Source of the DNA: Ignavibacteriae bacterium HGW-Ignavibacteriae-4 | GTDB taxonomy: Bacteria; Bacteroidota; Ignavibacteria; Kapaibacteriales; UBA2268 | Length of the DNA: 64,000 bases | Assembly: GCA_002839765.1 (NCBI GenBank) | Contig: PGYR01000007.1 | Span: 46,149-110,148 of the forward strand | Reading direction: 5' to 3' | Shown here: piece after piece, positions 1 through 64,000 of the stretch | How the letters are laid out: each line of letters begins with the position of its first letter | How positions within the stretch are numbered: the first letter of the stretch is position 1 | Position numbers and translations under genes: made by a program | The notes under the pieces: generated by a model | What the model saw: the letters and a program-made list of their open reading frames with translations, nothing else | Database searches by the model: none | Told to the model about the DNA's origin: nothing

Positions 1-2
1 TA

Positions 3-1118
3 GAATCGGATGCTGCACCTAATTATGGAGTGAAGACAGATACTATACGTATAAGAGGGTTTGTCGCTGAGAGAGATACTCTCGATATATCTATTACTCC
101 TGAAGATTTGACAGTACGGTCTTGCACTTTTGATACGTTAAGTATTAGTATCAGTAATATAGGTAATACTAATTTTATAATTAGAAATATAGATATTGTG
201 ACAGACATACAGGTCGCTAGATTTTTAGATTATACTTTCGGTGATACACTAATACCAAATCAGATTGTAAATAAACGTTTAGTTGTCATGTCATCTGGTA
301 ACAAAACGGATAAAATTTATTATAATATTCATTTATATGATTTAGATCAAAGATTAGACTCCAATTTTGTAACAGAAAGCAATATTACTTCGATACAAGA
401 TAAATTAATAATTAACCCTCTTAATGCGGGAGAGTTACAAATTGGGAAGTATTTCGATGTGAAATTTAGTGGGTTATTTCCGAATTATATTGATACTACT
501 GCTGATATAAATGTAACTATAGATATTGATACGTACAACTTTTTTCTTGATAATAAAGAAACTATTGTATATTTTTACGATTCAGAAAACAAAAAAGTTA
601 AAGAATTAAAAGCGACTGTCAATCAGGAAGCAAATAGTCTTACTCTTGTTTCTGATGAGTTTTCAGATTTTGATTTTGAAAATATAGTATCTTGGGAATT
701 CGATTTGAGATTTCTAGCCTTACTTCATACCGATTTGGAAGGAGAAATGGGGATAAATTTTGACTTGAGTGATTGCTTTGATGGAAACGCACTTTCGAAC
801 ACATTTGATGTAGATCAAATATGCGTTTACAACTACAGGAATATTATATTAAGTTCTTATATTGAGGGTGTTTCTATAGCACCTAACATAGTAAGCAATG
901 AAGCTAATCTAACAGTAGATGTATCCGATGAGCTAACAGGTTCAATATATATAATGGACTTTGTTGGAAAAAAATATAACGTATTGGATAAAATATTGTT
1001 TGATAAAGGAAAAAATAATATTATATTAAATCTTAGTAAGTATGCTAATGGAAAATATATATTAGTTGTCCGCTCTTTAGGGACAACATTAACTAAAGAA
1101 TTTATTATTACAAAGTAA
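3..1118 (+). CDS. C-terminal part of a large secreted protein with a type IX-like sorting domain (cut by window edge)
   Basis: The frame is open to the window edge: codons upstream of the first possible GTG (position 30) are all sense, so this is the 3' end of a longer gene and not a 362-residue protein. Near the start of the visible part is a stretch (TVRSCTFDTLSISISNIGNTN) of the kind seen in ASH/HYDIN-like immunoglobulin-fold domains that precede sorting domains. The last 80 residues (SIAPNIVSNEANLTVDV through KEFIITK) look like a Por/type IX secretion C-terminal domain: a beta-sandwich with an APN start, a central GxIYIMD-like strand and a final KxFIITK. If so, the protein is exported through the outer membrane and then attached or released. 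The N-terminal catalytic or binding part lies outside the window, so no function can be given. Confidence 0.7.
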   Translation, partial: ESDAAPNYGVKTDTIRIRGFVAERDTLDISITPEDLTVRSCTFDTLSISISNIGNTNFIIRNIDIVTDIQVARFLDYTFGDTLIPNQIVNKRLVVMSSGNKTDKIYYNIHLYDLDQRLDSNFVTESNITSIQDKLIINPLNAGELQIGKYFDVKFSGLFPNYIDTTADINVTIDIDTYNFFLDNKETIVYFYDSENKKVKELKATVNQEANSLTLVSDEFSDFDFENIVSWEFDLRFLALLHTDLEGEMGINFDLSDCFDGNALSNTFDVDQICVYNYRNIILSSYIEGVSIAPNIVSNEANLTVDVSDELTGSIYIMDFVGKKYNVLDKILFDKGKNNIILNLSKYANGKYILVVRSLGTTLTKEFIITK

Positions 1119-1131
1119 CAAGGTTTAAATT

Positions 1132-1989
1132 ATGTCAAATAGTTTACAAAAATTTATTCTTACGACACTAACGCTAGCAATAGCCTTTACAGTGCCATCT
1201 TTTGGTCAACTCGATGATCCACTTGCTCCTACTAAATCGGCAATACCGTTCTATTTCGGTCCTGTTATAGGATATAATAAGGTGCTGCACTCTGCTGATT
1301 TATCTACATTCAACTATGGAGAAGTTCCTTGTCCTGTATTCCAGAACGGTTCTGCTAATGGTTATTTCTTTGGTATTTCTTTCGAGTATTTGCTAGGTGG
1401 AGCAAAAGATTCAAAATCTTCAATTATTGCTCGTTTATTATATAATTCTATGCCTGCTAGCTTCGAAGTAGCTGGTGATGAGTATCCTTCAGTTGCTAAG
1501 AGAACAGGTCTTCCTGATACTACTATTTTTAGCTCGACTGAACATAAGAATGAAGTAATTTATAATATGATAACATTTGAAGCTCAATATAAGTTAAACT
1601 TATTCGATACTCAATTTGGTGTTGTTGTAGGTCCTACTTTTGACTTTGCTATGCAAAAAGATCAAAATCAAACTTATGCGCTTTTAACTCCAGATTATGC
1701 TAAATTCAACATTACTACTACTCCTGAAGAACAAGCTGCTTTAGGAATAAGTTACTCTGATGATGGTAGAACTCTAATAGTTAAAGAAGGTGAAATACCT
1801 AATTCAAATGCTTTAAGAGTTGGTATCAAATTTGGCGTTCAATATGAGATTTTATTAGCTGGTGGTTTCTATATCGTTCCAAGTTTCAACTATAACTTTG
1901 GAGTTACTAACCTTTCATCTGTTGATGATTGGAGAGTAAGTGCACTTCAATTGGGTATAGACGTTAGATTCCCTTCTACTATATTCTAA
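1132..1989 (+). CDS. Outer-membrane beta-barrel protein, unknown function
   Basis: A 285-residue protein beginning with a clear Sec signal peptide (hydrophobic LTTLTLAIAFTVPSFG, cleavage before QLDDP). The mature part has alternating aromatic/polar strands and glycine-rich turns (FYFGPVIGYNK, FGVQYEILLAGGFYIVPS), ending in a short terminal strand with an aromatic residue (RFPSTIF), as in outer-membrane barrels of the PorT/OmpA-like outer_membrane-b-barrel type. It starts 13 bases after the preceding secreted-protein gene, so the two are probably cotranscribed. A strong hairpin terminator follows. Specific function cannot be read from the sequence. Confidence 0.7.
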   Translation: MSNSLQKFILTTLTLAIAFTVPSFGQLDDPLAPTKSAIPFYFGPVIGYNKVLHSADLSTFNYGEVPCPVFQNGSANGYFFGISFEYLLGGAKDSKSSIIARLLYNSMPASFEVAGDEYPSVAKRTGLPDTTIFSSTEHKNEVIYNMITFEAQYKLNLFDTQFGVVVGPTFDFAMQKDQNQTYALLTPDYAKFNITTTPEEQAALGISYSDDGRTLIVKEGEIPNSNALRVGIKFGVQYEILLAGGFYIVPSFNYNFGVTNLSSVDDWRVSALQLGIDVRFPSTIF

Positions 1990-2012
1990 TATAGATAGTA
2001 GAATAAAAAATT

Positions 2013-2048
2013 AAATGCTTGTAATTAATTTTACAAGCATTTTTTTTT
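2013..2048 (+). terminator. Rho-independent terminator after the barrel gene
   Basis: A perfect 12-bp inverted repeat (AAATGCTTGTAA / TTACAAGCATTT) with a 6-base loop, running directly into a T tract. It closes the transcript of the two preceding secreted-protein genes. Confidence 0.9.
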
Positions 2049-2052
2049 GAGT

Positions 2053-2060
2053 TAATTTTG
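2053..2060 (+). promoter_or_regulatory. Candidate Bacteroidota-type -7 box (TAATTTTG)
   Basis: Matches TAnnTTTG, 39 bases before the HIT-protein start and directly after a terminator, where a promoter is expected. No clear -33 TTTG box is visible, so this is a candidate only. Confidence 0.4.
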
Positions 2061-2098
2061 TAATAACTTATAATGCTAAAATAATATAATATAAGAAT

Positions 2099-2602
2099 AT
2101 GGAACAACTTTGGTCACCTTGGAGATCCAAATACATTGGTTCTTTCAAGGGAAAAGATAAAATAGAGGAATGCTTCGTTTGTCATGCTATTACTCATCCT
2201 GCAGAAGATGATGACAATTTGCTAGTTGCTAGGTTCGAACACTCAATAGTTATGATGAATAAGTACCCTTATAATAATGGGCATTTACTTATCACTCCAA
2301 TAGAACATAAAGGCACGCTAGCAGCTCTTTCACAGGAATGTAGGGCAGAGATAATGGAAGTGATTAATATAGCCACTAAGGTAATAGATGATGTGTATAG
2401 ACCTCAGGGATACAATGTTGGGTTGAATGCAGGTGCTGCGGCTGGAGCAGGATTACCTGACCATCTACATTTTCATATTGTACCTCGTTGGAGAGGAGAT
2501 ACTAATTTCACGGCAGTAGTATCTGATTTCAAAGTTATAAATGAGTCGATGGAAGAATCGAGAGATAAACTAAAACAAGCATTCACTAAATACGAAGTAT
2601 AA
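2099..2602 (+). CDS. HIT family hydrolase/nucleotidyl phosphorylase
   Basis: A 167-residue member of the histidine-triad superfamily, which cleaves or transfers nucleoside monophosphates from dinucleoside polyphosphates and related substrates. The HIT signature HLHFHIV is at residues 122-128, with the central histidine as nucleophile. A CxxC pair (C25, C28) near the N-terminus is typical of the zinc-bearing Ap4A phosphorylase-like/GalT-related HIT proteins. Conserved positions such as NKYPYNNGHLLI (54-65) and LNAGAAAGAG (109-118) fit this subfamily. It is the first gene of a compact cluster; the next gene (rsmA) starts immediately after its stop. The exact substrate cannot be assigned. Confidence 0.88.
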   Translation: MEQLWSPWRSKYIGSFKGKDKIEECFVCHAITHPAEDDDNLLVARFEHSIVMMNKYPYNNGHLLITPIEHKGTLAALSQECRAEIMEVINIATKVIDDVYRPQGYNVGLNAGAAAGAGLPDHLHFHIVPRWRGDTNFTAVVSDFKVINESMEESRDKLKQAFTKYEV

Positions 2603-3406
2603 TTGGAAAAATTTAGATTAAAAAAATCACTTGGTCAGAACTTCTTAATAGACGAGACTGTATCACAGCGCATAGCTGATATGTCAGACATAAAACCTGA
2701 TGATTTTGTCATAGAAATTGGCCCTGGGACTGGAGCTTTGACTAAGTATTTGGTACCTAAAACGAAGAATCTAACTTTAATCGAGATAGATAAGCGTGCA
2801 GTTCATGTACTTCGAAAGAATTTTGCTGGTATAAAAGTCTTGAATATAGATATACTGGAAGCAAATCTGGATGAGATACTTCCAAAAGATAAGAAAGTGA
2901 AAGTAATAGGTAATTTACCATATTATATTTCATCTCAAATTATTTTCAAGTTAATAGACTATTCTGATAGAATAGAGTCATTTACTTTCATGATACAACG
3001 TGAGCTAGGGAATAGGATAGTTTCGGGACCGAACAGCAAAGAATATGGTATCCTGACTTTGGCTGTTCTAATGTGCGGTACTGCTGAAAAATTATTCGAT
3101 GTACCTCCGACAGCTTTTAAACCACCACCAAAAGTAACATCGTCAGTTGTGACTATCACTTTCAATGATGGTGTTTTCAATAAAAAGCTACATTCCTTCA
3201 TAAAAGGTGCTTTCAATGGCAGAAGAAAGAAACTCTCCAACTCTATCAAATCGCATTTTAATTCGGTAGATGAGTTTCAAGCATTTATTTCGTCTCCAAC
3301 TATGCCCGAAAGAGTGAAAGAAATGTTAGATTTGAGAGCTGAAAATCTGTCATTAGCAGATTTTAATCTACTTTACGATAACATAAAAAGCATAACTGGT
3401 GAATAA
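2603..3406 (+). CDS. rsmA: 16S rRNA (adenine1518/1519-N6) dimethyltransferase
   Basis: RsmA/KsgA dimethylates two adjacent adenines in helix 45 of 16S rRNA during 30S maturation. The 267-residue length is normal. The N-terminal KKSLGQNFL motif is present at residues 7-15, the SAM-binding motif EIGPGTG at 38-44, and the catalytic NLPYY at 104-108; a PPPKVTSSVV segment follows as in the family. The start is a TTG directly abutting the TAA of the HIT gene. No ATG or GTG is available upstream of the conserved N-terminus, so TTG is the probable start and expression likely depends on translational coupling. Confidence 0.95.
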   Translation: MEKFRLKKSLGQNFLIDETVSQRIADMSDIKPDDFVIEIGPGTGALTKYLVPKTKNLTLIEIDKRAVHVLRKNFAGIKVLNIDILEANLDEILPKDKKVKVIGNLPYYISSQIIFKLIDYSDRIESFTFMIQRELGNRIVSGPNSKEYGILTLAVLMCGTAEKLFDVPPTAFKPPPKVTSSVVTITFNDGVFNKKLHSFIKGAFNGRRKKLSNSIKSHFNSVDEFQAFISSPTMPERVKEMLDLRAENLSLADFNLLYDNIKSITGE

Positions 3407-4337
3407 ACTTAAGAAGATCATTCATGTATTGACAATAAGTGATGCATACATATTAGGTATGTTGTTTATTTATACTGTACTTTGCTTTATCTTCTGGGGA
3501 AAGTTGGAAACACCAGCTTTGAACCTTCTATCTTACTTTGTTATCTCCTCGGCAGTGATAGTCTTTGCTATAGTTAGTAGCAAGTATAAAGGCGGCAAAG
3601 TATTCACGTTGGTAAGACGGCTGTACGTTATCCCGATAGTCTTTTTTATATATAGTAATATTCATTTGTTTATACCATTGGTTAATCCCCACGACTATGA
3701 TAATACACTAATCGCATGGGATATGGCTATATTCGGAGTCCACCCTACAGAATGGATTGGTCAGTTCGCAACACCCATACTAACAGAATATCTTCAGTTT
3801 TCATATATGATGTTCTATGTGTTACCTTTTATATTGGGAATAGAGTTTACTCTTAGAGATTCAGATGATAGGTTCTTTGAGTTTGCAAGAATAGTAATAT
3901 TCGGATTTTTCTTCTCGTATTTACTATATTTTTTTATGCCTGCGATTGGTCCTAGGTTTACAATACATGATTTCAGTATGATAAATACAGAACTACCAGG
4001 ATTAGCATTAACTAATTTCTTCAGAGATTTGGTGAATGCAGGTGGTGGAGTAATGCCCGATACAGTTAATCCAGCTTTGATAGTGAACAGAGATTGTATG
4101 CCGAGCGGTCATACTATGATGACTTTAATTACTATACTTATTGCTTTCAAATTCAAGTCAAAATATAAGTGGCTTGTAGCAGTCATTGGGTTCAGTCTTA
4201 TTTTCTCTACTATATATTTGCGTTACCACTACGTAGTGGACGTTGCGGCTGGTATCGCATTTGCATTATTGACGTTGTGGCTGGAACCCAAAATAGAATT
4301 ATTATTACGAAATTTAGGTTTTTATAAATACGATTGA
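3399..4337 (+). CDS. PAP2-superfamily membrane phosphatase/lipid phosphotransferase
   Basis: A 312-residue integral membrane protein with about six hydrophobic helices. It carries the PAP2 core: GPR at about 184-186, PSGH at 235-238 and H277-x3-D281 in the last conserved motif. The spacing and the CMPSGHT sequence resemble the Aur1/inositol-phosphorylceramide synthase branch (PAP2_3) more than undecaprenyl-diphosphatase BacA or PgpB. It probably acts on lipid phosphates at the inner membrane's periplasmic face. It starts with GTG and overlaps the end of rsmA by 8 bases, so it is translationally coupled. The substrate is unknown. Confidence 0.85.
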   Translation: MNKLKKIIHVLTISDAYILGMLFIYTVLCFIFWGKLETPALNLLSYFVISSAVIVFAIVSSKYKGGKVFTLVRRLYVIPIVFFIYSNIHLFIPLVNPHDYDNTLIAWDMAIFGVHPTEWIGQFATPILTEYLQFSYMMFYVLPFILGIEFTLRDSDDRFFEFARIVIFGFFFSYLLYFFMPAIGPRFTIHDFSMINTELPGLALTNFFRDLVNAGGGVMPDTVNPALIVNRDCMPSGHTMMTLITILIAFKFKSKYKWLVAVIGFSLIFSTIYLRYHYVVDVAAGIAFALLTLWLEPKIELLLRNLGFYKYD

Positions 4338-4936
4338 TGGATTATTATTACTCTATAGTAGAACCCAAAACATTTGAAGATAAAATCAAAGGAAGTCGCT
4401 TTATAGCGAACATATTTCCTATTGAAAGTAAGGAAGAGGCGGATAAATATCTCCATGCTATTCGCAAGGAACACTATGACGCTACTCATAATTGCTATGC
4501 CTATATACTAGGTTCTCAGGGTTTAGAGTACAGAGCCAATGATGACGGCGAACCCAATGGCTCCGCTGGTAACCCTATATTATTCTCTATAAAAAAGTAC
4601 AAGCTATCCGATGTATTGGTTGTAGTTACTCGGTTCTATGGTGGTACTAAGCTAGGAGTTGGTGGGCTTGCCAGAGCTTATGGCGGTGCAGCAGAGGAAG
4701 TAGTAAAGCTTTGCAAAAGAAGAAAAATAGATATCACAAAGAAAGTGAATATATTCACGACTTATGATGATATAAATACTATAAAAAGACTATTGGAAGA
4801 ATATGCTGTTTCGTATGAGGAAGTATATACGGATACTATAGAGATAACGGCTGATATTCCATTGTCAAAAGTCGAGAAATTCAGAGCACAAATAACAGAA
4901 CAAACTGCTGATAGATCGGGCAGTAGGGAACCCTAA
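4337..4936 (+). CDS. YigZ/IMPACT family protein (UPF0029)
   Basis: A cytoplasmic protein of about 199 residues in the YigZ/YvyE family, related to eukaryotic IMPACT; the molecular role in bacteria is poorly defined. Family hallmarks are visible in order: SRFIANIFPI near the N-terminus, ATHNCYAY, NDDGEPNGSAGNPIL, and the long RFYGGTKLGVGGLARAY signature. A DUF1949-like C-terminal ferredoxin-fold segment follows (residues about 135-190). I chose the ATG that overlaps the upstream stop as TGATG; a TTG one codon upstream is possible but less likely. The final TAATG overlap with panC indicates operon coupling. Confidence 0.9.
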   Translation: MDYYYSIVEPKTFEDKIKGSRFIANIFPIESKEEADKYLHAIRKEHYDATHNCYAYILGSQGLEYRANDDGEPNGSAGNPILFSIKKYKLSDVLVVVTRFYGGTKLGVGGLARAYGGAAEEVVKLCKRRKIDITKKVNIFTTYDDINTIKRLLEEYAVSYEEVYTDTIEITADIPLSKVEKFRAQITEQTADRSGSREP

Positions 4937-5835
4937 TGAAAGTAATTAGAAAAGTAGATGAGTTGAGAGAGTATTCAATAGAGCAACGTAGCAAAGGAAA
5001 AACCGTTGGCTTTGTTCCTACTATGGGTTTTCTCCATGAAGGGCATGTCTCACTAATTACAAGAGCTTCAGTAGAGTGCGATATAGTAATCACTTCGCTT
5101 TTCGTTAACCCTACTCAGTTCGCTCCACACGAAGATTTCGATTCCTACCCCAGAGATTTTGAGCACGACTATAATCTAGCGAAGAATGCAGATTGCGACG
5201 TATTATTTGCACCCGCAAGAGAAGAGATGTACCCTGAGGGTGCTACTACTAGTCTTTCAGTTGGGGATTTGGCTTATGTCTTCGAAGGTAAATACAGACC
5301 TCATTTCTTTGATGGAGTGGCTACGGTTGTTGCCAAATTATTCAGTGCTGCATTGCCTAATAAAGCATTTTTTGGTCAGAAGGACTATCAGCAAACTTTG
5401 GTAGTCAAGTCACTTTCCAATGATATGCTAATGGGTGTAGAGATAGTTGTATGCCCTATAGTTCGTGAGACTAATGGGTTGGCTATGAGTTCACGCAATA
5501 AGTATCTAACAGATGAAGAGAAAGGTAAGGCAAAAATACTATTCCAATCGTTAGTCGCTACTAAGGAATTCATAGAATCAGGTGAAAGAAACAGAAAAAA
5601 GATAAATGCTTACTTGCATGAAAATTTGCGAAAGTTAGAAATACTAAAAATTGATTATGCACTAGCTGCTGATGCAAATAACTTATCTGAGCCAGTGGAA
5701 TTTGAAGAGGGTAGTGATATTGTACTATTACTAGGAACTATACTAGGAAAAACTCGGCTAATAGACAATATGGTTATTAGAATACCCGTCTCGAAATACA
5801 ATGAAGATGAGAGATTTCAAGTAGGATTAAAGTAA
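4936..5835 (+). CDS. panC: Pantothenate synthetase
   Basis: PanC joins pantoate and beta-alanine with ATP to make pantothenate, the precursor of coenzyme A. The 299-residue protein is slightly longer than usual. It has the ATP-binding PTMGFLHEGH (28-37, usually PTMGALHEGH), FVNPTQF (56-62), GQKD (147-150) and the KMSKS-like SSRNKYL (185-191), so it should be active. It starts on the A of the preceding TAA stop. A coenzyme A gene (coaE) lies 36 kb away in the window; panB and panD are not here. Confidence 0.96.
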   Translation: MKVIRKVDELREYSIEQRSKGKTVGFVPTMGFLHEGHVSLITRASVECDIVITSLFVNPTQFAPHEDFDSYPRDFEHDYNLAKNADCDVLFAPAREEMYPEGATTSLSVGDLAYVFEGKYRPHFFDGVATVVAKLFSAALPNKAFFGQKDYQQTLVVKSLSNDMLMGVEIVVCPIVRETNGLAMSSRNKYLTDEEKGKAKILFQSLVATKEFIESGERNRKKINAYLHENLRKLEILKIDYALAADANNLSEPVEFEEGSDIVLLLGTILGKTRLIDNMVIRIPVSKYNEDERFQVGLK

Positions 5836-5850
5836 ATAATTATTAAATTA

Positions 5851-5858
5851 TATTTTTG
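5851..5858 (+). promoter_or_regulatory. Candidate -7 box (TATTTTTG)
   Basis: Exact TAnnTTTG match in the 49-base gap between panC and the YopX-like gene, 26 bases before its ATG. No obvious TTTG partner lies 19-21 bases upstream. Confidence 0.4.
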
Positions 5859-5884
5859 TAGAATTAGTGTTTTGGAAATGAGAT

Positions 5885-6334
5885 ATGTCAATCAAATACA
5901 GAGCATGGCACAAGTCCCTAGAATTCATGTTACTACATGATGAAATAACTCCTTATGAGTTAGAGCAAAAGCCAACAAAAGGCGAAAAGTATAAAGTCAT
6001 AGATGATGATGATTTTGTAATAATGAAGGCAACGGGTATTTTAGATCAAGATGAATATGAAATCTATGAAGGCGATATAAACATAGAAGGAGGAATTGTT
6101 ACTAGAGAGGGTAATAAGTTTATCGTAAAGTTCGAAGATACTGATATGCATTCACAGAAATTAGTAGGTGGCGAAGACGAGCTAATACAAGGAAATATAT
6201 ACGAAACCCCGTATAAAATTGGTATAAACAACCAAGACGAAAGTGACGATTTTGATTCAGATTTCGATGATGATTTCGAAGATAAGGAATTCGATGAAGG
6301 TTTCGATGAATTTGAAGACGACGAAAATTACTAA
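5885..6334 (+). CDS. YopX-like protein with a highly acidic C-terminal tail
   Basis: A 149-residue protein. The first 110 residues follow the YopX family layout in order: an N-terminal KYRAWHKS (compare FRAWD), a central IMKATGILDQDEYEIYEGD (compare YTGLKDKNGKEIYEGD) and a terminal LIQGNIYETP (compare VIGNIYENP). YopX proteins are small, mostly phage- or prophage-encoded, and of unknown function. The last 35 residues are almost only Asp/Glu/Phe, which is not part of the usual family and suggests an added acidic tail. No other phage gene is near; neighbours are panC and a convergent thioredoxin gene. The ATG has a plausible GGA-rich site upstream. Family call is fairly firm, function unknown. 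Confidence 0.7.
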   Translation: MSIKYRAWHKSLEFMLLHDEITPYELEQKPTKGEKYKVIDDDDFVIMKATGILDQDEYEIYEGDINIEGGIVTREGNKFIVKFEDTDMHSQKLVGGEDELIQGNIYETPYKIGINNQDESDDFDSDFDDDFEDKEFDEGFDEFEDDENY

Positions 6335-6337
6335 CCC

Positions 6338-6853
6338 CTATAAGGAGTTAGTCCCTTTATCTAAAAAGTCTAAGAATTCTTGCAAATCTCGGGTAAATGC
6401 AGTTCTTGCAATTATTTCTTCATTTGGAGTAAGTAACACATATAATGGTAATTCTATTGAGTTAAACCGTTCTTCTTCAAATCTTTTATTACTCTTTTCT
6501 GGCTCGGAACGTCTATCAGTATAAAGTCTAACTGTAATAATCTGTTTAAATTTGTTTAGTACTTCTGGGGAAGAGAAAATATTTGCTTCCATCCATCTAC
6601 AGTTAGTACATGTCCAGCCAGTGAAGTCTATGAAAATCGGTTTGTTTTCTTTCTTAGCTAAAGCTAATGCTTCTTCGTAGCTGCTTAACCAAATAGTTTT
6701 ATCAACTTCTTCCTTTTCAATTATTTCATTTTCAATTATTTCCTCTTCACTTAATAAACTGCCAAGAAATGATAAAGTCGCAGCAATTAAAATAGCACTA
6801 GTAAATAATAATAGTGCTAATTTGAGGGTTGATATGTTTGAATTGAATTTCAA
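6338..6853 (-). CDS. Membrane-anchored thioredoxin-like protein, duplicated from DsbD C-domain
   Basis: A 171-residue protein with an N-terminal hydrophobic segment (about residues 10-32), an acidic linker of E/I residues (36-50), and a thioredoxin-fold domain with the active site WTCTNCRW (cysteines 82 and 85). From the WLxxYxEAL start to the end it aligns almost without gaps with the C-terminal domain of the DsbD-type protein encoded just upstream (same CTNC, LYTDRR, FNSIELPLYV and TRDLQEFLDFL blocks). It is therefore a tandem duplicate of that domain given its own membrane anchor. It lies 35 bases downstream of dsbD and probably acts in periplasmic thiol reduction. Confidence 0.85.
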   Translation of the reverse strand: MKFNSNISTLKLALLLFTSAILIAATLSFLGSLLSEEEIIENEIIEKEEVDKTIWLSSYEEALALAKKENKPIFIDFTGWTCTNCRWMEANIFSSPEVLNKFKQIITVRLYTDRRSEPEKSNKRFEEERFNSIELPLYVLLTPNEEIIARTAFTRDLQEFLDFLDKGTNSL

Positions 6854-6888
6854 GAATTAATTACTTTAATACTTATGACAAATTAATA

Positions 6889-8844
6889 CTAAGATTTTAC
6901 ACCTTTCTCTAAGAAGTCTAAGAATTCTTGTAAATCTCTAGTGAATGCTTTAGTTCCTATTAATTTTTCATCAGGAGTCAATATTACGTATAAAGGTAAT
7001 TCTATAGAATTGAACATGTTTTTCTGAAATGCCTTATTACTAAGTTCTGGCTCTTCTCTTCTATCTGTATAAAGTTTTACATTTATCATACCAGTGAAGT
7101 ACTTTTGAACTTGTGGTAAAGGGAATACGTTAGATTCCATCCATCTACAGTTAGTACATGTCCAACCAGTGAAATCAATGAATAATGGCTTGTTTTCTTT
7201 TTTAGCTAATGCTAGTGCTTCATCGTAATCATGAAGCCATACAGTTGTCTCGCCTTTCTCTCCAAACATACTGCCACCAGCAGAAGCTGATGATACATTT
7301 GCATTTAAGTAACCTTGAGGGGGAAGGAAAGCATCTAACTCACCCATATTTTTACCGAATAAACCCGGTATTAAGAATATAGTAATAGCGCCGAATATGA
7401 TTGCCCAAATTACTCTCAGAGCACCTAAGTTATTTAAATCAGAGTCCATTTTCATTTTGAAAGCACCAAGTAAGTATGCTACTATCAGTACACCACAGAT
7501 TATCCAAATAGAGATGAACATCTCTCTTGGCATAATACCCCAGCCCCATACTAAGTCAACGTTACTTATAAATTTGACTGCAGCAGCTACTTCTAAAAAC
7601 CCCATTACTACTTTTACATTATTCATCCAACCACCAGCTTTTGGTAGTTTATTCATAGCTGAAGGAATAAGTGCGAATATGAAGAATGGTAATGCGAATA
7701 CAGTTGAGAATCCTATCATTCCAATAATAGGGTAGAACCACTCACCTCCGGATGCAGAAAGCAAAGCAGAACCTACAAATGGTACTGTACAAGTAAATGA
7801 TGTAAGAGAGAATACTAAACCCATTACGAGGATAGAGAATATCCCAGAGCCTTGAGTTTGTTTGTTTAACTTATTCATCAAACTAGTCGGTATCTGTATC
7901 TCGAATGCTCCGAATAGATTCAATGCAAATATCACAAATACAGAAGCAATTAGTATATTCACCCAACCATTAGCGGCGAACCCACCTAGACCACCGGAAT
8001 CTTGGAGTAGCCAGGAAAGTGCAAAACCGAGTATAGTAAATGTAAGTATAATACCTAACGCGTATATCAATGAATCTCTAAGGCCTTTTGCTTTAGTTTG
8101 CTCTGCTCTTTTAGTAAAGAAAGAAACTGTTATTGGAACCATTGGGAATACACATGGAGTCAATAGGGCTGCTCCTCCGGCTAACATTGCAAACCAAAGG
8201 AAAGACCAAACGCCTTTCTTTTTGCTTGCTTCTATCTCAGCACTAGATTCAGTTATTATCTGTTCATCTTTTTCTTCTACTTTATGTTTGTCTTTTGCTA
8301 ATGCTAGCTTTTCGGAACTTTCATTTATGATTTTCTCATTATCAGAAGCATTATATATTTCACTACTTACTACTAAGCTATACGGTTCAGGAGGTAAACA
8401 ACGAACAGTATCGCATATTTGTAAATAAACTTCTATTGAAAGTTCTTCTTTGCCAATGGTAAAGTTTTTTAGAGCTTTTAGAGGGACTATTACATCAAAA
8501 GTACCTTTGAAGTAAGTAACATCCATCTCAAAACCTTCATCGAACTTCTTCAAAGGTGTTGGCTTTATTATGTCACCATTAGTTGTAGCCAATTCATTGC
8601 TCAATACTACTATTTCAGTAGTATTCGGACCAATACCTTCTTTACTTATCTGATCTATGAAGTCATAAGTGTACCAATGTTTGTCAATATCAAACTGAAC
8701 TAAAACATAAAACTCTTCACCTAACTTAATATCAGTTTTAGATGTTTTTGTTTTAAATCTAATATGTGGTTCATCAGCATTTGATTTTATAGCTGTCACT
8801 AAAAAAGTGATTAGCAGTAGAGGTAATAATAATTTTTTTATCAT
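6889..8844 (-). CDS. dsbD: DsbD-type thiol:disulfide interchange protein
   Basis: Transfers electrons from cytoplasmic thioredoxin across the inner membrane to periplasmic partners. Domains in order over 651 residues: signal peptide (1-23); periplasmic DsbD-alpha-like domain with its cysteine pair in QICDTVRCLPP (C144, C149); a charged linker (about 165-210); an eight-helix membrane domain with the redox cysteines in TPCVFPM (C231) and SFTCTVP (C352); and a C-terminal thioredoxin domain with CTNC at 563-566. All six expected cysteines are present, so it should be functional. It is 14 bases downstream of hprK and followed by a copy of its own thioredoxin domain. Confidence 0.93.
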   Translation of the reverse strand: MIKKLLLPLLLITFLVTAIKSNADEPHIRFKTKTSKTDIKLGEEFYVLVQFDIDKHWYTYDFIDQISKEGIGPNTTEIVVLSNELATTNGDIIKPTPLKKFDEGFEMDVTYFKGTFDVIVPLKALKNFTIGKEELSIEVYLQICDTVRCLPPEPYSLVVSSEIYNASDNEKIINESSEKLALAKDKHKVEEKDEQIITESSAEIEASKKKGVWSFLWFAMLAGGAALLTPCVFPMVPITVSFFTKRAEQTKAKGLRDSLIYALGIILTFTILGFALSWLLQDSGGLGGFAANGWVNILIASVFVIFALNLFGAFEIQIPTSLMNKLNKQTQGSGIFSILVMGLVFSLTSFTCTVPFVGSALLSASGGEWFYPIIGMIGFSTVFALPFFIFALIPSAMNKLPKAGGWMNNVKVVMGFLEVAAAVKFISNVDLVWGWGIMPREMFISIWIICGVLIVAYLLGAFKMKMDSDLNNLGALRVIWAIIFGAITIFLIPGLFGKNMGELDAFLPPQGYLNANVSSASAGGSMFGEKGETTVWLHDYDEALALAKKENKPLFIDFTGWTCTNCRWMESNVFPLPQVQKYFTGMINVKLYTDRREEPELSNKAFQKNMFNSIELPLYVILTPDEKLIGTKAFTRDLQEFLDFLEKGVKS

Positions 8845-8858
8845 ATATTTATTCTCGA

Positions 8859-9869
8859 TTATTCTAGGTCGCCTTGGAAATAATTAATTATTCTTTCATC
8901 TGAGTAATTTTTATCTTTTGTCTTATTCATTATTGTATCGTTCAACTTCTGTGTGAATACCTCAGATGCATTATAACCATACGTTTTTAACAAGTAGTTT
9001 AGTGCTATCACTTCCGCAATAACTGTAATGTTTTTTCCTGGAAATATCGGCAATTTGACAGTTGTGATATCAACACCTAATATTTTGGAAGTATTCTCTT
9101 CTAATCCAGTTCTTGTATAGTCGCCTTTGCTGTCCCATACTTCTAATTCTACTATAATCTCTAATCGTTTCTGAAACCTAATAGACCGTATTCCGAACAT
9201 ACGTCTAACATCTATAATCCCGAGACCTCTTATTTCCATAAAGTGTTGGACTAGATTTGTACCTGTTCCCATTAGGGCTGTACCAGTGTTATTGTTAAGT
9301 ATAACAATATCATCGGCTACTAGTCTATGCCCTCTTTCTACAAGGTCTAGTGCAATCTCACTTTTACCAATCCCACTTCCACCAGTAAATAAAATTCCTA
9401 CTCCATAAACATCCATAAATGAACCATGGATAGTAACGTGTGGTGAAAATAAGTCATTCAAAAATACGGATAAAATTGAAACTGCAGATGTAGTATCTTT
9501 TTCAGTCGAAAGAATTGCAGTATTATTTTCTTTTGCTAACTCAACTAATTCGTCGTGGAATTGATTGCCGTTTGTTATTATAATACAAGGTATATCGAAT
9601 TGGACTATGTTTTTGAAGGCTTGCTTTCTTTTTTCCAAATCTAAAGAACGAAGATAGTAAATTTCTGTATTGCCTACTACTTGCACATTGCTAAAAGTAA
9701 AAAGCTCTGTAAACCCTGCCAAAGCGAGTTGTGGCCTGTACATATTTGATTCAGTGATGGAGTTATCCAACCCTACATCGCCAGTAATTACTTGCAATTT
9801 GAGGGGTGATTGCAAAAGTGCTTCTACTTTCACCTCTTTCTTTCTTATTATTTTAAGATTATTATACAT
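8859..9869 (-). CDS. hprK: HPr kinase/phosphorylase
   Basis: A bifunctional enzyme that phosphorylates a regulatory serine of HPr and reverses it. Over 336 residues it has the N-terminal domain (about 15-135), HGSFMDVYG (148-156), Walker A GGSGIGKS (163-170), ADDIV (185-189) and the HprK signature MEIRGLGIIDVRRMFG (211-226). The first 12 residues precede the conserved start region, so translation might begin slightly downstream. In Chlorobiota/Bacteroidota relatives HprK occurs without a full sugar PTS; no ptsH or EI is in this window. It follows hpf, separated by a hairpin terminator, so its expression probably depends on read-through or on an unseen promoter. Confidence 0.94.
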   Translation of the reverse strand: MYNNLKIIRKKEVKVEALLQSPLKLQVITGDVGLDNSITESNMYRPQLALAGFTELFTFSNVQVVGNTEIYYLRSLDLEKRKQAFKNIVQFDIPCIIITNGNQFHDELVELAKENNTAILSTEKDTTSAVSILSVFLNDLFSPHVTIHGSFMDVYGVGILFTGGSGIGKSEIALDLVERGHRLVADDIVILNNNTGTALMGTGTNLVQHFMEIRGLGIIDVRRMFGIRSIRFQKRLEIIVELEVWDSKGDYTRTGLEENTSKILGVDITTVKLPIFPGKNITVIAEVIALNYLLKTYGYNASEVFTQKLNDTIMNKTKDKNYSDERIINYFQGDLE

Positions 9870-9873
9870 AAAT

Positions 9874-9904
9874 AAAAAAGGACATATTGTTTTATATGCC
9901 CTTT
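9874..9904 (-). terminator. Intrinsic terminator or attenuator between hpf and hprK
   Basis: On the minus strand an 11-bp stem (AAAGGGCATAT / ATATGTCCTTT, one G-U wobble) is followed by a run of T ending five bases before the hprK ATG. It should end most hpf transcripts and restrict hprK expression. Confidence 0.65.
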
Positions 9905-9912
9905 CAAATTAA

Positions 9913-10248
9913 TTAAAATTCTGGTTTATCAGTCTCAGGTGCGAATCTTTCATGATCATGATTATTCGTTTTTGTCTTCAACTTCTTTAGTTGTCTTATC
10001 ATCTTGTCTTCTGCCCCAGCCAAACTTTTCTTGAAATCGTCTGTGTTATCACTTGCTACAACTACTTTTCCGTTTGCATTTACTCTAAACTCTACTACTT
10101 TCTCTTCAGGTTCATTTGTAAATTCAACGTGAGTACTCAAAATAGTTGAGTGGTATTGAGTAAATTTATCTGCTGACTCTAATGCCATATCGTGTAATGT
10201 CGGATGTTTCTTAGCATCAAAGTGTCTGAAAGTTACTTCTGTAGTCAT
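9913..10248 (-). CDS. hpf: Ribosome hibernation promoting factor (short HPF/RaiA family)
   Basis: A 111-residue cytoplasmic protein of the short HPF/YfiA family, which binds the 30S subunit and stabilises idle ribosomes. It shows the expected beta-alpha-beta-beta-beta-alpha pattern: a first strand VTFRHFDAK, a helix with LADMALESADKF-like spacing, strands HVEFTNEPEEKVVEFRVNANG, and a final basic helix DKMIRQLKKLKTK that contacts rRNA. It lacks the long C-terminal dimerisation domain. It sits directly upstream of hprK, an arrangement also found in other bacteria. Confidence 0.85.
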   Translation of the reverse strand: MTTEVTFRHFDAKKHPTLHDMALESADKFTQYHSTILSTHVEFTNEPEEKVVEFRVNANGKVVVASDNTDDFKKSLAGAEDKMIRQLKKLKTKTNNHDHERFAPETDKPEF

Positions 10249-10314
10249 TTTTGCCTCTCTTGCATTTATGTATTGTGAATGAACGTTATTACTAACAATT
10301 TAATTAAAAAAATA

Positions 10315-11097
10315 TTATTTACCAATTGTTTGGAAATATTCTATTCCAAATTGTAGATTCAAAGACAAATAACCAGGTATCAATTCAACTGAGTTCCCTA
10401 ATTGAGACGACTCAGATCCTAATTGATTTTTAATGTTATTGTACATATCTACTCTCCTAAACATATACGTATATCTCAGCTCAATAGTTAGATTGCCAAT
10501 GATATTTCCTGTTACAGATTGGTCGAAATCTAATTCCATTCCCAATCCCCCCCGCAATAGTGGGAATATATCGGTAGCGTCATAGTGAGTACCACCTGTT
10601 CTTATATCTGAAGCTCTGTTTGTATTAACGTTCTCTTTCCAATTTACTTTTGAAACTAATATTCCTGCTCCCAAAGATACATAAGTTTTGAATTGTTGCT
10701 CTACGGGTATATAGTCTATTGAGACCACTATGGGTATAGAAGAAATATTGAATTCATTATTAATGTTGCGAGTAATTGTGCCGATGGAAAGCGAGTCGAA
10801 CTCTACGTATGAATCCGTAGATTTAGAATCGAAATAATCGGCGGCGATAGATAATCGGTAATGGTCTTCTAACCAAAATTTCAGCCCTACACCGAAAGCT
10901 GGTGAATCACGAAAGTCTAGAGAATTTCCACCAATTATATTCTGGTAGTCATCTTGGAAATTGCTAGTGCTAGCCCCAAATACTCCACCGAGAGTGACAT
11001 AAGCCATCTCTCTTAAAAAATACGGTGTAGATAATACTGTGTTTGGTAAAAAACAGATTGTGAATAGTACGGCTAATATGTTTCCTTTAGAAACCAA
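10315..11097 (-). CDS. Outer-membrane beta-barrel protein, unknown function
   Basis: A 260-residue protein with a signal peptide (hydrophobic GNILAVLFTICFLPNTVLS, cleavage before TPYF). The mature part shows alternating strands typical of eight-stranded barrels: VTLGGVFGAST, FGVGLKFWLEDHYRLSIAADYF, TVYVSLGAGILVS-like and a final YLSLNLQFGIEYF. The start codon lies inside the end of accD (11-base overlap), so it is probably translated from the accD mRNA. This is unusual company for a fatty-acid gene and may only reflect operon compaction. Confidence 0.7.
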   Translation of the reverse strand: MVSKGNILAVLFTICFLPNTVLSTPYFLREMAYVTLGGVFGASTSNFQDDYQNIIGGNSLDFRDSPAFGVGLKFWLEDHYRLSIAADYFDSKSTDSYVEFDSLSIGTITRNINNEFNISSIPIVVSIDYIPVEQQFKTYVSLGAGILVSKVNWKENVNTNRASDIRTGGTHYDATDIFPLLRGGLGMELDFDQSVTGNIIGNLTIELRYTYMFRRVDMYNNIKNQLGSESSQLGNSVELIPGYLSLNLQFGIEYFQTIGK

Positions 11098-11923
11098 ACC
11101 AATCTATGATTGTTGTTAGTTCTTCTTTTAGCTGTTTTCTATGGACTATCATATCTACAAATCCGTGCTCAAGTAAGAATTCAGAGGTCTGGAATCCCTC
11201 TGGCAATTTACGTTTGATAGTTTGTTCTATTACTCTTGGGCCTGCGAATCCGATTAACGCACCAGGTTCTGCAATTATAACATCACCCAACATTGCGAAA
11301 CTAGCACTTACGCCACCAGTAGTAGGGTCTGATAATATAGAAATGAATGGTAAACCTGCATCGTCCAACTGTGCAAGTGCCACACTCGTTTTTGCCATCT
11401 GCATGAGTGATATAACGGCTTCTTGCATACGTGCACCACCTGAAGCGGAAATTACTATAAGTGGACAATTATTTTTGATTGCATAATTAGTAGCACGGAC
11501 GAATTTTTCTCCAACAACGGAACCCATACTCCCACCAATAAAATCGAAGTTCATACAACCGAATGAAACCTTCTTACCATTTATCTTACCGTGACCTGTT
11601 GTCAAGGCATCAGAGCTATCGGATTTTTTGTAAGCTGCGGCTAATCTATCTTTATATGCTTTTGTATCTTCGAACTCTAGAGGGTCAGCCGAGCGAACTT
11701 TCTTATGAGTCTCTTTGAATGTTCCTTCGTCGAAGATAATCCCCACATATTCTTTTACACTTATTCGGAAGTGGTGATCACTTGATGGGTCAGTATATAA
11801 ATTTTCTTCTAATTCTTTCTTATATATCACATTACCGTTCGGGGCTTTCGTCCACAAACCATCAGGCATATTCCTGTGGCCATCATTTTTTATATTCTGT
11901 TCAGATCTTTTAAACCAAGCCAT
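11087..11923 (-). CDS. accD: Acetyl-CoA carboxylase carboxyltransferase beta subunit lacking zinc-ribbon cysteines
   Basis: AccD with AccA transfers carboxyl from biotin to acetyl-CoA, the first step of fatty acid synthesis. The 278-residue protein starts with the canonical MAWFKRSE and has the crotonase-like core (MNFDFIGGSMGSVVGEK, SASGGARMQE, GPRVIEQTI). The N-terminal zinc ribbon normally has KCPSCGE and VCPKCGHHFR. Here the DNA reads KAPNGNVIY and TDPSSDHHFR, so all four cysteines are gone while the flanking YKKELEENL and HHFR are kept. The domain is therefore present but cannot bind zinc. AccA is not in the window. Confidence 0.94.
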   Translation of the reverse strand: MAWFKRSEQNIKNDGHRNMPDGLWTKAPNGNVIYKKELEENLYTDPSSDHHFRISVKEYVGIIFDEGTFKETHKKVRSADPLEFEDTKAYKDRLAAAYKKSDSSDALTTGHGKINGKKVSFGCMNFDFIGGSMGSVVGEKFVRATNYAIKNNCPLIVISASGGARMQEAVISLMQMAKTSVALAQLDDAGLPFISILSDPTTGGVSASFAMLGDVIIAEPGALIGFAGPRVIEQTIKRKLPEGFQTSEFLLEHGFVDMIVHRKQLKEELTTIIDWFGF

Positions 11924-12432
11924 ATTATTAGCATTTTTATTGTTTATATAGAATTCAATTTAATTATTGATAGCCAAACTTCCTAAATTATTTATAGAAT
12001 ATGACATTCAATTTAATATGGCAACGAATTTTTGCAATGTTTTATTTGATTGGGGTAGAAAAAAGTAATATGAAAAGTTAATATAATTATTTAGATTTGC
12101 TTAATATACAGAAAAGTAAAATTTCATTAATAAAATGTGAATGATATTATCCACCTATTTTTATGTTTTGATTGAGTTTAATCAAAAAATTTGGGATGAG
12201 AAAAATGAAGAAAAATAAATTAACTTGTAAGTCTCTGTTTTTTTTTTTCACTTAATTTTTATTTAGCTATAAGTGTCCATATATTATAGCTTATGGCACT
12301 GAAATAGATATAGAAAAGCTATGACCAGGTGATGGAATCCACTATAGACTCTTACATAAAAGTGAATCCCATTTGTTAAGAGACCCGGTTGTATAACATA
12401 CAATTTACAAACTTAAATAAAAGGTAATTAAG
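11924..12432. other. 509-bp AT-rich intergenic region
   Basis: Separates accD (minus) from the accessory plus-strand cluster. No tRNA or convincing gene was seen. A very short frame starting ATGAAGAAAAAT at 12205 has a signal-peptide-like beginning and runs into an 11-T tract at 12238-12248. Reading beyond it in shifted frames gives short, stop-interrupted peptides up to about 12394. This might be the remnant of a small secreted-peptide gene, but I do not recognise it. The promoters for accD and for the small secreted protein at 12433 must lie here. Confidence 0.4.
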
Positions 12433-12819
12433 ATGAAAAAAATAATAATAATATTAACAGCAATAGTCTTTATTTTTTCAGCTGAAAATTCTATGGGAAT
12501 TTCAGTATCACGTATGGGTGGTTTTAAATCAGCAACTGCAGAAGGGAACAGTTATAAATTTAAATGTGGAAATGACAATAATAAGAAATGTTATACTCAA
12601 AAAGATAATGGTGAAACTGTATTAGGAGAGCCTACTTCTATCTTCGTTCATTCAGACCCTGTAAATGAAAACAATGGGCAAGGATACGTTAATGTAATAT
12701 TTCAAGGTTACGATGTAATAGGAGTGCCTGAGAGTGGAATTAATTTTGACACTACACCATCAACTATAGAGTACAATAATTTTCAAGATTGGGATAATAA
12801 TTCCAGTGGATCAAATTAA
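12433..12819 (+). CDS. Small secreted protein, unknown
   Basis: A 128-residue protein with a typical signal peptide (MKKIIIILTAIVFIFSAENS). The mature part has one cysteine pair (FKCGNDNNKKCYTQ) that could form a disulfide and a C-terminal half rich in N, G and short strands (YVNVIFQGYDVIG). I recognise no family. It starts after AAAGGTAATTAAG and is followed by a strong terminator, which suggests it is expressed as an abundant monocistronic message. The next gene encodes a CxxC thioredoxin-like exported protein, which might act on its disulfide. Confidence 0.65.
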   Translation: MKKIIIILTAIVFIFSAENSMGISVSRMGGFKSATAEGNSYKFKCGNDNNKKCYTQKDNGETVLGEPTSIFVHSDPVNENNGQGYVNVIFQGYDVIGVPESGINFDTTPSTIEYNNFQDWDNNSSGSN

Positions 12820-12830
12820 TAGTATTTATT

Positions 12831-12860
12831 GGGATTATCTAAAAGATAATCCCTTTTTTT
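12831..12860 (+). terminator. Terminator after the small secreted-protein gene
   Basis: A perfect 10-bp stem (GGGATTATCT / AGATAATCCC) with a 3-base loop and seven T. It lies 22 bases upstream of the next start, so it separates or attenuates expression of the downstream gene. Confidence 0.9.
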
Positions 12861-12882
12861 ATATTTATGCTGAGAATGAAAA

Positions 12883-14475
12883 ATGATTAACAGAAAGAAT
12901 ATAATGTTGTTCATACCATTATGCTTATTATTTATGGTAAACACTTCTGTATTATTTAGCTATAATAGATACAATTTTAATAAAATTGAGACGATTGAAG
13001 ATTTATGTGATTCTACTGATTATACTATTATATATTCTCTTTCAATATCAGATTGTTTAGGATGCTACAATAGCAGAATACTATCAATAAATGAATTCTT
13101 TTTAAAGAAAAAGGAAACAGTCAAGATTATTTATCTTTATCAAGAAAATCTTAATAAAGATGAACTCAATTTCCTAAGTAATAAGTATAAGGATGGTCTA
13201 GTATCATGTAGAAATGATAATAATATTTCAGATTTTTTGCTATTAAACTCAAGCGAGTTGTTCATATTATTGGATCGTAACGGTAAAGAAATATTTAGAG
13301 AAAAATTGCATTTAATAAAAAACATTGATGATAGTATGTTAAAAAGTCAAGTATTGAATATCTCATCACCAATTAAACTTAAAAGTAAAGATAACATACT
13401 TTTTGCACCATCAATAATTCAAATTAATAAAACCGCACTTATTGTGTTGGATAAAATACAAAACAAAATAAATTCCTATAATCCCATCAATGGCGAATCA
13501 TTATACTCAATTTCAATACCTATTGAAATCGAAAATTATTTTAAAAATATTGATTCAACACAAAGTTGGAAATGGAACTATGTTCCACCACTAGATATCC
13601 AAAACTTTTGTTTAAAAAAAGATACATTAATTGTTTTCTACAGGGCTTATACAGTAGATGTTGATTTTAAGACAAATGCAAAAACAAATAATATTGATAC
13701 TAATCTTACTTTTTACCCCAATATATTGATTGCAAAGTATTTTCAAAACGAATTAACAAGTATCAAACATTTCCAAAATGATTTTTATATCTTTGATTTC
13801 GAGGGAATTCGGTTTACTGATGATAATTATATTGTTAATGGGTATGAAAAAATTGAGAATAATTTTCCATTCGTTGAGAATCCTGACTCTTTATCAATTT
13901 TATTATTAACTAATTCCAATTTTGAAAATATACAATCAATTGTAAAAAAAGAAGATATTCAAAATAGAATTGGGAAAAAATATTACTCTTTTTTTGGTAT
14001 AAATAATTTTCTAATTGATGGTAATAATATTTTTGCATTCAATTTGCTTAATAGTACATTATTTCTAGTAGAAAACATAAAAGAAAACAAGAAATCTCAA
14101 ATTACAAGCGTTAAACCATATGGTATAATAATGAAAAATTTTGATTTAATCAATAGTCAAGAAATTAAGCCTTGGGATTTTTTAAAAAATCCTGATAAAT
14201 TTAATCTACCTTCAAATACTTTGGATATTGGTCAAAGCAATCAAAATTATTTCATTTTTTCATTTAACAAGAGTTCAAAGAAAGATATTCAAAATATTCA
14301 AGCAATAAATTACAATAAAAATGGCTTATATAATAGAACTTATCAAATAAGCTATGATGAAATAAAAGACTATATTTATGATTTCAAATATGCAGGATAC
14401 GATGAGAATAAACTTTTTGTATTAATCAAATGGAAAGAAAAAGGATGGTGTCTTCATGATATTCATATTAATTAG
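12883..14475 (+). CDS. Exported thioredoxin-like protein with a long, probably beta-propeller, C-terminal part
   Basis: A 530-residue protein with an N-terminal hydrophobic segment (residues 8-26). A thioredoxin-like region follows with an SDCLGCYN active-site-like CxxC (C58, C61) and a VKIIYLYQ strand. The remaining 400 residues lack cysteine pairs and show repeated beta-strand units (NKINSYNPINGESLYSISIP, FAFNLLNSTLFLVE), as in the 6-bladed beta-propeller proteins of Bacteroidota that often carry such N-terminal domains. That family assignment is inference. Codon use is extreme: Asn, Lys and Ile fill the protein and the DNA is visibly more AT-rich than the housekeeping genes, which suggests transfer. 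Confidence 0.65.
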   Translation: MINRKNIMLFIPLCLLFMVNTSVLFSYNRYNFNKIETIEDLCDSTDYTIIYSLSISDCLGCYNSRILSINEFFLKKKETVKIIYLYQENLNKDELNFLSNKYKDGLVSCRNDNNISDFLLLNSSELFILLDRNGKEIFREKLHLIKNIDDSMLKSQVLNISSPIKLKSKDNILFAPSIIQINKTALIVLDKIQNKINSYNPINGESLYSISIPIEIENYFKNIDSTQSWKWNYVPPLDIQNFCLKKDTLIVFYRAYTVDVDFKTNAKTNNIDTNLTFYPNILIAKYFQNELTSIKHFQNDFYIFDFEGIRFTDDNYIVNGYEKIENNFPFVENPDSLSILLLTNSNFENIQSIVKKEDIQNRIGKKYYSFFGINNFLIDGNNIFAFNLLNSTLFLVENIKENKKSQITSVKPYGIIMKNFDLINSQEIKPWDFLKNPDKFNLPSNTLDIGQSNQNYFIFSFNKSSKKDIQNIQAINYNKNGLYNRTYQISYDEIKDYIYDFKYAGYDENKLFVLIKWKEKGWCLHDIHIN

Positions 14476-14518
14476 TGCCAAAAATAGCATCTAACTAGAA
14501 AATTAGCCTCTTAAACTT

Positions 14519-15355
14519 TTGAAAACTAAACTTACCATATTACTATTTTACCTTCCTTATGTGCTAATTAGTTCCGACTTCTCAATGTTCATTTCCCAAT
14601 CACAAATTAGGGACTGGAAAACTGGTGAGAAAACAAATATAGAGTTTGGTTTTGATTTGGACATAGATGAGGAGTTTTTTATAGATTCTTTGTTTATTTT
14701 CAAATTAACAAATGATACAGAGTATAGTCTTTTCTATGATAAATCCGAAAAAATTGAAGTCTATTTTCCAACAAAAAATAATATCTTCTTAGAGGGTAAA
14801 CTGACCTATCCTTTTGGTTGGATATTAGACCCTTATATAGCGGCTTCTGGTCAAACCCAAATTACAGAAATGTTCAAATATCAGGGAGAACGAAGAGTGC
14901 AAACAGCAAAATTGTGGGATCCCGTTATTAGTATCCAATCTTCTGGCTTCACTTTCAAGATACCGCTTGATAGCATTAACTCGACCATTTTCAATTTGGC
15001 AACTACGCTAAGGCAAGTCAGATCCAATGAATATACTCTATTGGCAGATGATAAGAAAACAAAAGATATAGTAGAGAACTACAAAGCTGAGATTGGATTA
15101 ACAATATCAAACGAATTGAATGTCAAATTAGATGACAAAAATTCGATTCTAAAAAGCAAAGTAATAGTGTTTTCTAAATATGAAGATTTAGAAAAATGGG
15201 CATATCAACAACAAATCGAACTTCAAACAAAGTTCTTAGGTATTTGCGTTTTCTCTTTCAAGTTAGGTTTGATTTATGATGAAGATATAAGCAAACAACT
15301 CAACTACAACCAAAGTATGCAACTCGGAATCAATTTAGCACTGTTTAAAGATTAG
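14519..15355 (+). CDS. Secreted DUF3078-like protein, probable outer-membrane barrel
   Basis: A 278-residue protein with a signal peptide (KLTILLFYLPYVLISS). The sequence resembles DUF3078 proteins of Bacteroidota: a LEGKLTYPFGWILDPYIA strand pair, a middle TxNEYTLLADD segment, a long LKSKVIVFSKYEDLEKW hairpin, and a last KLGLIYDEDISKQLNYNQSM followed by a terminal barrel strand LGINLALF. Function is unknown. The only start compatible with the signal peptide is a TTG without a good ribosome-binding site. It lies between a thioredoxin-like gene and two TlpA-fused genes, so it may belong to the same exported system. Confidence 0.6.
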   Translation: MKTKLTILLFYLPYVLISSDFSMFISQSQIRDWKTGEKTNIEFGFDLDIDEEFFIDSLFIFKLTNDTEYSLFYDKSEKIEVYFPTKNNIFLEGKLTYPFGWILDPYIAASGQTQITEMFKYQGERRVQTAKLWDPVISIQSSGFTFKIPLDSINSTIFNLATTLRQVRSNEYTLLADDKKTKDIVENYKAEIGLTISNELNVKLDDKNSILKSKVIVFSKYEDLEKWAYQQQIELQTKFLGICVFSFKLGLIYDEDISKQLNYNQSMQLGINLALFKD

Positions 15356-15451
15356 CTTCCCCAACATTCACCTCATATTTCAATAATCCAAATATAATTT
15401 GTAAGTTAACTTTTCGTAACTTGTTATCATGTAGGAATATTGGAATTTCTG

Positions 15452-17200
15452 ATGAAGAGATTATATTTAATATTCGGATTAATCTTCTGTCTTTCGCTTG
15501 CCTTGCACAGCGAAGAGGGAGTGAAATACATAACTGGTAAAATCACCTTAGCCGATGGTGGAGATGCCAAAAGAGAGGTCTATGTCTATTATAATCGCTT
15601 CCAAAATAGCGATGATAATCTGATGAAAATAGTCCAAGCGGACCCGAATGGTGAATTCAAAGTGCCAATCCCAACTGATATTAATTATGCTTCATTACAC
15701 TTAGCCGCTCCCGGTTATGTATCATATATGACCGATTATATAGAAGGAGACAAAAACCCAAGAGTGGAAGCTATTCTATATAACAGGGCAGTTCCTGAAA
15801 AATTCGATTCAGTCGGGGTAATGATATTTACAAACAAAGGAAGAGTCTTCGAAAAACTTCCTATAGGTTATTCCAGATTCGTCAAATTAAAAGTTGATTT
15901 TAGTGATAAGAAATATGCAAATATTACTGAAAAAGGTGAAGACACAATTAGGTACACACTTTATTTTGCAGAAGGTTCAATTACCCCAGCCGAGCACAAA
16001 GGCAAATGGAAATACGATAATAATGGCGATTATTATGCCGTTGCAATTACAAAGAAAAAAATACTCTCTTTGAGTATAGACCTAGCAAAGTACAGATATT
16101 CAGATGACCCCGAAGAGCAAAACCTGACTACTGGGCGATGGGTGGATTCCCCTGTGAATGCTCTCTATAACCAAGTTCTAGAGCTACTACCATCACCGGA
16201 GGTAGCTCGACTAAGACAAAACTTTTATTACTATGTCTTTCAGTATAATAAAGAAGCCATAAAAACTCTCGATTCTACTGAAATAGAACGTCGAAAAATG
16301 GGAACAATAATTAAATTTCGTAGGTATATAAGTACAAATGATAGCTTATTGGGTTTAGTTGAATCTCCATTTCTGAAAGATTATTTGAATCTGACAAAAA
16401 TGGACTTGCTAAGTGCTCCTGACTCACTGAAAACTTGGGAAGATAAATATGTGATAATGCAATCTTTGCAGATGCTTCCGACTGTGTTTTATTCCGAGTT
16501 CAACGATGTGATTAATACTAAGGAGTTTAAAGAAAATCCTCAGTATTACTTAGATGCACTAGAAGATCTTTTTGCCAAATCAAAGAATAAGCGAAATAAC
16601 TATTATTTGCGATATGGATTATACTCTAGATTAGCTTCAAATGAGATAATAAAAGAACCAAGGTATAAGGAATATCTGATTAAAAATCTTAAAGAAATGG
16701 CTGAGTTTGACGATTTAGACAGTTGGCCAAAAACAGGAATACCAAAAACTTTAGCACAACTAGAACTTGACACTATGGACTATGCCCCAGATTTTTCATT
16801 CAAAACTATAGACGGCAAAGCACACAAGCTATCAGAATACAAGGGGAAGTGGGTATTACTTGATTTTTGGGGTACATGGTGTGGTCCTTGTGTTATGGAA
16901 ACTCCCTTTTTAGTAGATGCTTATACTACACTCGGTGGTGATAAATTTGAGATGATTAGCATAGCAAGCGATAGAAATGCGAAAGTAGTTAGTGATTATG
17001 TAAATAACAAGAAAATGAAATGGGTTAACACTATTGCACTAGAAGGATATGCGGAAGGAGTACTCAAGCAATACGGTATTACTAGTTTCCCGACTTTGAT
17101 GCTAATAGACCCCGATGGCAAGTTCGTAAAGATGAAAGCACACGAGCTACGCGGCGAGTTACTTTTGCCTTCACTCAGAGCTAAGTTGGAGAAGGAGTAG
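15452..17200 (+). CDS. Exported TlpA-fused protein, copy 1 (582 residues)
   Basis: The start is the ATG at 15452, because MKRLYLIFGLIFCLSLALHS is a signal peptide; an upstream in-frame TTG adds four residues only. Layout: signal peptide, a carboxypeptidase-regulatory-like Ig/CNA-B-like domain (about 22-110: KYITGKITLADGG, GEFKVPIP, LAAPGYVSYM), a beta-rich then helical middle part (110-430), and a C-terminal TlpA/ResA-type thioredoxin domain with WGTWCGPC (cysteines 477 and 480) and the cis-Pro loop TSFPTL. It probably works as a periplasmic or surface thiol-disulfide protein. A paralogue of identical length follows directly. Confidence 0.82.
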   Translation: MKRLYLIFGLIFCLSLALHSEEGVKYITGKITLADGGDAKREVYVYYNRFQNSDDNLMKIVQADPNGEFKVPIPTDINYASLHLAAPGYVSYMTDYIEGDKNPRVEAILYNRAVPEKFDSVGVMIFTNKGRVFEKLPIGYSRFVKLKVDFSDKKYANITEKGEDTIRYTLYFAEGSITPAEHKGKWKYDNNGDYYAVAITKKKILSLSIDLAKYRYSDDPEEQNLTTGRWVDSPVNALYNQVLELLPSPEVARLRQNFYYYVFQYNKEAIKTLDSTEIERRKMGTIIKFRRYISTNDSLLGLVESPFLKDYLNLTKMDLLSAPDSLKTWEDKYVIMQSLQMLPTVFYSEFNDVINTKEFKENPQYYLDALEDLFAKSKNKRNNYYLRYGLYSRLASNEIIKEPRYKEYLIKNLKEMAEFDDLDSWPKTGIPKTLAQLELDTMDYAPDFSFKTIDGKAHKLSEYKGKWVLLDFWGTWCGPCVMETPFLVDAYTTLGGDKFEMISIASDRNAKVVSDYVNNKKMKWVNTIALEGYAEGVLKQYGITSFPTLMLIDPDGKFVKMKAHELRGELLLPSLRAKLEKE

Positions 17201-17308
17201 GTAAAACACTTACACCTAATATACTTGATTTTTTCTTTTAGATTATATCTATATTTTGTAATTTTAACTTCAAAATTTAATTTACTTACATATCTTTCAA
17301 AGGAATTT

Positions 17309-19057
17309 ATGAAAAAGATACTATTTGCTGTGATGCTATTATTTTTCACTACTTTAGCTTTACTAAGTGAAGAAGGGGTGAAATACGTAACAGGTAAAAT
17401 TACATTAGTCGATGGTGGAAACGTTACCCCCGAAGTTTATGTTTATTATAATCGATTCAGAAATGATAATAATAATTTGATAAAAGTAGTAAAAGCCGAC
17501 AAAAATGGAGAATTCAAAATAGGGATTCCCAAAAGTATAAATTATGCAGATATTCAACTTGCAGCTCCAGGATATGAAGCATATATGACCAAATTTATAG
17601 AGGGGGATAAAAATCCAAGGGTCGAAGCTACTCTCCACACGCGTGCCATTCCTGAGCATATTGATTCTGTTGGAGTTCTGTTATTCAATAATAATTCTCA
17701 GACTATAGATTTGTTCCCGATTATTGGTAATAGTACAGCAGATATTTCAATTGATTTGAACGAAGAAAAGTATGAGACAGTTAAAAAGAAAGGAACAAGT
17801 TCTCTAACATATACTTATCTTTTCAATGGAAGTTCAAATACACCTGCTGAGGGTGATAATAGTTATGAGTATGATAATAATGGTGACTATAACCGAGTTA
17901 CTATTGCTCATAATGATAAATTAAATTTAAAAGTTGATTTGAAAAAGTACAGAAGGACTGATGATGCTACGCAACAGAGTCTGACTACTGGACATTGGGT
18001 TAATTCACCTATTAATGATAGATATAATGATTTTTTAGAATTGATGCCAACTGAAGAAGTGGCAAATTTGAGTCCAAAATATTATTACTTTGTTATGCAG
18101 AAAAATAAAAATACAATCAAAGATCTGACTCCTGAAGATTTAGAACAAAGAAAGCAGAATACAATCTCTCAATTCTATAGCTACCTAAAAATAACCGATA
18201 GTTTGTTAACAATAGATAAATCAACATATCTTAATGATTATTTGAAAATGACAAAGCTGAAAATCCTTAATGCTGCTGATACGGCTAATAAATGGGATGA
18301 TTATTACAAAGTATTGCAATCCGTCCAAGAAATTCCAACTGAATATTATTCTCTCTTCAACGATGTAGTTTACTCAGATGAATTTAAAGAAAATCCGAAA
18401 AAATTTATTGATATTTTGGAGGAAAACTATGACAAATCAAAAGATTTGAGAAATAGATATTATAAACGATTCGGTCTTTACTCAACTCTTACTCGTACTG
18501 AACTAGTTAATGACCCCATTTATAAAGAATATTTAATCAAAAATATTAATGAGATAATTAAATACAAAAACTTGGATAGTTGGATAGCTGAAACTGCTCC
18601 CAAAGCTATAATTCAATTAAATTTGAGTTCAATGGAGTTTGCTCCCAACTTTTCATTCAAGTCAATTGATGAAAAGCAATATAAACTATCTGATTTCAAA
18701 GGCAAATGGGTATTACTTGATTTTTGGGGGACTTGGTGTGGTCCTTGTAGAGGCGAAACACCACACTTGGTCAAAGCTTATGATGAACTTGGAGGCGATA
18801 AGTTTGAAATTATAAGTGTTTCCAGTGATGGTGGTACCGAAGTATTGAAAGATTATATAGTTAAAAACAAAATGAAATGGACTAACACAATTGAGTTAAA
18901 AGGATATGCCGAAGGTGTACTAAAACAATTCGGTATCACTGCATTTCCGACCCTGATGTTGGTCAATCCAGATGGTAAATTCGTAAAAGTAGAACAAGAA
19001 GAACTACGTGGCGAACTACTCATACCAACATTAGAAGCTAAGTTGGAGAGGGAGTAG
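17309..19057 (+). CDS. Exported TlpA-fused protein, copy 2 (582 residues)
   Basis: Starts at ATG 17309 after an AAAGGAATTT site; the longer frame from 17225 lacks a signal peptide at its end, whereas MKKILFAVMLLFFTTLALLS from 17309 is a perfect one. Domain order and length equal copy 1: Ig/CNA-B-like N-domain, helical middle, and TlpA domain with CGPC at the same residues 477-480 and AFPTL cis-Pro. The N- and C-domains are closest to copy 1 while the middle is more diverged, so the pair is a tandem duplication. A near-match promoter (TTG, then TATATTTTG) lies at 17225-17258, so it may be transcribed independently. Confidence 0.82.
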   Translation: MKKILFAVMLLFFTTLALLSEEGVKYVTGKITLVDGGNVTPEVYVYYNRFRNDNNNLIKVVKADKNGEFKIGIPKSINYADIQLAAPGYEAYMTKFIEGDKNPRVEATLHTRAIPEHIDSVGVLLFNNNSQTIDLFPIIGNSTADISIDLNEEKYETVKKKGTSSLTYTYLFNGSSNTPAEGDNSYEYDNNGDYNRVTIAHNDKLNLKVDLKKYRRTDDATQQSLTTGHWVNSPINDRYNDFLELMPTEEVANLSPKYYYFVMQKNKNTIKDLTPEDLEQRKQNTISQFYSYLKITDSLLTIDKSTYLNDYLKMTKLKILNAADTANKWDDYYKVLQSVQEIPTEYYSLFNDVVYSDEFKENPKKFIDILEENYDKSKDLRNRYYKRFGLYSTLTRTELVNDPIYKEYLIKNINEIIKYKNLDSWIAETAPKAIIQLNLSSMEFAPNFSFKSIDEKQYKLSDFKGKWVLLDFWGTWCGPCRGETPHLVKAYDELGGDKFEIISVSSDGGTEVLKDYIVKNKMKWTNTIELKGYAEGVLKQFGITAFPTLMLVNPDGKFVKVEQEELRGELLIPTLEAKLERE

Positions 19058-19076
19058 AACAAAATCGGTGTCCTTT

Positions 19077-19144
19077 TTTAACACCCCGTCCTGCTTCGCA
19101 GTCCACCCCTCTTTGAAAAGAGGGGATTTACTTACATCTAATTA
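19077..19144. repeat. 68-bp direct repeat with internal hairpin, copy A
   Basis: Aligns ungapped at offset 305 with 19382-19449. The first 50 bases are identical, four bases differ (19127-19130), and the last 14 (CTTACATCTAATTA) are identical again. It contains a perfect 8-bp hairpin (CCCCTCTT / AAGAGGGG, TGAA loop) at 19106-19125. It is GC-rich relative to its surroundings and resembles dispersed intergenic palindromic elements. Confidence 0.9.
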
Positions 19145-19154
19145 CGTAATAATA

Positions 19155-19355
19155 TTATCTATTCTTATCCTCAAAGAATTCCCCATCGTGTAAATACAAG
19201 GCATATCTGAGTACAAATGTAAGGGTTATAGCAATCAGTATTTCTAGTAGTAAATTGTTCATCCCTAATAGGAACAAACTATTTATAACAAGCATATAGA
19301 AAAAGACATCTAATGCTATCTCTCTAAGTACTAAACTGAAGTTTGATTTTTTCAT
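19155..19355 (-). CDS. Small two-helix membrane protein, unknown
   Basis: A 66-residue protein with two hydrophobic stretches (about 11-32 and 35-51) joined by a short polar turn, a positively charged N-terminus (MKKSNF) and an acidic/basic tail (DGEFFEDKNR). The ATG is preceded by AT-rich sequence without a clear ribosome-binding site. The gene exactly fills the space between two copies of a 68-bp direct repeat, so it could be a mobile passenger or a chance frame. I recognise no family. Confidence 0.45.
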   Translation of the reverse strand: MKKSNFSLVLREIALDVFFYMLVINSLFLLGMNNLLLEILIAITLTFVLRYALYLHDGEFFEDKNR

Positions 19356-19381
19356 TTTTAATTGAAAATTGTTGAATATTC

Positions 19382-19449
19382 TTTAACACCCCGTCCTGCT
19401 TCGCAGTCCACCCCTCTTTGAAAAGAGGGGAATACCTTACATCTAATTA
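19382..19449. repeat. 68-bp direct repeat with internal hairpin, copy B
   Basis: Second copy of the element at 19077-19144, same orientation, hairpin at 19411-19430. Its last base abuts the original stop codon of the hepT reading frame (19450-19452, minus strand). Confidence 0.9.
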
Positions 19450-19788
19450 TTAAGTTGAAATTTTTCGTATTAGTTTCTTCAAAATAGGTAAGTCATTCTT
19501 TAATATATCCCATACTATTTTCTCATCAATCCCAAATTATTGATGTATAATGATATTTCGGAATCCTATAATGTCTTTCCAATTTATTAGCGGATATTCG
19601 GATTTTAATTCATTGCTAATTCTACTACTTGCTTCTCCAATTATTTCGAGCTGTCTGATCGAAGCATTTTTCATCATAGAATTGGACTCAAAATCTGAAA
19701 AGCCAACATCATCAATATAATTTTCAATTTCATTGATTGCATTAAGTATATGTTTCAACCTTGCCTTATCCCCGCTCCTATCTCGCAT
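19450..19788 (-). pseudogene. hepT: HepT-like HEPN toxin (DUF86) interrupted by a stop at the HxY tyrosine
   Basis: The open part codes for 83 residues ending RNIIIHQ and then TAA (19537-19539). Reading through, the same frame continues FGIDEKIVWDILKNDL to a natural stop at 19450-19452, giving 112 codons, the normal HepT length. HepT is a HEPN ribonuclease with an RxxxxHxY motif, where R and H are catalytic and Y is AMPylated by MntA. Here R and H are intact and the Y codon is the stop. The frame overlaps mntA by 11 bases as in functional pairs. It is either a recent pseudogene or a truncated product without the last helix. Confidence 0.8.
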
Positions 19789-20071
19789 ATATCAGTTGCC
19801 GTTCTTTATTTACAGTAGGGGAGATGTACTTAGAAATTCCTTTTGTAGAAACTAAATCAACTTTTCTGCCTAATAGCTCGCCAAGTTCTCTTTGCATTCT
19901 TACGAATAGCAAACCAATTGATTTGCTGTAATCTAACTCAACTAATATATCTATATCGTTTTCATTATCAGCGGTGTTTCTAACAACAGAGCCAAAGAGA
20001 TATGCTCTAATAATTGGCTTATCTTGGAAGTAATTTTTTATTAATTCTATATGTTTAGCTGTTAATTTCAT
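19778..20071 (-). CDS. mntA: MNT-domain nucleotidyltransferase, antitoxin of HepT
   Basis: MntA antitoxins AMPylate the HEPN toxin HepT and so neutralise it. The protein is 97 residues from the ATG at 20071; a TTG two codons upstream is less likely. The nucleotidyltransferase signature GSx10DxD is complete (GSVVRNTADNENDID), followed by ILVELD and the RKVDLVS strand carrying the third acidic residue. The enzyme therefore looks active although its target tyrosine codon in hepT is now a stop. Overlap of 11 bases with hepT indicates one transcript. Confidence 0.85.
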   Translation of the reverse strand: MKLTAKHIELIKNYFQDKPIIRAYLFGSVVRNTADNENDIDILVELDYSKSIGLLFVRMQRELGELLGRKVDLVSTKGISKYISPTVNKERQLIYAR

Positions 20072-20166
20072 AATCAAAACTACATATAATTAGTTGTATT
20101 TTCAAATATACGTAATTCATTCTTGAATTGTCGCCCTTTTTATTACTTTTTCCCAATTACCTTGAT

Positions 20167-20174
20167 TATATTTG
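20167..20174 (+). promoter_or_regulatory. Candidate -7 box of metG (TATATTTG)
   Basis: Exact TAnnTTTG match 34 bases upstream of the metG ATG; a -33 box is not evident. Confidence 0.45.
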
Positions 20175-20208
20175 TAGTCTATACTAATTACGAATACTTA
20201 AATTTAAT

Positions 20209-22335
20209 ATGAATAAGAAAATACTTGTTACCTCAGCTTTACCTTATGCAAACGGATATATTCACCTCGGACATTGTGCTGGTGCTTACTTGCCGGCTGA
20301 CCTTTTTGTACGTTATAAACGACTGAAAGGAGATGATGTGTTGTATGTTTGTGGTTCTGATGAACACGGTGTTGCCATCACTATAGCTGCCGAGAAAGAG
20401 GGAGTAACTCCACAAGAAATAATTGATAAGTACCATTATTCTAACAAAGAAGCGTTCGAAAAGCTAGGTATGTCATTCGATGTGTACTCTCGTACTTCTA
20501 TTCCCGAGCATCACGAGGTAGCGAAGGAATTTTTCAAGCATTTCCTTGACAAAGGTTATCTGCAAGAGGAAGAATCGGAGCAGTTCTATGATGAATCGGC
20601 TAATATGTTCTTACCTGACCGCTATGTAGAGGGTATATGTCCTAATTGTGGTGCAGAGCATGCTCGCGGTGACCAATGTGATAGTTGCGGTGCTTATTAT
20701 AATCAAATCGAACTAAAGAACCCAATAAGCTTAATCTCGGGTAAAACTCCTGCTCTAAAGAAAACAACTCATTGGTATTTCAAATTCGGTGAATTCCAAT
20801 CATTCCTTGAGAAGTACATAGAGTCCAACGCCGATGCGTGGAAAGATAACGTATTACAACAAACTCGTAGCTGGCTAAAGCAAGGGCTTAGCAATAGAGC
20901 TATTACTCGCGATTTGAAGTGGGGAGTTCACCTCGATGAAATAGAGGGAATGGATAAAGAAAAGACAAAAGATAAAGTATTGTATGTTTGGTTCGATGCC
21001 GTTTTGGGCTATATTTCTGCTACTAAAAAGCACTTCGGTGATTCTGATGAGTGGAAAGATTGGTGGCAAAGCGAAGATACGGAGTACTATGCCTTCATAG
21101 GTAAGGATAATATTGTGTTCCATACTCTGATTTTTCCAGCTATGCTCCACGGTAGAAGAGATGCGGACAACCCGTATATATTACCAAAGAATGTACCGGC
21201 CCACGAGTTTTTGAATTTGGAAAGTAGAAAATTCTCTAAATCTAGAAATTGGTCAATTGACCTAAAAGATTTCGTAGAAGCACATCCAGAGCCAGATAAG
21301 ATTGATGCATTGCGATATTCATTAGCCATGAATTTCCCAGAAACTAGGGATGCCGATTTCACTTGGAAAGATTACCAAGCTCGTAATAACAATGAATTAG
21401 CGTCTATTTTGGGTAATTTTGTTAACCGTCTGATGACTTTCTTGCACAAGAATTTCGAGGGCAAAGTACCAACATTATCGGATAAATATATACCACTTCT
21501 AGATTATTGGAATACAGGAAAGAAACGTGAATTAGAGCCAAACGACAAAGCAGTAATAGACGCTTTGAAAAGTGGGGTAGAAAAGGTCTCAGAGAATTAC
21601 GAAAAGTTTAGATTCCGTGATGCAATAACGGAGTCTATGAATATAGCACGAGCTGCTAACAAATACTTCAACGACGAAGAGCCATGGAAATCAATTAAAG
21701 CTGATGAAGATCAAGCAGCGAAGACTATGTTCGTTTGCTGTCAGTTGGTGCGTTCACTATCTATTGTTTTTGCTCCTATTATACCTTACTCAGCGGCTTA
21801 TATGCAATCACTGATGGGTGAGGAAATTACGATTGGCGATGATACTTTGCTAACTGATATATGGTCTTCTGCTGCATTAGCCCTAGTAAATCAAGGGAAA
21901 GAAGTACGCCAACCAGAAATAATATTCGGCAGAATAGAAGATGAATTCGTAGAAGCCGAAAAAGCAAAGCTCGGCGAGAAAAATGCTCAAAATGAGGAAG
22001 AAAAAGTGGAAGAAATAACTTTCGATGAATTCATGAAAGTGAAGCTAAAAACAGCTACTGTTATAGCTGCCGAGCCAATAAAGAAATCGAATAAATTATT
22101 AAAACTACAAGTACAAATAGGCGAAGAAACCCGTCAGATAATAGCTGGTATTAGCCAACATTATACAGCTGAAGAGATAATAGGGAAGACAGTAGTAGTT
22201 GTTGCCAACCTTGCCCCAGCTAAGTTAATGGGTGAAAAATCAGAAGGAATGCTATTAGCTGTTAACTCAGATGATGGCTCACTTGCACTAGTAACTCCAG
22301 AAAAAGCAGTTTCGAGTGGTCAAGAAGTTAGGTAA
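20209..22335 (+). CDS. metG: Methionyl-tRNA synthetase with C-terminal tRNA-binding domain
   Basis: Charges tRNA-Met with methionine. Over 708 residues: class I signature HLGH (19-22), the connective-peptide zinc knuckle with four cysteines (C144, C147, C157, C160), KFSKS (341-345, in place of KMSKS, as in many MetRS), an anticodon-binding helical domain, and a C-terminal EMAP/Trbp111-type tRNA-binding domain (about 605-708: VKLKTATVIAAEPI, RQIIAGIS, KLMGEKSEGMLLA). Domain set and length fit the dimeric MetRS type. It is monocistronic, with a terminator downstream. Confidence 0.97.
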   Translation: MNKKILVTSALPYANGYIHLGHCAGAYLPADLFVRYKRLKGDDVLYVCGSDEHGVAITIAAEKEGVTPQEIIDKYHYSNKEAFEKLGMSFDVYSRTSIPEHHEVAKEFFKHFLDKGYLQEEESEQFYDESANMFLPDRYVEGICPNCGAEHARGDQCDSCGAYYNQIELKNPISLISGKTPALKKTTHWYFKFGEFQSFLEKYIESNADAWKDNVLQQTRSWLKQGLSNRAITRDLKWGVHLDEIEGMDKEKTKDKVLYVWFDAVLGYISATKKHFGDSDEWKDWWQSEDTEYYAFIGKDNIVFHTLIFPAMLHGRRDADNPYILPKNVPAHEFLNLESRKFSKSRNWSIDLKDFVEAHPEPDKIDALRYSLAMNFPETRDADFTWKDYQARNNNELASILGNFVNRLMTFLHKNFEGKVPTLSDKYIPLLDYWNTGKKRELEPNDKAVIDALKSGVEKVSENYEKFRFRDAITESMNIARAANKYFNDEEPWKSIKADEDQAAKTMFVCCQLVRSLSIVFAPIIPYSAAYMQSLMGEEITIGDDTLLTDIWSSAALALVNQGKEVRQPEIIFGRIEDEFVEAEKAKLGEKNAQNEEEKVEEITFDEFMKVKLKTATVIAAEPIKKSNKLLKLQVQIGEETRQIIAGISQHYTAEEIIGKTVVVVANLAPAKLMGEKSEGMLLAVNSDDGSLALVTPEKAVSSGQEVR

Positions 22336-22373
22336 TTAATGAACTCTTATACTAGTTCAACTATGTAAATATG

Positions 22374-22401
22374 TTACTTTGAACGAAGTGAAGCCGAAGG
22401 G
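22374..22401. repeat. Degenerate dispersed intergenic element
   Basis: The reverse complement (CTTCGGCTTCACTTCGTTCA then AAGTAAC) resembles the CTTCG..CTACxCT..AGTGAC segments at 40968-40994 and 42512-42548. Similarity is only by eye. Confidence 0.35.
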
Positions 22402-22492
22402 TATATTTTCAGAATCAAGGATTAGTTGGAATCAAAGATTACACAGATCATTCGTTTAAACACACAAATAAATGTGTCAATATTTTAAAACT

Positions 22493-22524
22493 AATAACCC
22501 CACCGAGAGGTAGGGTTATTTTTT
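22493..22524. terminator. Bidirectional terminator between metG and the ATP-grasp gene
   Basis: The stem AATAACCC-ACC / GGT-GGGTTATT has a GAGA tetraloop and one mismatch, with T tract on the plus side and A-rich sequence on the other. It lies between two converging genes. Confidence 0.8.
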
Positions 22525-22543
22525 AATTCTATTTGAATACTTA

Positions 22544-24277
22544 CTACTTAGTAAGTGTACCTTTCAAATGCTTTTCTATTCTCTTATCTTTGATTAGTCT
22601 AGTCGAATATTGGGCTCTAATTGCTTCTATCCATTTCCTAGCCCTTTGATTCAATTTGAAATCTTTGGTCATCATTCTTCCTCTTGAAACTAATATACCC
22701 ATATCCGCTCCTTCATAAAGGTAATCACCAGCTTTGGAGATATGTAAGTAAAATGCTTCTTTATCTGACTCAACGGCTCTCCTATGTGTATCCATTCTGT
22801 CAAACTGGATATGTCCATTGTCGAACATCTTGTATATACCTGACCTAGGAGCTTCAGCAACATACTCGATTGTGTCTTCTGTATGCTTGATTATCAACTG
22901 ACTCCACTCATCTATGTTTCTTTGTCTTGCCCATCTTTCGTTGATTTTTTCAACATCAATATTATACTCTACATTCATCCATTCAAGTATATGGAATATA
23001 AACAGAGGGGCATCAGCTAAAGCAAAAACAGCATGGTTAGTTATAGAACTTGCACCCGTAACACGAGGATTCAACTCACCTAGATAAATTTCACCATTAT
23101 CTTGATCGATTAAGAAATCTAATTCAAAGTAGCCTTTGTAGCCTTCTTTTCTTAATTGGTTGCCAAATTTCTGAGTGAATTCTGCAGCTTTAGTTCTAAT
23201 GTCTAGTGTGAATGCATCAGGATATATCTCATTACCACACCAACCACCTTTATAAGGAGTCAATTCATTGAATCCAACAAGCTCAGTCATCAGTGGAGCT
23301 ACTATCGTTCCATGTCTTGTTACACATGCCTCTATAGCAGAACCCTTACAACGGATTCGTTTCATTATCTTTACTTCTTTCTCTTTCTCTATTTCTTCTT
23401 TGTGTTTATTATACTCTAATTCATTAGAAATAAAGAAAGTCGTATGCCCAGAATCTCCGTAAGGTGTTTGAATCACTAAACTTTCTCCCAAATCAGAAGA
23501 AACTCTTCTCAAATGCTCAAAATCTTTCACTTTTGATAAAACATAGGGAACACATGGTACTCCAGCTCTTTCAGCTATTCTGTTTGTATTGACTTTGTTA
23601 TCCATGAAGTTTCTCATCTTAGCTGATGGGAAAATTATCTCTAATCCCAACTTTTTGGCTAATCTTTCTGTCTCTTCATTAAACATTAGGAACATTGCTT
23701 TACCAGTAGTTCTACCTTTCTTTCTAGTAACTAGATAGTCTTGTACTTCTGGATGCATTAGTAAATAATTATTTATATCTTCGATACTTGTAAATTCATC
23801 ATGTGGGATTTCATTTTTTGGCGAGAATACGTTAGGGTGTTCTCCGTCAAAACATTCAATATGTGAAATGAATTTGAATCCTTTTATCCACTCATCAGCA
23901 CCTAAAAGATTGAAATTAGTCGCACTAATAAAATAAATCGGGATTTCATTCTTATGAAAATATCTTCTTATATCAGGTAAGCCATTCAAAACTTCTTTCG
24001 TAGAACCCTTTTTAACAACCTTTTTAGTTCTCTTTTTAGCCACTTTCTTGGTAGTTGCTACCTTTTTTGTAGTTACAGCTTTACTAGGTGTTGCTACTTT
24101 CTTTGGGACTACGGCTTTTGGGGGTGTAGTCACTTTCTTCGGAGTAACAGCTTTTTTGGGTGATGCTACTTTTTTTGAAGTTGCTGCTGCCTTCGTAGTA
24201 GCTACTTTTTTGGCAGTCACTGCTTTCTTTGGAGTCGCCACTTTCTTTGGAATAACATCTTTCTTTTTCGCACTCAT
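22544..24277 (-). CDS. ATP-grasp ligase with six lysine-rich 12-residue repeats at the N-terminus
   Basis: A 577-residue protein, last gene of a five-gene operon. Residues 1-10 are a leader; 11-82 are six imperfect 12-residue repeats of the KKVATPKKAVTx type; 83-95 are more lysines. From about 97 an ATP-grasp enzyme follows: an N-terminal Rossmann-like part (about 100-230), a nucleotide-binding loop region TPYGDSGHTTFF, and the Mg-binding ELDFLID...ELNPR block near residues 385-405. Such enzymes join a carboxylate to an amine or thiol through an acyl-phosphate; it resembles biotin carboxylase/carbamoyl-phosphate synthase-type folds without biotin partners. It starts 11 bases after the decarboxylase gene. 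The substrate is unknown; an amine made by that decarboxylase is a reasonable guess. Confidence 0.75.
   Translation of the reverse strand: MSAKKKDVIPKKVATPKKAVTAKKVATTKAAATSKKVASPKKAVTPKKVTTPPKAVVPKKVATPSKAVTTKKVATTKKVAKKRTKKVVKKGSTKEVLNGLPDIRRYFHKNEIPIYFISATNFNLLGADEWIKGFKFISHIECFDGEHPNVFSPKNEIPHDEFTSIEDINNYLLMHPEVQDYLVTRKKGRTTGKAMFLMFNEETERLAKKLGLEIIFPSAKMRNFMDNKVNTNRIAERAGVPCVPYVLSKVKDFEHLRRVSSDLGESLVIQTPYGDSGHTTFFISNELEYNKHKEEIEKEKEVKIMKRIRCKGSAIEACVTRHGTIVAPLMTELVGFNELTPYKGGWCGNEIYPDAFTLDIRTKAAEFTQKFGNQLRKEGYKGYFELDFLIDQDNGEIYLGELNPRVTGASSITNHAVFALADAPLFIFHILEWMNVEYNIDVEKINERWARQRNIDEWSQLIIKHTEDTIEYVAEAPRSGIYKMFDNGHIQFDRMDTHRRAVESDKEAFYLHISKAGDYLYEGADMGILVSRGRMMTKDFKLNQRARKWIEAIRAQYSTRLIKDKRIEKHLKGTLTK
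24032..24247 (-). repeat. Six 36-bp tandem repeats coding a Lys/Ala/Thr/Pro tail
   Basis: In protein terms the units are KKVATPKKAVTA, KKVATTKAAATS, KKVASPKKAVTP, KKVTTPPKAVVP, KKVATPSKAVTT and KKVATTKKVAKK. The composition is like histone-H1/AlgP-type tails. DNA copies are diverged at third positions, so the repeat is old or maintained at the protein level. Confidence 0.9.
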
Positions 24278-24288
24278 AATCTTTTCCT

Positions 24289-27018
24289 TTATTTAATTGT
24301 GGAGATTCCACCAATAGATGAATTAATTTGATCTCTTCTTAAAACTTTTTCTTTAAATATTCTCATTCCTAAATTTGAATTATAACCATGAACTTCACTT
24401 ACGTCCAGAGCTAACATGAAATTTATAATTTCTTCGCTTATTACTTGACCCGGTACTAATACAGGAAACCCCGGAGGGTATGGTATTAGGAAAGTAGAAG
24501 CTACTAAAATTCGACCTGCTTTCATCGCTTCCAAACAATCTTCTAATAGTATATACTCATAGTTCTTTTCATTGTAAGCTAAATAATAAGCCGTTCTAAT
24601 ATCACCACCCGGTACGCCTGGTACAGCTTGGAATGAATGATGAAAATAACTAAAGTCAGGCAACGGAGGTACGTCTTTCATCAATGAACAAATTCTTTTT
24701 TCATGTATTTCCAATTCTTTGTCATTCAATGATTTTAACTCATCATCTAGTTCTTCAGATATATTCAGCAAGGCCTTTATCAAGTAAGACACACTACCTT
24801 TGGTAGTACCTATATTCGTCATGAAAAGGACTGTATTTCTAGATGTCTTGTTTATTTGTATTCCAAACTTATCCATAAGATATTTGTTCTTGAAAGTATC
24901 GCCATCTACCCCAGTTTTACCTATACAAAGAGTAATTTTTGTTGGGTCTAATACGAACTCATCATCTCTCCACGCATCTTCCATCAAATTCCAGCCTAAC
25001 TCTTTGGTGTAATACTCTTGAAGTCCTGACTCTCTTCTTTCGTCTGGAATAAAATTAAACACCGTGAGTACATCAAAATACTTACTAAGCTGTGGGCTAT
25101 TTACTATTTTCTCTCTTAATAGCATTGCCATTTCAATACTATTTTCAACTAACTCGAACCCCTCTAGCTGAACTTGTCTTCTGCCTATATCAAGGGATGC
25201 TAACATCTGATAGTTAGGTGAAGTAGATGTATGTGTCATATATGCTTCTAGGAACGTACTCTCGGATTTCCTTCTGAAATCTTCATCCCATATATGAATC
25301 ATCGAACCTTGTCTAAAACTGCTCAAAGTTTTATGAGTACTCTGAGTCGCATATACTCTTACTCTTACTAATTTGGGGTCAGGCAAACTAGGCGTTTCGC
25401 CTTTTTTAAGCTCTGCTATATGTTGTTCGTATTTAAGTTTATACTCTTCACTTTTGTATCTTACGGATAGCCTTTTAGCAGTGTACATTGCAGTTCGTTG
25501 TTTGTGGTTCACACCAAACCCAGCGAAAGCAAACCATGCCTCATCCCATAGGAATATCATATCTGGTTTGATAGCAAGTACTCTTTGCATCACTTTTTCT
25601 ACATTATAAACTATACCGTCAAACGTACAGTTTGTAAGTAAAAGCATTTTTACTTTGTCTAATCGGCCTGATTCTTTTAGCTTTAATAGCTTATTGACAA
25701 TATGGTCAATAGGGACAGCTCCGTACATAGAGTATTCTTGTATAGGGTACGAATCTAAGTAAACGGGATATGCACCCGCTAGAACTAATCCATAGTGATG
25801 TGATTTGTGGCAGTCTCTATCTATCAAGACGACGTCTTTCGGCTTTACTAGAGCTTGTAGAACGATTTTATTAGCTGTTGACGTTCCATTAGTCACAAAG
25901 TAAGTATTGAGCGAACCGTAAGCGTCTCTGGCTTTTTCCTGCGCTCTTTTCAGCGGCCCCGTAGGCATTAGTAATGAATCAAGTCCACCAGTAGTGGCGG
26001 AAGTTTCCGCAAGGAATAAATTTCTACCATAAAACTCTCCGAAATCATTTATCCAATTTGATTTGAATACTGAGTTTCCTCTGGATATGGGCATAGCGTG
26101 GAAAACGCCTGTTGGTTTTTGACTATATTCAACTAAAGCTTTAAAAAATGGGGTGTCGTATCTTTCTTCGATTCCTCTTAGCAGAGTCAAGTGCATTTCT
26201 TGTATATCTTCAGATTGGTAGAATATACGTCTGAAGCATTTTAGAGTTGAATCTTTTAGTTTGCTAAGCGAAGTATCTGTTACATAGTAAACATCTAATT
26301 CGGGTCTAATCTTTTTAATCAAATCGCCTAATACTGGACCTAGTTCAATTTCATCCAATTTTGAGTAATCATATTTCTCAATACTTTTGACATAAGGTAC
26401 AATTTCATCACTGATTCTATTTGAAAAGTATTGGGGAGCAAACCGTATAATCACAGATTGTATATTGTGATTGAAAAGTAGTGCTATCAGAGCATCTTGG
26501 AATGAATTTTGGAAGATTATATTATAAGTGAATTTATCGCTTTTCTCACTTATATTTCTGTAGTTATTTTTTAAATCTATCTCTTCTTGTTCTGACACCC
26601 GATCTATAAAAAGTACTTCAAAATGATTCTTTCTGTGGCTGACAACTTGTTCCAACTCTTCAAGTTGATCAAGCTCAGTCTCATCTTCTATTGATATGTC
26701 ATTCACCAAATTATGCTTATTGCCAACTAATTGCTTACAGGTTTCACTGATTTTGTAAGAGAGTGAGTTATAATCTCCCTCTTTAAAAAGAGTACTAATA
26801 GACTTCAATCTCATAGTGCCAGGTAAAGCAAAGTAAGACTCTATGTTAGTCAACTCTTCTATTAGATGACTAACTCGTGTTTTAATTAACTTCATGCTAG
26901 TAGCGGTAGTGTTAGATTCTTTAAGTAAATGAGAATCTACTTTTAACCGACTCCAATAGTCTATTCGAAGTTGACTAATGTTATAGAATTGCTTTCTTGA
27001 TATGTTATTTTTTTTCAT
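24289..27018 (-). CDS. PLP-dependent Orn/Lys/Arg decarboxylase-type enzyme (909 residues)
   Basis: A large fold-type I PLP enzyme of the bacterial Orn/Lys/Arg decarboxylase family. The N-terminal 300 residues are family-unlike and partly coiled (acidic LDQLEELEQ) with a weak response-regulator-like wing. The AAT-fold core follows: FVTNGTSTANKIV, WDEAWFAF, and STHKTLSSFRQGS with the PLP lysine near residue 562. Then come a C-terminal small domain and a tail with FHHSFQAVPGVPGGDIR and PYPPGFPVLVPGQ, as in these decarboxylases. It likely decarboxylates a basic amino acid, giving agmatine, putrescine or cadaverine. It is flanked at 3 bases by a VOC gene and at 11 by an ATP-grasp gene. An agmatinase gene lies 13 kb away. 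Confidence 0.85.
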   Translation of the reverse strand: MKKNNISRKQFYNISQLRIDYWSRLKVDSHLLKESNTTATSMKLIKTRVSHLIEELTNIESYFALPGTMRLKSISTLFKEGDYNSLSYKISETCKQLVGNKHNLVNDISIEDETELDQLEELEQVVSHRKNHFEVLFIDRVSEQEEIDLKNNYRNISEKSDKFTYNIIFQNSFQDALIALLFNHNIQSVIIRFAPQYFSNRISDEIVPYVKSIEKYDYSKLDEIELGPVLGDLIKKIRPELDVYYVTDTSLSKLKDSTLKCFRRIFYQSEDIQEMHLTLLRGIEERYDTPFFKALVEYSQKPTGVFHAMPISRGNSVFKSNWINDFGEFYGRNLFLAETSATTGGLDSLLMPTGPLKRAQEKARDAYGSLNTYFVTNGTSTANKIVLQALVKPKDVVLIDRDCHKSHHYGLVLAGAYPVYLDSYPIQEYSMYGAVPIDHIVNKLLKLKESGRLDKVKMLLLTNCTFDGIVYNVEKVMQRVLAIKPDMIFLWDEAWFAFAGFGVNHKQRTAMYTAKRLSVRYKSEEYKLKYEQHIAELKKGETPSLPDPKLVRVRVYATQSTHKTLSSFRQGSMIHIWDEDFRRKSESTFLEAYMTHTSTSPNYQMLASLDIGRRQVQLEGFELVENSIEMAMLLREKIVNSPQLSKYFDVLTVFNFIPDERRESGLQEYYTKELGWNLMEDAWRDDEFVLDPTKITLCIGKTGVDGDTFKNKYLMDKFGIQINKTSRNTVLFMTNIGTTKGSVSYLIKALLNISEELDDELKSLNDKELEIHEKRICSLMKDVPPLPDFSYFHHSFQAVPGVPGGDIRTAYYLAYNEKNYEYILLEDCLEAMKAGRILVASTFLIPYPPGFPVLVPGQVISEEIINFMLALDVSEVHGYNSNLGMRIFKEKVLRRDQINSSIGGISTIK

Positions 27019-27021
27019 TAA

Positions 27022-27429
27022 TTACTTCTTAGAATACAGTGCTAATTTATTTCCTTGTGAATCAATAAATACAGCAAAATACCCAGCATTTTTTGATATT
27101 AGGGTTTTAGACATTATTATTCTTCCACCTGCATCCTCTACTTTGTTAAGAACAAGGTTCAAATCATCCCCTCCGTTCAGATATAAGAGTGGCCCACTAG
27201 CACTGGTCTCATTATTGAATCCAGAAGTAATTGCACCTCCTATCCCAGTAGTAACAGGGAAAAATGCAGTTGCACTATCTTCATTAACAACTTGTTCCAT
27301 CTCTATATTGAAGATGTAATTGTAAAAGTTAACTGCTTGTTGGAAATCGATTGCAGGTATTTCAAACCAACTTACGAAGTCCTTTTTTGTTCCATTCTTA
27401 TTTCTTTTCTGACCTAGGGTTCCACCCAT
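27022..27429 (-). CDS. VOC-superfamily (glyoxalase/dioxygenase fold) protein
   Basis: A 135-residue protein with one pair of beta-alpha-beta-beta-beta units. FVSWFEIPAIDFQQAVNFY is the typical start of a VOC unit, the middle carries TAFFPVTTGIGGAI, and the second unit ends GYFAVFIDSQGNKLALYS. The metal ligands are not obvious, so catalysis is uncertain; it could bind a small molecule. The first 17 residues are basic and outside the domain. It lies between a nitrilase gene (19 bases) and the decarboxylase (3 bases), so it is a regular member of the operon. Confidence 0.8.
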   Translation of the reverse strand: MGGTLGQKRNKNGTKKDFVSWFEIPAIDFQQAVNFYNYIFNIEMEQVVNEDSATAFFPVTTGIGGAITSGFNNETSASGPLLYLNGGDDLNLVLNKVEDAGGRIIMSKTLISKNAGYFAVFIDSQGNKLALYSKK

Positions 27430-27448
27430 CGTTAATTCTCCTTATTTA

Positions 27449-28393
27449 TTAAACTAAACCATCTCCTTTGAATCTTACGGGAGTTACAGGGTTCATTATT
27501 TTGTCTTCTTGCATTTTCAATTTAGCCAAAGTCTCTAATCGAGTTGGTTTTATAAGTGGCCCCAAAGAATCTAAATATTCTGATTTGGCACCAGGATGAT
27601 AAATATCAAACTCACCTAGATGGTCTCTAAAACTCTTGAGAGGTTGACCTAAACGTAATATACCTAACTCACGACTACGCTTAACGTGATCCATGTTCAA
27701 TTCTAATGGTATTATTTCTTCTGTACTATCGGATTGATGTAATACTCTACCGTCTGGGCCACAAACTATCGAACGTCCACAACCACCAGTATCTAATCCA
27801 TTCACATCGAAGAAGAAACATTGGTTTACAGATGCCATTGCTCTAACAATTGACAACTCTATATCTCTATCAATTGTTCCAGATAATGTAGGGTGAAGTA
27901 TTACTTCTGCTCCCATACTAACAAGTGTTCTTGTAGTCTCAGGGAACCACATATCATAGCAAATTGATACTCCAAATCTACCAACATCAGGTACATCAAA
28001 AATACAGAACTCGTGACCAGGTGCAACACCAACTTCATAAGGATAGAATGGGAACATCTTTCTATATCTAGTTACTATCTCACCATCTGGATTTATTACC
28101 GTAGCTGTATTATATATTTTACCTTCACTTTTTTCGAATGCAGAACCAGGTAATAACCAAATGTTATATTTCTTAGCCATTGCTTGCATTTCTTCTTCAA
28201 AACTATTTGGAAACTCTTGTGCTGGATAGGTAAGAGGCCCATAAGCACAAAGCTCACTAAACATTATCATCTCTATCCAAGGATAAAGATTCATTGTAAT
28301 ATCTATTTTAAGCTTCATCATATCTATATTCGGAGTGACAGCTGAAACTCTCATTTGGATACCAGCTATCGAGAACGTATTCATGTGGTTCAT
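27449..28393 (-). CDS. Carbon-nitrogen hydrolase (nitrilase superfamily, amidase-like)
   Basis: A 314-residue enzyme with the nitrilase catalytic triad: E47 in FSELCAYG, K112 in RYRKMFPFYP and C145 in VSICYDMWFPE. The overall pattern (INPDGEIVTRYRKMFP, GFGVSICYD, DVNGLDTGGCGRSIVCGPDG) is closest in my memory to aliphatic amidase/formamidase and N-carbamoylputrescine amidase-type members. It hydrolyses an amide, carbamoyl or nitrile bond; the substrate is unknown. Its ATG overlaps the aminotransferase stop by four bases (ATGA), so the two are coupled. In the operon it could release an amine or acid from an amide intermediate. Confidence 0.87.
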   Translation of the reverse strand: MNHMNTFSIAGIQMRVSAVTPNIDMMKLKIDITMNLYPWIEMIMFSELCAYGPLTYPAQEFPNSFEEEMQAMAKKYNIWLLPGSAFEKSEGKIYNTATVINPDGEIVTRYRKMFPFYPYEVGVAPGHEFCIFDVPDVGRFGVSICYDMWFPETTRTLVSMGAEVILHPTLSGTIDRDIELSIVRAMASVNQCFFFDVNGLDTGGCGRSIVCGPDGRVLHQSDSTEEIIPLELNMDHVKRSRELGILRLGQPLKSFRDHLGEFDIYHPGAKSEYLDSLGPLIKPTRLETLAKLKMQEDKIMNPVTPVRFKGDGLV

Positions 28394-29700
28394 TTTGTTA
28401 AATTTCTTATTTGTGTTTCTAAAATTGTCAACCCTCTGTCTAACTCATCTAGAGTTATTACTAATGGCGACAGTATTCTAATAATATTTTTGTGTGTTCC
28501 AGCGCTTAATATAATAAGTCCGTTTTCATAACACGCTTCTACAATTTTCTTACAGATAGTGGTATCAGGGTTTTTAGGGTCTCCATTCTGAACGAATTCC
28601 ATCCCAACCATTGCTCCTACTCCGCGTACATCACCTATTGCAGGACATTCTTCTTTTAGTTTAGTCAATCTGGTGTGTATTATATCTCCAACTAAAAGAG
28701 CTTTTTCATTTAGATTGATATCCTTCATGTACTGAATAGTTGCTGAAGATGCAGCACAACTTATAGGACTACCTATATAAGTCCCACCAATAGACCCAAT
28801 AGCAGCAGCATCCATTATTTCAGCTTTCCCTACTACGGCTGCTATTGGAAGCCCAGAACCCATTGATTTGGCATAGGTACTAATATCTGGAATGACATTA
28901 TAATATTGCCAGCTTGCCCAGTGACCAGTTCTACAAAATCCACTTTGGACTTCATCCATTATTAGCATTACGCCATTTTCATCACAGAATGTTCTTAATC
29001 CTTCTAGATAGGCTTTAGGAACGGGGTTAAACCCACCTTCTCCTTGTATAGGCTCTATAATTATTGCGGCAAGATTATTAATATCTACTAAATTAAGTGT
29101 GCTTTCTTGTAAGAGATTTAGTTCGTCTTGTACGAACTCTTCCATACTTCTACCATTACTTTTTGTATAAAAGTTGGGAAAAGGAAGTCGATATACTTCT
29201 GGAGCGAATGGACCACAGTCAATTTTATAGCTTACTTTACTTGTAAGTGACATAGCCATCATAGTTCTACCATGATAAGCATCAGAGAAACAGAGTATGC
29301 CTTGACGCTTAGTAGCTTGACGAGCGATTTTTATTGCATTTTCAACTGCCTCAGCACCTGTTGATACTAGCATAGCTTTAGTTTTTTCACCATGAGGTAG
29401 TATTTCTACTAATTCCTCACAAAGCTGTATATAAGGTTCGTATGTAACTACATTGAAACTAGTGTGTATATATTTACCTGCTTGCTCACGAATAGCCTCT
29501 ACTACTGGTTCAGGACAATGACCAGCATTAACAACTCCAATTCCACCTGCAAAGTCGATTAATTCTCTACCATCAACTTCAGTAATAATAGCACCCTTTG
29601 CGTGACTAACAGTTGCTGTATTGAATACCCCAACACCATTTGCGACTACATCTTTTCTGCGCTCGAATAGCTCGGCAGATTTACTAACTTCTTTTATCAT
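28390..29700 (-). CDS. Class III (GabT-like) PLP aminotransferase
   Basis: A 436-residue enzyme from the ATG at 29700; the longer frame from 29742 adds 14 residues of poor quality. Class III hallmarks: GGIGVVNAGHCPEPVVEAI, STGAEAVENAIKIAR, AYHGRTMMAMSLTSK, an EPIQGEGGF cofactor motif, MDEVQSGFCRTG and the PLP lysine K278 in TYAKSMGSGLP. This group transfers the terminal amino group of omega-amino acids or diamines (4-aminobutyrate, putrescine, acetylornithine) to 2-oxoglutarate or pyruvate. As first gene of the five-gene operon it fits metabolism of an amine from the decarboxylase. A more specific name cannot be supported. Confidence 0.88.
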   Translation of the reverse strand: MIKEVSKSAELFERRKDVVANGVGVFNTATVSHAKGAIITEVDGRELIDFAGGIGVVNAGHCPEPVVEAIREQAGKYIHTSFNVVTYEPYIQLCEELVEILPHGEKTKAMLVSTGAEAVENAIKIARQATKRQGILCFSDAYHGRTMMAMSLTSKVSYKIDCGPFAPEVYRLPFPNFYTKSNGRSMEEFVQDELNLLQESTLNLVDINNLAAIIIEPIQGEGGFNPVPKAYLEGLRTFCDENGVMLIMDEVQSGFCRTGHWASWQYYNVIPDISTYAKSMGSGLPIAAVVGKAEIMDAAAIGSIGGTYIGSPISCAASSATIQYMKDINLNEKALLVGDIIHTRLTKLKEECPAIGDVRGVGAMVGMEFVQNGDPKNPDTTICKKIVEACYENGLIILSAGTHKNIIRILSPLVITLDELDRGLTILETQIRNLTK

Positions 29701-30153
29701 AAATTTAATTATTAATGTTCTAAATATTTTAATTATTTTCAAATTACATATACAGATTACGGTTTTTTTTTATTAAATGCAATTAATTTTTTGAATATTC
29801 TATTGCAAACTAGTCACTTATTGAACTTCAATCTAACTTTTCATTGAAGCATTACAGTAAACATAATGTTCAGAGTTGTGCTTCGTAATAGTTCAAATCG
29901 AAAGATTGGCAGTTGGTTTAAGTTAAACATTAGTAATGGTGACACTATCATTTTATTTGGACTTTTTTACCATTACTTCTCTAGTGTGATATCTGAGATA
30001 CTTGATTAAATGTACATTATGGGGTATGCAATATTTTGAAAGATAATATTTGGTTTAGAAATGAATAGTACAAAAAAAATCCCATCTATTGGAATAGACA
30101 GGACTGCAAGCTGAGAGTTATATATATAACTTAATTATAAAAAATAAATTTTC
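29701..30153. other. 453-bp intergenic region, AT-rich
   Basis: Lies between the five-gene operon (starting leftwards) and the 3' end of rpmA. No gene, tRNA or clear riboswitch was seen. It contains a perfect 16-bp palindrome AGTTATATATATAACT at 30116-30131 of unknown role. The operon promoter must be in the left part. The better-conserved-looking stretch 29870-29990 shows no feature I recognise. Confidence 0.4.
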
Positions 30154-30408
30154 TTAGTTAGGTAAAACAGATACCCAAGTTCTATTATTTGCTTTCTTAT
30201 GAAACTTCACAGTTCCTTCAGTAAGAGCAAATATAGTGTAATCTTTACCAAGACCAACATTAACACCTGGTTTGTATTTAGTGCCAAGTTGTCTGATAAT
30301 GATGTTACCCGGAATTACTTCTTCGCCACCAAATTTCTTAACTCCTCTTCTCTGACCTTGTGAGTCTCTACCGTTTCTAACGGATCCCTGACCTTTCTTG
30401 TGAGCCAT
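30154..30408 (-). CDS. rpmA: 50S ribosomal protein L27
   Basis: A short 84-residue basic protein of the ribosomal large subunit near the peptidyl-transferase centre. It has the canonical start [16 protein letters not shown], the middle [22 protein letters not shown] and the end [15 protein letters not shown]. The N-terminus begins at AHKKG and has no extra leader, so no Prp-type processing is implied. It is 12 bases downstream of rplU, the universal L21-L27 pair. Confidence 0.97.
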
Positions 30409-30420
30409 GTTATTCTCTCC

Positions 30421-30732
30421 TTAAACTGATATATCAGTGATTTGAATTCTTGTGTAATTTTGACGGTGACCATTTAATTTTTGGTAACCTTTTCTTCTTT
30501 TCTTGTGGAAAATTAGAATCTTTTTATCTCTTTTGTGTTCTAATATCATACCAGTTACTTTAGCGCCATCAATCAATGGGCTACCGAAAGTGAAATTTCC
30601 ATCTTTTTCGTTCAATAGAACGTTTGAAAATTCAACGCTATCGCCTGGGTTACCTTCTAATAAAGGAACACTTAGCTTTGCATCTTTTTCAACTTCGTAT
30701 TGGAAACCAGCTATTTCTACAACAGTTGCCAT
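30421..30732 (-). CDS. rplU: 50S ribosomal protein L21
   Basis: A 103-residue component of the 50S subunit that binds 23S rRNA. It shows the family layout: VVEIAGFQYEVEKD at the start, LLEGNPGDSVEF, and a conserved basic end KKRRKGYQKLNGHRQNYTRI. It is first in the rplU-rpmA operon, with a good promoter 30 bases upstream of its start. Confidence 0.97.
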   Translation of the reverse strand: MATVVEIAGFQYEVEKDAKLSVPLLEGNPGDSVEFSNVLLNEKDGNFTFGSPLIDGAKVTGMILEHKRDKKILIFHKKRRKGYQKLNGHRQNYTRIQITDISV

Positions 30733-30763
30733 TTGTTTTTCCGAATGTAATTTTTAATAGACT

Positions 30764-30795
30764 TCAAATATAATTGTTTAATTATTTATATACAA
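30764..30795 (-). promoter_or_regulatory. Bacteroidota-type promoter of rplU-rpmA
   Basis: On the minus strand TTG (30795-30793), 21 bases, then TATATTTG (30771-30764). This fits TTTG-N19-21-TAnnTTTG, with one base of the -33 box different. It lies just upstream of rplU. Confidence 0.65.
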
Positions 30796-30819
30796 GAAAA
30801 TAACTTCACTTTACAATAA

Positions 30820-31773
30820 TTATTTTTTTATTTCATAAGCGTAATGAATCAAAGCATCGCCTTTGTGCACTACTGGTGCATTGTTCACGCCTATTACTCT
30901 TGCGTTTCTACTTGCGAATATTTCAAACTCTTCATGACCAAATGGTTCAGCAATATGACCAATCTTTTCTTTATGCTTTATTTCTTGACCCAATTCTACA
31001 TACGAAGAAAACATACCGGCATACTTTGCTCTAAGCCAATCACTTTTAAGATATATAACCGTTTCTTCATTTGGTAATGGTGCTTCTTCTATCATACTAA
31101 GGTATTTCATTAAACGAAGTGTACCGTTGATACCCTCTTGGATAGCATGTTCAGAGAATCGCAATGATTCACCAGCTTCGTAAACAAGTATATGCTTATC
31201 CTTCCGATATGCTGCTTTACGAAAAGAATGCTCTATCAAAGGTGAATTTAGAATCATCGGAGGTGCAAAACCTCTAGCTAATACTATATTCTCGGGTACT
31301 GTGAACGCACATCTTATCTGTGGATAATTCGAACGTGACGCTCCACCAGTGTGAAAATCAATTCCGTAATCGATTAGAGGTATTATCTGATGCATTAGAG
31401 TATGAGCTATTAGCTTGGCTAATGATCCATTCTTAGAACCTGGAAAACTACGGTTAATATCTTTTCCATCTGGGACTCCACGTACATTTTGCAAAAATCC
31501 ATAAGCATTAACTAATGGCATTGCTATTACTGTACCGCAGTCAGGTATTATCGAACCATTATTTATCATTCTTCGGATTATTTCTATACCGTTTAGTTCA
31601 TCGCCGTGAAGACCACCAGTTAATAACAAAACAGGGCCATCTTTTTTACCACGGTACACATGTACTGGTAAATTGATAGTAGTGTATGTCGGAAGTCGGG
31701 CAATTTTAAGATGGATTTCTTCTATTTCGCCTATGTGGACTTTCTTACCTGCTATGTTAATTATTTCTGGCAT
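30820..31773 (-). CDS. AstE/aspartoacylase family zinc hydrolase
   Basis: A 317-residue protein of the succinylglutamate desuccinylase/aspartoacylase (M14-like) family, which removes acyl groups from N-acyl amino acids. The zinc site is complete: H56 and E59 in GGLHGDELNG and H141 in DFHTGG. Substrate-binding DINRSFPG is at 105-112, and a C-terminal beta-barrel domain includes GHEEFEIFASRNARVIG-like sequence. Many environmental members are of unknown substrate. Its ATG begins at the last base of clpX, so it is translated from the clpP-clpX message, an uncommon association. Confidence 0.85.
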   Translation of the reverse strand: MPEIINIAGKKVHIGEIEEIHLKIARLPTYTTINLPVHVYRGKKDGPVLLLTGGLHGDELNGIEIIRRMINNGSIIPDCGTVIAMPLVNAYGFLQNVRGVPDGKDINRSFPGSKNGSLAKLIAHTLMHQIIPLIDYGIDFHTGGASRSNYPQIRCAFTVPENIVLARGFAPPMILNSPLIEHSFRKAAYRKDKHILVYEAGESLRFSEHAIQEGINGTLRLMKYLSMIEEAPLPNEETVIYLKSDWLRAKYAGMFSSYVELGQEIKHKEKIGHIAEPFGHEEFEIFASRNARVIGVNNAPVVHKGDALIHYAYEIKK

Positions 31774-33038
31774 TATATCACATTCTTTTTAGTTGAATAA
31801 ATGAATTCTGGATTTGCATTTGAATTAATAGTGTCTTCACTGATAATACATTTCTTGAGATCTTTCATCTCAGGAACTATATACATAATATCGAGCATTG
31901 CGGCTTCTACCATTGACCTAAGTCCTCTAGCGCCTGTCTTACTTTTCATTGCCTTGTTTGCTATTGCTTTTAATGCCTCTTCTGTGAACTCTAGTTCAAC
32001 ACCTTCATAAGCGAATAGCTTTTGGTATTGCTTGATTACAGCATTTTTCGGCTTGGTTAGTATGTCTAACATAGCTTCTTCACTCAACGAGTTAAGTGCT
32101 GTTATTATAGGCATACGACCGACTAACTCAGGTATAAAGCCATACTTTACTATATCTTCTGCTTCTACTTTATTGAACAGATCATCTTTTTCGTCAGTTA
32201 GCCCCTCATCATCATCAGTTACAAATCCGACAGTTTGCTTTTTTAACCTTTGAGAAATCACTTGTTCTAGTCCGTCGAAAGCACCACCTAAGATAAATAG
32301 TATATTAGTAGTGTCAACATAGATTAGCTTTTGCTCAGGATGCTTTCTGCCGCCTTTTGGAGGTATTCCTGCCTTAGTACCTTCTAATATTTTCAGAAGT
32401 GCCTGTTGCACACCTTCACCAGAAACGTCACGAGTTATACTCGATGATTCGCTCTTGCGACCAATTTTATCTATTTCATCTATATATATTATTCCACGTT
32501 GTGCTGCTTTTTCGTCATAATCTGCATTTTGCAATAGAGCTAATAGGACAGTCTCTACGTCATCACCTACATAACCTGCCTCTGTGACAGTCGTAGCATC
32601 TGCTATAGCAAATGGTACATTCAAAGAGCGCGCTAATGTTTTAGCCAATAATGTTTTACCTGTACCAGTAGGGCCAAGCATTAGTACATTACTTTTTTCC
32701 AATTCCACGGAATCGAACTCATTATCTAATGCTAAATTTGAAATTCTTTTATAATGGTTGTAAACAGCGACAGAAAGTACTTGCTTTGCTTTTTCTTGAC
32801 CAATTACATATTCATCTAACTTTTCTTTAAGCTTTTTCGGTGTAGATAGATTAATATCAAAGTTAATCGCATTTTCTTTTTTCTTATTTGAGCTCAGTAA
32901 GTCATGTGAAGTATTAATACATACATCACATATATAGACTTCTTGCACTCCTTCTATAAGACTTTCTACTTCCTTCGAGTTACGCCCACAAAATGAACAT
33001 ACTACTTGAAATGGGTATTTTCCTTTTTTTCCACTCAT
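31773..33038 (-). CDS. clpX: ATP-dependent Clp protease ATP-binding subunit ClpX
   Basis: The hexameric AAA+ unfoldase that delivers substrates to ClpP. Over 421 residues: N-terminal zinc-binding domain with four cysteines (C14, C17, C37, C40), Walker A GPTGTGKT (122-129), Walker [11 protein letters not shown], pore-loop motifs YVGDD and GGRKHPEQ, and a C-terminal small domain [19 protein letters not shown]. All functional motifs are present. It overlaps clpP by four bases. Confidence 0.98.
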
Positions 33039-33634
33039 GCTAATTTAGTACCTGGTAAAAGAATTTTGTCTATAAGCCCATACTCTAGAGCTTCTTCTGG
33101 AGTCATATAGTTATCTCTATCAGCATCTTTTTTGATTTGCTCAGCATCCTTACCGCTATGCTCACCTATGATTTTATATAGAACTTCTCTTATGCGTATT
33201 ATTTCACGAGTGTATATTTCAATATCAGCTGATTGTCCTTGTGTACCACCAGAAGGTTGGTGCATCATAATACGAGCATGGGGAAGAGCGAATCGCTTAC
33301 CTTCAGTACCAGCGCATAATAGCACTTGTGCCATTGAAGCAGCCATACCCATACAGATAGTTGTAATATCTGGCTTGATGAACTTCATAGTATCGTATAT
33401 CGCCAAACCAGCAGTAACACTACCACCCGGCGAGTTGATATATAAATTCACATCTTTTTTAGGGTTCTGTGAAGATAAAAATAATAATTGTGCTATTACA
33501 GAATTCGCCATGTGGTCATCGATTGGACCACCTATAAATACGATATTCTCTTTTAATAATCTTGAATATATGTCGTAAGCTCTTTCACCACGACTTGTAG
33601 TTTCAATTATATATGGGATGATTGAATTATCCAT
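33035..33634 (-). CDS. clpP: ATP-dependent Clp protease proteolytic subunit
   Basis: The tetradecameric serine protease core. In 199 residues the catalytic triad is S100 (MGMAASMAQ), H125 (IMMHQPSGG) and D172 (ADRDNYM). The N-terminal [14 protein letters not shown] and FIGGPIDD axial-loop regions are normal. It is first gene of a clpP-clpX-aspartoacylase operon. There is no trigger-factor gene directly upstream. Confidence 0.98.
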
Positions 33635-33706
33635 CTAATAGTTTTCCGAAATTGGTTTTATAAAACATTCTAAAATAACGAATAAGTAGCAAAGTTTATT
33701 TTTAAT

Positions 33707-33741
33707 CAAAAAAAATCCTGCTTCCGAAAAGAAGCAGGATT
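33707..33741 (-). terminator. Terminator of the Omp28-like gene
   Basis: Minus-strand stem AATCCTGCTTC / GAAGCAGGATT with a 6-base loop, followed by eight T. It lies 26 bases after the stop and upstream of clpP. Confidence 0.9.
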
Positions 33742-33767
33742 GTAATATATAAACTCTATACTAATTG

Positions 33768-36281
33768 TTATTTAGTAACAACAACAGGTAATTGAGTAGT
33801 TTTACCGTTCACATTAGCATTTAGGTAATAAGTACCAGAGCTAAGTTGTGCAGCATTTAGATCTAACGTATTAGAAGTAGAAACACCATTGTAGATAGTT
33901 CTAACAACTCTACCAGTAGCATCAATTAACTCTAAGTTTAAGTTAACAGAACCATTGATTTCTAATCTGATTTCAGAATTGTTTACAACTGGATTAGGAC
34001 CTACAGTCATAGTAAATACGTTTGGTATAATACCAGATACTGAAGCTGTACCAGAAATTCCAATACCCATAACAGTAACAACACTGTTTGGATTTGCTTT
34101 ATCGTTAGAAACGATAGTTATTACATCTGTGTAATTTTTAACTTCTGTAGGAGTAAATTCTACAGAAACGTTAACTTTTTGTCCAGCATCAATTGTAAGA
34201 GGAGTTGAGCCTTTCACTTTGAAGTTAGTACCAGTTTTAAAGTTAATTGCAGATATAACTAATGCTTCGTCACCAGTGTTAGTAACTTGGATAGTTTCTG
34301 TACCAGTTTTTGTTTCATTTATTTCACCGAAAACAACTTGCGTAGTACTTAGAGAAATAGAAGGACCTTTTGCCGTAGCGCCAGCTCCTTTCAACCAATT
34401 CAAAGTTGTTTTGATTAATTGATCTCTACCTGGACTAGGAACTGGATCTAATGCAAAAGAAAAATAAACAGTTCTTTGACCATTATTATCTAATCTAATA
34501 CCAACTTTGTTGTTGTTTTCGTTTAGAGTAGTAGGGCTTGCAGATGTAGCAGCGCTTAAGATGGCTTGAGCGTTAGTCTTACCATTCAGTTGCATTGTAG
34601 CTAAATAAACAGCGTAAAAAGGATAAGTAGTAGAGTTATAAGCTGTGTTGTAGTTGAAACTCAAACCATTACTTATTGGGTCTCCAGATACACCAGTAAA
34701 TGGAACAGGTACTAATTGATTAGATGAGTTAAGAACCTGAAGTGGAGAACCCATACTAACACCCAAAGTATTAGTAAAGAAATCCGTTGCTTCAGCAGTA
34801 GGTTGTAAACCATTTACAATACCACCTAAGTTAATAACATCAAAGCAAGAAGCTATCATTATATCACAACCTTTAGTCATTAGAGATTTGATTAATGCTA
34901 ATTGACCAGATGTAGTAGCGTCTGAGAAACCGATTGATCTATCAGTAACGGTTAAAACTGCCGTCTTGAAATTACTCATTTGTGGGAAGTTAGTGATTAT
35001 ATCACTAGCACCAGATACAAGAACTGGTTTCGTTAATTCACCACTTGCATTTATTGCGTTTATGATTGGTGCTATACCATCATCAAATCCGTAAATAATA
35101 GCATCTTCGATATTTTCAGACATAAAGAATACAGTAGCATCAGTTGTTACACTAACATTTGCAGATTCTTGTGGCACTACTTTTAGAACTATTTGAGCGA
35201 ATCCTTCAATTTTGTTTTTAAGCACTTCGATTTGAACTTTTCTAGTTGCATTTCCAGCTAAAGTAACAGTTGAATTGCTAAGAGATACACCCCAACCAGC
35301 AGGGATAATAGATTTATCTGTATCGATACTCAAGTCAGCAGTTATTGACCAATCATTTTCATTTTTTAGAGTAACTTCGCCATTATGTTTAGTATCATTA
35401 ACTACACTTATATAAGCATCAGTTACTGAAGTAGCTAATCTATCTTTAGGTTTTACTACTTTACCAACACGGTCAGCATTCATTATTTCTTTAGTAGTTT
35501 TGTTATGAACTACAGCAACGAAGAAAGCATTGTTTTTGTCTGTTACATTCATATTAGTTACGTTACCAGTATAAACTTGCTTGTAAGTACCAGCAGGTAC
35601 AGTTCCAGCAGGAAAAGTACCTTGTTCTCCTTCAAGACCAGCAGTAGCTGCTCTGAATACATCCATATGCAAAAATCCTGGGATAGAAGAAGGTAAGTCG
35701 AAGAATTTAGAATTACTATAAGTAGCATTTCCACTTAAATAGTTAGATTGATTCCAACCTGTACCAGAACCTGTCATATAGTCTTGAAGTATCCATAGAT
35801 TGAAACCAAGATCTGCATTTACTGGAGACTCAACAACAGCAGTTATAGTAGCTGTATAAGCACCAGTTGTTTTATCGTAATCAACATCTAGAGTTACTCC
35901 TACTGGTACATTACTATTCACAGTACTTGATAGTGGACTAGCCCAAGCACTTGGATGTATAGCTTTAGCTCCATTAAATGCAATTCTATTTATTGTACCA
36001 GATGGATAACCAGTTACTCCCATTGACTGAGCAAGTGGAGTTTGATAAGTAGATATTGTCATATTGTCACCATTATGGACACCTACACCAATAACACTTT
36101 CACCATATAAGTTCTCAAATTCTTCTAATCCATCCATTCCAAGTGGACACCAACCACACCATGCTCCTGTGTGATCTTCAATTACAACTTTTCTTTTTGC
36201 AGCCTCGGCTGTGTTTGTTGCAAGCATTCCTGTGATTGCAATCGTAATAGCCATTAAGACTAAGGTAAATTTATTTCTCAT
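33768..36281 (-). CDS. Secreted Omp28-like/thioredoxin-fold protein with type IX sorting domain
   Basis: The start is the ATG at 36281, preceded by GAGGTCTCAAT; the longer frame from 36329 lacks a site. The 837 residues are: signal peptide (1-27), Omp28-like thioredoxin-fold domain with WCGWCPLG (C42, C45) and a YPSG loop, a beta-rich middle (about 300-630), an ASH/HYDIN-like Ig domain (about 640-735: VFGEINETKTGTETIQVTNT), and a C-terminal type IX sorting domain (last 80 residues: VGPNPVVNNSEIRLEI, GRVVRTIYNGV, LSSGTYYL). It should be exported through the outer membrane. Omp28 proteins are surface lipoprotein or adhesin-like factors. It is monocistronic with its own terminator. Confidence 0.85.
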   Translation of the reverse strand: MRNKFTLVLMAITIAITGMLATNTAEAAKRKVVIEDHTGAWCGWCPLGMDGLEEFENLYGESVIGVGVHNGDNMTISTYQTPLAQSMGVTGYPSGTINRIAFNGAKAIHPSAWASPLSSTVNSNVPVGVTLDVDYDKTTGAYTATITAVVESPVNADLGFNLWILQDYMTGSGTGWNQSNYLSGNATYSNSKFFDLPSSIPGFLHMDVFRAATAGLEGEQGTFPAGTVPAGTYKQVYTGNVTNMNVTDKNNAFFVAVVHNKTTKEIMNADRVGKVVKPKDRLATSVTDAYISVVNDTKHNGEVTLKNENDWSITADLSIDTDKSIIPAGWGVSLSNSTVTLAGNATRKVQIEVLKNKIEGFAQIVLKVVPQESANVSVTTDATVFFMSENIEDAIIYGFDDGIAPIINAINASGELTKPVLVSGASDIITNFPQMSNFKTAVLTVTDRSIGFSDATTSGQLALIKSLMTKGCDIMIASCFDVINLGGIVNGLQPTAEATDFFTNTLGVSMGSPLQVLNSSNQLVPVPFTGVSGDPISNGLSFNYNTAYNSTTYPFYAVYLATMQLNGKTNAQAILSAATSASPTTLNENNNKVGIRLDNNGQRTVYFSFALDPVPSPGRDQLIKTTLNWLKGAGATAKGPSISLSTTQVVFGEINETKTGTETIQVTNTGDEALVISAINFKTGTNFKVKGSTPLTIDAGQKVNVSVEFTPTEVKNYTDVITIVSNDKANPNSVVTVMGIGISGTASVSGIIPNVFTMTVGPNPVVNNSEIRLEINGSVNLNLELIDATGRVVRTIYNGVSTSNTLDLNAAQLSSGTYYLNANVNGKTTQLPVVVTK

Positions 36282-36427
36282 ATTGAGACCTCTATAAATT
36301 ATTATTAAAAAATTAATTGTTTTTTTCAATTATATCTATGTATAGACAATTGTAAGAAAGTAAAGTTACAAAAAGTGTTTAAATAATTCAACACAAAATA
36401 TTAACACTATCTTAATATAACTTTTGT

Positions 36428-36459
36428 TTTGTTAATTAACGACCAATTCCTTATTTTTG
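36428..36459 (+). promoter_or_regulatory. Bacteroidota-type promoter of tRNA-His
   Basis: TTTG (36428-36431), 20 bases, TATTTTTG (36452-36459): a full match to TTTG-N19-21-TAnnTTTG, 15 bases upstream of the tRNA. Best promoter in the window. Confidence 0.75.
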
Positions 36460-36473
36460 TATTCTTAATTGAT

Positions 36474-36547
36474 GGCGATCGTAGCTCAGTTGGTAGAGCC
36501 CCGGTTTGTGGTTCCGGTTGTCGCGGGTTCAAGTCCCGTCGTTCGCC
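36474..36547 (+). tRNA. tRNA-His (anticodon GTG)
   Basis: Folds into a complete cloverleaf: G-1 at 36474, acceptor 36475-36481 with 36540-36546, D arm with AGTTGGTA, anticodon GTG at 36508-36510, T arm GGGTTCAAGTCCC, and C73 at 36547 pairing with G-1 as in all tRNA-His. CCA is not fully encoded. Two U-U oppositions are seen, at 5-68 in the acceptor stem and 31-39 in the anticodon stem, which is slightly unusual. Confidence 0.95.
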
Positions 36548-36560
36548 CAAAAGATTAATA

Positions 36561-36594
36561 AAAAAGCCAATCGTAAGATTGGCTTTTTCTTTTT
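36561..36594 (+). terminator. Terminator of tRNA-His
   Basis: A perfect 12-bp stem (AAAAAGCCAATC / GATTGGCTTTTT) with a GTAA tetraloop and T-rich end. It could also serve the convergent secA from the other side. Confidence 0.9.
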
Positions 36595-36646
36595 ATAGCA
36601 ATTTATTCTACTTGTGCTTGTATTTAAAAAAATAGTGTTTTGTCTT

Positions 36647-39600
36647 CTATTTGTCTATTACTTCACATTTTCCATTTTCAACATCAGCTAATACTTTTTT
36701 GAATTTCACATCTTTAACTACTTTTCCATCAGCATATCGAACAGAAACTTTGTCATTTCTTCCTATATCTATTTTTTGTGGTCCTTCGTCTCTGACTGTA
36801 GTAGCTTGACCACCTTGTGGTCCTTGTTGTGTAGGTGCAGCAGCTGCTCCGTAGCCTTGACCAGTTGGAACATCATTTCTTCGCTCATATTTAACGTTTT
36901 TAGTAGGGTCACTTGGAGCAAGTACCAATGTTTGTTCTTTGCTATTAGATTCTTTCCCTTTACTATCTACTGATTTTACTTCTCTTTCTACTATTTGTGG
37001 GAAGTATTTGAATGCGAAATGCACAGTTTCTTCGTTGACTTCTTTTATGAATTCAATGAATATATTATATGCTTCTTGTTTATATTCAAGTAACGGGTCC
37101 TTTTGACCATAAGAACGTAAATGAATACCTTCTTTTAGATCATCCATCACGCGCAAGTGGTCTTTCCATTGATCATCTATAGTTCTCAATGCTGCTACTT
37201 TTTCCAACTGCTTCATGAATTCTGGAGATGTCATCTCTTCTTTCTTAGCATAGAACTCTTCTGCAGCTTTTAGTATTTCAGCTACAAATTCGTCAACAGT
37301 CATATTCCTAAACTGCTCATCTGTAATATGTAAGTTCAATAATAACTTAGCACGGGCAGTGTTCATTATTTCTTCAGCGACGTCTTCTTCACTACCTACG
37401 AAATCTTGGTACCAACCAGTTGCCAAATCTTCAATGTATTCGAAGAACTCACCTTTTAGACGGTCACCCCTTAGCGCTTGTTTTCTACGAGTGTAAACAA
37501 CATCACGTTGTTGGTTCATAACATCATCATAATCAATCAGACGCTTACGAACACCGAAGTTATTCTCTTCAACTTTTTGCTGTGCTTTTTCAACTGATTT
37601 TGTAATCATATTGTGCTCAATTGCTTCACCTTCTGGAATTTTTAGTTTATCCATAACAGTAGCAATTCTATCACCACCAGCACCGAATAATCTTATAAGG
37701 TTATCTTCTAGTGAGATATAGAATTGTGAACTACCTGGGTCACCTTGACGTCCAGCACGACCACGTAATTGTCTATCTATACGTCTAGAGTCATGTCTCT
37801 CTGAACCTAGAATAGCCAATCCACCTGCATCACGTACTTCTGGAGCAATCTTGATATCCGTACCACGACCTGCCATATTGGTTGCTATAGTTATAGCACC
37901 TTTCTTACCAGCACCTGCCACTATTTCGGCTTCACGGGCGTGTTGTTTAGCGTTCAATACATTATGATCTATTTTTCTTCTTTGTAATAGCTTACTTAGT
38001 ATCTCAGATACTTCTACGTTTGGAGTACCTACTAGAACAGCTTGGCCATTATCTCTTAGTTTTATTACTTGATCTATAAGAGCATTATACTTTTCACGCT
38101 TAGTTTTGAAGATTAAATCATTCAAATCTTTTCTTTGAATTGGTACATTTGTCGGGATAACAACGACTTCCAATTTATAAATCTTGTCGAATTCAGCTTC
38201 TTCTGTTTCAGCAGTACCTGTCATACCAGCTAATTTATTATACTGACGATAGTAGTTCTGTAGTGTAATAGTTGCAAGAGTTTGTGTGTCTCTTTCTACT
38301 TTTACGTTTTCCTTAGCCTCTATAGCTTGGTGTAAACCCTCTGAGTATCGACGACCATCTAATACACGACCTGTGTGTTCATCTACTATTTGAACTTTAC
38401 CGTCTTGAACCACATAATCTACATCTGCTTCGTATAGTGAGTAAGCTCTTAGTAATTGTTGGATAGTATGAACTTTGTCACTTCTATCAGAATAAACTCT
38501 ATTTATTTCTACTATTCTTTTTTGTTTTTCTTCTTCTGATATTTCTTTATTACCTTCTATCTCACTCATTTGTGCAGTTATATCGGGTAATAGATATGTA
38601 TCTTTATCTGGAAGATTACCAGTAAGTAAATCTCTACCTTTCTCTTGTATATCTATACCATGATTTTTCTCATCTATTGTATAGAAAAGATTATCATCTA
38701 CTTCACGCATCATCTGACCTTGGTCACGCATGTTGTCCATTTCTACTTGATGCTTCAACTTTTGAATTTCTGGCTCTTGCATCATTTTCATCAATCGCTT
38801 GTGCTTAGGCAATCCACGTGAAGCTTTTAGCATTAGCAGACCAGCTTTTTCTCTATCTTCCTTTTTGTCTGATTCTAAAAGTTCGGCAGCTTCTTTCAAG
38901 TAACTATTTACAAGCTTAGTTTGCTCATTAACAAGCTGGTTAACTCTCGGTTTCAATTCATCAAATATCTGATCACCTTTTCCTACAGGACCAGAAATAA
39001 TCAAAGGAGTACGAGCCTCATCAACTAAAACAGAGTCAATCTCATCTACTATAGCAAACCAATGGTTCCTTTGTACCATGTGATCCTGGTCAACAACCAT
39101 ATTATCACGAAGATAATCGAAACCAAATTCGTTATTTGTACCGTAAGTTATATCTCTATTATACAATTCTTTTCTTTGCGCGTTATTCATTTTCGCTTCG
39201 ATAGAACCAACAGTAATACCTAAGAAATCGAATACAGGTTTCATCCATGCACAATCACGCTTTGCAAGGTAATCGTTCACTGTTACTAAGTGAAGTCCTT
39301 TGCCAGCTAATGCATTCAAGTACATTGGCATAATAGAAACTAAAGTTTTACCTTCACCAGTCTGCATCTCTGCTATTTTACCTTGGTGGATTACGATAGC
39401 TCCGATTAACTGCACATCATAAGGAATCATATTCCATACGTTCTTATTACCGACATACTCATAAGTATATTGACTCTCTGTTAATCGGCGACATACATCT
39501 TTGACTACAGCATAAGCTTCTGGAAGCAACTCATCTAAAATTTCTTCTGTTGTTTCGAATATTTCCTTGTCTATTTCTTTGATTTTGTCGTAGAAATCAT

Positions 39601-39847
39601 GGACTTCCGTATGGGTATAAGAGTTTTCGACTAATTTAGTTTGAATTTCCTTCTTTTGGTCTTCCAAATCTTTGATGGCAGCGTTAATCTTCTGCTTGAA
39701 TTCATCAGTCTTTGCTTTTATTTCGTCATCGGTCTTTGTCTTGAGTGTTGCATAGATAGAATTGATTTCATCTACTATCGGGTTGATTTTCTTTATATCT
39801 TTATCCGATTTTTTACCACCGAATGCTTTCGCAATTAGATTTAACAT
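36647..39847 (-). CDS. secA: Protein translocase subunit SecA, without C-terminal zinc motif
   Basis: The ATPase motor that pushes preproteins through SecYEG. The 1066-residue protein is longer than usual (about 900) because of insertions of K/E-rich sequence in the first half (about 290-430), as in Bacteroidota SecA. Motifs seen: MQTGEGKTLVS (Walker A), VDEIDSVLVDEARTPLIIS (DEAD-like Walker B), TNMAGRGTDI, LGSERHDSRRIDRQLRGRAGRQGDPG, and the helical wing. The C-terminus reads IGRNDKVSVRYADGKVVKD and ends in KCEVIDK: the usual IGRNDPCPCGSGKKYKxCH zinc motif is replaced by a lysine/valine-rich tail with one cysteine. It is divergent from speB. Confidence 0.97.
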   Translation of the reverse strand: MLNLIAKAFGGKKSDKDIKKINPIVDEINSIYATLKTKTDDEIKAKTDEFKQKINAAIKDLEDQKKEIQTKLVENSYTHTEVHDFYDKIKEIDKEIFETTEEILDELLPEAYAVVKDVCRRLTESQYTYEYVGNKNVWNMIPYDVQLIGAIVIHQGKIAEMQTGEGKTLVSIMPMYLNALAGKGLHLVTVNDYLAKRDCAWMKPVFDFLGITVGSIEAKMNNAQRKELYNRDITYGTNNEFGFDYLRDNMVVDQDHMVQRNHWFAIVDEIDSVLVDEARTPLIISGPVGKGDQIFDELKPRVNQLVNEQTKLVNSYLKEAAELLESDKKEDREKAGLLMLKASRGLPKHKRLMKMMQEPEIQKLKHQVEMDNMRDQGQMMREVDDNLFYTIDEKNHGIDIQEKGRDLLTGNLPDKDTYLLPDITAQMSEIEGNKEISEEEKQKRIVEINRVYSDRSDKVHTIQQLLRAYSLYEADVDYVVQDGKVQIVDEHTGRVLDGRRYSEGLHQAIEAKENVKVERDTQTLATITLQNYYRQYNKLAGMTGTAETEEAEFDKIYKLEVVVIPTNVPIQRKDLNDLIFKTKREKYNALIDQVIKLRDNGQAVLVGTPNVEVSEILSKLLQRRKIDHNVLNAKQHAREAEIVAGAGKKGAITIATNMAGRGTDIKIAPEVRDAGGLAILGSERHDSRRIDRQLRGRAGRQGDPGSSQFYISLEDNLIRLFGAGGDRIATVMDKLKIPEGEAIEHNMITKSVEKAQQKVEENNFGVRKRLIDYDDVMNQQRDVVYTRRKQALRGDRLKGEFFEYIEDLATGWYQDFVGSEEDVAEEIMNTARAKLLLNLHITDEQFRNMTVDEFVAEILKAAEEFYAKKEEMTSPEFMKQLEKVAALRTIDDQWKDHLRVMDDLKEGIHLRSYGQKDPLLEYKQEAYNIFIEFIKEVNEETVHFAFKYFPQIVEREVKSVDSKGKESNSKEQTLVLAPSDPTKNVKYERRNDVPTGQGYGAAAAPTQQGPQGGQATTVRDEGPQKIDIGRNDKVSVRYADGKVVKDVKFKKVLADVENGKCEVIDK

Positions 39848-39914
39848 AATTATATATTCGAGTTTATTTGATAACTTTTTTTTATTTTACAACTATTAAC
39901 AATTGTATAGACTA

Positions 39915-39922
39915 CAAACTTA
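39915..39922 (-). promoter_or_regulatory. Candidate -7 box of secA (TAAGTTTG)
   Basis: TAnnTTTG match on the minus strand in the intergenic space between the divergent secA and speB genes, about 70 bases upstream of secA. No clear -33 box. Confidence 0.35.
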
Positions 39923-39952
39923 ATAATTTAACTTATAAACGAGTAAATCATA

Positions 39953-40843
39953 ATGAAAATATTAGATATAGAGAAAAATTTCCTTGCCTTAGAAGAAGAG
40001 AATTCAAGTTTTGAAAATAGCAAAGTTGCGATTGTATCGGCTCCCTATGAATACACTGTTAGCTATGGTGGTGGAACAAAAAACGGGCCGGAAGCAATTA
40101 TAAAAGCGAGTCAATTCGTAGAATTCTATGATGAAGAATTCGACAGAGAGCTTTGCTTTGAACAAGGAATATGTACAGTAGAGCCAATAGATTTCGGTGG
40201 TAAAGCTAATAAAGAAGCACTGGATTTGATATATGACCAAGTGAAAGAGTTATTGGCCAAAGATAAATTCGTAATCACACTAGGTGGTGAGCATACTATA
40301 TCATCAGCTCCAATAAAAGCACACCACGAGAAATACCCGAATATGAGTGTTCTTCAATTCGATGCACATTCAGATTTGAGAGACACTTACGAAGGCTCGA
40401 AGTACTCACATGCTAGTATAATGGCAAGAGTGGCTGAGTTTTTCCCAAATGATAGAATCACACAAGTCGGAATAAGAGCACAGTGCATAGAAGAAGCCAA
40501 CTTCATCAAAGAAAACAAGGTCAACACTTTCTACGCAAATGCGATAAGAAGGGGAGTACACGGTAAGGATTGGCAACAATCGGTAGTAGATACACTCGCG
40601 GATGAAGTATATATTACTTTCGATGTCGATTATTTTGACCCATCTATAATGCCAGCGACTGGAACTCCTGAACCAGACGGATTCCTCTACCACGAAACTT
40701 TGGATTTGCTTCGTAAGATAAAAGCAGCTGGTAAACGAGTAATTGGATTCGATGTAGTGGAATTAGCACCAATGGAAGGATTATCACATCCTGATATACT
40801 TACAGCTTCTCTTATATATAAGATGTTGAATATTGGGTATTGA
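39953..40843 (+). CDS. speB: Agmatinase (ureohydrolase family)
   Basis: Agmatinase hydrolyses agmatine to putrescine and urea, the last step of putrescine synthesis from arginine. The 296-residue protein has the binuclear manganese site in GGEH (ligand His), DAHSDLRD and TFDVDYFDPS. The start DIEKNFLALEEENSSFENSK precedes a normal arginase fold. Specificity for agmatine rather than guanidinobutyrate or arginine is the usual annotation, not proven here. A possible partner decarboxylase is in the operon at 22.5-29.7 kb. A double hairpin follows. Confidence 0.88.
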   Translation: MKILDIEKNFLALEEENSSFENSKVAIVSAPYEYTVSYGGGTKNGPEAIIKASQFVEFYDEEFDRELCFEQGICTVEPIDFGGKANKEALDLIYDQVKELLAKDKFVITLGGEHTISSAPIKAHHEKYPNMSVLQFDAHSDLRDTYEGSKYSHASIMARVAEFFPNDRITQVGIRAQCIEEANFIKENKVNTFYANAIRRGVHGKDWQQSVVDTLADEVYITFDVDYFDPSIMPATGTPEPDGFLYHETLDLLRKIKAAGKRVIGFDVVELAPMEGLSHPDILTASLIYKMLNIGY

Positions 40844-40861
40844 GGATGATATTGAAAGAAA

Positions 40862-40880
40862 TAAGCCCCAGCGGGGCTTA
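40862..40880 (+). other. Perfect hairpin after speB without T tract
   Basis: TAAGCCCC / GGGGCTTA with a 3-base loop, 18 bases after the stop. The absence of a T run argues against an intrinsic terminator; it might stabilise the mRNA end. Confidence 0.55.
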
Positions 40881-40918
40881 ATATCTGTAGTTATTAAACT
40901 CAAATGATCTAAACAAAA

Positions 40919-40949
40919 AAAAAGAGACGAATTATTTTCGTCTCTTTTT
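40919..40949. terminator. Bidirectional terminator between speB and transaldolase
   Basis: Stem AAAAAGAGACGA / TCGTCTCTTTTT with a 7-base loop. T tracts on both strands serve the two converging genes. Confidence 0.88.
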
Positions 40950-40967
40950 AGTTTTATTAATTCTATT

Positions 40968-40994
40968 AGACTCTTCGCTACACTCAGAGTGACA
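40968..40994. repeat. Dispersed intergenic element
   Basis: ACTCTTCGCTACACTCAGAG then TGACA. Resembles the segment at 42512-42548 and, inverted, 22374-22401. Seen by eye only. Confidence 0.4.
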
Positions 40995-41002
40995 AGGACA
41001 AA

Positions 41003-41683
41003 CTATTGGTCAGATGCTTGAACTTTTGCTTTTTCAGCTTGCATAAATTTATAGTCTGCAAGGAATTTCTCTAATCCAGAATCTGTTAACGGATGCTTAA
41101 GTGATTGCATTAGTACATTGTAAGGTACAGTTGCTATATCAGCACCGGCAGTAGCAGAAGCAATTAGGTGGCCTTGGTGGCGGATAGAAGCAGCGATTAT
41201 CTGCGATTCGAATCCGTTTACGTCCCATATCTCAGCTACTTCGTCTATTACTTGATTACCATCGTGTCCCATATCGTCCAACCTACCCATAAATATAGAT
41301 ACATAAGTCGCACCGGCATTATTAGCTGCTATAGCTTGTGTTGGGCTGAAGATTAGAGTTACGTTAGTTGGTATATCTCTTCTACTAAGTTCTTTAACTG
41401 CTTTTAGTCCTTCACCAATCATTGGGATTTTGATTGTAGCTTTCGGGAACCATGACAATATGCCTTCAGCTTCAGCTAGCATATCATCTTTCTTGACAGA
41501 GTTAACTTCTACTGATAGATGCCCACCAACTAGTTCGTGAATTTCTAATATTCTTTTCTTAACATCTACATTTGGGTCTTCTTTCGCAAGTAAGCTAGGG
41601 TTAGTAGTTACGCCCGAAATGATACCCATTTCGTTGACTTCTCTTATGTGGTCTATATTGGCTGTGTCTATATATAATTGCAT
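41003..41683 (-). CDS. tal: Transaldolase / fructose-6-phosphate aldolase-type enzyme
   Basis: A 226-residue TIM-barrel enzyme of the short (TalC/FSA-like) transaldolase subfamily. Recognisable blocks are LYIDTANIDHIREVNE, GVTTNPSLLAKE, the Schiff-base lysine in TIKIPMIGEG, TNVTLIFSPTQA and YVSIFMGRLDDMG. In the cell it moves three-carbon units in the non-oxidative pentose phosphate pathway, or cleaves fructose 6-phosphate. The two activities cannot be told apart from sequence. It is monocistronic, with a TAnnTTTG box 40 bases upstream. Confidence 0.92.
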   Translation of the reverse strand: MQLYIDTANIDHIREVNEMGIISGVTTNPSLLAKEDPNVDVKKRILEIHELVGGHLSVEVNSVKKDDMLAEAEGILSWFPKATIKIPMIGEGLKAVKELSRRDIPTNVTLIFSPTQAIAANNAGATYVSIFMGRLDDMGHDGNQVIDEVAEIWDVNGFESQIIAASIRHQGHLIASATAGADIATVPYNVLMQSLKHPLTDSGLEKFLADYKFMQAEKAKVQASDQ

Positions 41684-41724
41684 TTGAATACCCGATTGTA
41701 TGTTGTTTGATATATTATTAGTTA

Positions 41725-41732
41725 CAAAAATA
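41725..41732 (-). promoter_or_regulatory. Candidate -7 box of the transaldolase gene (TATTTTTG)
   Basis: Minus-strand TAnnTTTG match upstream of the transaldolase start, in the gap after coaE. A -33 box is not clear. Confidence 0.4.
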
Positions 41733-41759
41733 GCAATTTAAGGTTTAAAATGAAATGAA

Positions 41760-42404
41760 TTATTCCTCATCATCACTATCATTCGGAGGCAAAATCTCTA
41801 AAATGGGGAACAGCGTATCGAATGAAACTCGCAAGTCATCGACTGTTCCGTTATTATCTATTACAAAATCTGCAAGTTTCTTTTTCTCGATAGGATTTAA
41901 TTGCGATTTCATTATAGTTCTTATTTTTTCCTCACTCAAACTACTACGTTCTTGCACCCTTTCTATTACTTTTTCTTCATCTGTATGTACAGTTATTACA
42001 TAATCGTAACCCTCAGCCATCCCTGACTCATACATAAGGGCACTTTCAACAAAAATCCTCTTGCTCCCGCTATTAGCCAATTCTTCTAACTGGTTCATAA
42101 TAGATTCGATTGCATAGGGATGCACAATTTGATTTATTTTTTTCACTTGTGAATGATTAGTATCGAATATTAAATCAGAGAGAAATGATTTATTCAACTC
42201 GCCACTATCTAAGTATATACTATTACCAAACTCAGCTATTAGCTTGTTTTTTAATTCTTCATTAGAGCTCATTTCTTGTTTAGCTATATCATCGCTCGAA
42301 AGTACCGAATATCCTTTCTCTCGTACCCACTTCGCAATCGTGGATTTCCCAGAGCCAATACCACCTGTTATACCTATTATTACTACGTCTTCGTGATTTG
42401 TCAT
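41760..42404 (-). CDS. coaE: Dephospho-CoA kinase
   Basis: Final step of coenzyme A synthesis: ATP-dependent phosphorylation of dephospho-CoA. The 214-residue protein has the P-loop GGIGSGKS (14-21), SSDDIAKQE, the family VHPYAIE block and FVESALMYESGM. The C-terminus is a slightly long acidic tail. Its terminal neighbour is the transaldolase gene, and an intergenic repeat lies upstream. Confidence 0.94.
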   Translation of the reverse strand: MTNHEDVVIIGITGGIGSGKSTIAKWVREKGYSVLSSDDIAKQEMSSNEELKNKLIAEFGNSIYLDSGELNKSFLSDLIFDTNHSQVKKINQIVHPYAIESIMNQLEELANSGSKRIFVESALMYESGMAEGYDYVITVHTDEEKVIERVQERSSLSEEKIRTIMKSQLNPIEKKKLADFVIDNNGTVDDLRVSFDTLFPILEILPPNDSDDEE

Positions 42405-42511
42405 TTATGATTGTTTTTTTTTGAATTATTATTATGAAAATTAACCAAATGCAATGTTAAAACAAAATAGTGATTAAAGTATTGAGATTTAATAATGAGT
42501 TTATAGAGGTT

Positions 42512-42548
42512 GGACTCTTCGGTCGCTACGCTTTCTCTAAGTGACGAG
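42512..42548. repeat. Dispersed intergenic element
   Basis: ACTCTTCGGTCGCTACGCTT then TCTCTAAGTGACGAG. Similar to 40968-40994 with a few inserted bases; such imperfect motifs are common between genes in this group of bacteria. Confidence 0.4.
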
Positions 42549-42585
42549 ATGGTAGTGCCATAACATAATAAATTATTATATCAGT

Positions 42586-42628
42586 ATAAAAACAAAAGAG
42601 ACTACCTTCTAATTAGGGGAGTCTCTTT
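42586..42628 (-). terminator. Terminator of the DUF1328 gene
   Basis: Stem AAAGAGACT / AGTCTCTTT with inner CC/GG pairs; T-rich on the minus strand. It lies 35 bases downstream of the small gene. Confidence 0.75.
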
Positions 42629-42662
42629 CGTTTTCAAATACAAATTGTGATTTAGTTCCTAG

Positions 42663-42830
42663 CTATTTGAATCCTTTTATTCCACCGAATACCAGTGAAA
42701 TTATAAATAAAACTAAGAAAATAAAGAATAAAATTTTAGCGATAGAGGCTGCACCCGCCGCTATACCACCGAATCCGAATATAGCAGCAATAATAGCCAC
42801 TACCAAAAATGTAACTACCCATCTTAACAT
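42663..42830 (-). CDS. DUF1328 (YtjA-like) small membrane protein
   Basis: A 55-residue protein: [20 protein letters not shown], then [20 protein letters not shown] and [15 protein letters not shown]. This is the almost complete DUF1328 consensus ([46 protein letters not shown]), a two-helix inner-membrane protein of unknown function, often stress-linked. A GGAG site lies about 8 bases before the ATG at 42830, and a terminator follows. It is antisense to a spurious plus-strand frame. Confidence 0.92.
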
Positions 42831-42949
42831 AATACACTCCATAAGTTGTTATAAAATAAGACACATATTAAATATACGTAGTTAAATGTCAGATATTTTA
42901 CAGATTAATCATTTTTCATTTATAATCATTTTATAACTATATTAGTATT

Positions 42950-44899
42950 ATGAAAATTAACCTAAGAAATTATAATTATCTAAGAGTCTTCAATGCTTCA
43001 CCCGAAGTGCGTGTGGCAGATGTGGACTTCAATACCGAACATATAATCAATCTATTAGAAACGGCTAACGCTGAACAAGCGGATATATGCTTGTTCCCAG
43101 AGTTGGCAATATCTTCCTATTCTTGTAATGATTTATTTTTCAACTCATCATTACTAGATGCAGTAGAACAGAGTTTGGAAAAAATTAAAATAGAATCAAA
43201 AAATATAGATGCATTAATAGTAGTGGGTGCTCCACTTCGTAGCTCAGGACGATTATTCAATTGTGCTGTGGTCATCAACCGAGGTGAAATCATTGGGATT
43301 ATTCCCAAAAAGTACATTATTAGTACAAACGAATTTTACGAAGAACGCTGGTTCTCTTCCGATGTTGATAGGCGATTCGATACTATTAAGATTAATAAAG
43401 CAACCCATCCATTTGGTAGTGACATCATATTCCAAGCAGAAGAAAGGCCGGACGTAAGAGTTGGAATTGAGATATGCGAAGACCTTTGGGCAGTGAAGCC
43501 ACCGAGCTTGGACTTGTGTCTTGCTGGTGCTAATGTGCTACTTAATTTGAGTGCTAGTAATGAGCTTCTTTCCAAATCGGACTATAGACGTGAACTCGTA
43601 ACTACTCAATCAGCTAGAACCCTCTCTACCTATATATACTCGTCTTGTGGCTCTGGTGAATCAACAACGGATGTAATATATTCTGGTCATCTAATCAATT
43701 CGGAGAATGGGAAACTGCTAAAAGAAACGAGGAATTTCGACTTCGATGCACATTATATTATTTCTGATATAGATTTGGAAAAAATATATAATGCTCGATT
43801 GAAAAACAGTTCTTATGGTTTCGAGCAGCCTTCATTTGATTATAGAATTTTGAAATTTAACATAAGTGATAAAATCACAGATAAACTCTATAGGGATTTC
43901 CCTAAAAATCCATTTATTACAGAAAATGAAGATAAAGCCGATGAGCTGGTAGCAGAAATATTAGATTTTCAATCAACCGCTCTTGCTAAACGCCTACTCC
44001 ATATAAATGGAAAGAGTGTTGTTTTAGGAATTTCAGGTGGTCTTGATTCAACTTTGGCTTTGTTAGTAGCATATAAAACATTTCAAAAATTGAAGTTAGA
44101 TGTCAAAAATATATATGGGCTTATACTTCCTGGGCTCGGCTCTTCCGAAAGAACAAACAAAAATGCAGTAGAGCTAAATAAGAATCTGAGAATCACTAGC
44201 AAGATAATTGATATTAGCGCTGCAGTTAATAATCACTTTGCAGATATAGGGCATGACCCTAAAGATATTTCCATCGTATATGAGAATGCTCAAGCTAGAG
44301 AACGTACACAAATACTTATGGATTATGCTAATAAAGTCAATGGTATAGTTGTGGGTACTGGTGATCTTTCTGAGATTGCATTGGGTTGGTCAACTTATAA
44401 TGCAGATCACATGTCTATGTATAATGTAAATTCTGGTTTACCCAAAACAGTAATTCAGTTTATGATACGTACTCTTTGTAAATGGGAAGAGTATAAGGAA
44501 ATCAGTGCACTCCTCTCCGACATAGTGGAAACACCTATTAGCCCTGAGTTAGTACCTATACAAAACAATGAGATTCAGAATACTGAACAAATTATCGGAC
44601 CTTATGAGGTTCACGATGTTATACTGTATTATTTTATAAAACATTCTTTCAAACCGAGTAAAATTTTCTTTATATTGCAACGAATATTCTTTGATAAATA
44701 TACTAATAATGAGTTAATTAGTTGGTTAGAAATATTTTTCAAAAGATTTTTCTCAAGTCAATTTAAGCGTTCTTGTATTCCAGATGGGATTAAAATCGGA
44801 TCAGTATCACTCTCTCCAAGGGGGGATTGGCGGATGCCGTCTGATACAGTAGGAAAAGTCTGGTTTTCAGAAATTGAAAAATTAAGGAGTGAGTTATGA
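42950..44899 (+). CDS. nadE: Glutamine-dependent NAD+ synthetase
   Basis: Amidates deamido-NAD to NAD using glutamine. Two domains over 649 residues: an N-terminal nitrilase-type glutaminase with triad E51 (LFPELAIS), K120/K121 (IIPKKY) and C176 (EICEDLW), and a C-terminal NAD synthase with PP-loop SGGLDST (about 361-367) and GTGDLSEIALGWSTY. The active-site residues of both are kept. Its last codon overlaps the response regulator start as ATGA, so the two are cotranscribed. Confidence 0.96.
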   Translation: MKINLRNYNYLRVFNASPEVRVADVDFNTEHIINLLETANAEQADICLFPELAISSYSCNDLFFNSSLLDAVEQSLEKIKIESKNIDALIVVGAPLRSSGRLFNCAVVINRGEIIGIIPKKYIISTNEFYEERWFSSDVDRRFDTIKINKATHPFGSDIIFQAEERPDVRVGIEICEDLWAVKPPSLDLCLAGANVLLNLSASNELLSKSDYRRELVTTQSARTLSTYIYSSCGSGESTTDVIYSGHLINSENGKLLKETRNFDFDAHYIISDIDLEKIYNARLKNSSYGFEQPSFDYRILKFNISDKITDKLYRDFPKNPFITENEDKADELVAEILDFQSTALAKRLLHINGKSVVLGISGGLDSTLALLVAYKTFQKLKLDVKNIYGLILPGLGSSERTNKNAVELNKNLRITSKIIDISAAVNNHFADIGHDPKDISIVYENAQARERTQILMDYANKVNGIVVGTGDLSEIALGWSTYNADHMSMYNVNSGLPKTVIQFMIRTLCKWEEYKEISALLSDIVETPISPELVPIQNNEIQNTEQIIGPYEVHDVILYYFIKHSFKPSKIFFILQRIFFDKYTNNELISWLEIFFKRFFSSQFKRSCIPDGIKIGSVSLSPRGDWRMPSDTVGKVWFSEIEKLRSEL

Positions 44900-45555
44900 T
44901 AGAGCCAACAGAAAGTAACCCTATAAGATTAATACTAGCCGATGACCATGAAATAGTTAGAGCTGGTATAAGAAGATTATTATCAATAGATAAAAGAATA
45001 AAAATTGTTGATGAAGCTGATAATGGGCTAGATTTGTTAGATATTGTTAGTTATCACAAACCAGATGTAGTTATATCTGATATTATGATGCCGAAACTAA
45101 ATGGTATAGAGGCATTGAAAAAGATCAGAGATATGAAAATTGACTGCTTCGTGATTATGCTCACCGCTTACGAAGATTCGTTCCACCTAGAAAATGCATT
45201 AGAAGCAGGAGCCGATGGCTATCTTTCAAAAGATTTGAATGCTAAAGAGTTAGTTGACTCCATCTTTGAAGTTATTAAAGGGGAGAGGGTATTCAGTAAA
45301 AGTGTAGTTAGATTGATTAAAAGAAAAAGTGCCAGTTCCTCCGAACTTGAATCGACTCCAGTAGTCATAACAAGAAGAGAACAAGAGATTCTCGACTTGG
45401 TAGCAAATGGAAAAACTAGTCAATATATAGCCGAAAAACTATTTATAAGCGTAAGGACTGTAGAATCTCATCGCTATAACTTGATGCAAAAACTTGATGT
45501 TAGTAATGTAGCAGAACTAATCAGATATTCCATCCTAAAAAGGACTTCTGAATAG
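44896..45555 (+). CDS. NarL/FixJ-family response regulator, orphan
   Basis: A 219-residue two-domain transcription factor. The receiver (11-130) has the acid pair D16/D17, the phosphoacceptor D62 in VVISDIMMPKLNG and the conserved K near 114 (GYLSKDL). The LuxR-type HTH (about 152-215) is REQEILDLVANGKTSQYIAE...ISVRTVESHRYNLMQKL. No histidine kinase is in the window. It is coupled to nadE but lies directly before the surface-protein block, with only 124 bases between. Regulation of that block is possible but unproven. Confidence 0.93.
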   Translation: MIEPTESNPIRLILADDHEIVRAGIRRLLSIDKRIKIVDEADNGLDLLDIVSYHKPDVVISDIMMPKLNGIEALKKIRDMKIDCFVIMLTAYEDSFHLENALEAGADGYLSKDLNAKELVDSIFEVIKGERVFSKSVVRLIKRKSASSSELESTPVVITRREQEILDLVANGKTSQYIAEKLFISVRTVESHRYNLMQKLDVSNVAELIRYSILKRTSE

Positions 45556-45617
45556 ACTAAGTAGTGAATATTTAAAATTAAGTAGTACTACTTAAACAAA
45601 AAGCTATCTGTATAACT

Positions 45618-45625
45618 TATATTTG
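45618..45625 (+). promoter_or_regulatory. Candidate -7 box of the surface-protein block (TATATTTG)
   Basis: Exact TAnnTTTG match, 54 bases before the first gene of the block. No TTTG box about 20 bases upstream. It would allow transcription of the block independent of nadE. Confidence 0.45.
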
Positions 45626-45679
45626 TCATAATTATAAATAACAACACTCGATAATTGTCATAATATCGGTTATACAAAT

Positions 45680-46978
45680 ATGAAAAAATCTTTAATTCTT
45701 TTAGTAACAGTTCTATTCTCGTCAAATTTACTTTTCAGTCAAACTGAAAACATTGGTGTTAATACAACTTCTCCAGATAATTCTGCAGCTCTTCACGTAA
45801 CATATATAACAACTCCAAAAGGAGTTTTGGTTCCAAGAATGACCACTGCACAACGTGCAACGGTTCCAACTCCAGCAAATGGATTGCTAATATTCAATAC
45901 TGATAATAATAGATTTGAAGTCTATGATTTAGCTGCTACTTCATGGAGAGGGTTACTAACTACAGCTAATGTAGGTTCAGCAGCTTGGGCAAGAACTGGA
46001 AACTCAGGTACTACACCAGGTACAGATTTCCTAGGAACAACAGACAATAAAGATTTTGCATTATTTACAAATAATATCGAAAGATCAAGAATACTTGCTA
46101 ATGGTAATTTTGGTATTGGAACTAATAACCCATCTGCCTTATTATCTGTAGGAACGACATCCCAATTTCAAGTTAATGGTACTGGTGCTATTAACGCAGC
46201 TACTGGTATTACCTCTTCAGGAAATATTACTTTCTCTGGTTTAGCGGCAAACAAATTTGTTAGAACTATTGCTGGTGGTCAACTTTCGACATTCTCTTTT
46301 GGAAGAGATTTATCGGTAACTGGGTCAGATACTGCTTTAGTAGTAGGTCTTCAAGGAAGAAATGTAGCAAATACTGCTCCTACAGATGGACAAGTACTAC
46401 AATGGAACAATACTCTAACTCAGTGGCAACCCGGTACAATAGCAGGTGGTGGAAGTGGAAACACACTAGATGCCGCTTATGACCAAGGTGGAGCTGGAAG
46501 TGGTCGTACTATAAGTGTTACAGATGGCGCAGTTCAGTTAACAGGTACAAATGCAGCTGATGAAACTATCGAAATAACTAACTCAGGTAATGGTGGTGTT
46601 GCTTATCTGAATAATACTGGAACAGGTAATACCCTATTAGTAGAGTCCAATGGCGATACTACTCTAACTGTACAAACAGACGGTAAAGTTAAAATAGGTA
46701 AAAATGGTACGGGATTAGTTAATATAATTAAAGCTACAGTAAATAAAGATCTACCCCAAATTGATGCAGGTAAATCTATTCAAGAATTTTTCACAGTCAC
46801 TAATGCTGAGGTTGGTTCAACAGTAATGATTTCTCCTGCTAATAGTTTAGGAGAATTCGTAATAATTGCATTTGCAAGAGTTTCTAGTGCTAATACTGTT
46901 GAAGTTAGATTTAGAAATTTCGACATTGGGAATATTGATTTTACAGCTATGAACTTCTATATAACAGTTATAAAATAA
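45680..46978 (+). CDS. Secreted tail-fibre-like/low-complexity surface protein (432 residues)
   Basis: Signal peptide MKKSLILLVTVLFSSNLLFS, cleavage before QTENIG. The N-terminal NIGVNTTSPDNSAALHV and KGVLVPRMTTAQRATVP motif is a well-known module of Bacteroidota surface proteins and phage tail-fibre-like proteins (IGTTTPDASAALDVxSTxKGxLxPRMT). The middle repeats beta-helix-like sequence and includes NTLDAAYDQGGAGSGRTI, typical of fibre shafts. The C-terminus (EFFTVTNAEVGSTVMISPAN through AMNFYITVIK) resembles a tail-spike/head domain. It starts an 18-kb same-strand block and is 22 bases from the giant gene. It is probably a trimeric fibre-like surface component. Confidence 0.75.
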   Translation: MKKSLILLVTVLFSSNLLFSQTENIGVNTTSPDNSAALHVTYITTPKGVLVPRMTTAQRATVPTPANGLLIFNTDNNRFEVYDLAATSWRGLLTTANVGSAAWARTGNSGTTPGTDFLGTTDNKDFALFTNNIERSRILANGNFGIGTNNPSALLSVGTTSQFQVNGTGAINAATGITSSGNITFSGLAANKFVRTIAGGQLSTFSFGRDLSVTGSDTALVVGLQGRNVANTAPTDGQVLQWNNTLTQWQPGTIAGGGSGNTLDAAYDQGGAGSGRTISVTDGAVQLTGTNAADETIEITNSGNGGVAYLNNTGTGNTLLVESNGDTTLTVQTDGKVKIGKNGTGLVNIIKATVNKDLPQIDAGKSIQEFFTVTNAEVGSTVMISPANSLGEFVIIAFARVSSANTVEVRFRNFDIGNIDFTAMNFYITVIK

Positions 46979-47000
46979 TAAAAAAAGATACTGTATCTGA

Positions 47001-50000
47001 ATGATTAAAAACTTTACAATATTTATTTCAATACTAGCGCTACTTAGTTACTCTGCTTATTCACAAGCAGGTTTAAACGTAAGCGGTAATGGTACTCTAT
47101 TTATTAGCTCTAATGCAAAGTTAAGGGTTAATGGAGATGTTCTACTGGGCAATAGCTCTCAATTTACACAGAGTACAGGTGACTCTATTGTAGTTACCGG
47201 TAATTGGACTAATAACGGAACGATGATACCTAACGGTGGTGTAACACTCTTCAATTCGGCTTCCAACCAAACTATTGGTGGTAGCTCAGAATCAAAATTC
47301 TTCGATGTATCTGTAAGTAAGACTGCAGGAAATATACTTCTTACTGATGATGTTTACATAGACAAAAATTTAAGATTACTTACTAATACATTAGTAGATA
47401 TATCTGACGACACACTAACTATAGGTGAAACTGGAGCTATATACACTGATAATAGTACTGCAGTTAATTTTACAAATAATAGAAGTATATATACTTCATT
47501 AGGTATTAATAGTGGTTTTCTAAGAAAGAACATATCAAGTGCTGCTTCACTTCCGTATAATTTTAGATTCCCACTTTCAACTAATGGTTCTCCATCTAGC
47601 GTTTATACTTATGCAGATGTAACTTTGATTGCAGGTAAAGTAACTATTGGTGCTAATGCGTACATCAAAGTTAAACCTGTAACTACTGAGCATCCAGCAT
47701 TGCAAATATCAAATAACGCATTGAAAAAATATTGGGTTATTGACCAAAAAAATCTAACGATATCAAGCCAAGGTGTTAACTTACTTTTCAGATATAATCA
47801 ATCAGAAGTTACAACTAATGAAGGTAACTACCAAGTATTACAATATACTCCTTCTTATCCTGATGGAACTGCACAGTGGTTTGTAAACCCAGGTGCTTCT
47901 AATCAAGTAGTAGATATAAACGCAGATTTGATTTATTCGGAACAAGTAAGTACTATAAAAGGTGATTGGACAGCAGGTATCGAAGAGGCTGCAATTGCGA
48001 CTTATTATAGTAGAGCAGACGGCAACTATAATGACCCGAATACTTGGTCAAAACTAGGTTTTGGCGGAGCTGCCTCTACAACTATCCCTACTAATCCTTC
48101 GGATAGAGCAAGAATAAAAGATAATACTGTTACTGTTGTTGCAAACGCTAATAAGATTAGTAATTTAAAAATAGAAGAAAATTCAACAATCATCTTTACA
48201 GGTGAAAATTATTTAGCTGCTGATTCTATAATAGTAAAAGATGAGGCGAGACTACGAATAACTAGTGCACAAGGTATAGACGAGGGTGATACTCAAGGTA
48301 ACTTAAGATCTCCCAAAAAGAGTATGTCTGAAAACGTATTCTATATATATGAAGGAACTGATGCTCTACAATACTCAGGAAATGGTTTACCTGCGTCTGT
48401 AAGAACTTTAATACTTAATAAAGCTGTCCCGTCTAGAATATTAGAAATGAATGACTTTGTTAATATCAAAGATTCACTAGTTATAAATGATGGTATCTTA
48501 GATATTGGTTCTTATTCTATTAATGGTGCTAATGCAAATCGTACTTTAACTATGCGTGCCGGTGAACTAAGAATTAGAAATTCTTACCCAGTGAATTATT
48601 CGGCAACTTACTTTACCGCTGGTTTGATTAATTTCTTTGGTTCAGGTGCTACATCTGTTCCTACTAATGCAACAACTCCTTCTGTATTACAGTATAATAA
48701 ACTAGAGCTTTCGGGAAATAGAAGTGGTAATATAACTTTCCCTTCTAATGGACAGATTAAAATTGCAGATTCCCTAAAAATCTCTAATCTTGATTTTAGT
48801 TCTACTACATATAAGTTCTTGACTTCTGGCTCTACTGTTGTTTTCAATAAGAATGGCGGTAATCAATATATTCCAATTAAGCCAAACAGTCCTGCCGATT
48901 CTGCAAGCTATTTGTATTTTCACAATCTAATATTGGATAGTACTGGAAATAAAAATCTAAAAGATTCAGGCACTCCTCTTTATGTGGTAAAGTCGAATTT
49001 GACAATTAGAAATCAAGCTACTTTTAACTCAAATGGTTTCAACTTGTCAGTTGAAGGGAATTGGGTAAACCAAGATGCTGGTAGTATATTCGTTCCAGGT
49101 ACAAATACTGTCCTGATGAACTCACCAGTTACTGCTTCGACTACTAATATAACTAGCCGTGATACAACTCAGAATCCTTTTTATAATTTAGTTATAACGG
49201 GTAAAGGTATAGTTCGACCTCTAGATGAATTAAAAATAAGAAATAATATAAGAATAGATTCAAGCTCTACTTTACTTCACCAAGCGACAAATATTACTTT
49301 GTCGGGTAATTGGTTGAACTATAAAGGGAATTATACCACTAATAATGCAAACCTATATTTGAATGGTACAGTTCTTCAAACTATTACGAAACCAAATGCT
49401 GATGAGGAGTTTGATAAGTTAATACTTAGAAATCCGAATGGAGTTAATATATCTGCTATTGGTACTACTACTGAAAGTGGTTTGAACCTAAAAGGTGATG
49501 CTACTTTAGAATCTGGTAATATAATAACGGGAAACAGAAGAGTAACAACACTTGCTAATGTAATTAGGCCAGGTGCTACTCCAGGACATATTAATGGTAC
49601 TCAATGGAGATCTATTCCTACGGGGCCATCTACAACTCTTTATGAAGTGGGTACAGCTTTATCATATACACCGGTAAACTTTACTGTAGATAGTACTGCT
49701 GGTTCAGCTGGTTTTATAGCTGTAAAAGCAGATACTATAACAGGCGCTACTTCGCCTATTACAACGGGTCTTCTTCCTGCTAATAGTTTGATGTCTGACA
49801 CTAAAAATGTTAGAAGACAATGGACTATAAGTAAGCCTACAACTTCAACTTTCTTACTAGTAGATAGAACTTATACGGCTCAATTGAATTTCATCGCTAC
49901 TAATGATTTAAGAAATGCGGCTGACCCTAACTTCTTCGAAGCAAGATTATGGAATGGTTCGGCTTGGGTTTTCCCACAAAGAACTGGAATTCCTTATTTC

Positions 50001-53000
50001 GGAAGTAGAACGGCAAACAGCATAAAATTCTTTAAAACAAAACAATTTGGAACTTTTATAACTGGAGAACCAACTAATTATAGTTTCTACAGTATAGCCA
50101 ATTCTAATTGGTCAACACCTGCAAGCTGGTCAACAGAAAGATTTGGTGGTATCCCAACCACAATAGAACCAACAATAGACGCAAATGTATATATTGGTGA
50201 TAGCAAAAGAATAACTTTAGCTGCTAATAAAACAAATAATAAGTTTGTAAATATAGATTCAACTGGTATAATCAACTTCACTGCCAACAATAGCTTATTA
50301 GGTACTGGCGAATTCCGATTGAATCAATATGGTAAAATGGAAATAGAGCATTTCCAAGGTATTACTGCTGCACCTAGTGTCAGTGGTGCTGTACAGATGG
50401 GAACCAGAAATTATAATTATACAAATCATAATAAAGGTATTTTCGAATACAAAGGTACTTCTGCACAATTTATAGGTGCTGGTTTACCAGACAATACTTT
50501 TAGATTGATTATGAATAAGCCATCTAACTCGCTTACGTTCAATCAACCTAGTAAAGTAATACTCGATTCATTATACTTGAAATCAGGTGATTTCTCATAT
50601 AATACATCATTTACTATCCAAGGTAATTTGCGAAGAGCCGCTGGTGTTGGTTTTGCATATACATCAACTCCTATAATAGAGTTTAGTGGGGATTCGACTC
50701 AGTATATAAATGATGAAGCAGTTGATTCACTTAGATTATATAGTGTTAGACTGAATAAAGGTAGTAGAAACTTAATTTTAGAGAATGATTCTCCATTAGA
50801 TATAGTTGACCAATTAAATTTCCAAGGTTCAAACAATGGGATTATTTATGCCCGTAAACCTGGTAACTACGTTATAGTACGTGGTACAGTCAATAGAACT
50901 GGACTAGGTCACGTAAATGGTGAACTAATAAAAAATATTCCTGCTGGTGATGCTGCTGAAGTGACATTCGAAGTAGGTGATACACTTTACTATTCTCCTT
51001 TCTTTTTAGATATGAGAGGTGGTACAGGTTCTACGGCTGGGTTCTTGGCGATGAATGCTGTGCCTAATGATTATCCTTATATGGGTGATGAAATCATTAC
51101 TACAACAAATCCACCAGTATATCCAGGTCGTATTGTCCATAGATATTGGAGACTGAGTAAACCAGCTTGGTCAGCTTTTGTAAGGGGAACAAGAAATTTT
51201 GATATAAGAAGTGAATATAGAAATTCTGAAGATTGGGAACAATTAGACAGTTACGAATGTGCAGATTTTGCATTTAATAAGTATTTCGATGATACTACTA
51301 GAGATACAACAGAATGGGAATCAATTTGGCCTTCAGTAGGTGGTATATGTACTGATACTAGAGATATGAGTAGAACCCCTAGTTTTGCAAATTCTTTTGG
51401 AAATGGTACAGCTGGAAATGTATTTACTGATGTTAATAATATAACTAAACCTTGGGGTTCAACTAAGACTTTATCTAATAATGCCTTATTGCTAGGTGAT
51501 TTCGTATTAGGAAATCAGAACGGTAAAGCACAGTTTATAACATTCTATTCTCGTCAATCTGGTAACTGGACTGATGCCAATACATGGTCAACTGTCAGTC
51601 ACCTTAGCCCAATAAATGTCGCGGATACAATTTCTCCTACTATTAACTTTAGAAAATTTCCATTACGTCAATATGATAATGTTTTAATAGATTCAAATCA
51701 TAGAGTTACACTTGATGCCTCAATTGGTATGGGTGAATATACTCAAATTGGAACTCCATTTAGATATTTAGCAAAAGTAGGACCTAACGTAGTAGTAAAA
51801 CCTAAAGGTATCTTAGATTTAGATATATTTGAATTGAGAGGAAACTCTTTCAAAGCTGAGAAAGGAGCTACTGTTATAATTGGTTCTTCATTTGGAGCAA
51901 ATCAAATATCACCTGCTGCTACAAGAGGTTTAGGTAATCTAAAAGGTTATGCTAGAGCAATGGAAGACAGTGTAAATTTAGTTTATACAGCAGAAGGTTT
52001 AACTCCAGATAATCCTAACAACGGGTTTCCTTATTATTATAACTACTGCACTATAAATATGGGTGATAACGCAAGATATATTCGTAGAGTTACTGTAAGT
52101 CAAGGAGCTACTACTTTAATGAATAATAATACTGGTGATAGTTTGATTAACATTCTATCTTTCCATGATTATGTTGCTGAATTAACAGCAGGTCAGTCTT
52201 ATACTTTAGAAGTAGAAAAAGAAGATAATACAAATACAAGATATTTAAGAGCATTTATTGATTGGAATAGAGATGGAGATTGGGTTGATGCTGGTGAAAC
52301 TATAGCTAATCAAAATTTCCCGAATAACTCAACTACGACAACTGTTAACTTTACTGTACCTGCAACTACTCCTGAAGGTACTACTCAGATGAGAGTTATA
52401 TATAGATCTAATAGTACAGATGCAACACCTTGTACTAGTAGCAATGGTGAGGCTGAAGATTATACTATAGTTGTAAGAAATCCGAATACAAATATTTCTC
52501 AGAATATGGGAAATCTAGTTCCAAATACTATTAATTCATTAACTATTCACAGTCCAAGACCTACGAGTCAAGTTAATGTTTCTCAAGTGTTGAATATAGT
52601 TGATTCTTTAAAGTTCACAAGTGGTGTGTTAAATGCAAATGGAAACAATATTACTTTAAATGGTGATATAATTTCTGATACTCTAAACCCATTTAATCAA
52701 GGTGCCGCGACTTTAACTCTTAATAAGGGTAAAGCACAAAATATTCGTGGAACAAAAGCAGTTACTTTAGGTGCTGTAACTATCAATAAAGACTCGAATG
52801 ATGTCTTTATAAAAACTAATACAACTTTTGCGGCTAATACTGCAGTTACTTCTCAAACATTGATTCATGTAAGAGATACTGATACATTGACTTTTGGTAA
52901 TGCTTCTACGTTAACTGCTGGAGCTGGCGGATTTGGATTAACTAGAATGATTAAAGTTTCTGGTACTCCGACTTTATCTGGAGTAGTTAAAAAACAATTT

Positions 53001-56000
53001 AATAATGCAGCTGGTAATCAATCATTCACTTATCCTATTGGTACTGATACTCTTTACAATCCTGGTTTTGTAACAATCAATGGTGTATATACTGGAATCC
53101 CTGAGTTGTCAGTTCAGTTGAATAATGCAAAACATCCGGCAAGATTAAATGATTTAATTCTAAATAAATTCTGGTCAGTAGGACAAAAGAATATTACAAG
53201 TTTGAATACTTCTTCTTTCAAGTTCTTCTATAATATTCCAGCTGATACAAATGGTAACGCGCCGAGATATTATGCTGGACTTTACAAACCTTCAAATGAA
53301 TGGGAGGTTAACTTAGGCCCAACACCTACTGCATATCCTGATACTATTAAGGCGACAAACACTTTATACTTTGTTGGTGATTGGACTGCTGGTGAATCTA
53401 GTACTTACTTCAAAGGTAGAAATTATTATTCTAGAGTTACAGGTAACTGGAATTTAGCTTCAAACTGGTCTAATGTTAATCACGCTGGTCCACCTTCTTC
53501 ATACTCTCCGGGAGAGTTATCACAATCAGATACAGTATTTATTGATGGTCATACTATAGCATTTAACATTGATACTGTTACAGTTGATACAATTACAATT
53601 GGTGGTGCTTTCGGTGGAGTTTCTACAGCTGGTAGAGGTATATTAAATTTCGCCGCTGCCCCTCTTGATAAACACATGACTATTCAGAAATCTCTATTCT
53701 TAGCTTCTGATGGTCGAGTTCAATCCGCTGTTCAACTAGGTAAAGTAGATACGTTATCAATATACGAAAGATTAATTAATAATGGTACTGCAGCCAATAC
53801 AGCAGGTATAGACTTGCACAATAGTATTAATGATTTTGTTGTACTTAATTTTAAAGGTTCTACAGATAGTTATCTTGAAGGAACTGGTGTTTGGGAAGGA
53901 TTATCAGAAGTCAATTTGAATAAAACAGGTGGATTGAGTGATACTCTATTCATTAATTCTGCTTCTCTTGGTGCTGCATCTTCTTCATTCTTAGATTATG
54001 GATTTAATCTGAAATCAGGTGTACTGAAGCATTACAATAACTACGATTTCGTAGCTGGTAATGATGGTATTGGTATTAACATGGATCAGTTTACTGGTAT
54101 AGTCGTTACTAATGGGCGACTAATTTCTAATGAAACAGTTAACACAGATGTAGATAATACAATCGAGATATTTGGAGGAGAATTCGTTGTAGGTGATCAA
54201 GTCGATGAAAACTTTATTTACCAGGATAATACATTAGTTCACTTGAAAGGTGGTAAGATGACCGTCGCTGGCGCATTTGATGGTGATTTCCTTGGTGCGA
54301 CTTTACGACTAAAGATAGAAAATAACTCTGAACTAAAAGTATTAGAGAAAGGTGCTACTGATATAGGGCTTGTGGGTCTTAATGTCAATGCTGGATCTAC
54401 TCTTGATATGGCAACTGGTCGTATAATTATAGCTAATGCTATTCCAGGTGCTAATGCTGATTATAAAGTTAACGCAACTCTTGGAACTGGTTTTACTGGT
54501 GGAGTTGTTCAGATAGGTGATTCAGCATCTACTCTAGCTAATTCACAAATTAAAGTTATTGGTAACTCATTAGGTAGTACACCTATATATGATATGCACG
54601 TAGTAGGTAACACTATTTCTTGTCTTCAAACAGGTGCAAGTGTAGATATTGCAAACAACCTAACTATCGATAATGGTGCTACATATAATGTCTCAGTTAA
54701 TAGTCTTAATGTTGGTGGTAATATCACTAACTATGGTCTATTTGACGCTTCTAACGGTAATATAGCCGATTTTAGATTGTTAACGTTAAACGGTTCGGGT
54801 GACCAAACTATATTCAATGATGATGCTCCGGGTATGAGCTTGCATAATCTTACTATTAGCAAAGCTACTGGTAATGTTATTCTTTCTGGTTCTGGTAATT
54901 CAAATTTACAAGTTCATAGAAATTTAGAATTTGCGACTGGTAATAACGCATTCATAAATGGTAGTGCTAATCAGTTCGCTTCATTCGTAGAAGTAAGTCC
55001 ACTTGGTGGTACTAATCCAGCTATTATTAGAAATGGTAAAGGTCACATATATGGAAGATTATATAGACATTTCACTTCTGACGCAACTGAAAGATTGTTC
55101 GTAGTGGGTGCTGATACTATCGATTCATATAGACCCGCTCAAATCAAAACTGTAAATAATGGTAATACTGCTGGACTTATTGGTGTTGCTCACTATGGTA
55201 AAGATCATCCTGATTTAGACCCTGGTGTTATGAACACAGCTCTTAACATTCAGAAATATTGGAATGTTAACACTAATGGCTTCGCTCTTGGTGCTGGTAA
55301 TACTTATGAAATGAACTTAGATTTTTTAAATCCAGCTGATATTAGAAATAGTGCAAATACTAATTTCTTCGAGCAATTTATGTATGACCCAGCATGTCCT
55401 GCACCTCCAGGGGCTTGTCCTCCAGGTACTGGTACTTGGACTGAGTTACCTGCTATTGCAAAAACAGCTACTTCTATTAGAACTAAACAAGTTAATTTCT
55501 ACGGTGACGTAGTAGTCGGTGAACCGTCTGGTATTACCTTCTATAGTATTGCTAATGGTAACTGGCGTTTAGCTAGTAGCTGGTCAACTGCTGGATACGG
55601 AGGAGCTGCTGCTTCTCGTTTCCCTAACTTGACTTCAGACATCGTACGAATCGGTGATAATAAACGTATAACAATGCCTGATGGTATCTTGCATGATCCT
55701 GTTAGAGCTGTTATTGTAGAGAAATATCTTGGTAATCCGGGTGAACTTTATATACTTGGAAATACTGGTAGTGTTAAAGCTAGTTCGTTCAGAATAGATG
55801 ATGATTGTACTCTTGCATTTAGTAATGTCGGTGGTATAACTGATAATGCTACACAAGGTGCTATTCAAACTAATACTAAAACATTTGGTGTTGCTAACCT
55901 TATATTCAAAGCTATTGGTGCTAGTATGGTTTCTGGGAAAGGTTTCCCTGATACTCTAGCTTCTGTAAAAGTTGATTTGACTGATCCTCTAGAATCTGTT

Positions 56001-59000
56001 TTCACGTCGAATAATGTTGGCTTTGAGCCAATCAAAGTTAGAGATTCCATAATTGTGGATAGAGGTAGTTACGAATCTGGAAATAGAGATTTCAGATTAT
56101 ATGGTAATTTCTCTCAATATACTAATGGACTATGGAAACCACTAACTGGTAACTTCCTTGTTGCTGGTGCTAATACTAAAACTTTCAGAGTTGGTAATGC
56201 AGCTGGACTATCTTTCTATAATCTAGATGTTACTGGTGGTGATATTACATTCAATATGCTTCCTACTGGTGGTACTAATACCCACATGTATGTAGAAAAC
56301 ACATTGAATTTATTAGACACAACTCTAATTAAAGTTAGAACTGATGATAGAAAAGTAATCGTCGGTAACGGTGCTAATGTCAATAGAACTGGTACTGGAT
56401 TCGTTGATGGTACGATGCAAAGATATTTTGCCTCTGGTATAGACTCTAAACAATTTGTAATTGGACTTAATGATATATATACTCCTGTTACTGTTACTAC
56501 TGACAATGGTGCTGGTGGTGTGGCTGGTGGATTCGATGCTATTGCTCTCGAACCAGTTCCTAACGAACCATTATGGGGTAATAGATTAGATCCAGCAAAG
56601 AGAATTGAAAGATTCTGGAAAATATCTAAAGGCGATTTAAACGTAGCTTTAGGTGCTAGAAAATTCGATACTAAATTCGAATTTCCTGCTACTGAACTTG
56701 CTGCTATTGATGAAACAAAAGCTGTTATTAGAAGAGAAACTTTGCTTCCTGCAACTTTCCCTATCTGGTATCAAAGACAAAAAACTGATTTGCAATGGAA
56801 CACAGGTAACGCAGATGTCGAGCTTTCTGCAGCTTCTCTTCTATGGGAAGATTATGGGAACTTCTATATTGGTGAGAAACCTCAAAGAACATTCTATAGT
56901 AATTCTGATGGACCTTGGACGGATAATGGATCATGGGCTATGGATATAGGTGGAACTATACTACCTCCAGGCGGTACTTATCCAAATAATGATCCTACTG
57001 AAATGGAAGATATCGTAATAGTAGATGATAGTGATATTATAGACTTAGATACAATTCCTCAAGTTGCGGCTTTGACTATCAAAGACAATTCTACTTTCGT
57101 AGTTGGTCTTGGTAATTATGTTGGTGGTAGTACTCCTGCTAGTACATTCGATTTGACAGGTGGTACTATTGACAATAAATCTGAATTTGGTATAGACTCT
57201 GACGATAATAAGAGTTGGACTAGATTCGACAACAAGACTATTGATACAGATATAAACTTTATATTCTCTGGAACAACTGACCAAATCTTTGGCGATGAGT
57301 TCCCGACTACAATACAATCTCTTACTATAGATAACTCGGGTCCTCCGGGTGATAATACTGTTGCTATTGGGGACAATGACTATACTATTACTGGCGATTT
57401 AGTTGTCACAGATGGTGACTTGCGTCACTCAGTTGATGGTAATAACCTAAACTTACAAGGAAATCTATCTACTACTGAACCTCTAGTTCTAAACGAAGAT
57501 ATAAATGGTAATCCTATTTGTTCTGATTTCACTCTACAAGGTAGCGGTGCTACAAATCAAGCATTGAACGGTCCGGGTACACTTACATTCTGTGATTTGA
57601 ATATGGATAGAGGTGCTGGTGCGGGGATTGGTGTATTGAATACTCCAGCTATTGTAACTGGTACAGTTAATCTATTAGTAGGTGCTAATACTAACCCACA
57701 AATATTTGAATTAGGAAATGGTGGTAATCTTAGTGTTACGAACTCTAATCCGAACGCAATTACTGGTGGTTCAGATGGCCCACTTAGATATATTAGAACT
57801 TCAAAAACTGGTGGCTCACTATGCCGTACAGTTACTACTAACGGTACTTACACTTGGCCAGTTGGTTCACTAGAAGGTGGCAATGATCTATATGCTCCTG
57901 CTACTATGACTACTGATGCTAGTGGTGCTGATGGTGACATTTGCTTAAAAACTAATGTAGGTTCTAATACGAACCCTCTTGGTGCTCATAATGAAGTATC
58001 TTCTGATGCTAGTGATTACATAGCTAGATATTGGGAAATAAATGGTGCCACTACTACTATAACAGGTCAATTCGTATTTAATTACAATGATTTAGATATA
58101 CGTGGTACTGAATCTGATTATGATAGAACTGGTAAATGGTCTGAACCGGGTGAAGGTACACCGGGTGCTTGGACTACTTATAGTACTGGTATCAATTTAG
58201 CTAATAATACTTTCTCAACTCCTGCTTCATTCAATCCGGCTGATATGCTTGGTGACTGGACTCTTGCAGAATTAATTGCTTTCAGAAGAATATTCTATAG
58301 TCGTATGACTGGTAATTGGACTAATCCAAATTCATGGACAGCAAACTCGACACATATTGGTCCGATATTCGCTGCTGGTATTTACCCGAATATTATACAA
58401 GATTCAGTAGTAATAGGTGGTGGTAATGCTGGTGTTAATGACCACGTTATTACTCTCGATGTTGCAGGTACTGTAGCAATCGGTGGTGTGGCCTTGGGTA
58501 CTAGCTCTGCTAATACTGGAACACTATTGACAGGTACAAATACTATAACTGGTGATCATTTCACTATGGGTGAATTATCTACTCTAGGTGTTGGTTCAGC
58601 TGATGGTATTACTTCTTTAGGAAACGCGACTGGTAATATACAAGCTTCTGTTGTTAGGACATTCGCAACTGCTCCACTGAGAACAAGCTTTATATATAAC
58701 GGAACTACAAATCAGGTAACTGGTAATGGACTTCCGCTAAACGTAGAAAATATAGCAGTGAATAATACTGGGATAGTCGCTAATAATACTGTTACGTTCC
58801 AATCTCCTGTTGCTGTTGAAGGAAACATGAGCGTTCAGAACGGTGTGGCTGATATTAATACACTAACTGCTACTTCTGATGGTACTGGTACTATGAGTAT
58901 CGATGCTAATGCTAAGCTGAGAATATCTGGAACTAATAATCTATTGACTTCTGTTAATAACTATGCTACATACGCATTAGACATTAATAGTATAGTAGAG

Positions 59001-59246
59001 TTCTACGGAACAGTACAGACAATATCTGATTTACCAGCTAACTTAGTTTCTGGACTTGGATATTGTATATTGAACAATTCGGGTGACAAGACTGTAAGTG
59101 CACCATTGCTAATAAGAAAAGATTTGACAATAATAAACGATGCTAACCTAAATAACCAAGTAGGTGTTAATTCGCTACAAGTGAACGGAAGCATAATAAA
59201 CGACGCAGAAATTACTAATCAAGGTATTATTGAAATCGGTCAATAG
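47001..59246 (+). CDS. Giant multi-module secreted surface protein (4081 residues)
   Basis: Signal peptide MIKNFTIFISILALLSYSAYS. The N-terminal part has strand-turn repeats (GNWTNNGTMIPNGGVTLFNS) known from autotransported and type IX surface proteins. Seven repeated cassettes follow, each marked by a FYSxxxGNWxxxxSWS line at about residues 334, 1028, 1514, 2141, 2847, 3297 and 3764. A YWxI/FWxI line lies before most of them, and a G(D)W/GE segment lies just upstream of each. A GEVED domain (DWNRDGDWVDAGE, about 1677-1827) interrupts the third cassette. No type IX C-terminal domain is visible; the end reads SIINDAEITNQGIIEIGQ, shared with the next gene's product. It is likely a beta-solenoid adhesin or scaffold. 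Confidence 0.85.
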   Translation: MIKNFTIFISILALLSYSAYSQAGLNVSGNGTLFISSNAKLRVNGDVLLGNSSQFTQSTGDSIVVTGNWTNNGTMIPNGGVTLFNSASNQTIGGSSESKFFDVSVSKTAGNILLTDDVYIDKNLRLLTNTLVDISDDTLTIGETGAIYTDNSTAVNFTNNRSIYTSLGINSGFLRKNISSAASLPYNFRFPLSTNGSPSSVYTYADVTLIAGKVTIGANAYIKVKPVTTEHPALQISNNALKKYWVIDQKNLTISSQGVNLLFRYNQSEVTTNEGNYQVLQYTPSYPDGTAQWFVNPGASNQVVDINADLIYSEQVSTIKGDWTAGIEEAAIATYYSRADGNYNDPNTWSKLGFGGAASTTIPTNPSDRARIKDNTVTVVANANKISNLKIEENSTIIFTGENYLAADSIIVKDEARLRITSAQGIDEGDTQGNLRSPKKSMSENVFYIYEGTDALQYSGNGLPASVRTLILNKAVPSRILEMNDFVNIKDSLVINDGILDIGSYSINGANANRTLTMRAGELRIRNSYPVNYSATYFTAGLINFFGSGATSVPTNATTPSVLQYNKLELSGNRSGNITFPSNGQIKIADSLKISNLDFSSTTYKFLTSGSTVVFNKNGGNQYIPIKPNSPADSASYLYFHNLILDSTGNKNLKDSGTPLYVVKSNLTIRNQATFNSNGFNLSVEGNWVNQDAGSIFVPGTNTVLMNSPVTASTTNITSRDTTQNPFYNLVITGKGIVRPLDELKIRNNIRIDSSSTLLHQATNITLSGNWLNYKGNYTTNNANLYLNGTVLQTITKPNADEEFDKLILRNPNGVNISAIGTTTESGLNLKGDATLESGNIITGNRRVTTLANVIRPGATPGHINGTQWRSIPTGPSTTLYEVGTALSYTPVNFTVDSTAGSAGFIAVKADTITGATSPITTGLLPANSLMSDTKNVRRQWTISKPTTSTFLLVDRTYTAQLNFIATNDLRNAADPNFFEARLWNGSAWVFPQRTGIPYFGSRTANSIKFFKTKQFGTFITGEPTNYSFYSIANSNWSTPASWSTERFGGIPTTIEPTIDANVYIGDSKRITLAANKTNNKFVNIDSTGIINFTANNSLLGTGEFRLNQYGKMEIEHFQGITAAPSVSGAVQMGTRNYNYTNHNKGIFEYKGTSAQFIGAGLPDNTFRLIMNKPSNSLTFNQPSKVILDSLYLKSGDFSYNTSFTIQGNLRRAAGVGFAYTSTPIIEFSGDSTQYINDEAVDSLRLYSVRLNKGSRNLILENDSPLDIVDQLNFQGSNNGIIYARKPGNYVIVRGTVNRTGLGHVNGELIKNIPAGDAAEVTFEVGDTLYYSPFFLDMRGGTGSTAGFLAMNAVPNDYPYMGDEIITTTNPPVYPGRIVHRYWRLSKPAWSAFVRGTRNFDIRSEYRNSEDWEQLDSYECADFAFNKYFDDTTRDTTEWESIWPSVGGICTDTRDMSRTPSFANSFGNGTAGNVFTDVNNITKPWGSTKTLSNNALLLGDFVLGNQNGKAQFITFYSRQSGNWTDANTWSTVSHLSPINVADTISPTINFRKFPLRQYDNVLIDSNHRVTLDASIGMGEYTQIGTPFRYLAKVGPNVVVKPKGILDLDIFELRGNSFKAEKGATVIIGSSFGANQISPAATRGLGNLKGYARAMEDSVNLVYTAEGLTPDNPNNGFPYYYNYCTINMGDNARYIRRVTVSQGATTLMNNNTGDSLINILSFHDYVAELTAGQSYTLEVEKEDNTNTRYLRAFIDWNRDGDWVDAGETIANQNFPNNSTTTTVNFTVPATTPEGTTQMRVIYRSNSTDATPCTSSNGEAEDYTIVVRNPNTNISQNMGNLVPNTINSLTIHSPRPTSQVNVSQVLNIVDSLKFTSGVLNANGNNITLNGDIISDTLNPFNQGAATLTLNKGKAQNIRGTKAVTLGAVTINKDSNDVFIKTNTTFAANTAVTSQTLIHVRDTDTLTFGNASTLTAGAGGFGLTRMIKVSGTPTLSGVVKKQFNNAAGNQSFTYPIGTDTLYNPGFVTINGVYTGIPELSVQLNNAKHPARLNDLILNKFWSVGQKNITSLNTSSFKFFYNIPADTNGNAPRYYAGLYKPSNEWEVNLGPTPTAYPDTIKATNTLYFVGDWTAGESSTYFKGRNYYSRVTGNWNLASNWSNVNHAGPPSSYSPGELSQSDTVFIDGHTIAFNIDTVTVDTITIGGAFGGVSTAGRGILNFAAAPLDKHMTIQKSLFLASDGRVQSAVQLGKVDTLSIYERLINNGTAANTAGIDLHNSINDFVVLNFKGSTDSYLEGTGVWEGLSEVNLNKTGGLSDTLFINSASLGAASSSFLDYGFNLKSGVLKHYNNYDFVAGNDGIGINMDQFTGIVVTNGRLISNETVNTDVDNTIEIFGGEFVVGDQVDENFIYQDNTLVHLKGGKMTVAGAFDGDFLGATLRLKIENNSELKVLEKGATDIGLVGLNVNAGSTLDMATGRIIIANAIPGANADYKVNATLGTGFTGGVVQIGDSASTLANSQIKVIGNSLGSTPIYDMHVVGNTISCLQTGASVDIANNLTIDNGATYNVSVNSLNVGGNITNYGLFDASNGNIADFRLLTLNGSGDQTIFNDDAPGMSLHNLTISKATGNVILSGSGNSNLQVHRNLEFATGNNAFINGSANQFASFVEVSPLGGTNPAIIRNGKGHIYGRLYRHFTSDATERLFVVGADTIDSYRPAQIKTVNNGNTAGLIGVAHYGKDHPDLDPGVMNTALNIQKYWNVNTNGFALGAGNTYEMNLDFLNPADIRNSANTNFFEQFMYDPACPAPPGACPPGTGTWTELPAIAKTATSIRTKQVNFYGDVVVGEPSGITFYSIANGNWRLASSWSTAGYGGAAASRFPNLTSDIVRIGDNKRITMPDGILHDPVRAVIVEKYLGNPGELYILGNTGSVKASSFRIDDDCTLAFSNVGGITDNATQGAIQTNTKTFGVANLIFKAIGASMVSGKGFPDTLASVKVDLTDPLESVFTSNNVGFEPIKVRDSIIVDRGSYESGNRDFRLYGNFSQYTNGLWKPLTGNFLVAGANTKTFRVGNAAGLSFYNLDVTGGDITFNMLPTGGTNTHMYVENTLNLLDTTLIKVRTDDRKVIVGNGANVNRTGTGFVDGTMQRYFASGIDSKQFVIGLNDIYTPVTVTTDNGAGGVAGGFDAIALEPVPNEPLWGNRLDPAKRIERFWKISKGDLNVALGARKFDTKFEFPATELAAIDETKAVIRRETLLPATFPIWYQRQKTDLQWNTGNADVELSAASLLWEDYGNFYIGEKPQRTFYSNSDGPWTDNGSWAMDIGGTILPPGGTYPNNDPTEMEDIVIVDDSDIIDLDTIPQVAALTIKDNSTFVVGLGNYVGGSTPASTFDLTGGTIDNKSEFGIDSDDNKSWTRFDNKTIDTDINFIFSGTTDQIFGDEFPTTIQSLTIDNSGPPGDNTVAIGDNDYTITGDLVVTDGDLRHSVDGNNLNLQGNLSTTEPLVLNEDINGNPICSDFTLQGSGATNQALNGPGTLTFCDLNMDRGAGAGIGVLNTPAIVTGTVNLLVGANTNPQIFELGNGGNLSVTNSNPNAITGGSDGPLRYIRTSKTGGSLCRTVTTNGTYTWPVGSLEGGNDLYAPATMTTDASGADGDICLKTNVGSNTNPLGAHNEVSSDASDYIARYWEINGATTTITGQFVFNYNDLDIRGTESDYDRTGKWSEPGEGTPGAWTTYSTGINLANNTFSTPASFNPADMLGDWTLAELIAFRRIFYSRMTGNWTNPNSWTANSTHIGPIFAAGIYPNIIQDSVVIGGGNAGVNDHVITLDVAGTVAIGGVALGTSSANTGTLLTGTNTITGDHFTMGELSTLGVGSADGITSLGNATGNIQASVVRTFATAPLRTSFIYNGTTNQVTGNGLPLNVENIAVNNTGIVANNTVTFQSPVAVEGNMSVQNGVADINTLTATSDGTGTMSIDANAKLRISGTNNLLTSVNNYATYALDINSIVEFYGTVQTISDLPANLVSGLGYCILNNSGDKTVSAPLLIRKDLTIINDANLNNQVGVNSLQVNGSIINDAEITNQGIIEIGQ
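47998..58365 (+). repeat. Seven-fold FYS-GNW-SW coding modules in the giant gene
   Basis: Cassette starts (bases): about 47998, 50083, 51540, 53418, 55539, 56890 and 58290. Spacing is about 450-706 residues. A related line (IWYSVNPGRWSNPATWDEG) occurs at 61042 in the next gene. The nucleotide sequences differ strongly, so the repeat is recognisable only in protein. Confidence 0.8.
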
Positions 59247-59348
59247 AATTTCAGTAGTAATACTTATTGATAAAAAATATGAAATACAATAAATTAGTAT
59301 TAATAATAGAATTACATTTAATTTTTAACAATTCCTTTGGAGGGAATC

Positions 59349-61523
59349 ATGAATAAATTCATTACAAAACAAGGTTCAAGACTTGCTGCTTTAGCTGCAG
59401 GGATTGTCCTATTTTCTTTCACTGCTACTGCACAAGATCTAATAAACAGTAAGAAAGTGAACAATGCTGGTGGAACTATTAAGTTCAAATCTAATGCTGG
59501 TACATTTCAGAACTCAGCTGCTATTGGTATGATTACTAATACTGGTGTAATTGAAATGTTAGGTACTGATAACACATTTACAGGTACTAATACTCTTTCT
59601 TCATCTGTTGCACTTCGTGTACCAGGTCAAGTAAGCTATGCATCACCTGCTGCAGCACAAAACGTATTCCCAGGTTACTATACTGACTTAGACATGAAAG
59701 ATGCTGGAGTTAAAAACTTTAATGCTGCTAATGTATTTATCGGTCAAAACTATACTACTGCTGGTGGTAATAGAAACTATGGTACTTCACTAATCACTTA
59801 TGATGGTGCTGTAGCTCAATCAATTGCTGCTGAAAATACAGGGAACGGTACAGGTTATAATAACCTAGATTTTACAAACGCTGGTCTTAAAACTTTATCT
59901 TCGGGTGCTGCTTTAGTTACTGGAACTACAGGTATTGATGTTTCGGCTACTGGTGGTGTTTCAATTATTGGTGCTACTGCGGCTTTAACTTCTACTGGTA
60001 TCTTCACACAAGATCCTTTAGCTGGTGATTTTTCTTTGAGTACTGGTGGAACAGCTACATTATTAGCTGATGGTAACTTAATACAAGCTACTACTCAGGT
60101 TAACAATGGTACTCTTCACTTAGGTGACGGTACTAACCCTACTAATACAACAATAACTAATGGTGGTTCTTTAAACTTAGCTGATGATGCTAATGCTTTA
60201 TTAGATGTAACTGGCTCAACTAATTTGAATGTAGATGGTGGGTTTACTAACTTATTCCAAGCACGTTCTAACATGAACTTTGATAATACTTCATTAGTTG
60301 ATTATCAAGATGGCGCAACAAGTATTGTAACAACTATTCCTGGTAGTCCTTATGGTAAATTTGAAATTTCTAAATCAAATGGTCCAATTAACGCTACTAA
60401 TAATGGTGGTGCTGTAAACGATTTAGAAATCAATACTTCATTCGCTATGAGCGGTGGTAGTGGTAATAATCTTGATATGTTAAACTCTACTGGTGGTAAA
60501 GTTAACTTGACTAGTGGTACTGCTGGTAATGTAACTTATGCTGGTAACGAAGAAGTAGTTGGTGAATTCAGAAGAACTCACGCAGCTGTTGCTGGTGTTG
60601 ATTATGTATTTAATAACGCAGCGACTGTTGTTAACTTTACAACTGCTCCAGCTGCGGGTAATTACTTTGCAGTAATTGCTAATCCAAACGGTACTACTGC
60701 TTCTTATGACCCAACAAGAGATGTTGAAAGAGATATTAACATTGAGTATGACTATACTGCATGGGTAGCTGATGTAACTGCTGGTTATCAAGCTTCTGAC
60801 ATTCCTGCAACATGGACTGCAGGTTTTACTGAAGCTCAATTGAGATTTAGAGAAGGTGACGCGATTCCTGCTGATGAGAAAGTTTCTACTGGTAACACTT
60901 ATACAAGAGTTGCTTCTGGTGCTGGTTCATTAGGTTCTGTTAAATTACCAGGTATCACACCTACAGCGGCAGCTGTTGATGGTCTTGCTGATGGAAGTTT
61001 CTTATCTGGAAATGATTTAATCTTAAGAGCTGGTCCGGCTATCTGGTACTCAGTTAATCCAGGTCGTTGGTCAAATCCTGCAACATGGGATGAAGGTACA
61101 GAGCCTCCAACTGATGCTGAAGTTGTTATCCGTCACAACGTACACGCTGGTTTCATAAGAGCTGATGGTTATCCAGTAGATGAAGCAACTCCAGGTGCAA
61201 TGGCAACTAAGATTACTATCCAAACTCCAACAGGTCCTGATTTCTTAACTCCAACGTTAATGATTGGTTCTTCTGATATAGTTGGTACATTTGCAACTAG
61301 TACAGTTCCAGTAGCAGGTATTACTAATCCTGGTCGTATCATTGTAGAAAATGTAGTTACTGAAGTTCCAGTCCCAGGTGGTTATGCTGCTGAAGATACA
61401 GGTGCTCTAACTAATTTCGTAGCTGGTTTAGTAGTTTTCGGTGGTGCTGAAATCACTGCTTCTGAAAGCTTAATAAACGATGGTTGTTTGAATATTGGTG
61501 GTACTTTAGGTATCGGTCAATAA
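59349..61523 (+). CDS. Secreted surface protein with strong ribosome-binding site (724 residues)
   Basis: I use the ATG at 59349: it follows a perfect TTGGAGGGAATC site and starts a signal peptide (LAALAAGIVLFSFTATA, cleavage before QDLIN); the longer frame begins in that site. The mature protein is Thr/Gly/Asn/Ala-rich with solenoid-like strand repeats (VNNAGGTIKFKSNAG, VINTGVIEMLG-like). Residues 400-540 share the module xxxGEFRRTHAAVAG...NNAATVVNF with the next gene's product. Near 565 it has one FYS-GRW-TW line. The C-terminus SLINDGCLNIGGTLGIGQ matches the giant's end. The strong site and codon bias to GGT/ACT/GCT suggest high expression, so it may be a main structural component. Confidence 0.82.
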   Translation: MNKFITKQGSRLAALAAGIVLFSFTATAQDLINSKKVNNAGGTIKFKSNAGTFQNSAAIGMITNTGVIEMLGTDNTFTGTNTLSSSVALRVPGQVSYASPAAAQNVFPGYYTDLDMKDAGVKNFNAANVFIGQNYTTAGGNRNYGTSLITYDGAVAQSIAAENTGNGTGYNNLDFTNAGLKTLSSGAALVTGTTGIDVSATGGVSIIGATAALTSTGIFTQDPLAGDFSLSTGGTATLLADGNLIQATTQVNNGTLHLGDGTNPTNTTITNGGSLNLADDANALLDVTGSTNLNVDGGFTNLFQARSNMNFDNTSLVDYQDGATSIVTTIPGSPYGKFEISKSNGPINATNNGGAVNDLEINTSFAMSGGSGNNLDMLNSTGGKVNLTSGTAGNVTYAGNEEVVGEFRRTHAAVAGVDYVFNNAATVVNFTTAPAAGNYFAVIANPNGTTASYDPTRDVERDINIEYDYTAWVADVTAGYQASDIPATWTAGFTEAQLRFREGDAIPADEKVSTGNTYTRVASGAGSLGSVKLPGITPTAAAVDGLADGSFLSGNDLILRAGPAIWYSVNPGRWSNPATWDEGTEPPTDAEVVIRHNVHAGFIRADGYPVDEATPGAMATKITIQTPTGPDFLTPTLMIGSSDIVGTFATSTVPVAGITNPGRIIVENVVTEVPVPGGYAAEDTGALTNFVAGLVVFGGAEITASESLINDGCLNIGGTLGIGQ

Positions 61524-61535
61524 TATAATTTAGAT

Positions 61536-61575
61536 TTTTGGAAGGTCTGGCTTTCAGACCTTCCAAAATCTTTTT
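61536..61575 (+). terminator. Strong terminator after the 724-residue protein gene
   Basis: A perfect 14-bp stem (TTTTGGAAGGTCTG / CAGACCTTCCAAAA), 5-base loop, T-rich end. It separates the gene from the next and lies inside the false N-terminal extension of that frame. Confidence 0.93.
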
Positions 61576-61606
61576 ATTAAAATTTTATAAAATAACTACA
61601 ACTTCA

Positions 61607-63889
61607 ATGAAAAAAATAATCTACATAATCTTATTTGCTTTAGCTGTACCTTTCAGTTCTGTGCTTGCTCAGAAAGGACTGATTAATAACGGTACCGGTA
61701 AAATAAATAATCAAGGTAAGATTATTATACGTCAAAATACTCTTGATAATAAAGTTGGTGGTAAAATAGACAATGCTGCTAATGCTGAAATTGAAATTGA
61801 AGAAGTTGCAAATCTTATTTCTGATGGTAGTATAAATAATCAGGGATTAATTCAAGCATTTGGTCCACTTACTAGAATTTCTCAACTTTCAATAGACGGT
61901 ACAGTGATAGTAGATAGTGACAAAGACCTCAGATATTTACCTCAAATAAGTTATAATAATTTTCTACTTAAAGGTAAAGGTAAAAAATTATTAGGTACTG
62001 ATAATACTATACTTGAAACAAGAAACTATTTCTTCTCAGGAGATGCAACTCCAATAGAGTGGAATAGAAATCTATTAGGTATAGAAATACACGCTCTAAA
62101 TGAAACAGAACATAATGGTACTATAAACCCAGCATCACTTCACGGTAAATATATAATGATGGGAACTGCGGCTCAGAATGTATCTGGCAGTGGTAGATTT
62201 ACTAATCTAGAGTTGGATAACTCAGCTGGTGCTGATGTAGTCAATAAAACTGGTAGTACTCCTAATGGTTTCCAAGTAGCTCGCGAATTAAGATTAACGT
62301 CTGGTGTGTTACGTAACTCAGTTGACGCTAATTTTAAAATGGCAGATTCATCTACTATCGTTCGTAACTTTGGTGGTTCACTATCTAACGAACCTATATT
62401 CGAAGGTAGAGTTGACGTACAGTATATTGGAACGGGGCAGATGCTGACTGGGGGAGAGATACCTACATCGGTTGACCCACTACAAGAACTATTAGTAGAG
62501 AATGGTGGTGGTATAATCCTGAGTAAAGATGCAACCGCTAATAAGAGAATACTAGTAGGCGATAATATAAAAGCTTACGAAGTAGATGGTGCAGACCAAA
62601 TCACTTCAGAGCATACATTAACTTACACAGCAAATAATGACCCAGAATTCAATGGCGATACTGAAATAGAAGGTAAGTTCAAAAGAACTAATCTATCTTA
62701 TGATGGCACTAATAATCTATTCAATAATAGAACTACTTTTGCTTCATTCAGTGACCCAACTAATCCTGATGGCATTTCGACATTAACATTTGATGTTAAG
62801 CCAGGGCGTCGCTGGTCTATCAACCCTCGTTTGGGTGATAAGAAAGTACAACGTACTTACGCATTTTTCGCTCAAAACGATCAAGGTGATGATTTAGCAT
62901 CAGCTCAAGCGTTGAATGTAGGTTACTCATGGAAACATGACGCAGCAGATCAAGGCAATATAAAAAATCATGAAACACCAGCTGAATTGATGGTGAAAAT
63001 AGAACAATTAGTTCTTCAAAAATGGAACTCTACAGCAAATGTTTGGGAAAATAACCAAACATCTACTATTCCAAATCAAGACGGTGCTTGGTTAACAGCA
63101 CAAGCTGTACTTAATAGCTTTGGCGACCACGCTGTTGGACTATCTGCAGAAGATTATTTATACTTACTTGCTAAAGTATTAATGGAAGGTCCATTCAGAG
63201 GAACTGAAATGGGAACAGAGTTGGTAGAAAAAGGTTTAGTACCTAAATCTCCACCGGATATGTACCCTTATAATCTTGACCCTAACAAGGACTTGCACGT
63301 AGTAGATCAATTGCCGCCAGATGTGGTAGATTGGATAGTGCTTGAATTCCGTGATAAAGCATTCGAACCTAACAACAGACACTTTAGAACTTGTTTCTTG
63401 AGAAAAGATGGTAAGATAGTAGATAAAGACGGGAGTTCTCCTGTACGTTTATCTAGACTTTCAACTAATAATTTGGATACAACAGGCGGTTACTATTGGA
63501 TAGCAATCCGACACCGAAGTCACTTGACTATTATGTCTAAAGATTCATTATATATCGGTCCTGCTGACAATGCAATTGAATATGATTTTTCTAATCCATT
63601 ATTATTGATGGGTGGGTCTGCTAGACCTATCGGTTTCACAGAAACTGGACGAGTTGAATACGGAATGACGGCAGGTAACTATCCTAATCCGGCACTTACA
63701 GTTCAAGAGCTGATGCTAGGTGGAGATGGTATAGATGATATTAAATTTGAAGATTACAATAAGTCTTGGGAATCCTTCAATCTGATAAATCGATATTTGA
63801 ATGAAGATTTCAATATGGATGGTATAATCACAACTCGTGATTATAATAAGAGCTGGAATAATAGAGACCAAATTAGCCCTATAAAATAA
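61607..63889 (+). CDS. Secreted surface protein with dockerin-like C-terminus (760 residues)
   Basis: The start is ATG 61607 because MKKIIYIILFALAVPFSSVLA is a signal peptide; the longer frame starts within the terminator. The mature N-terminus (KGLINNGTGKINNQGKIIIRQ) carries the same I-N-N-x-G solenoid pattern as the C-termini of the two preceding proteins. The core has a module shared with the previous protein (GKFKRTNLSYDGTNNLFNN). The C-terminal half is different, ending in two dockerin/EF-hand-like lines with DYNKSW, the second DFNMDGIITTRDYNKSWNNR at about 734-753. Such ends bind calcium and can dock other proteins. The stop overlaps the next gene's ATG (TAATG). Confidence 0.8.
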   Translation: MKKIIYIILFALAVPFSSVLAQKGLINNGTGKINNQGKIIIRQNTLDNKVGGKIDNAANAEIEIEEVANLISDGSINNQGLIQAFGPLTRISQLSIDGTVIVDSDKDLRYLPQISYNNFLLKGKGKKLLGTDNTILETRNYFFSGDATPIEWNRNLLGIEIHALNETEHNGTINPASLHGKYIMMGTAAQNVSGSGRFTNLELDNSAGADVVNKTGSTPNGFQVARELRLTSGVLRNSVDANFKMADSSTIVRNFGGSLSNEPIFEGRVDVQYIGTGQMLTGGEIPTSVDPLQELLVENGGGIILSKDATANKRILVGDNIKAYEVDGADQITSEHTLTYTANNDPEFNGDTEIEGKFKRTNLSYDGTNNLFNNRTTFASFSDPTNPDGISTLTFDVKPGRRWSINPRLGDKKVQRTYAFFAQNDQGDDLASAQALNVGYSWKHDAADQGNIKNHETPAELMVKIEQLVLQKWNSTANVWENNQTSTIPNQDGAWLTAQAVLNSFGDHAVGLSAEDYLYLLAKVLMEGPFRGTEMGTELVEKGLVPKSPPDMYPYNLDPNKDLHVVDQLPPDVVDWIVLEFRDKAFEPNNRHFRTCFLRKDGKIVDKDGSSPVRLSRLSTNNLDTTGGYYWIAIRHRSHLTIMSKDSLYIGPADNAIEYDFSNPLLLMGGSARPIGFTETGRVEYGMTAGNYPNPALTVQELMLGGDGIDDIKFEDYNKSWESFNLINRYLNEDFNMDGIITTRDYNKSWNNRDQISPIK

Positions 63890-64000
63890 TGATAAATAAA
63901 ATTTACTTTATAATATTACTAGCTCTGACTTTTGGTACGAGTAACTTAGTCTCGCAAGTCAATGACTCTACTGCACAAGTAGAAATTTACTCAGAGCTTA
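63889..64000 (+). CDS. 5' end of a further secreted protein (cut by window edge)
   Basis: A frame from ATG 63889, overlapping the preceding stop as TAATG and open to the window end: MINKIYFIILLALTFGTSNL then VSQVNDSTAQVEIYSEL. The first 24 residues are a signal peptide with cleavage near VSQ. It belongs to the same surface-protein block and is likely cotranscribed with the 760-residue protein. Too short for a family call. Confidence 0.8.
   Translation, partial: MINKIYFIILLALTFGTSNLVSQVNDSTAQVEIYSEL

What the first reader, a model, noticed from the sequence alone, without database searches (positions are those of the whole stretch)
19450..19788. Stop codon exactly at the AMPylated tyrosine of HepT
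The hepT frame ends RNIIIHQ-TAA and then continues in frame for 28 codons of normal HepT C-terminus to a natural stop. In HepT the motif is RxxxxHxY and the Y is the residue MntA modifies. A one-base change (TAT or TAC to TAA) removes both the control site and the last helix, while mntA keeps GSx10DxD. Either the toxin has just died or a short form without the modification site exists. The latter would be notable.
Basis: partly seen in the sequence, partly recalled or inferred. Interest (0 to 1): 0.65.

Follow-up and report, generated by a model that had tools for sequence, protein, structure and literature searches.

The report
HepT toxin gene broken mid-motif
A bacterial toxin gene of a well-known toxin-antitoxin pair has recently been cut short by a stop codon that happens to fall on the residue its antitoxin modifies; this is almost certainly an ordinary dead toxin whose antitoxin is still intact, not a new short form of the toxin.

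Summary
On the minus strand, hepT (19788..19450) reads 83 codons to RNIIIHQ, then TAA exactly at the Tyr of RX4HXY. It continues in frame for 28 codons of normal HepT C-terminus. The upstream, overlapping mntA keeps GSX10DXD.

The best reading is a recent nonsense pseudogene. The tail after the stop is as conserved as tails of intact relatives. In-frame stops are common in hepT (16 of about 155 copies in 395 genomes of the phylum) and fall all along the gene. About 4% of single-base paths to a stop lie at this codon. Two other copies with a stop at this Tyr turned up in one class; both sit in loci with a further lesion.

In sampled loci, hepT was broken with mntA intact 18 times; the reverse was never seen. 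Three congeners lack the module; one shows a near-clean empty site.

A functional short form is unlikely. In published HepT mutants, single changes beyond the Tyr (positions 107, 118) abolish toxicity, while Y104A alone stays toxic and is less well neutralized. An active unmodifiable toxin should harm its host. Sequencing error cannot be excluded without reads but is less likely.

Ordinary decay; the position looks like coincidence.

The parts
19537..19788 (-). hepT, open part: 83 codons plus the premature TAA (19537-19539) at the Tyr position of RX4HXY
   Evidence: PF01934 68.7 bits
19450..19536 (-). remainder of the hepT frame after the stop: 28 codons of normal HepT C-terminus and the natural stop
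   Evidence: profile match rises to 101.4 bits when read through as X; identity to relatives as in control pairs
19778..20077 (-). mntA, intact minimal nucleotidyltransferase antitoxin with GSX10DXD, overlapping the hepT start
   Evidence: (PF18765, PF01909)
19434..20089 (.). approximate extent of the mntA-hepT cassette that is absent from three congeners; ends are estimates from alignment

Best explanation
A recently inactivated hepT in an otherwise ordinary HepT/MntA (HEPN/MNT, type VII) toxin-antitoxin module that lies as a cassette upstream of metG. One nonsense change at the Tyr codon ends HepT after the catalytic R and H but before the modified Tyr and the last helix. The product should be an inactive or unstable 83-residue fragment. 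MntA is still open because losing the toxin first is the safe order of decay. Shown: the stop, intact mntA, conserved tail, absence from congeners, one-way decay in the sample. Inferred: that the fragment is inert, and that the change is in the cell and not only in the assembly.
For: Frame open on both sides of one TAA. Tail identity to relatives 44% against 42% for pairs of relatives of similar divergence, so the lesion is recent. 16 of about 155 hepT matches in 395 genomes carry in-frame stops, spread along the gene. hepT broken with mntA intact in 18 loci, never the reverse; 9 to 0 without the loci fetched by choice. mntA search found no broken mntA beside an intact hepT. Absent from three congeners. 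In S. oneidensis HepT, R97 and H102 are essential and single changes at 107 and 118, beyond Y104, abolish toxicity (PMC4621449). The missing part is the whole last helix, residues 89-118 in an intact relative.
Against: No reads and no second strain are at hand, so a sequencing error is open. The stop falls on a notable residue, which has a chance of about 4% for a random nonsense change, and two other Tyr stops exist in the class. AlphaFold still gives a confident partial fold for the 83 residues, which says little about stability or activity.
Confidence: 0.88

Rival explanations
1. Functional short form: the 83-residue HepT keeps R and H, acts as an RNase or as a partner of MntA, and escapes modification because the Tyr is gone.
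For: R77 and H82 are kept. Y104A of S. oneidensis HepT is still toxic (PMC4621449). Two more stops at the same column exist in the class.
Against: Single changes at 107 and 118 abolish toxicity in S. oneidensis HepT, and all residues from the Tyr on are missing here. An active form that MntA cannot modify should harm its host. The tail is still conserved, which is not expected if a short form had been in use for long. Of the other two cases, L184 lost the catalytic His and L191 has a stop in its MNT neighbour.
Confidence: 0.04
2. Sequencing or assembly error: the cell carries an intact hepT.
For: The tail is fully conserved and mntA is intact, as in a working module. The genome is a draft of 110 contigs. 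Reads cannot be inspected here.
Against: It would be a single substitution outside any homopolymer. In this family 5-10% of copies carry stops, which is far above usual consensus error rates (general knowledge).
Confidence: 0.06
3. Read-through or reassignment: the TAA is decoded as an amino acid and full-length HepT is made.
For: Only that the frame is open behind the stop.
Against: TAA ends the same hepT frame naturally. None of the 36 tRNA genes found has an anticodon for TAA, though the list of this draft lacks some normal tRNAs. TAA is not a known selenocysteine or pyrrolysine codon. The stop is followed by T, a strong context in E. coli (from memory).
Confidence: 0.02

Closest known systems
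HepT/MntA (HEPN/MNT Class I, type VII) toxin-antitoxin of Shewanella oneidensis, SO_3166/SO_3165
   Same: Gene order mntA-hepT with overlapping ends, PF01934 and nucleotidyltransferase domains, GSX10DXD, R and H of RX4HXY
   Different: The Tyr codon is a stop here, and the last helix is not translated
Other hepT genes with in-frame stops in the phylum (L010, L013, L049, L182 and others)
   Same: In-frame stop in hepT beside an intact mntA
   Different: Their stops lie elsewhere in the gene
hepT copies L184 and L191
   Same: Stop in the same Tyr column
   Different: L184 has also lost the catalytic His; L191 is a divergent relative whose MNT neighbour has a stop as well

Membership tests
HepT/MntA Class I toxin-antitoxin module | Toxin of family PF01934 | tested here: met
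   68.7 bits for the open part, 101.4 bits with the stop read as X; cut-off 23.5
HepT/MntA Class I toxin-antitoxin module | Complete RX4HXY motif in the translated toxin | tested here: not met
   R77 and H82 present, Tyr position is TAA
HepT/MntA Class I toxin-antitoxin module | Adjacent MNT antitoxin with GSX10DXD | tested here: met
   GSVVRNTADNENDID in the upstream overlapping gene
HepT/MntA Class I toxin-antitoxin module | Full HEPN helical bundle including the last helix | tested here: not met
   Last helix 89-118 of intact relative L035 lies wholly behind the stop
HepT/MntA Class I toxin-antitoxin module | RNase toxicity neutralized by AMPylation | not testable with these tools
   Needs expression and activity assays

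The most novel reading that the evidence does not exclude
The 83-residue HepT is a retained product that can no longer be modified but still binds MntA or interferes with other HepT copies, and such Tyr-truncated forms arise repeatedly.
Probability: 0.03. Interest if true: 0.5.

Novelty: new member of a known kind. Interest (0 to 1): 0.15.

Why it matters
By itself it is a dead toxin gene. The by-product is more useful: in the loci sampled here hepT breaks while mntA stays whole, and the reverse was not seen. That is what a real toxin with a dedicated antitoxin predicts, and it could be counted across thousands of genomes as a natural test of which partner is the toxin.

Tried and rejected
A search of viral contigs for the window protein found no relative. 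A sequence search of solved structures with the 83 residues found nothing, though the fold search with an intact relative did. A DNA pattern for a stop at the Tyr in 391 genomes gave 8 hits; six are chance matches outside hepT, one is the window and one (L191) is a divergent HEPN relative. An automatic broken/intact label for mntA first counted stops outside the gene and was redone on the core only. A survey centred on another phylum was not possible. A multiple alignment of the empty site did not align the left flank well, so the cassette ends rest on the pairwise matches and on reading the sequences. One literature search on pseudogenes in toxin-antitoxin pairs gave no paper that I judged directly relevant from its list.

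Full report
Check. The hepT frame on the minus strand (19788..19450) reads 83 codons ending RNIIIHQ, then TAA, then 28 more in-frame codons to a natural TAA TAA. PF01934 matches the first part with 68.7 bits and the whole with 101.4 bits when the stop is read as X. The column under the stop is Tyr in 126 aligned relatives. The upstream gene mntA (20077..19778) keeps GSX10DXD and overlaps the hepT start.

Is the position special? Of 50 single-base ways to make a stop in this gene, 2 fall on this codon, or 4%. In 395 genomes of the phylum, about 155 hepT matches include 16 with in-frame stops. Among the loci aligned here, stops lie at profile columns 6, 12, 17, 21, 23, 24, 29, 31, 32, 33, 35, 60, 71, 98, 103 and 104, with the window at 85. 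In 391 genomes of the class, which hold about 416 HepT matches (my sum of the table), two more stops at the same column were found. L184 has also lost the catalytic His. L191 is a divergent HEPN relative whose MNT neighbour has a stop too. If 5-10% of copies carry a stop, about one or two at this codon are expected, so three is not a clear excess. One of the three prompted the search, and one came from a search aimed at this codon.

How recent? After the stop the window protein is 44% identical to relatives, against 42% for pairs of relatives of similar divergence. The tail has not visibly drifted, so the change is recent, or not real.

The setting. Three congeners have no hepT at all. Between the small ORF at 19155-19355 and metG, L137 has 13 bases where the window has 728, and L136 has only a related repeat and a short stretch. 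The pair therefore looks like a gained cassette, or one lost in the others. The genome holds two more mntA-hepT pairs, both with open frames.

What decays first. In the loci gathered, hepT was broken beside intact mntA in 18 and both were broken in 4. No intact hepT sat beside a broken mntA; the one flagged case, L104, is two complete mntA genes in tandem. Part of these loci had been fetched because their hepT carried a stop or matched only in part; without them the count is 9 to 0. These counts treat loci as independent, which was not tested on a tree. A reverse search from mntA flagged six matches with stops. G102 and G291 have the stop outside the gene, and G352 and G054 have a broken hepT as well. 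G278 has its stop near the end of the match and no hepT on the fetched stretch, and G322 is a fragment without hepT. The window fits the rule that the toxin dies first.

Would the short form work? In S. oneidensis HepT, R97 and H102 are needed for toxicity and Y104 is not. Single changes at positions 107 and 118, beyond the Tyr, abolish it (PMC4621449). Y104A reduces neutralization by MntA (PMC7641770), although the earlier paper reported that neutralization still worked. In an intact relative (L035) the last helix spans residues 89-118, and its model's best matches are HepT structures such as 6m6u, 5yep and 7ae6 (E-values 0.005-0.03, probability 1.00). The window form lacks this helix and the end of the loop that carries the Tyr, a loop that takes part in dimerization in the Legionella protein (PMC11586414). 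The likeliest outcome is an inert fragment. If it were active, it would be a toxin that MntA controls poorly, which is hard to keep in a genome.

Other readings. Read-through is unlikely: TAA is an ordinary stop here, no tRNA for it was found among 36, and the only in-frame start-like codon behind the stop is a TTG ten codons from the end. Sequencing error cannot be excluded without reads, but a substitution error is a less likely source than decay in a gene family in which 5-10% of copies carry stops.

Verdict. A real, ordinary nonsense pseudogene of a known toxin-antitoxin module, at a striking residue most likely by chance. Interest is low. The one-way decay is the part worth counting properly.

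Noticed in passing
L004, L010, L013, L014, L026, L039, L049, L053, L058 and others: hepT is broken while the neighbouring mntA is open in 18 sampled loci; the reverse was not seen.
   Followed up: partly
L184 (G674:C455) and L191 (G463:C62): Two other HEPN genes with a stop at the same Tyr column; L184 also lost the catalytic His, L191 has a stop in its MNT neighbour.
   Followed up: partly
19074-19144 and 19379-19449: A 71-base repeat with an inner palindrome (CCCCTCTTTGAAAAGAGGGG), 94% identical copies flanking a 66-codon ORF; its 32-base core occurs 11 times in the genome with up to 2 mismatches.
   Followed up: partly
19440-19450 and 20084-20093: Near-identical short stretches (ACATCTAATTA and ACATATAATTA) at the two ends of the mntA-hepT cassette; possibly a trace of its insertion, possibly chance.
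   Followed up: no
15440-17200 and 17225-19057: Two tandem related genes for large proteins with a thioredoxin-like end (WGTWCGPC); congeners carry different numbers of copies.
   Followed up: no
L104: Two different complete mntA genes and a partial extra hepT lie in tandem before an intact hepT.
   Followed up: no
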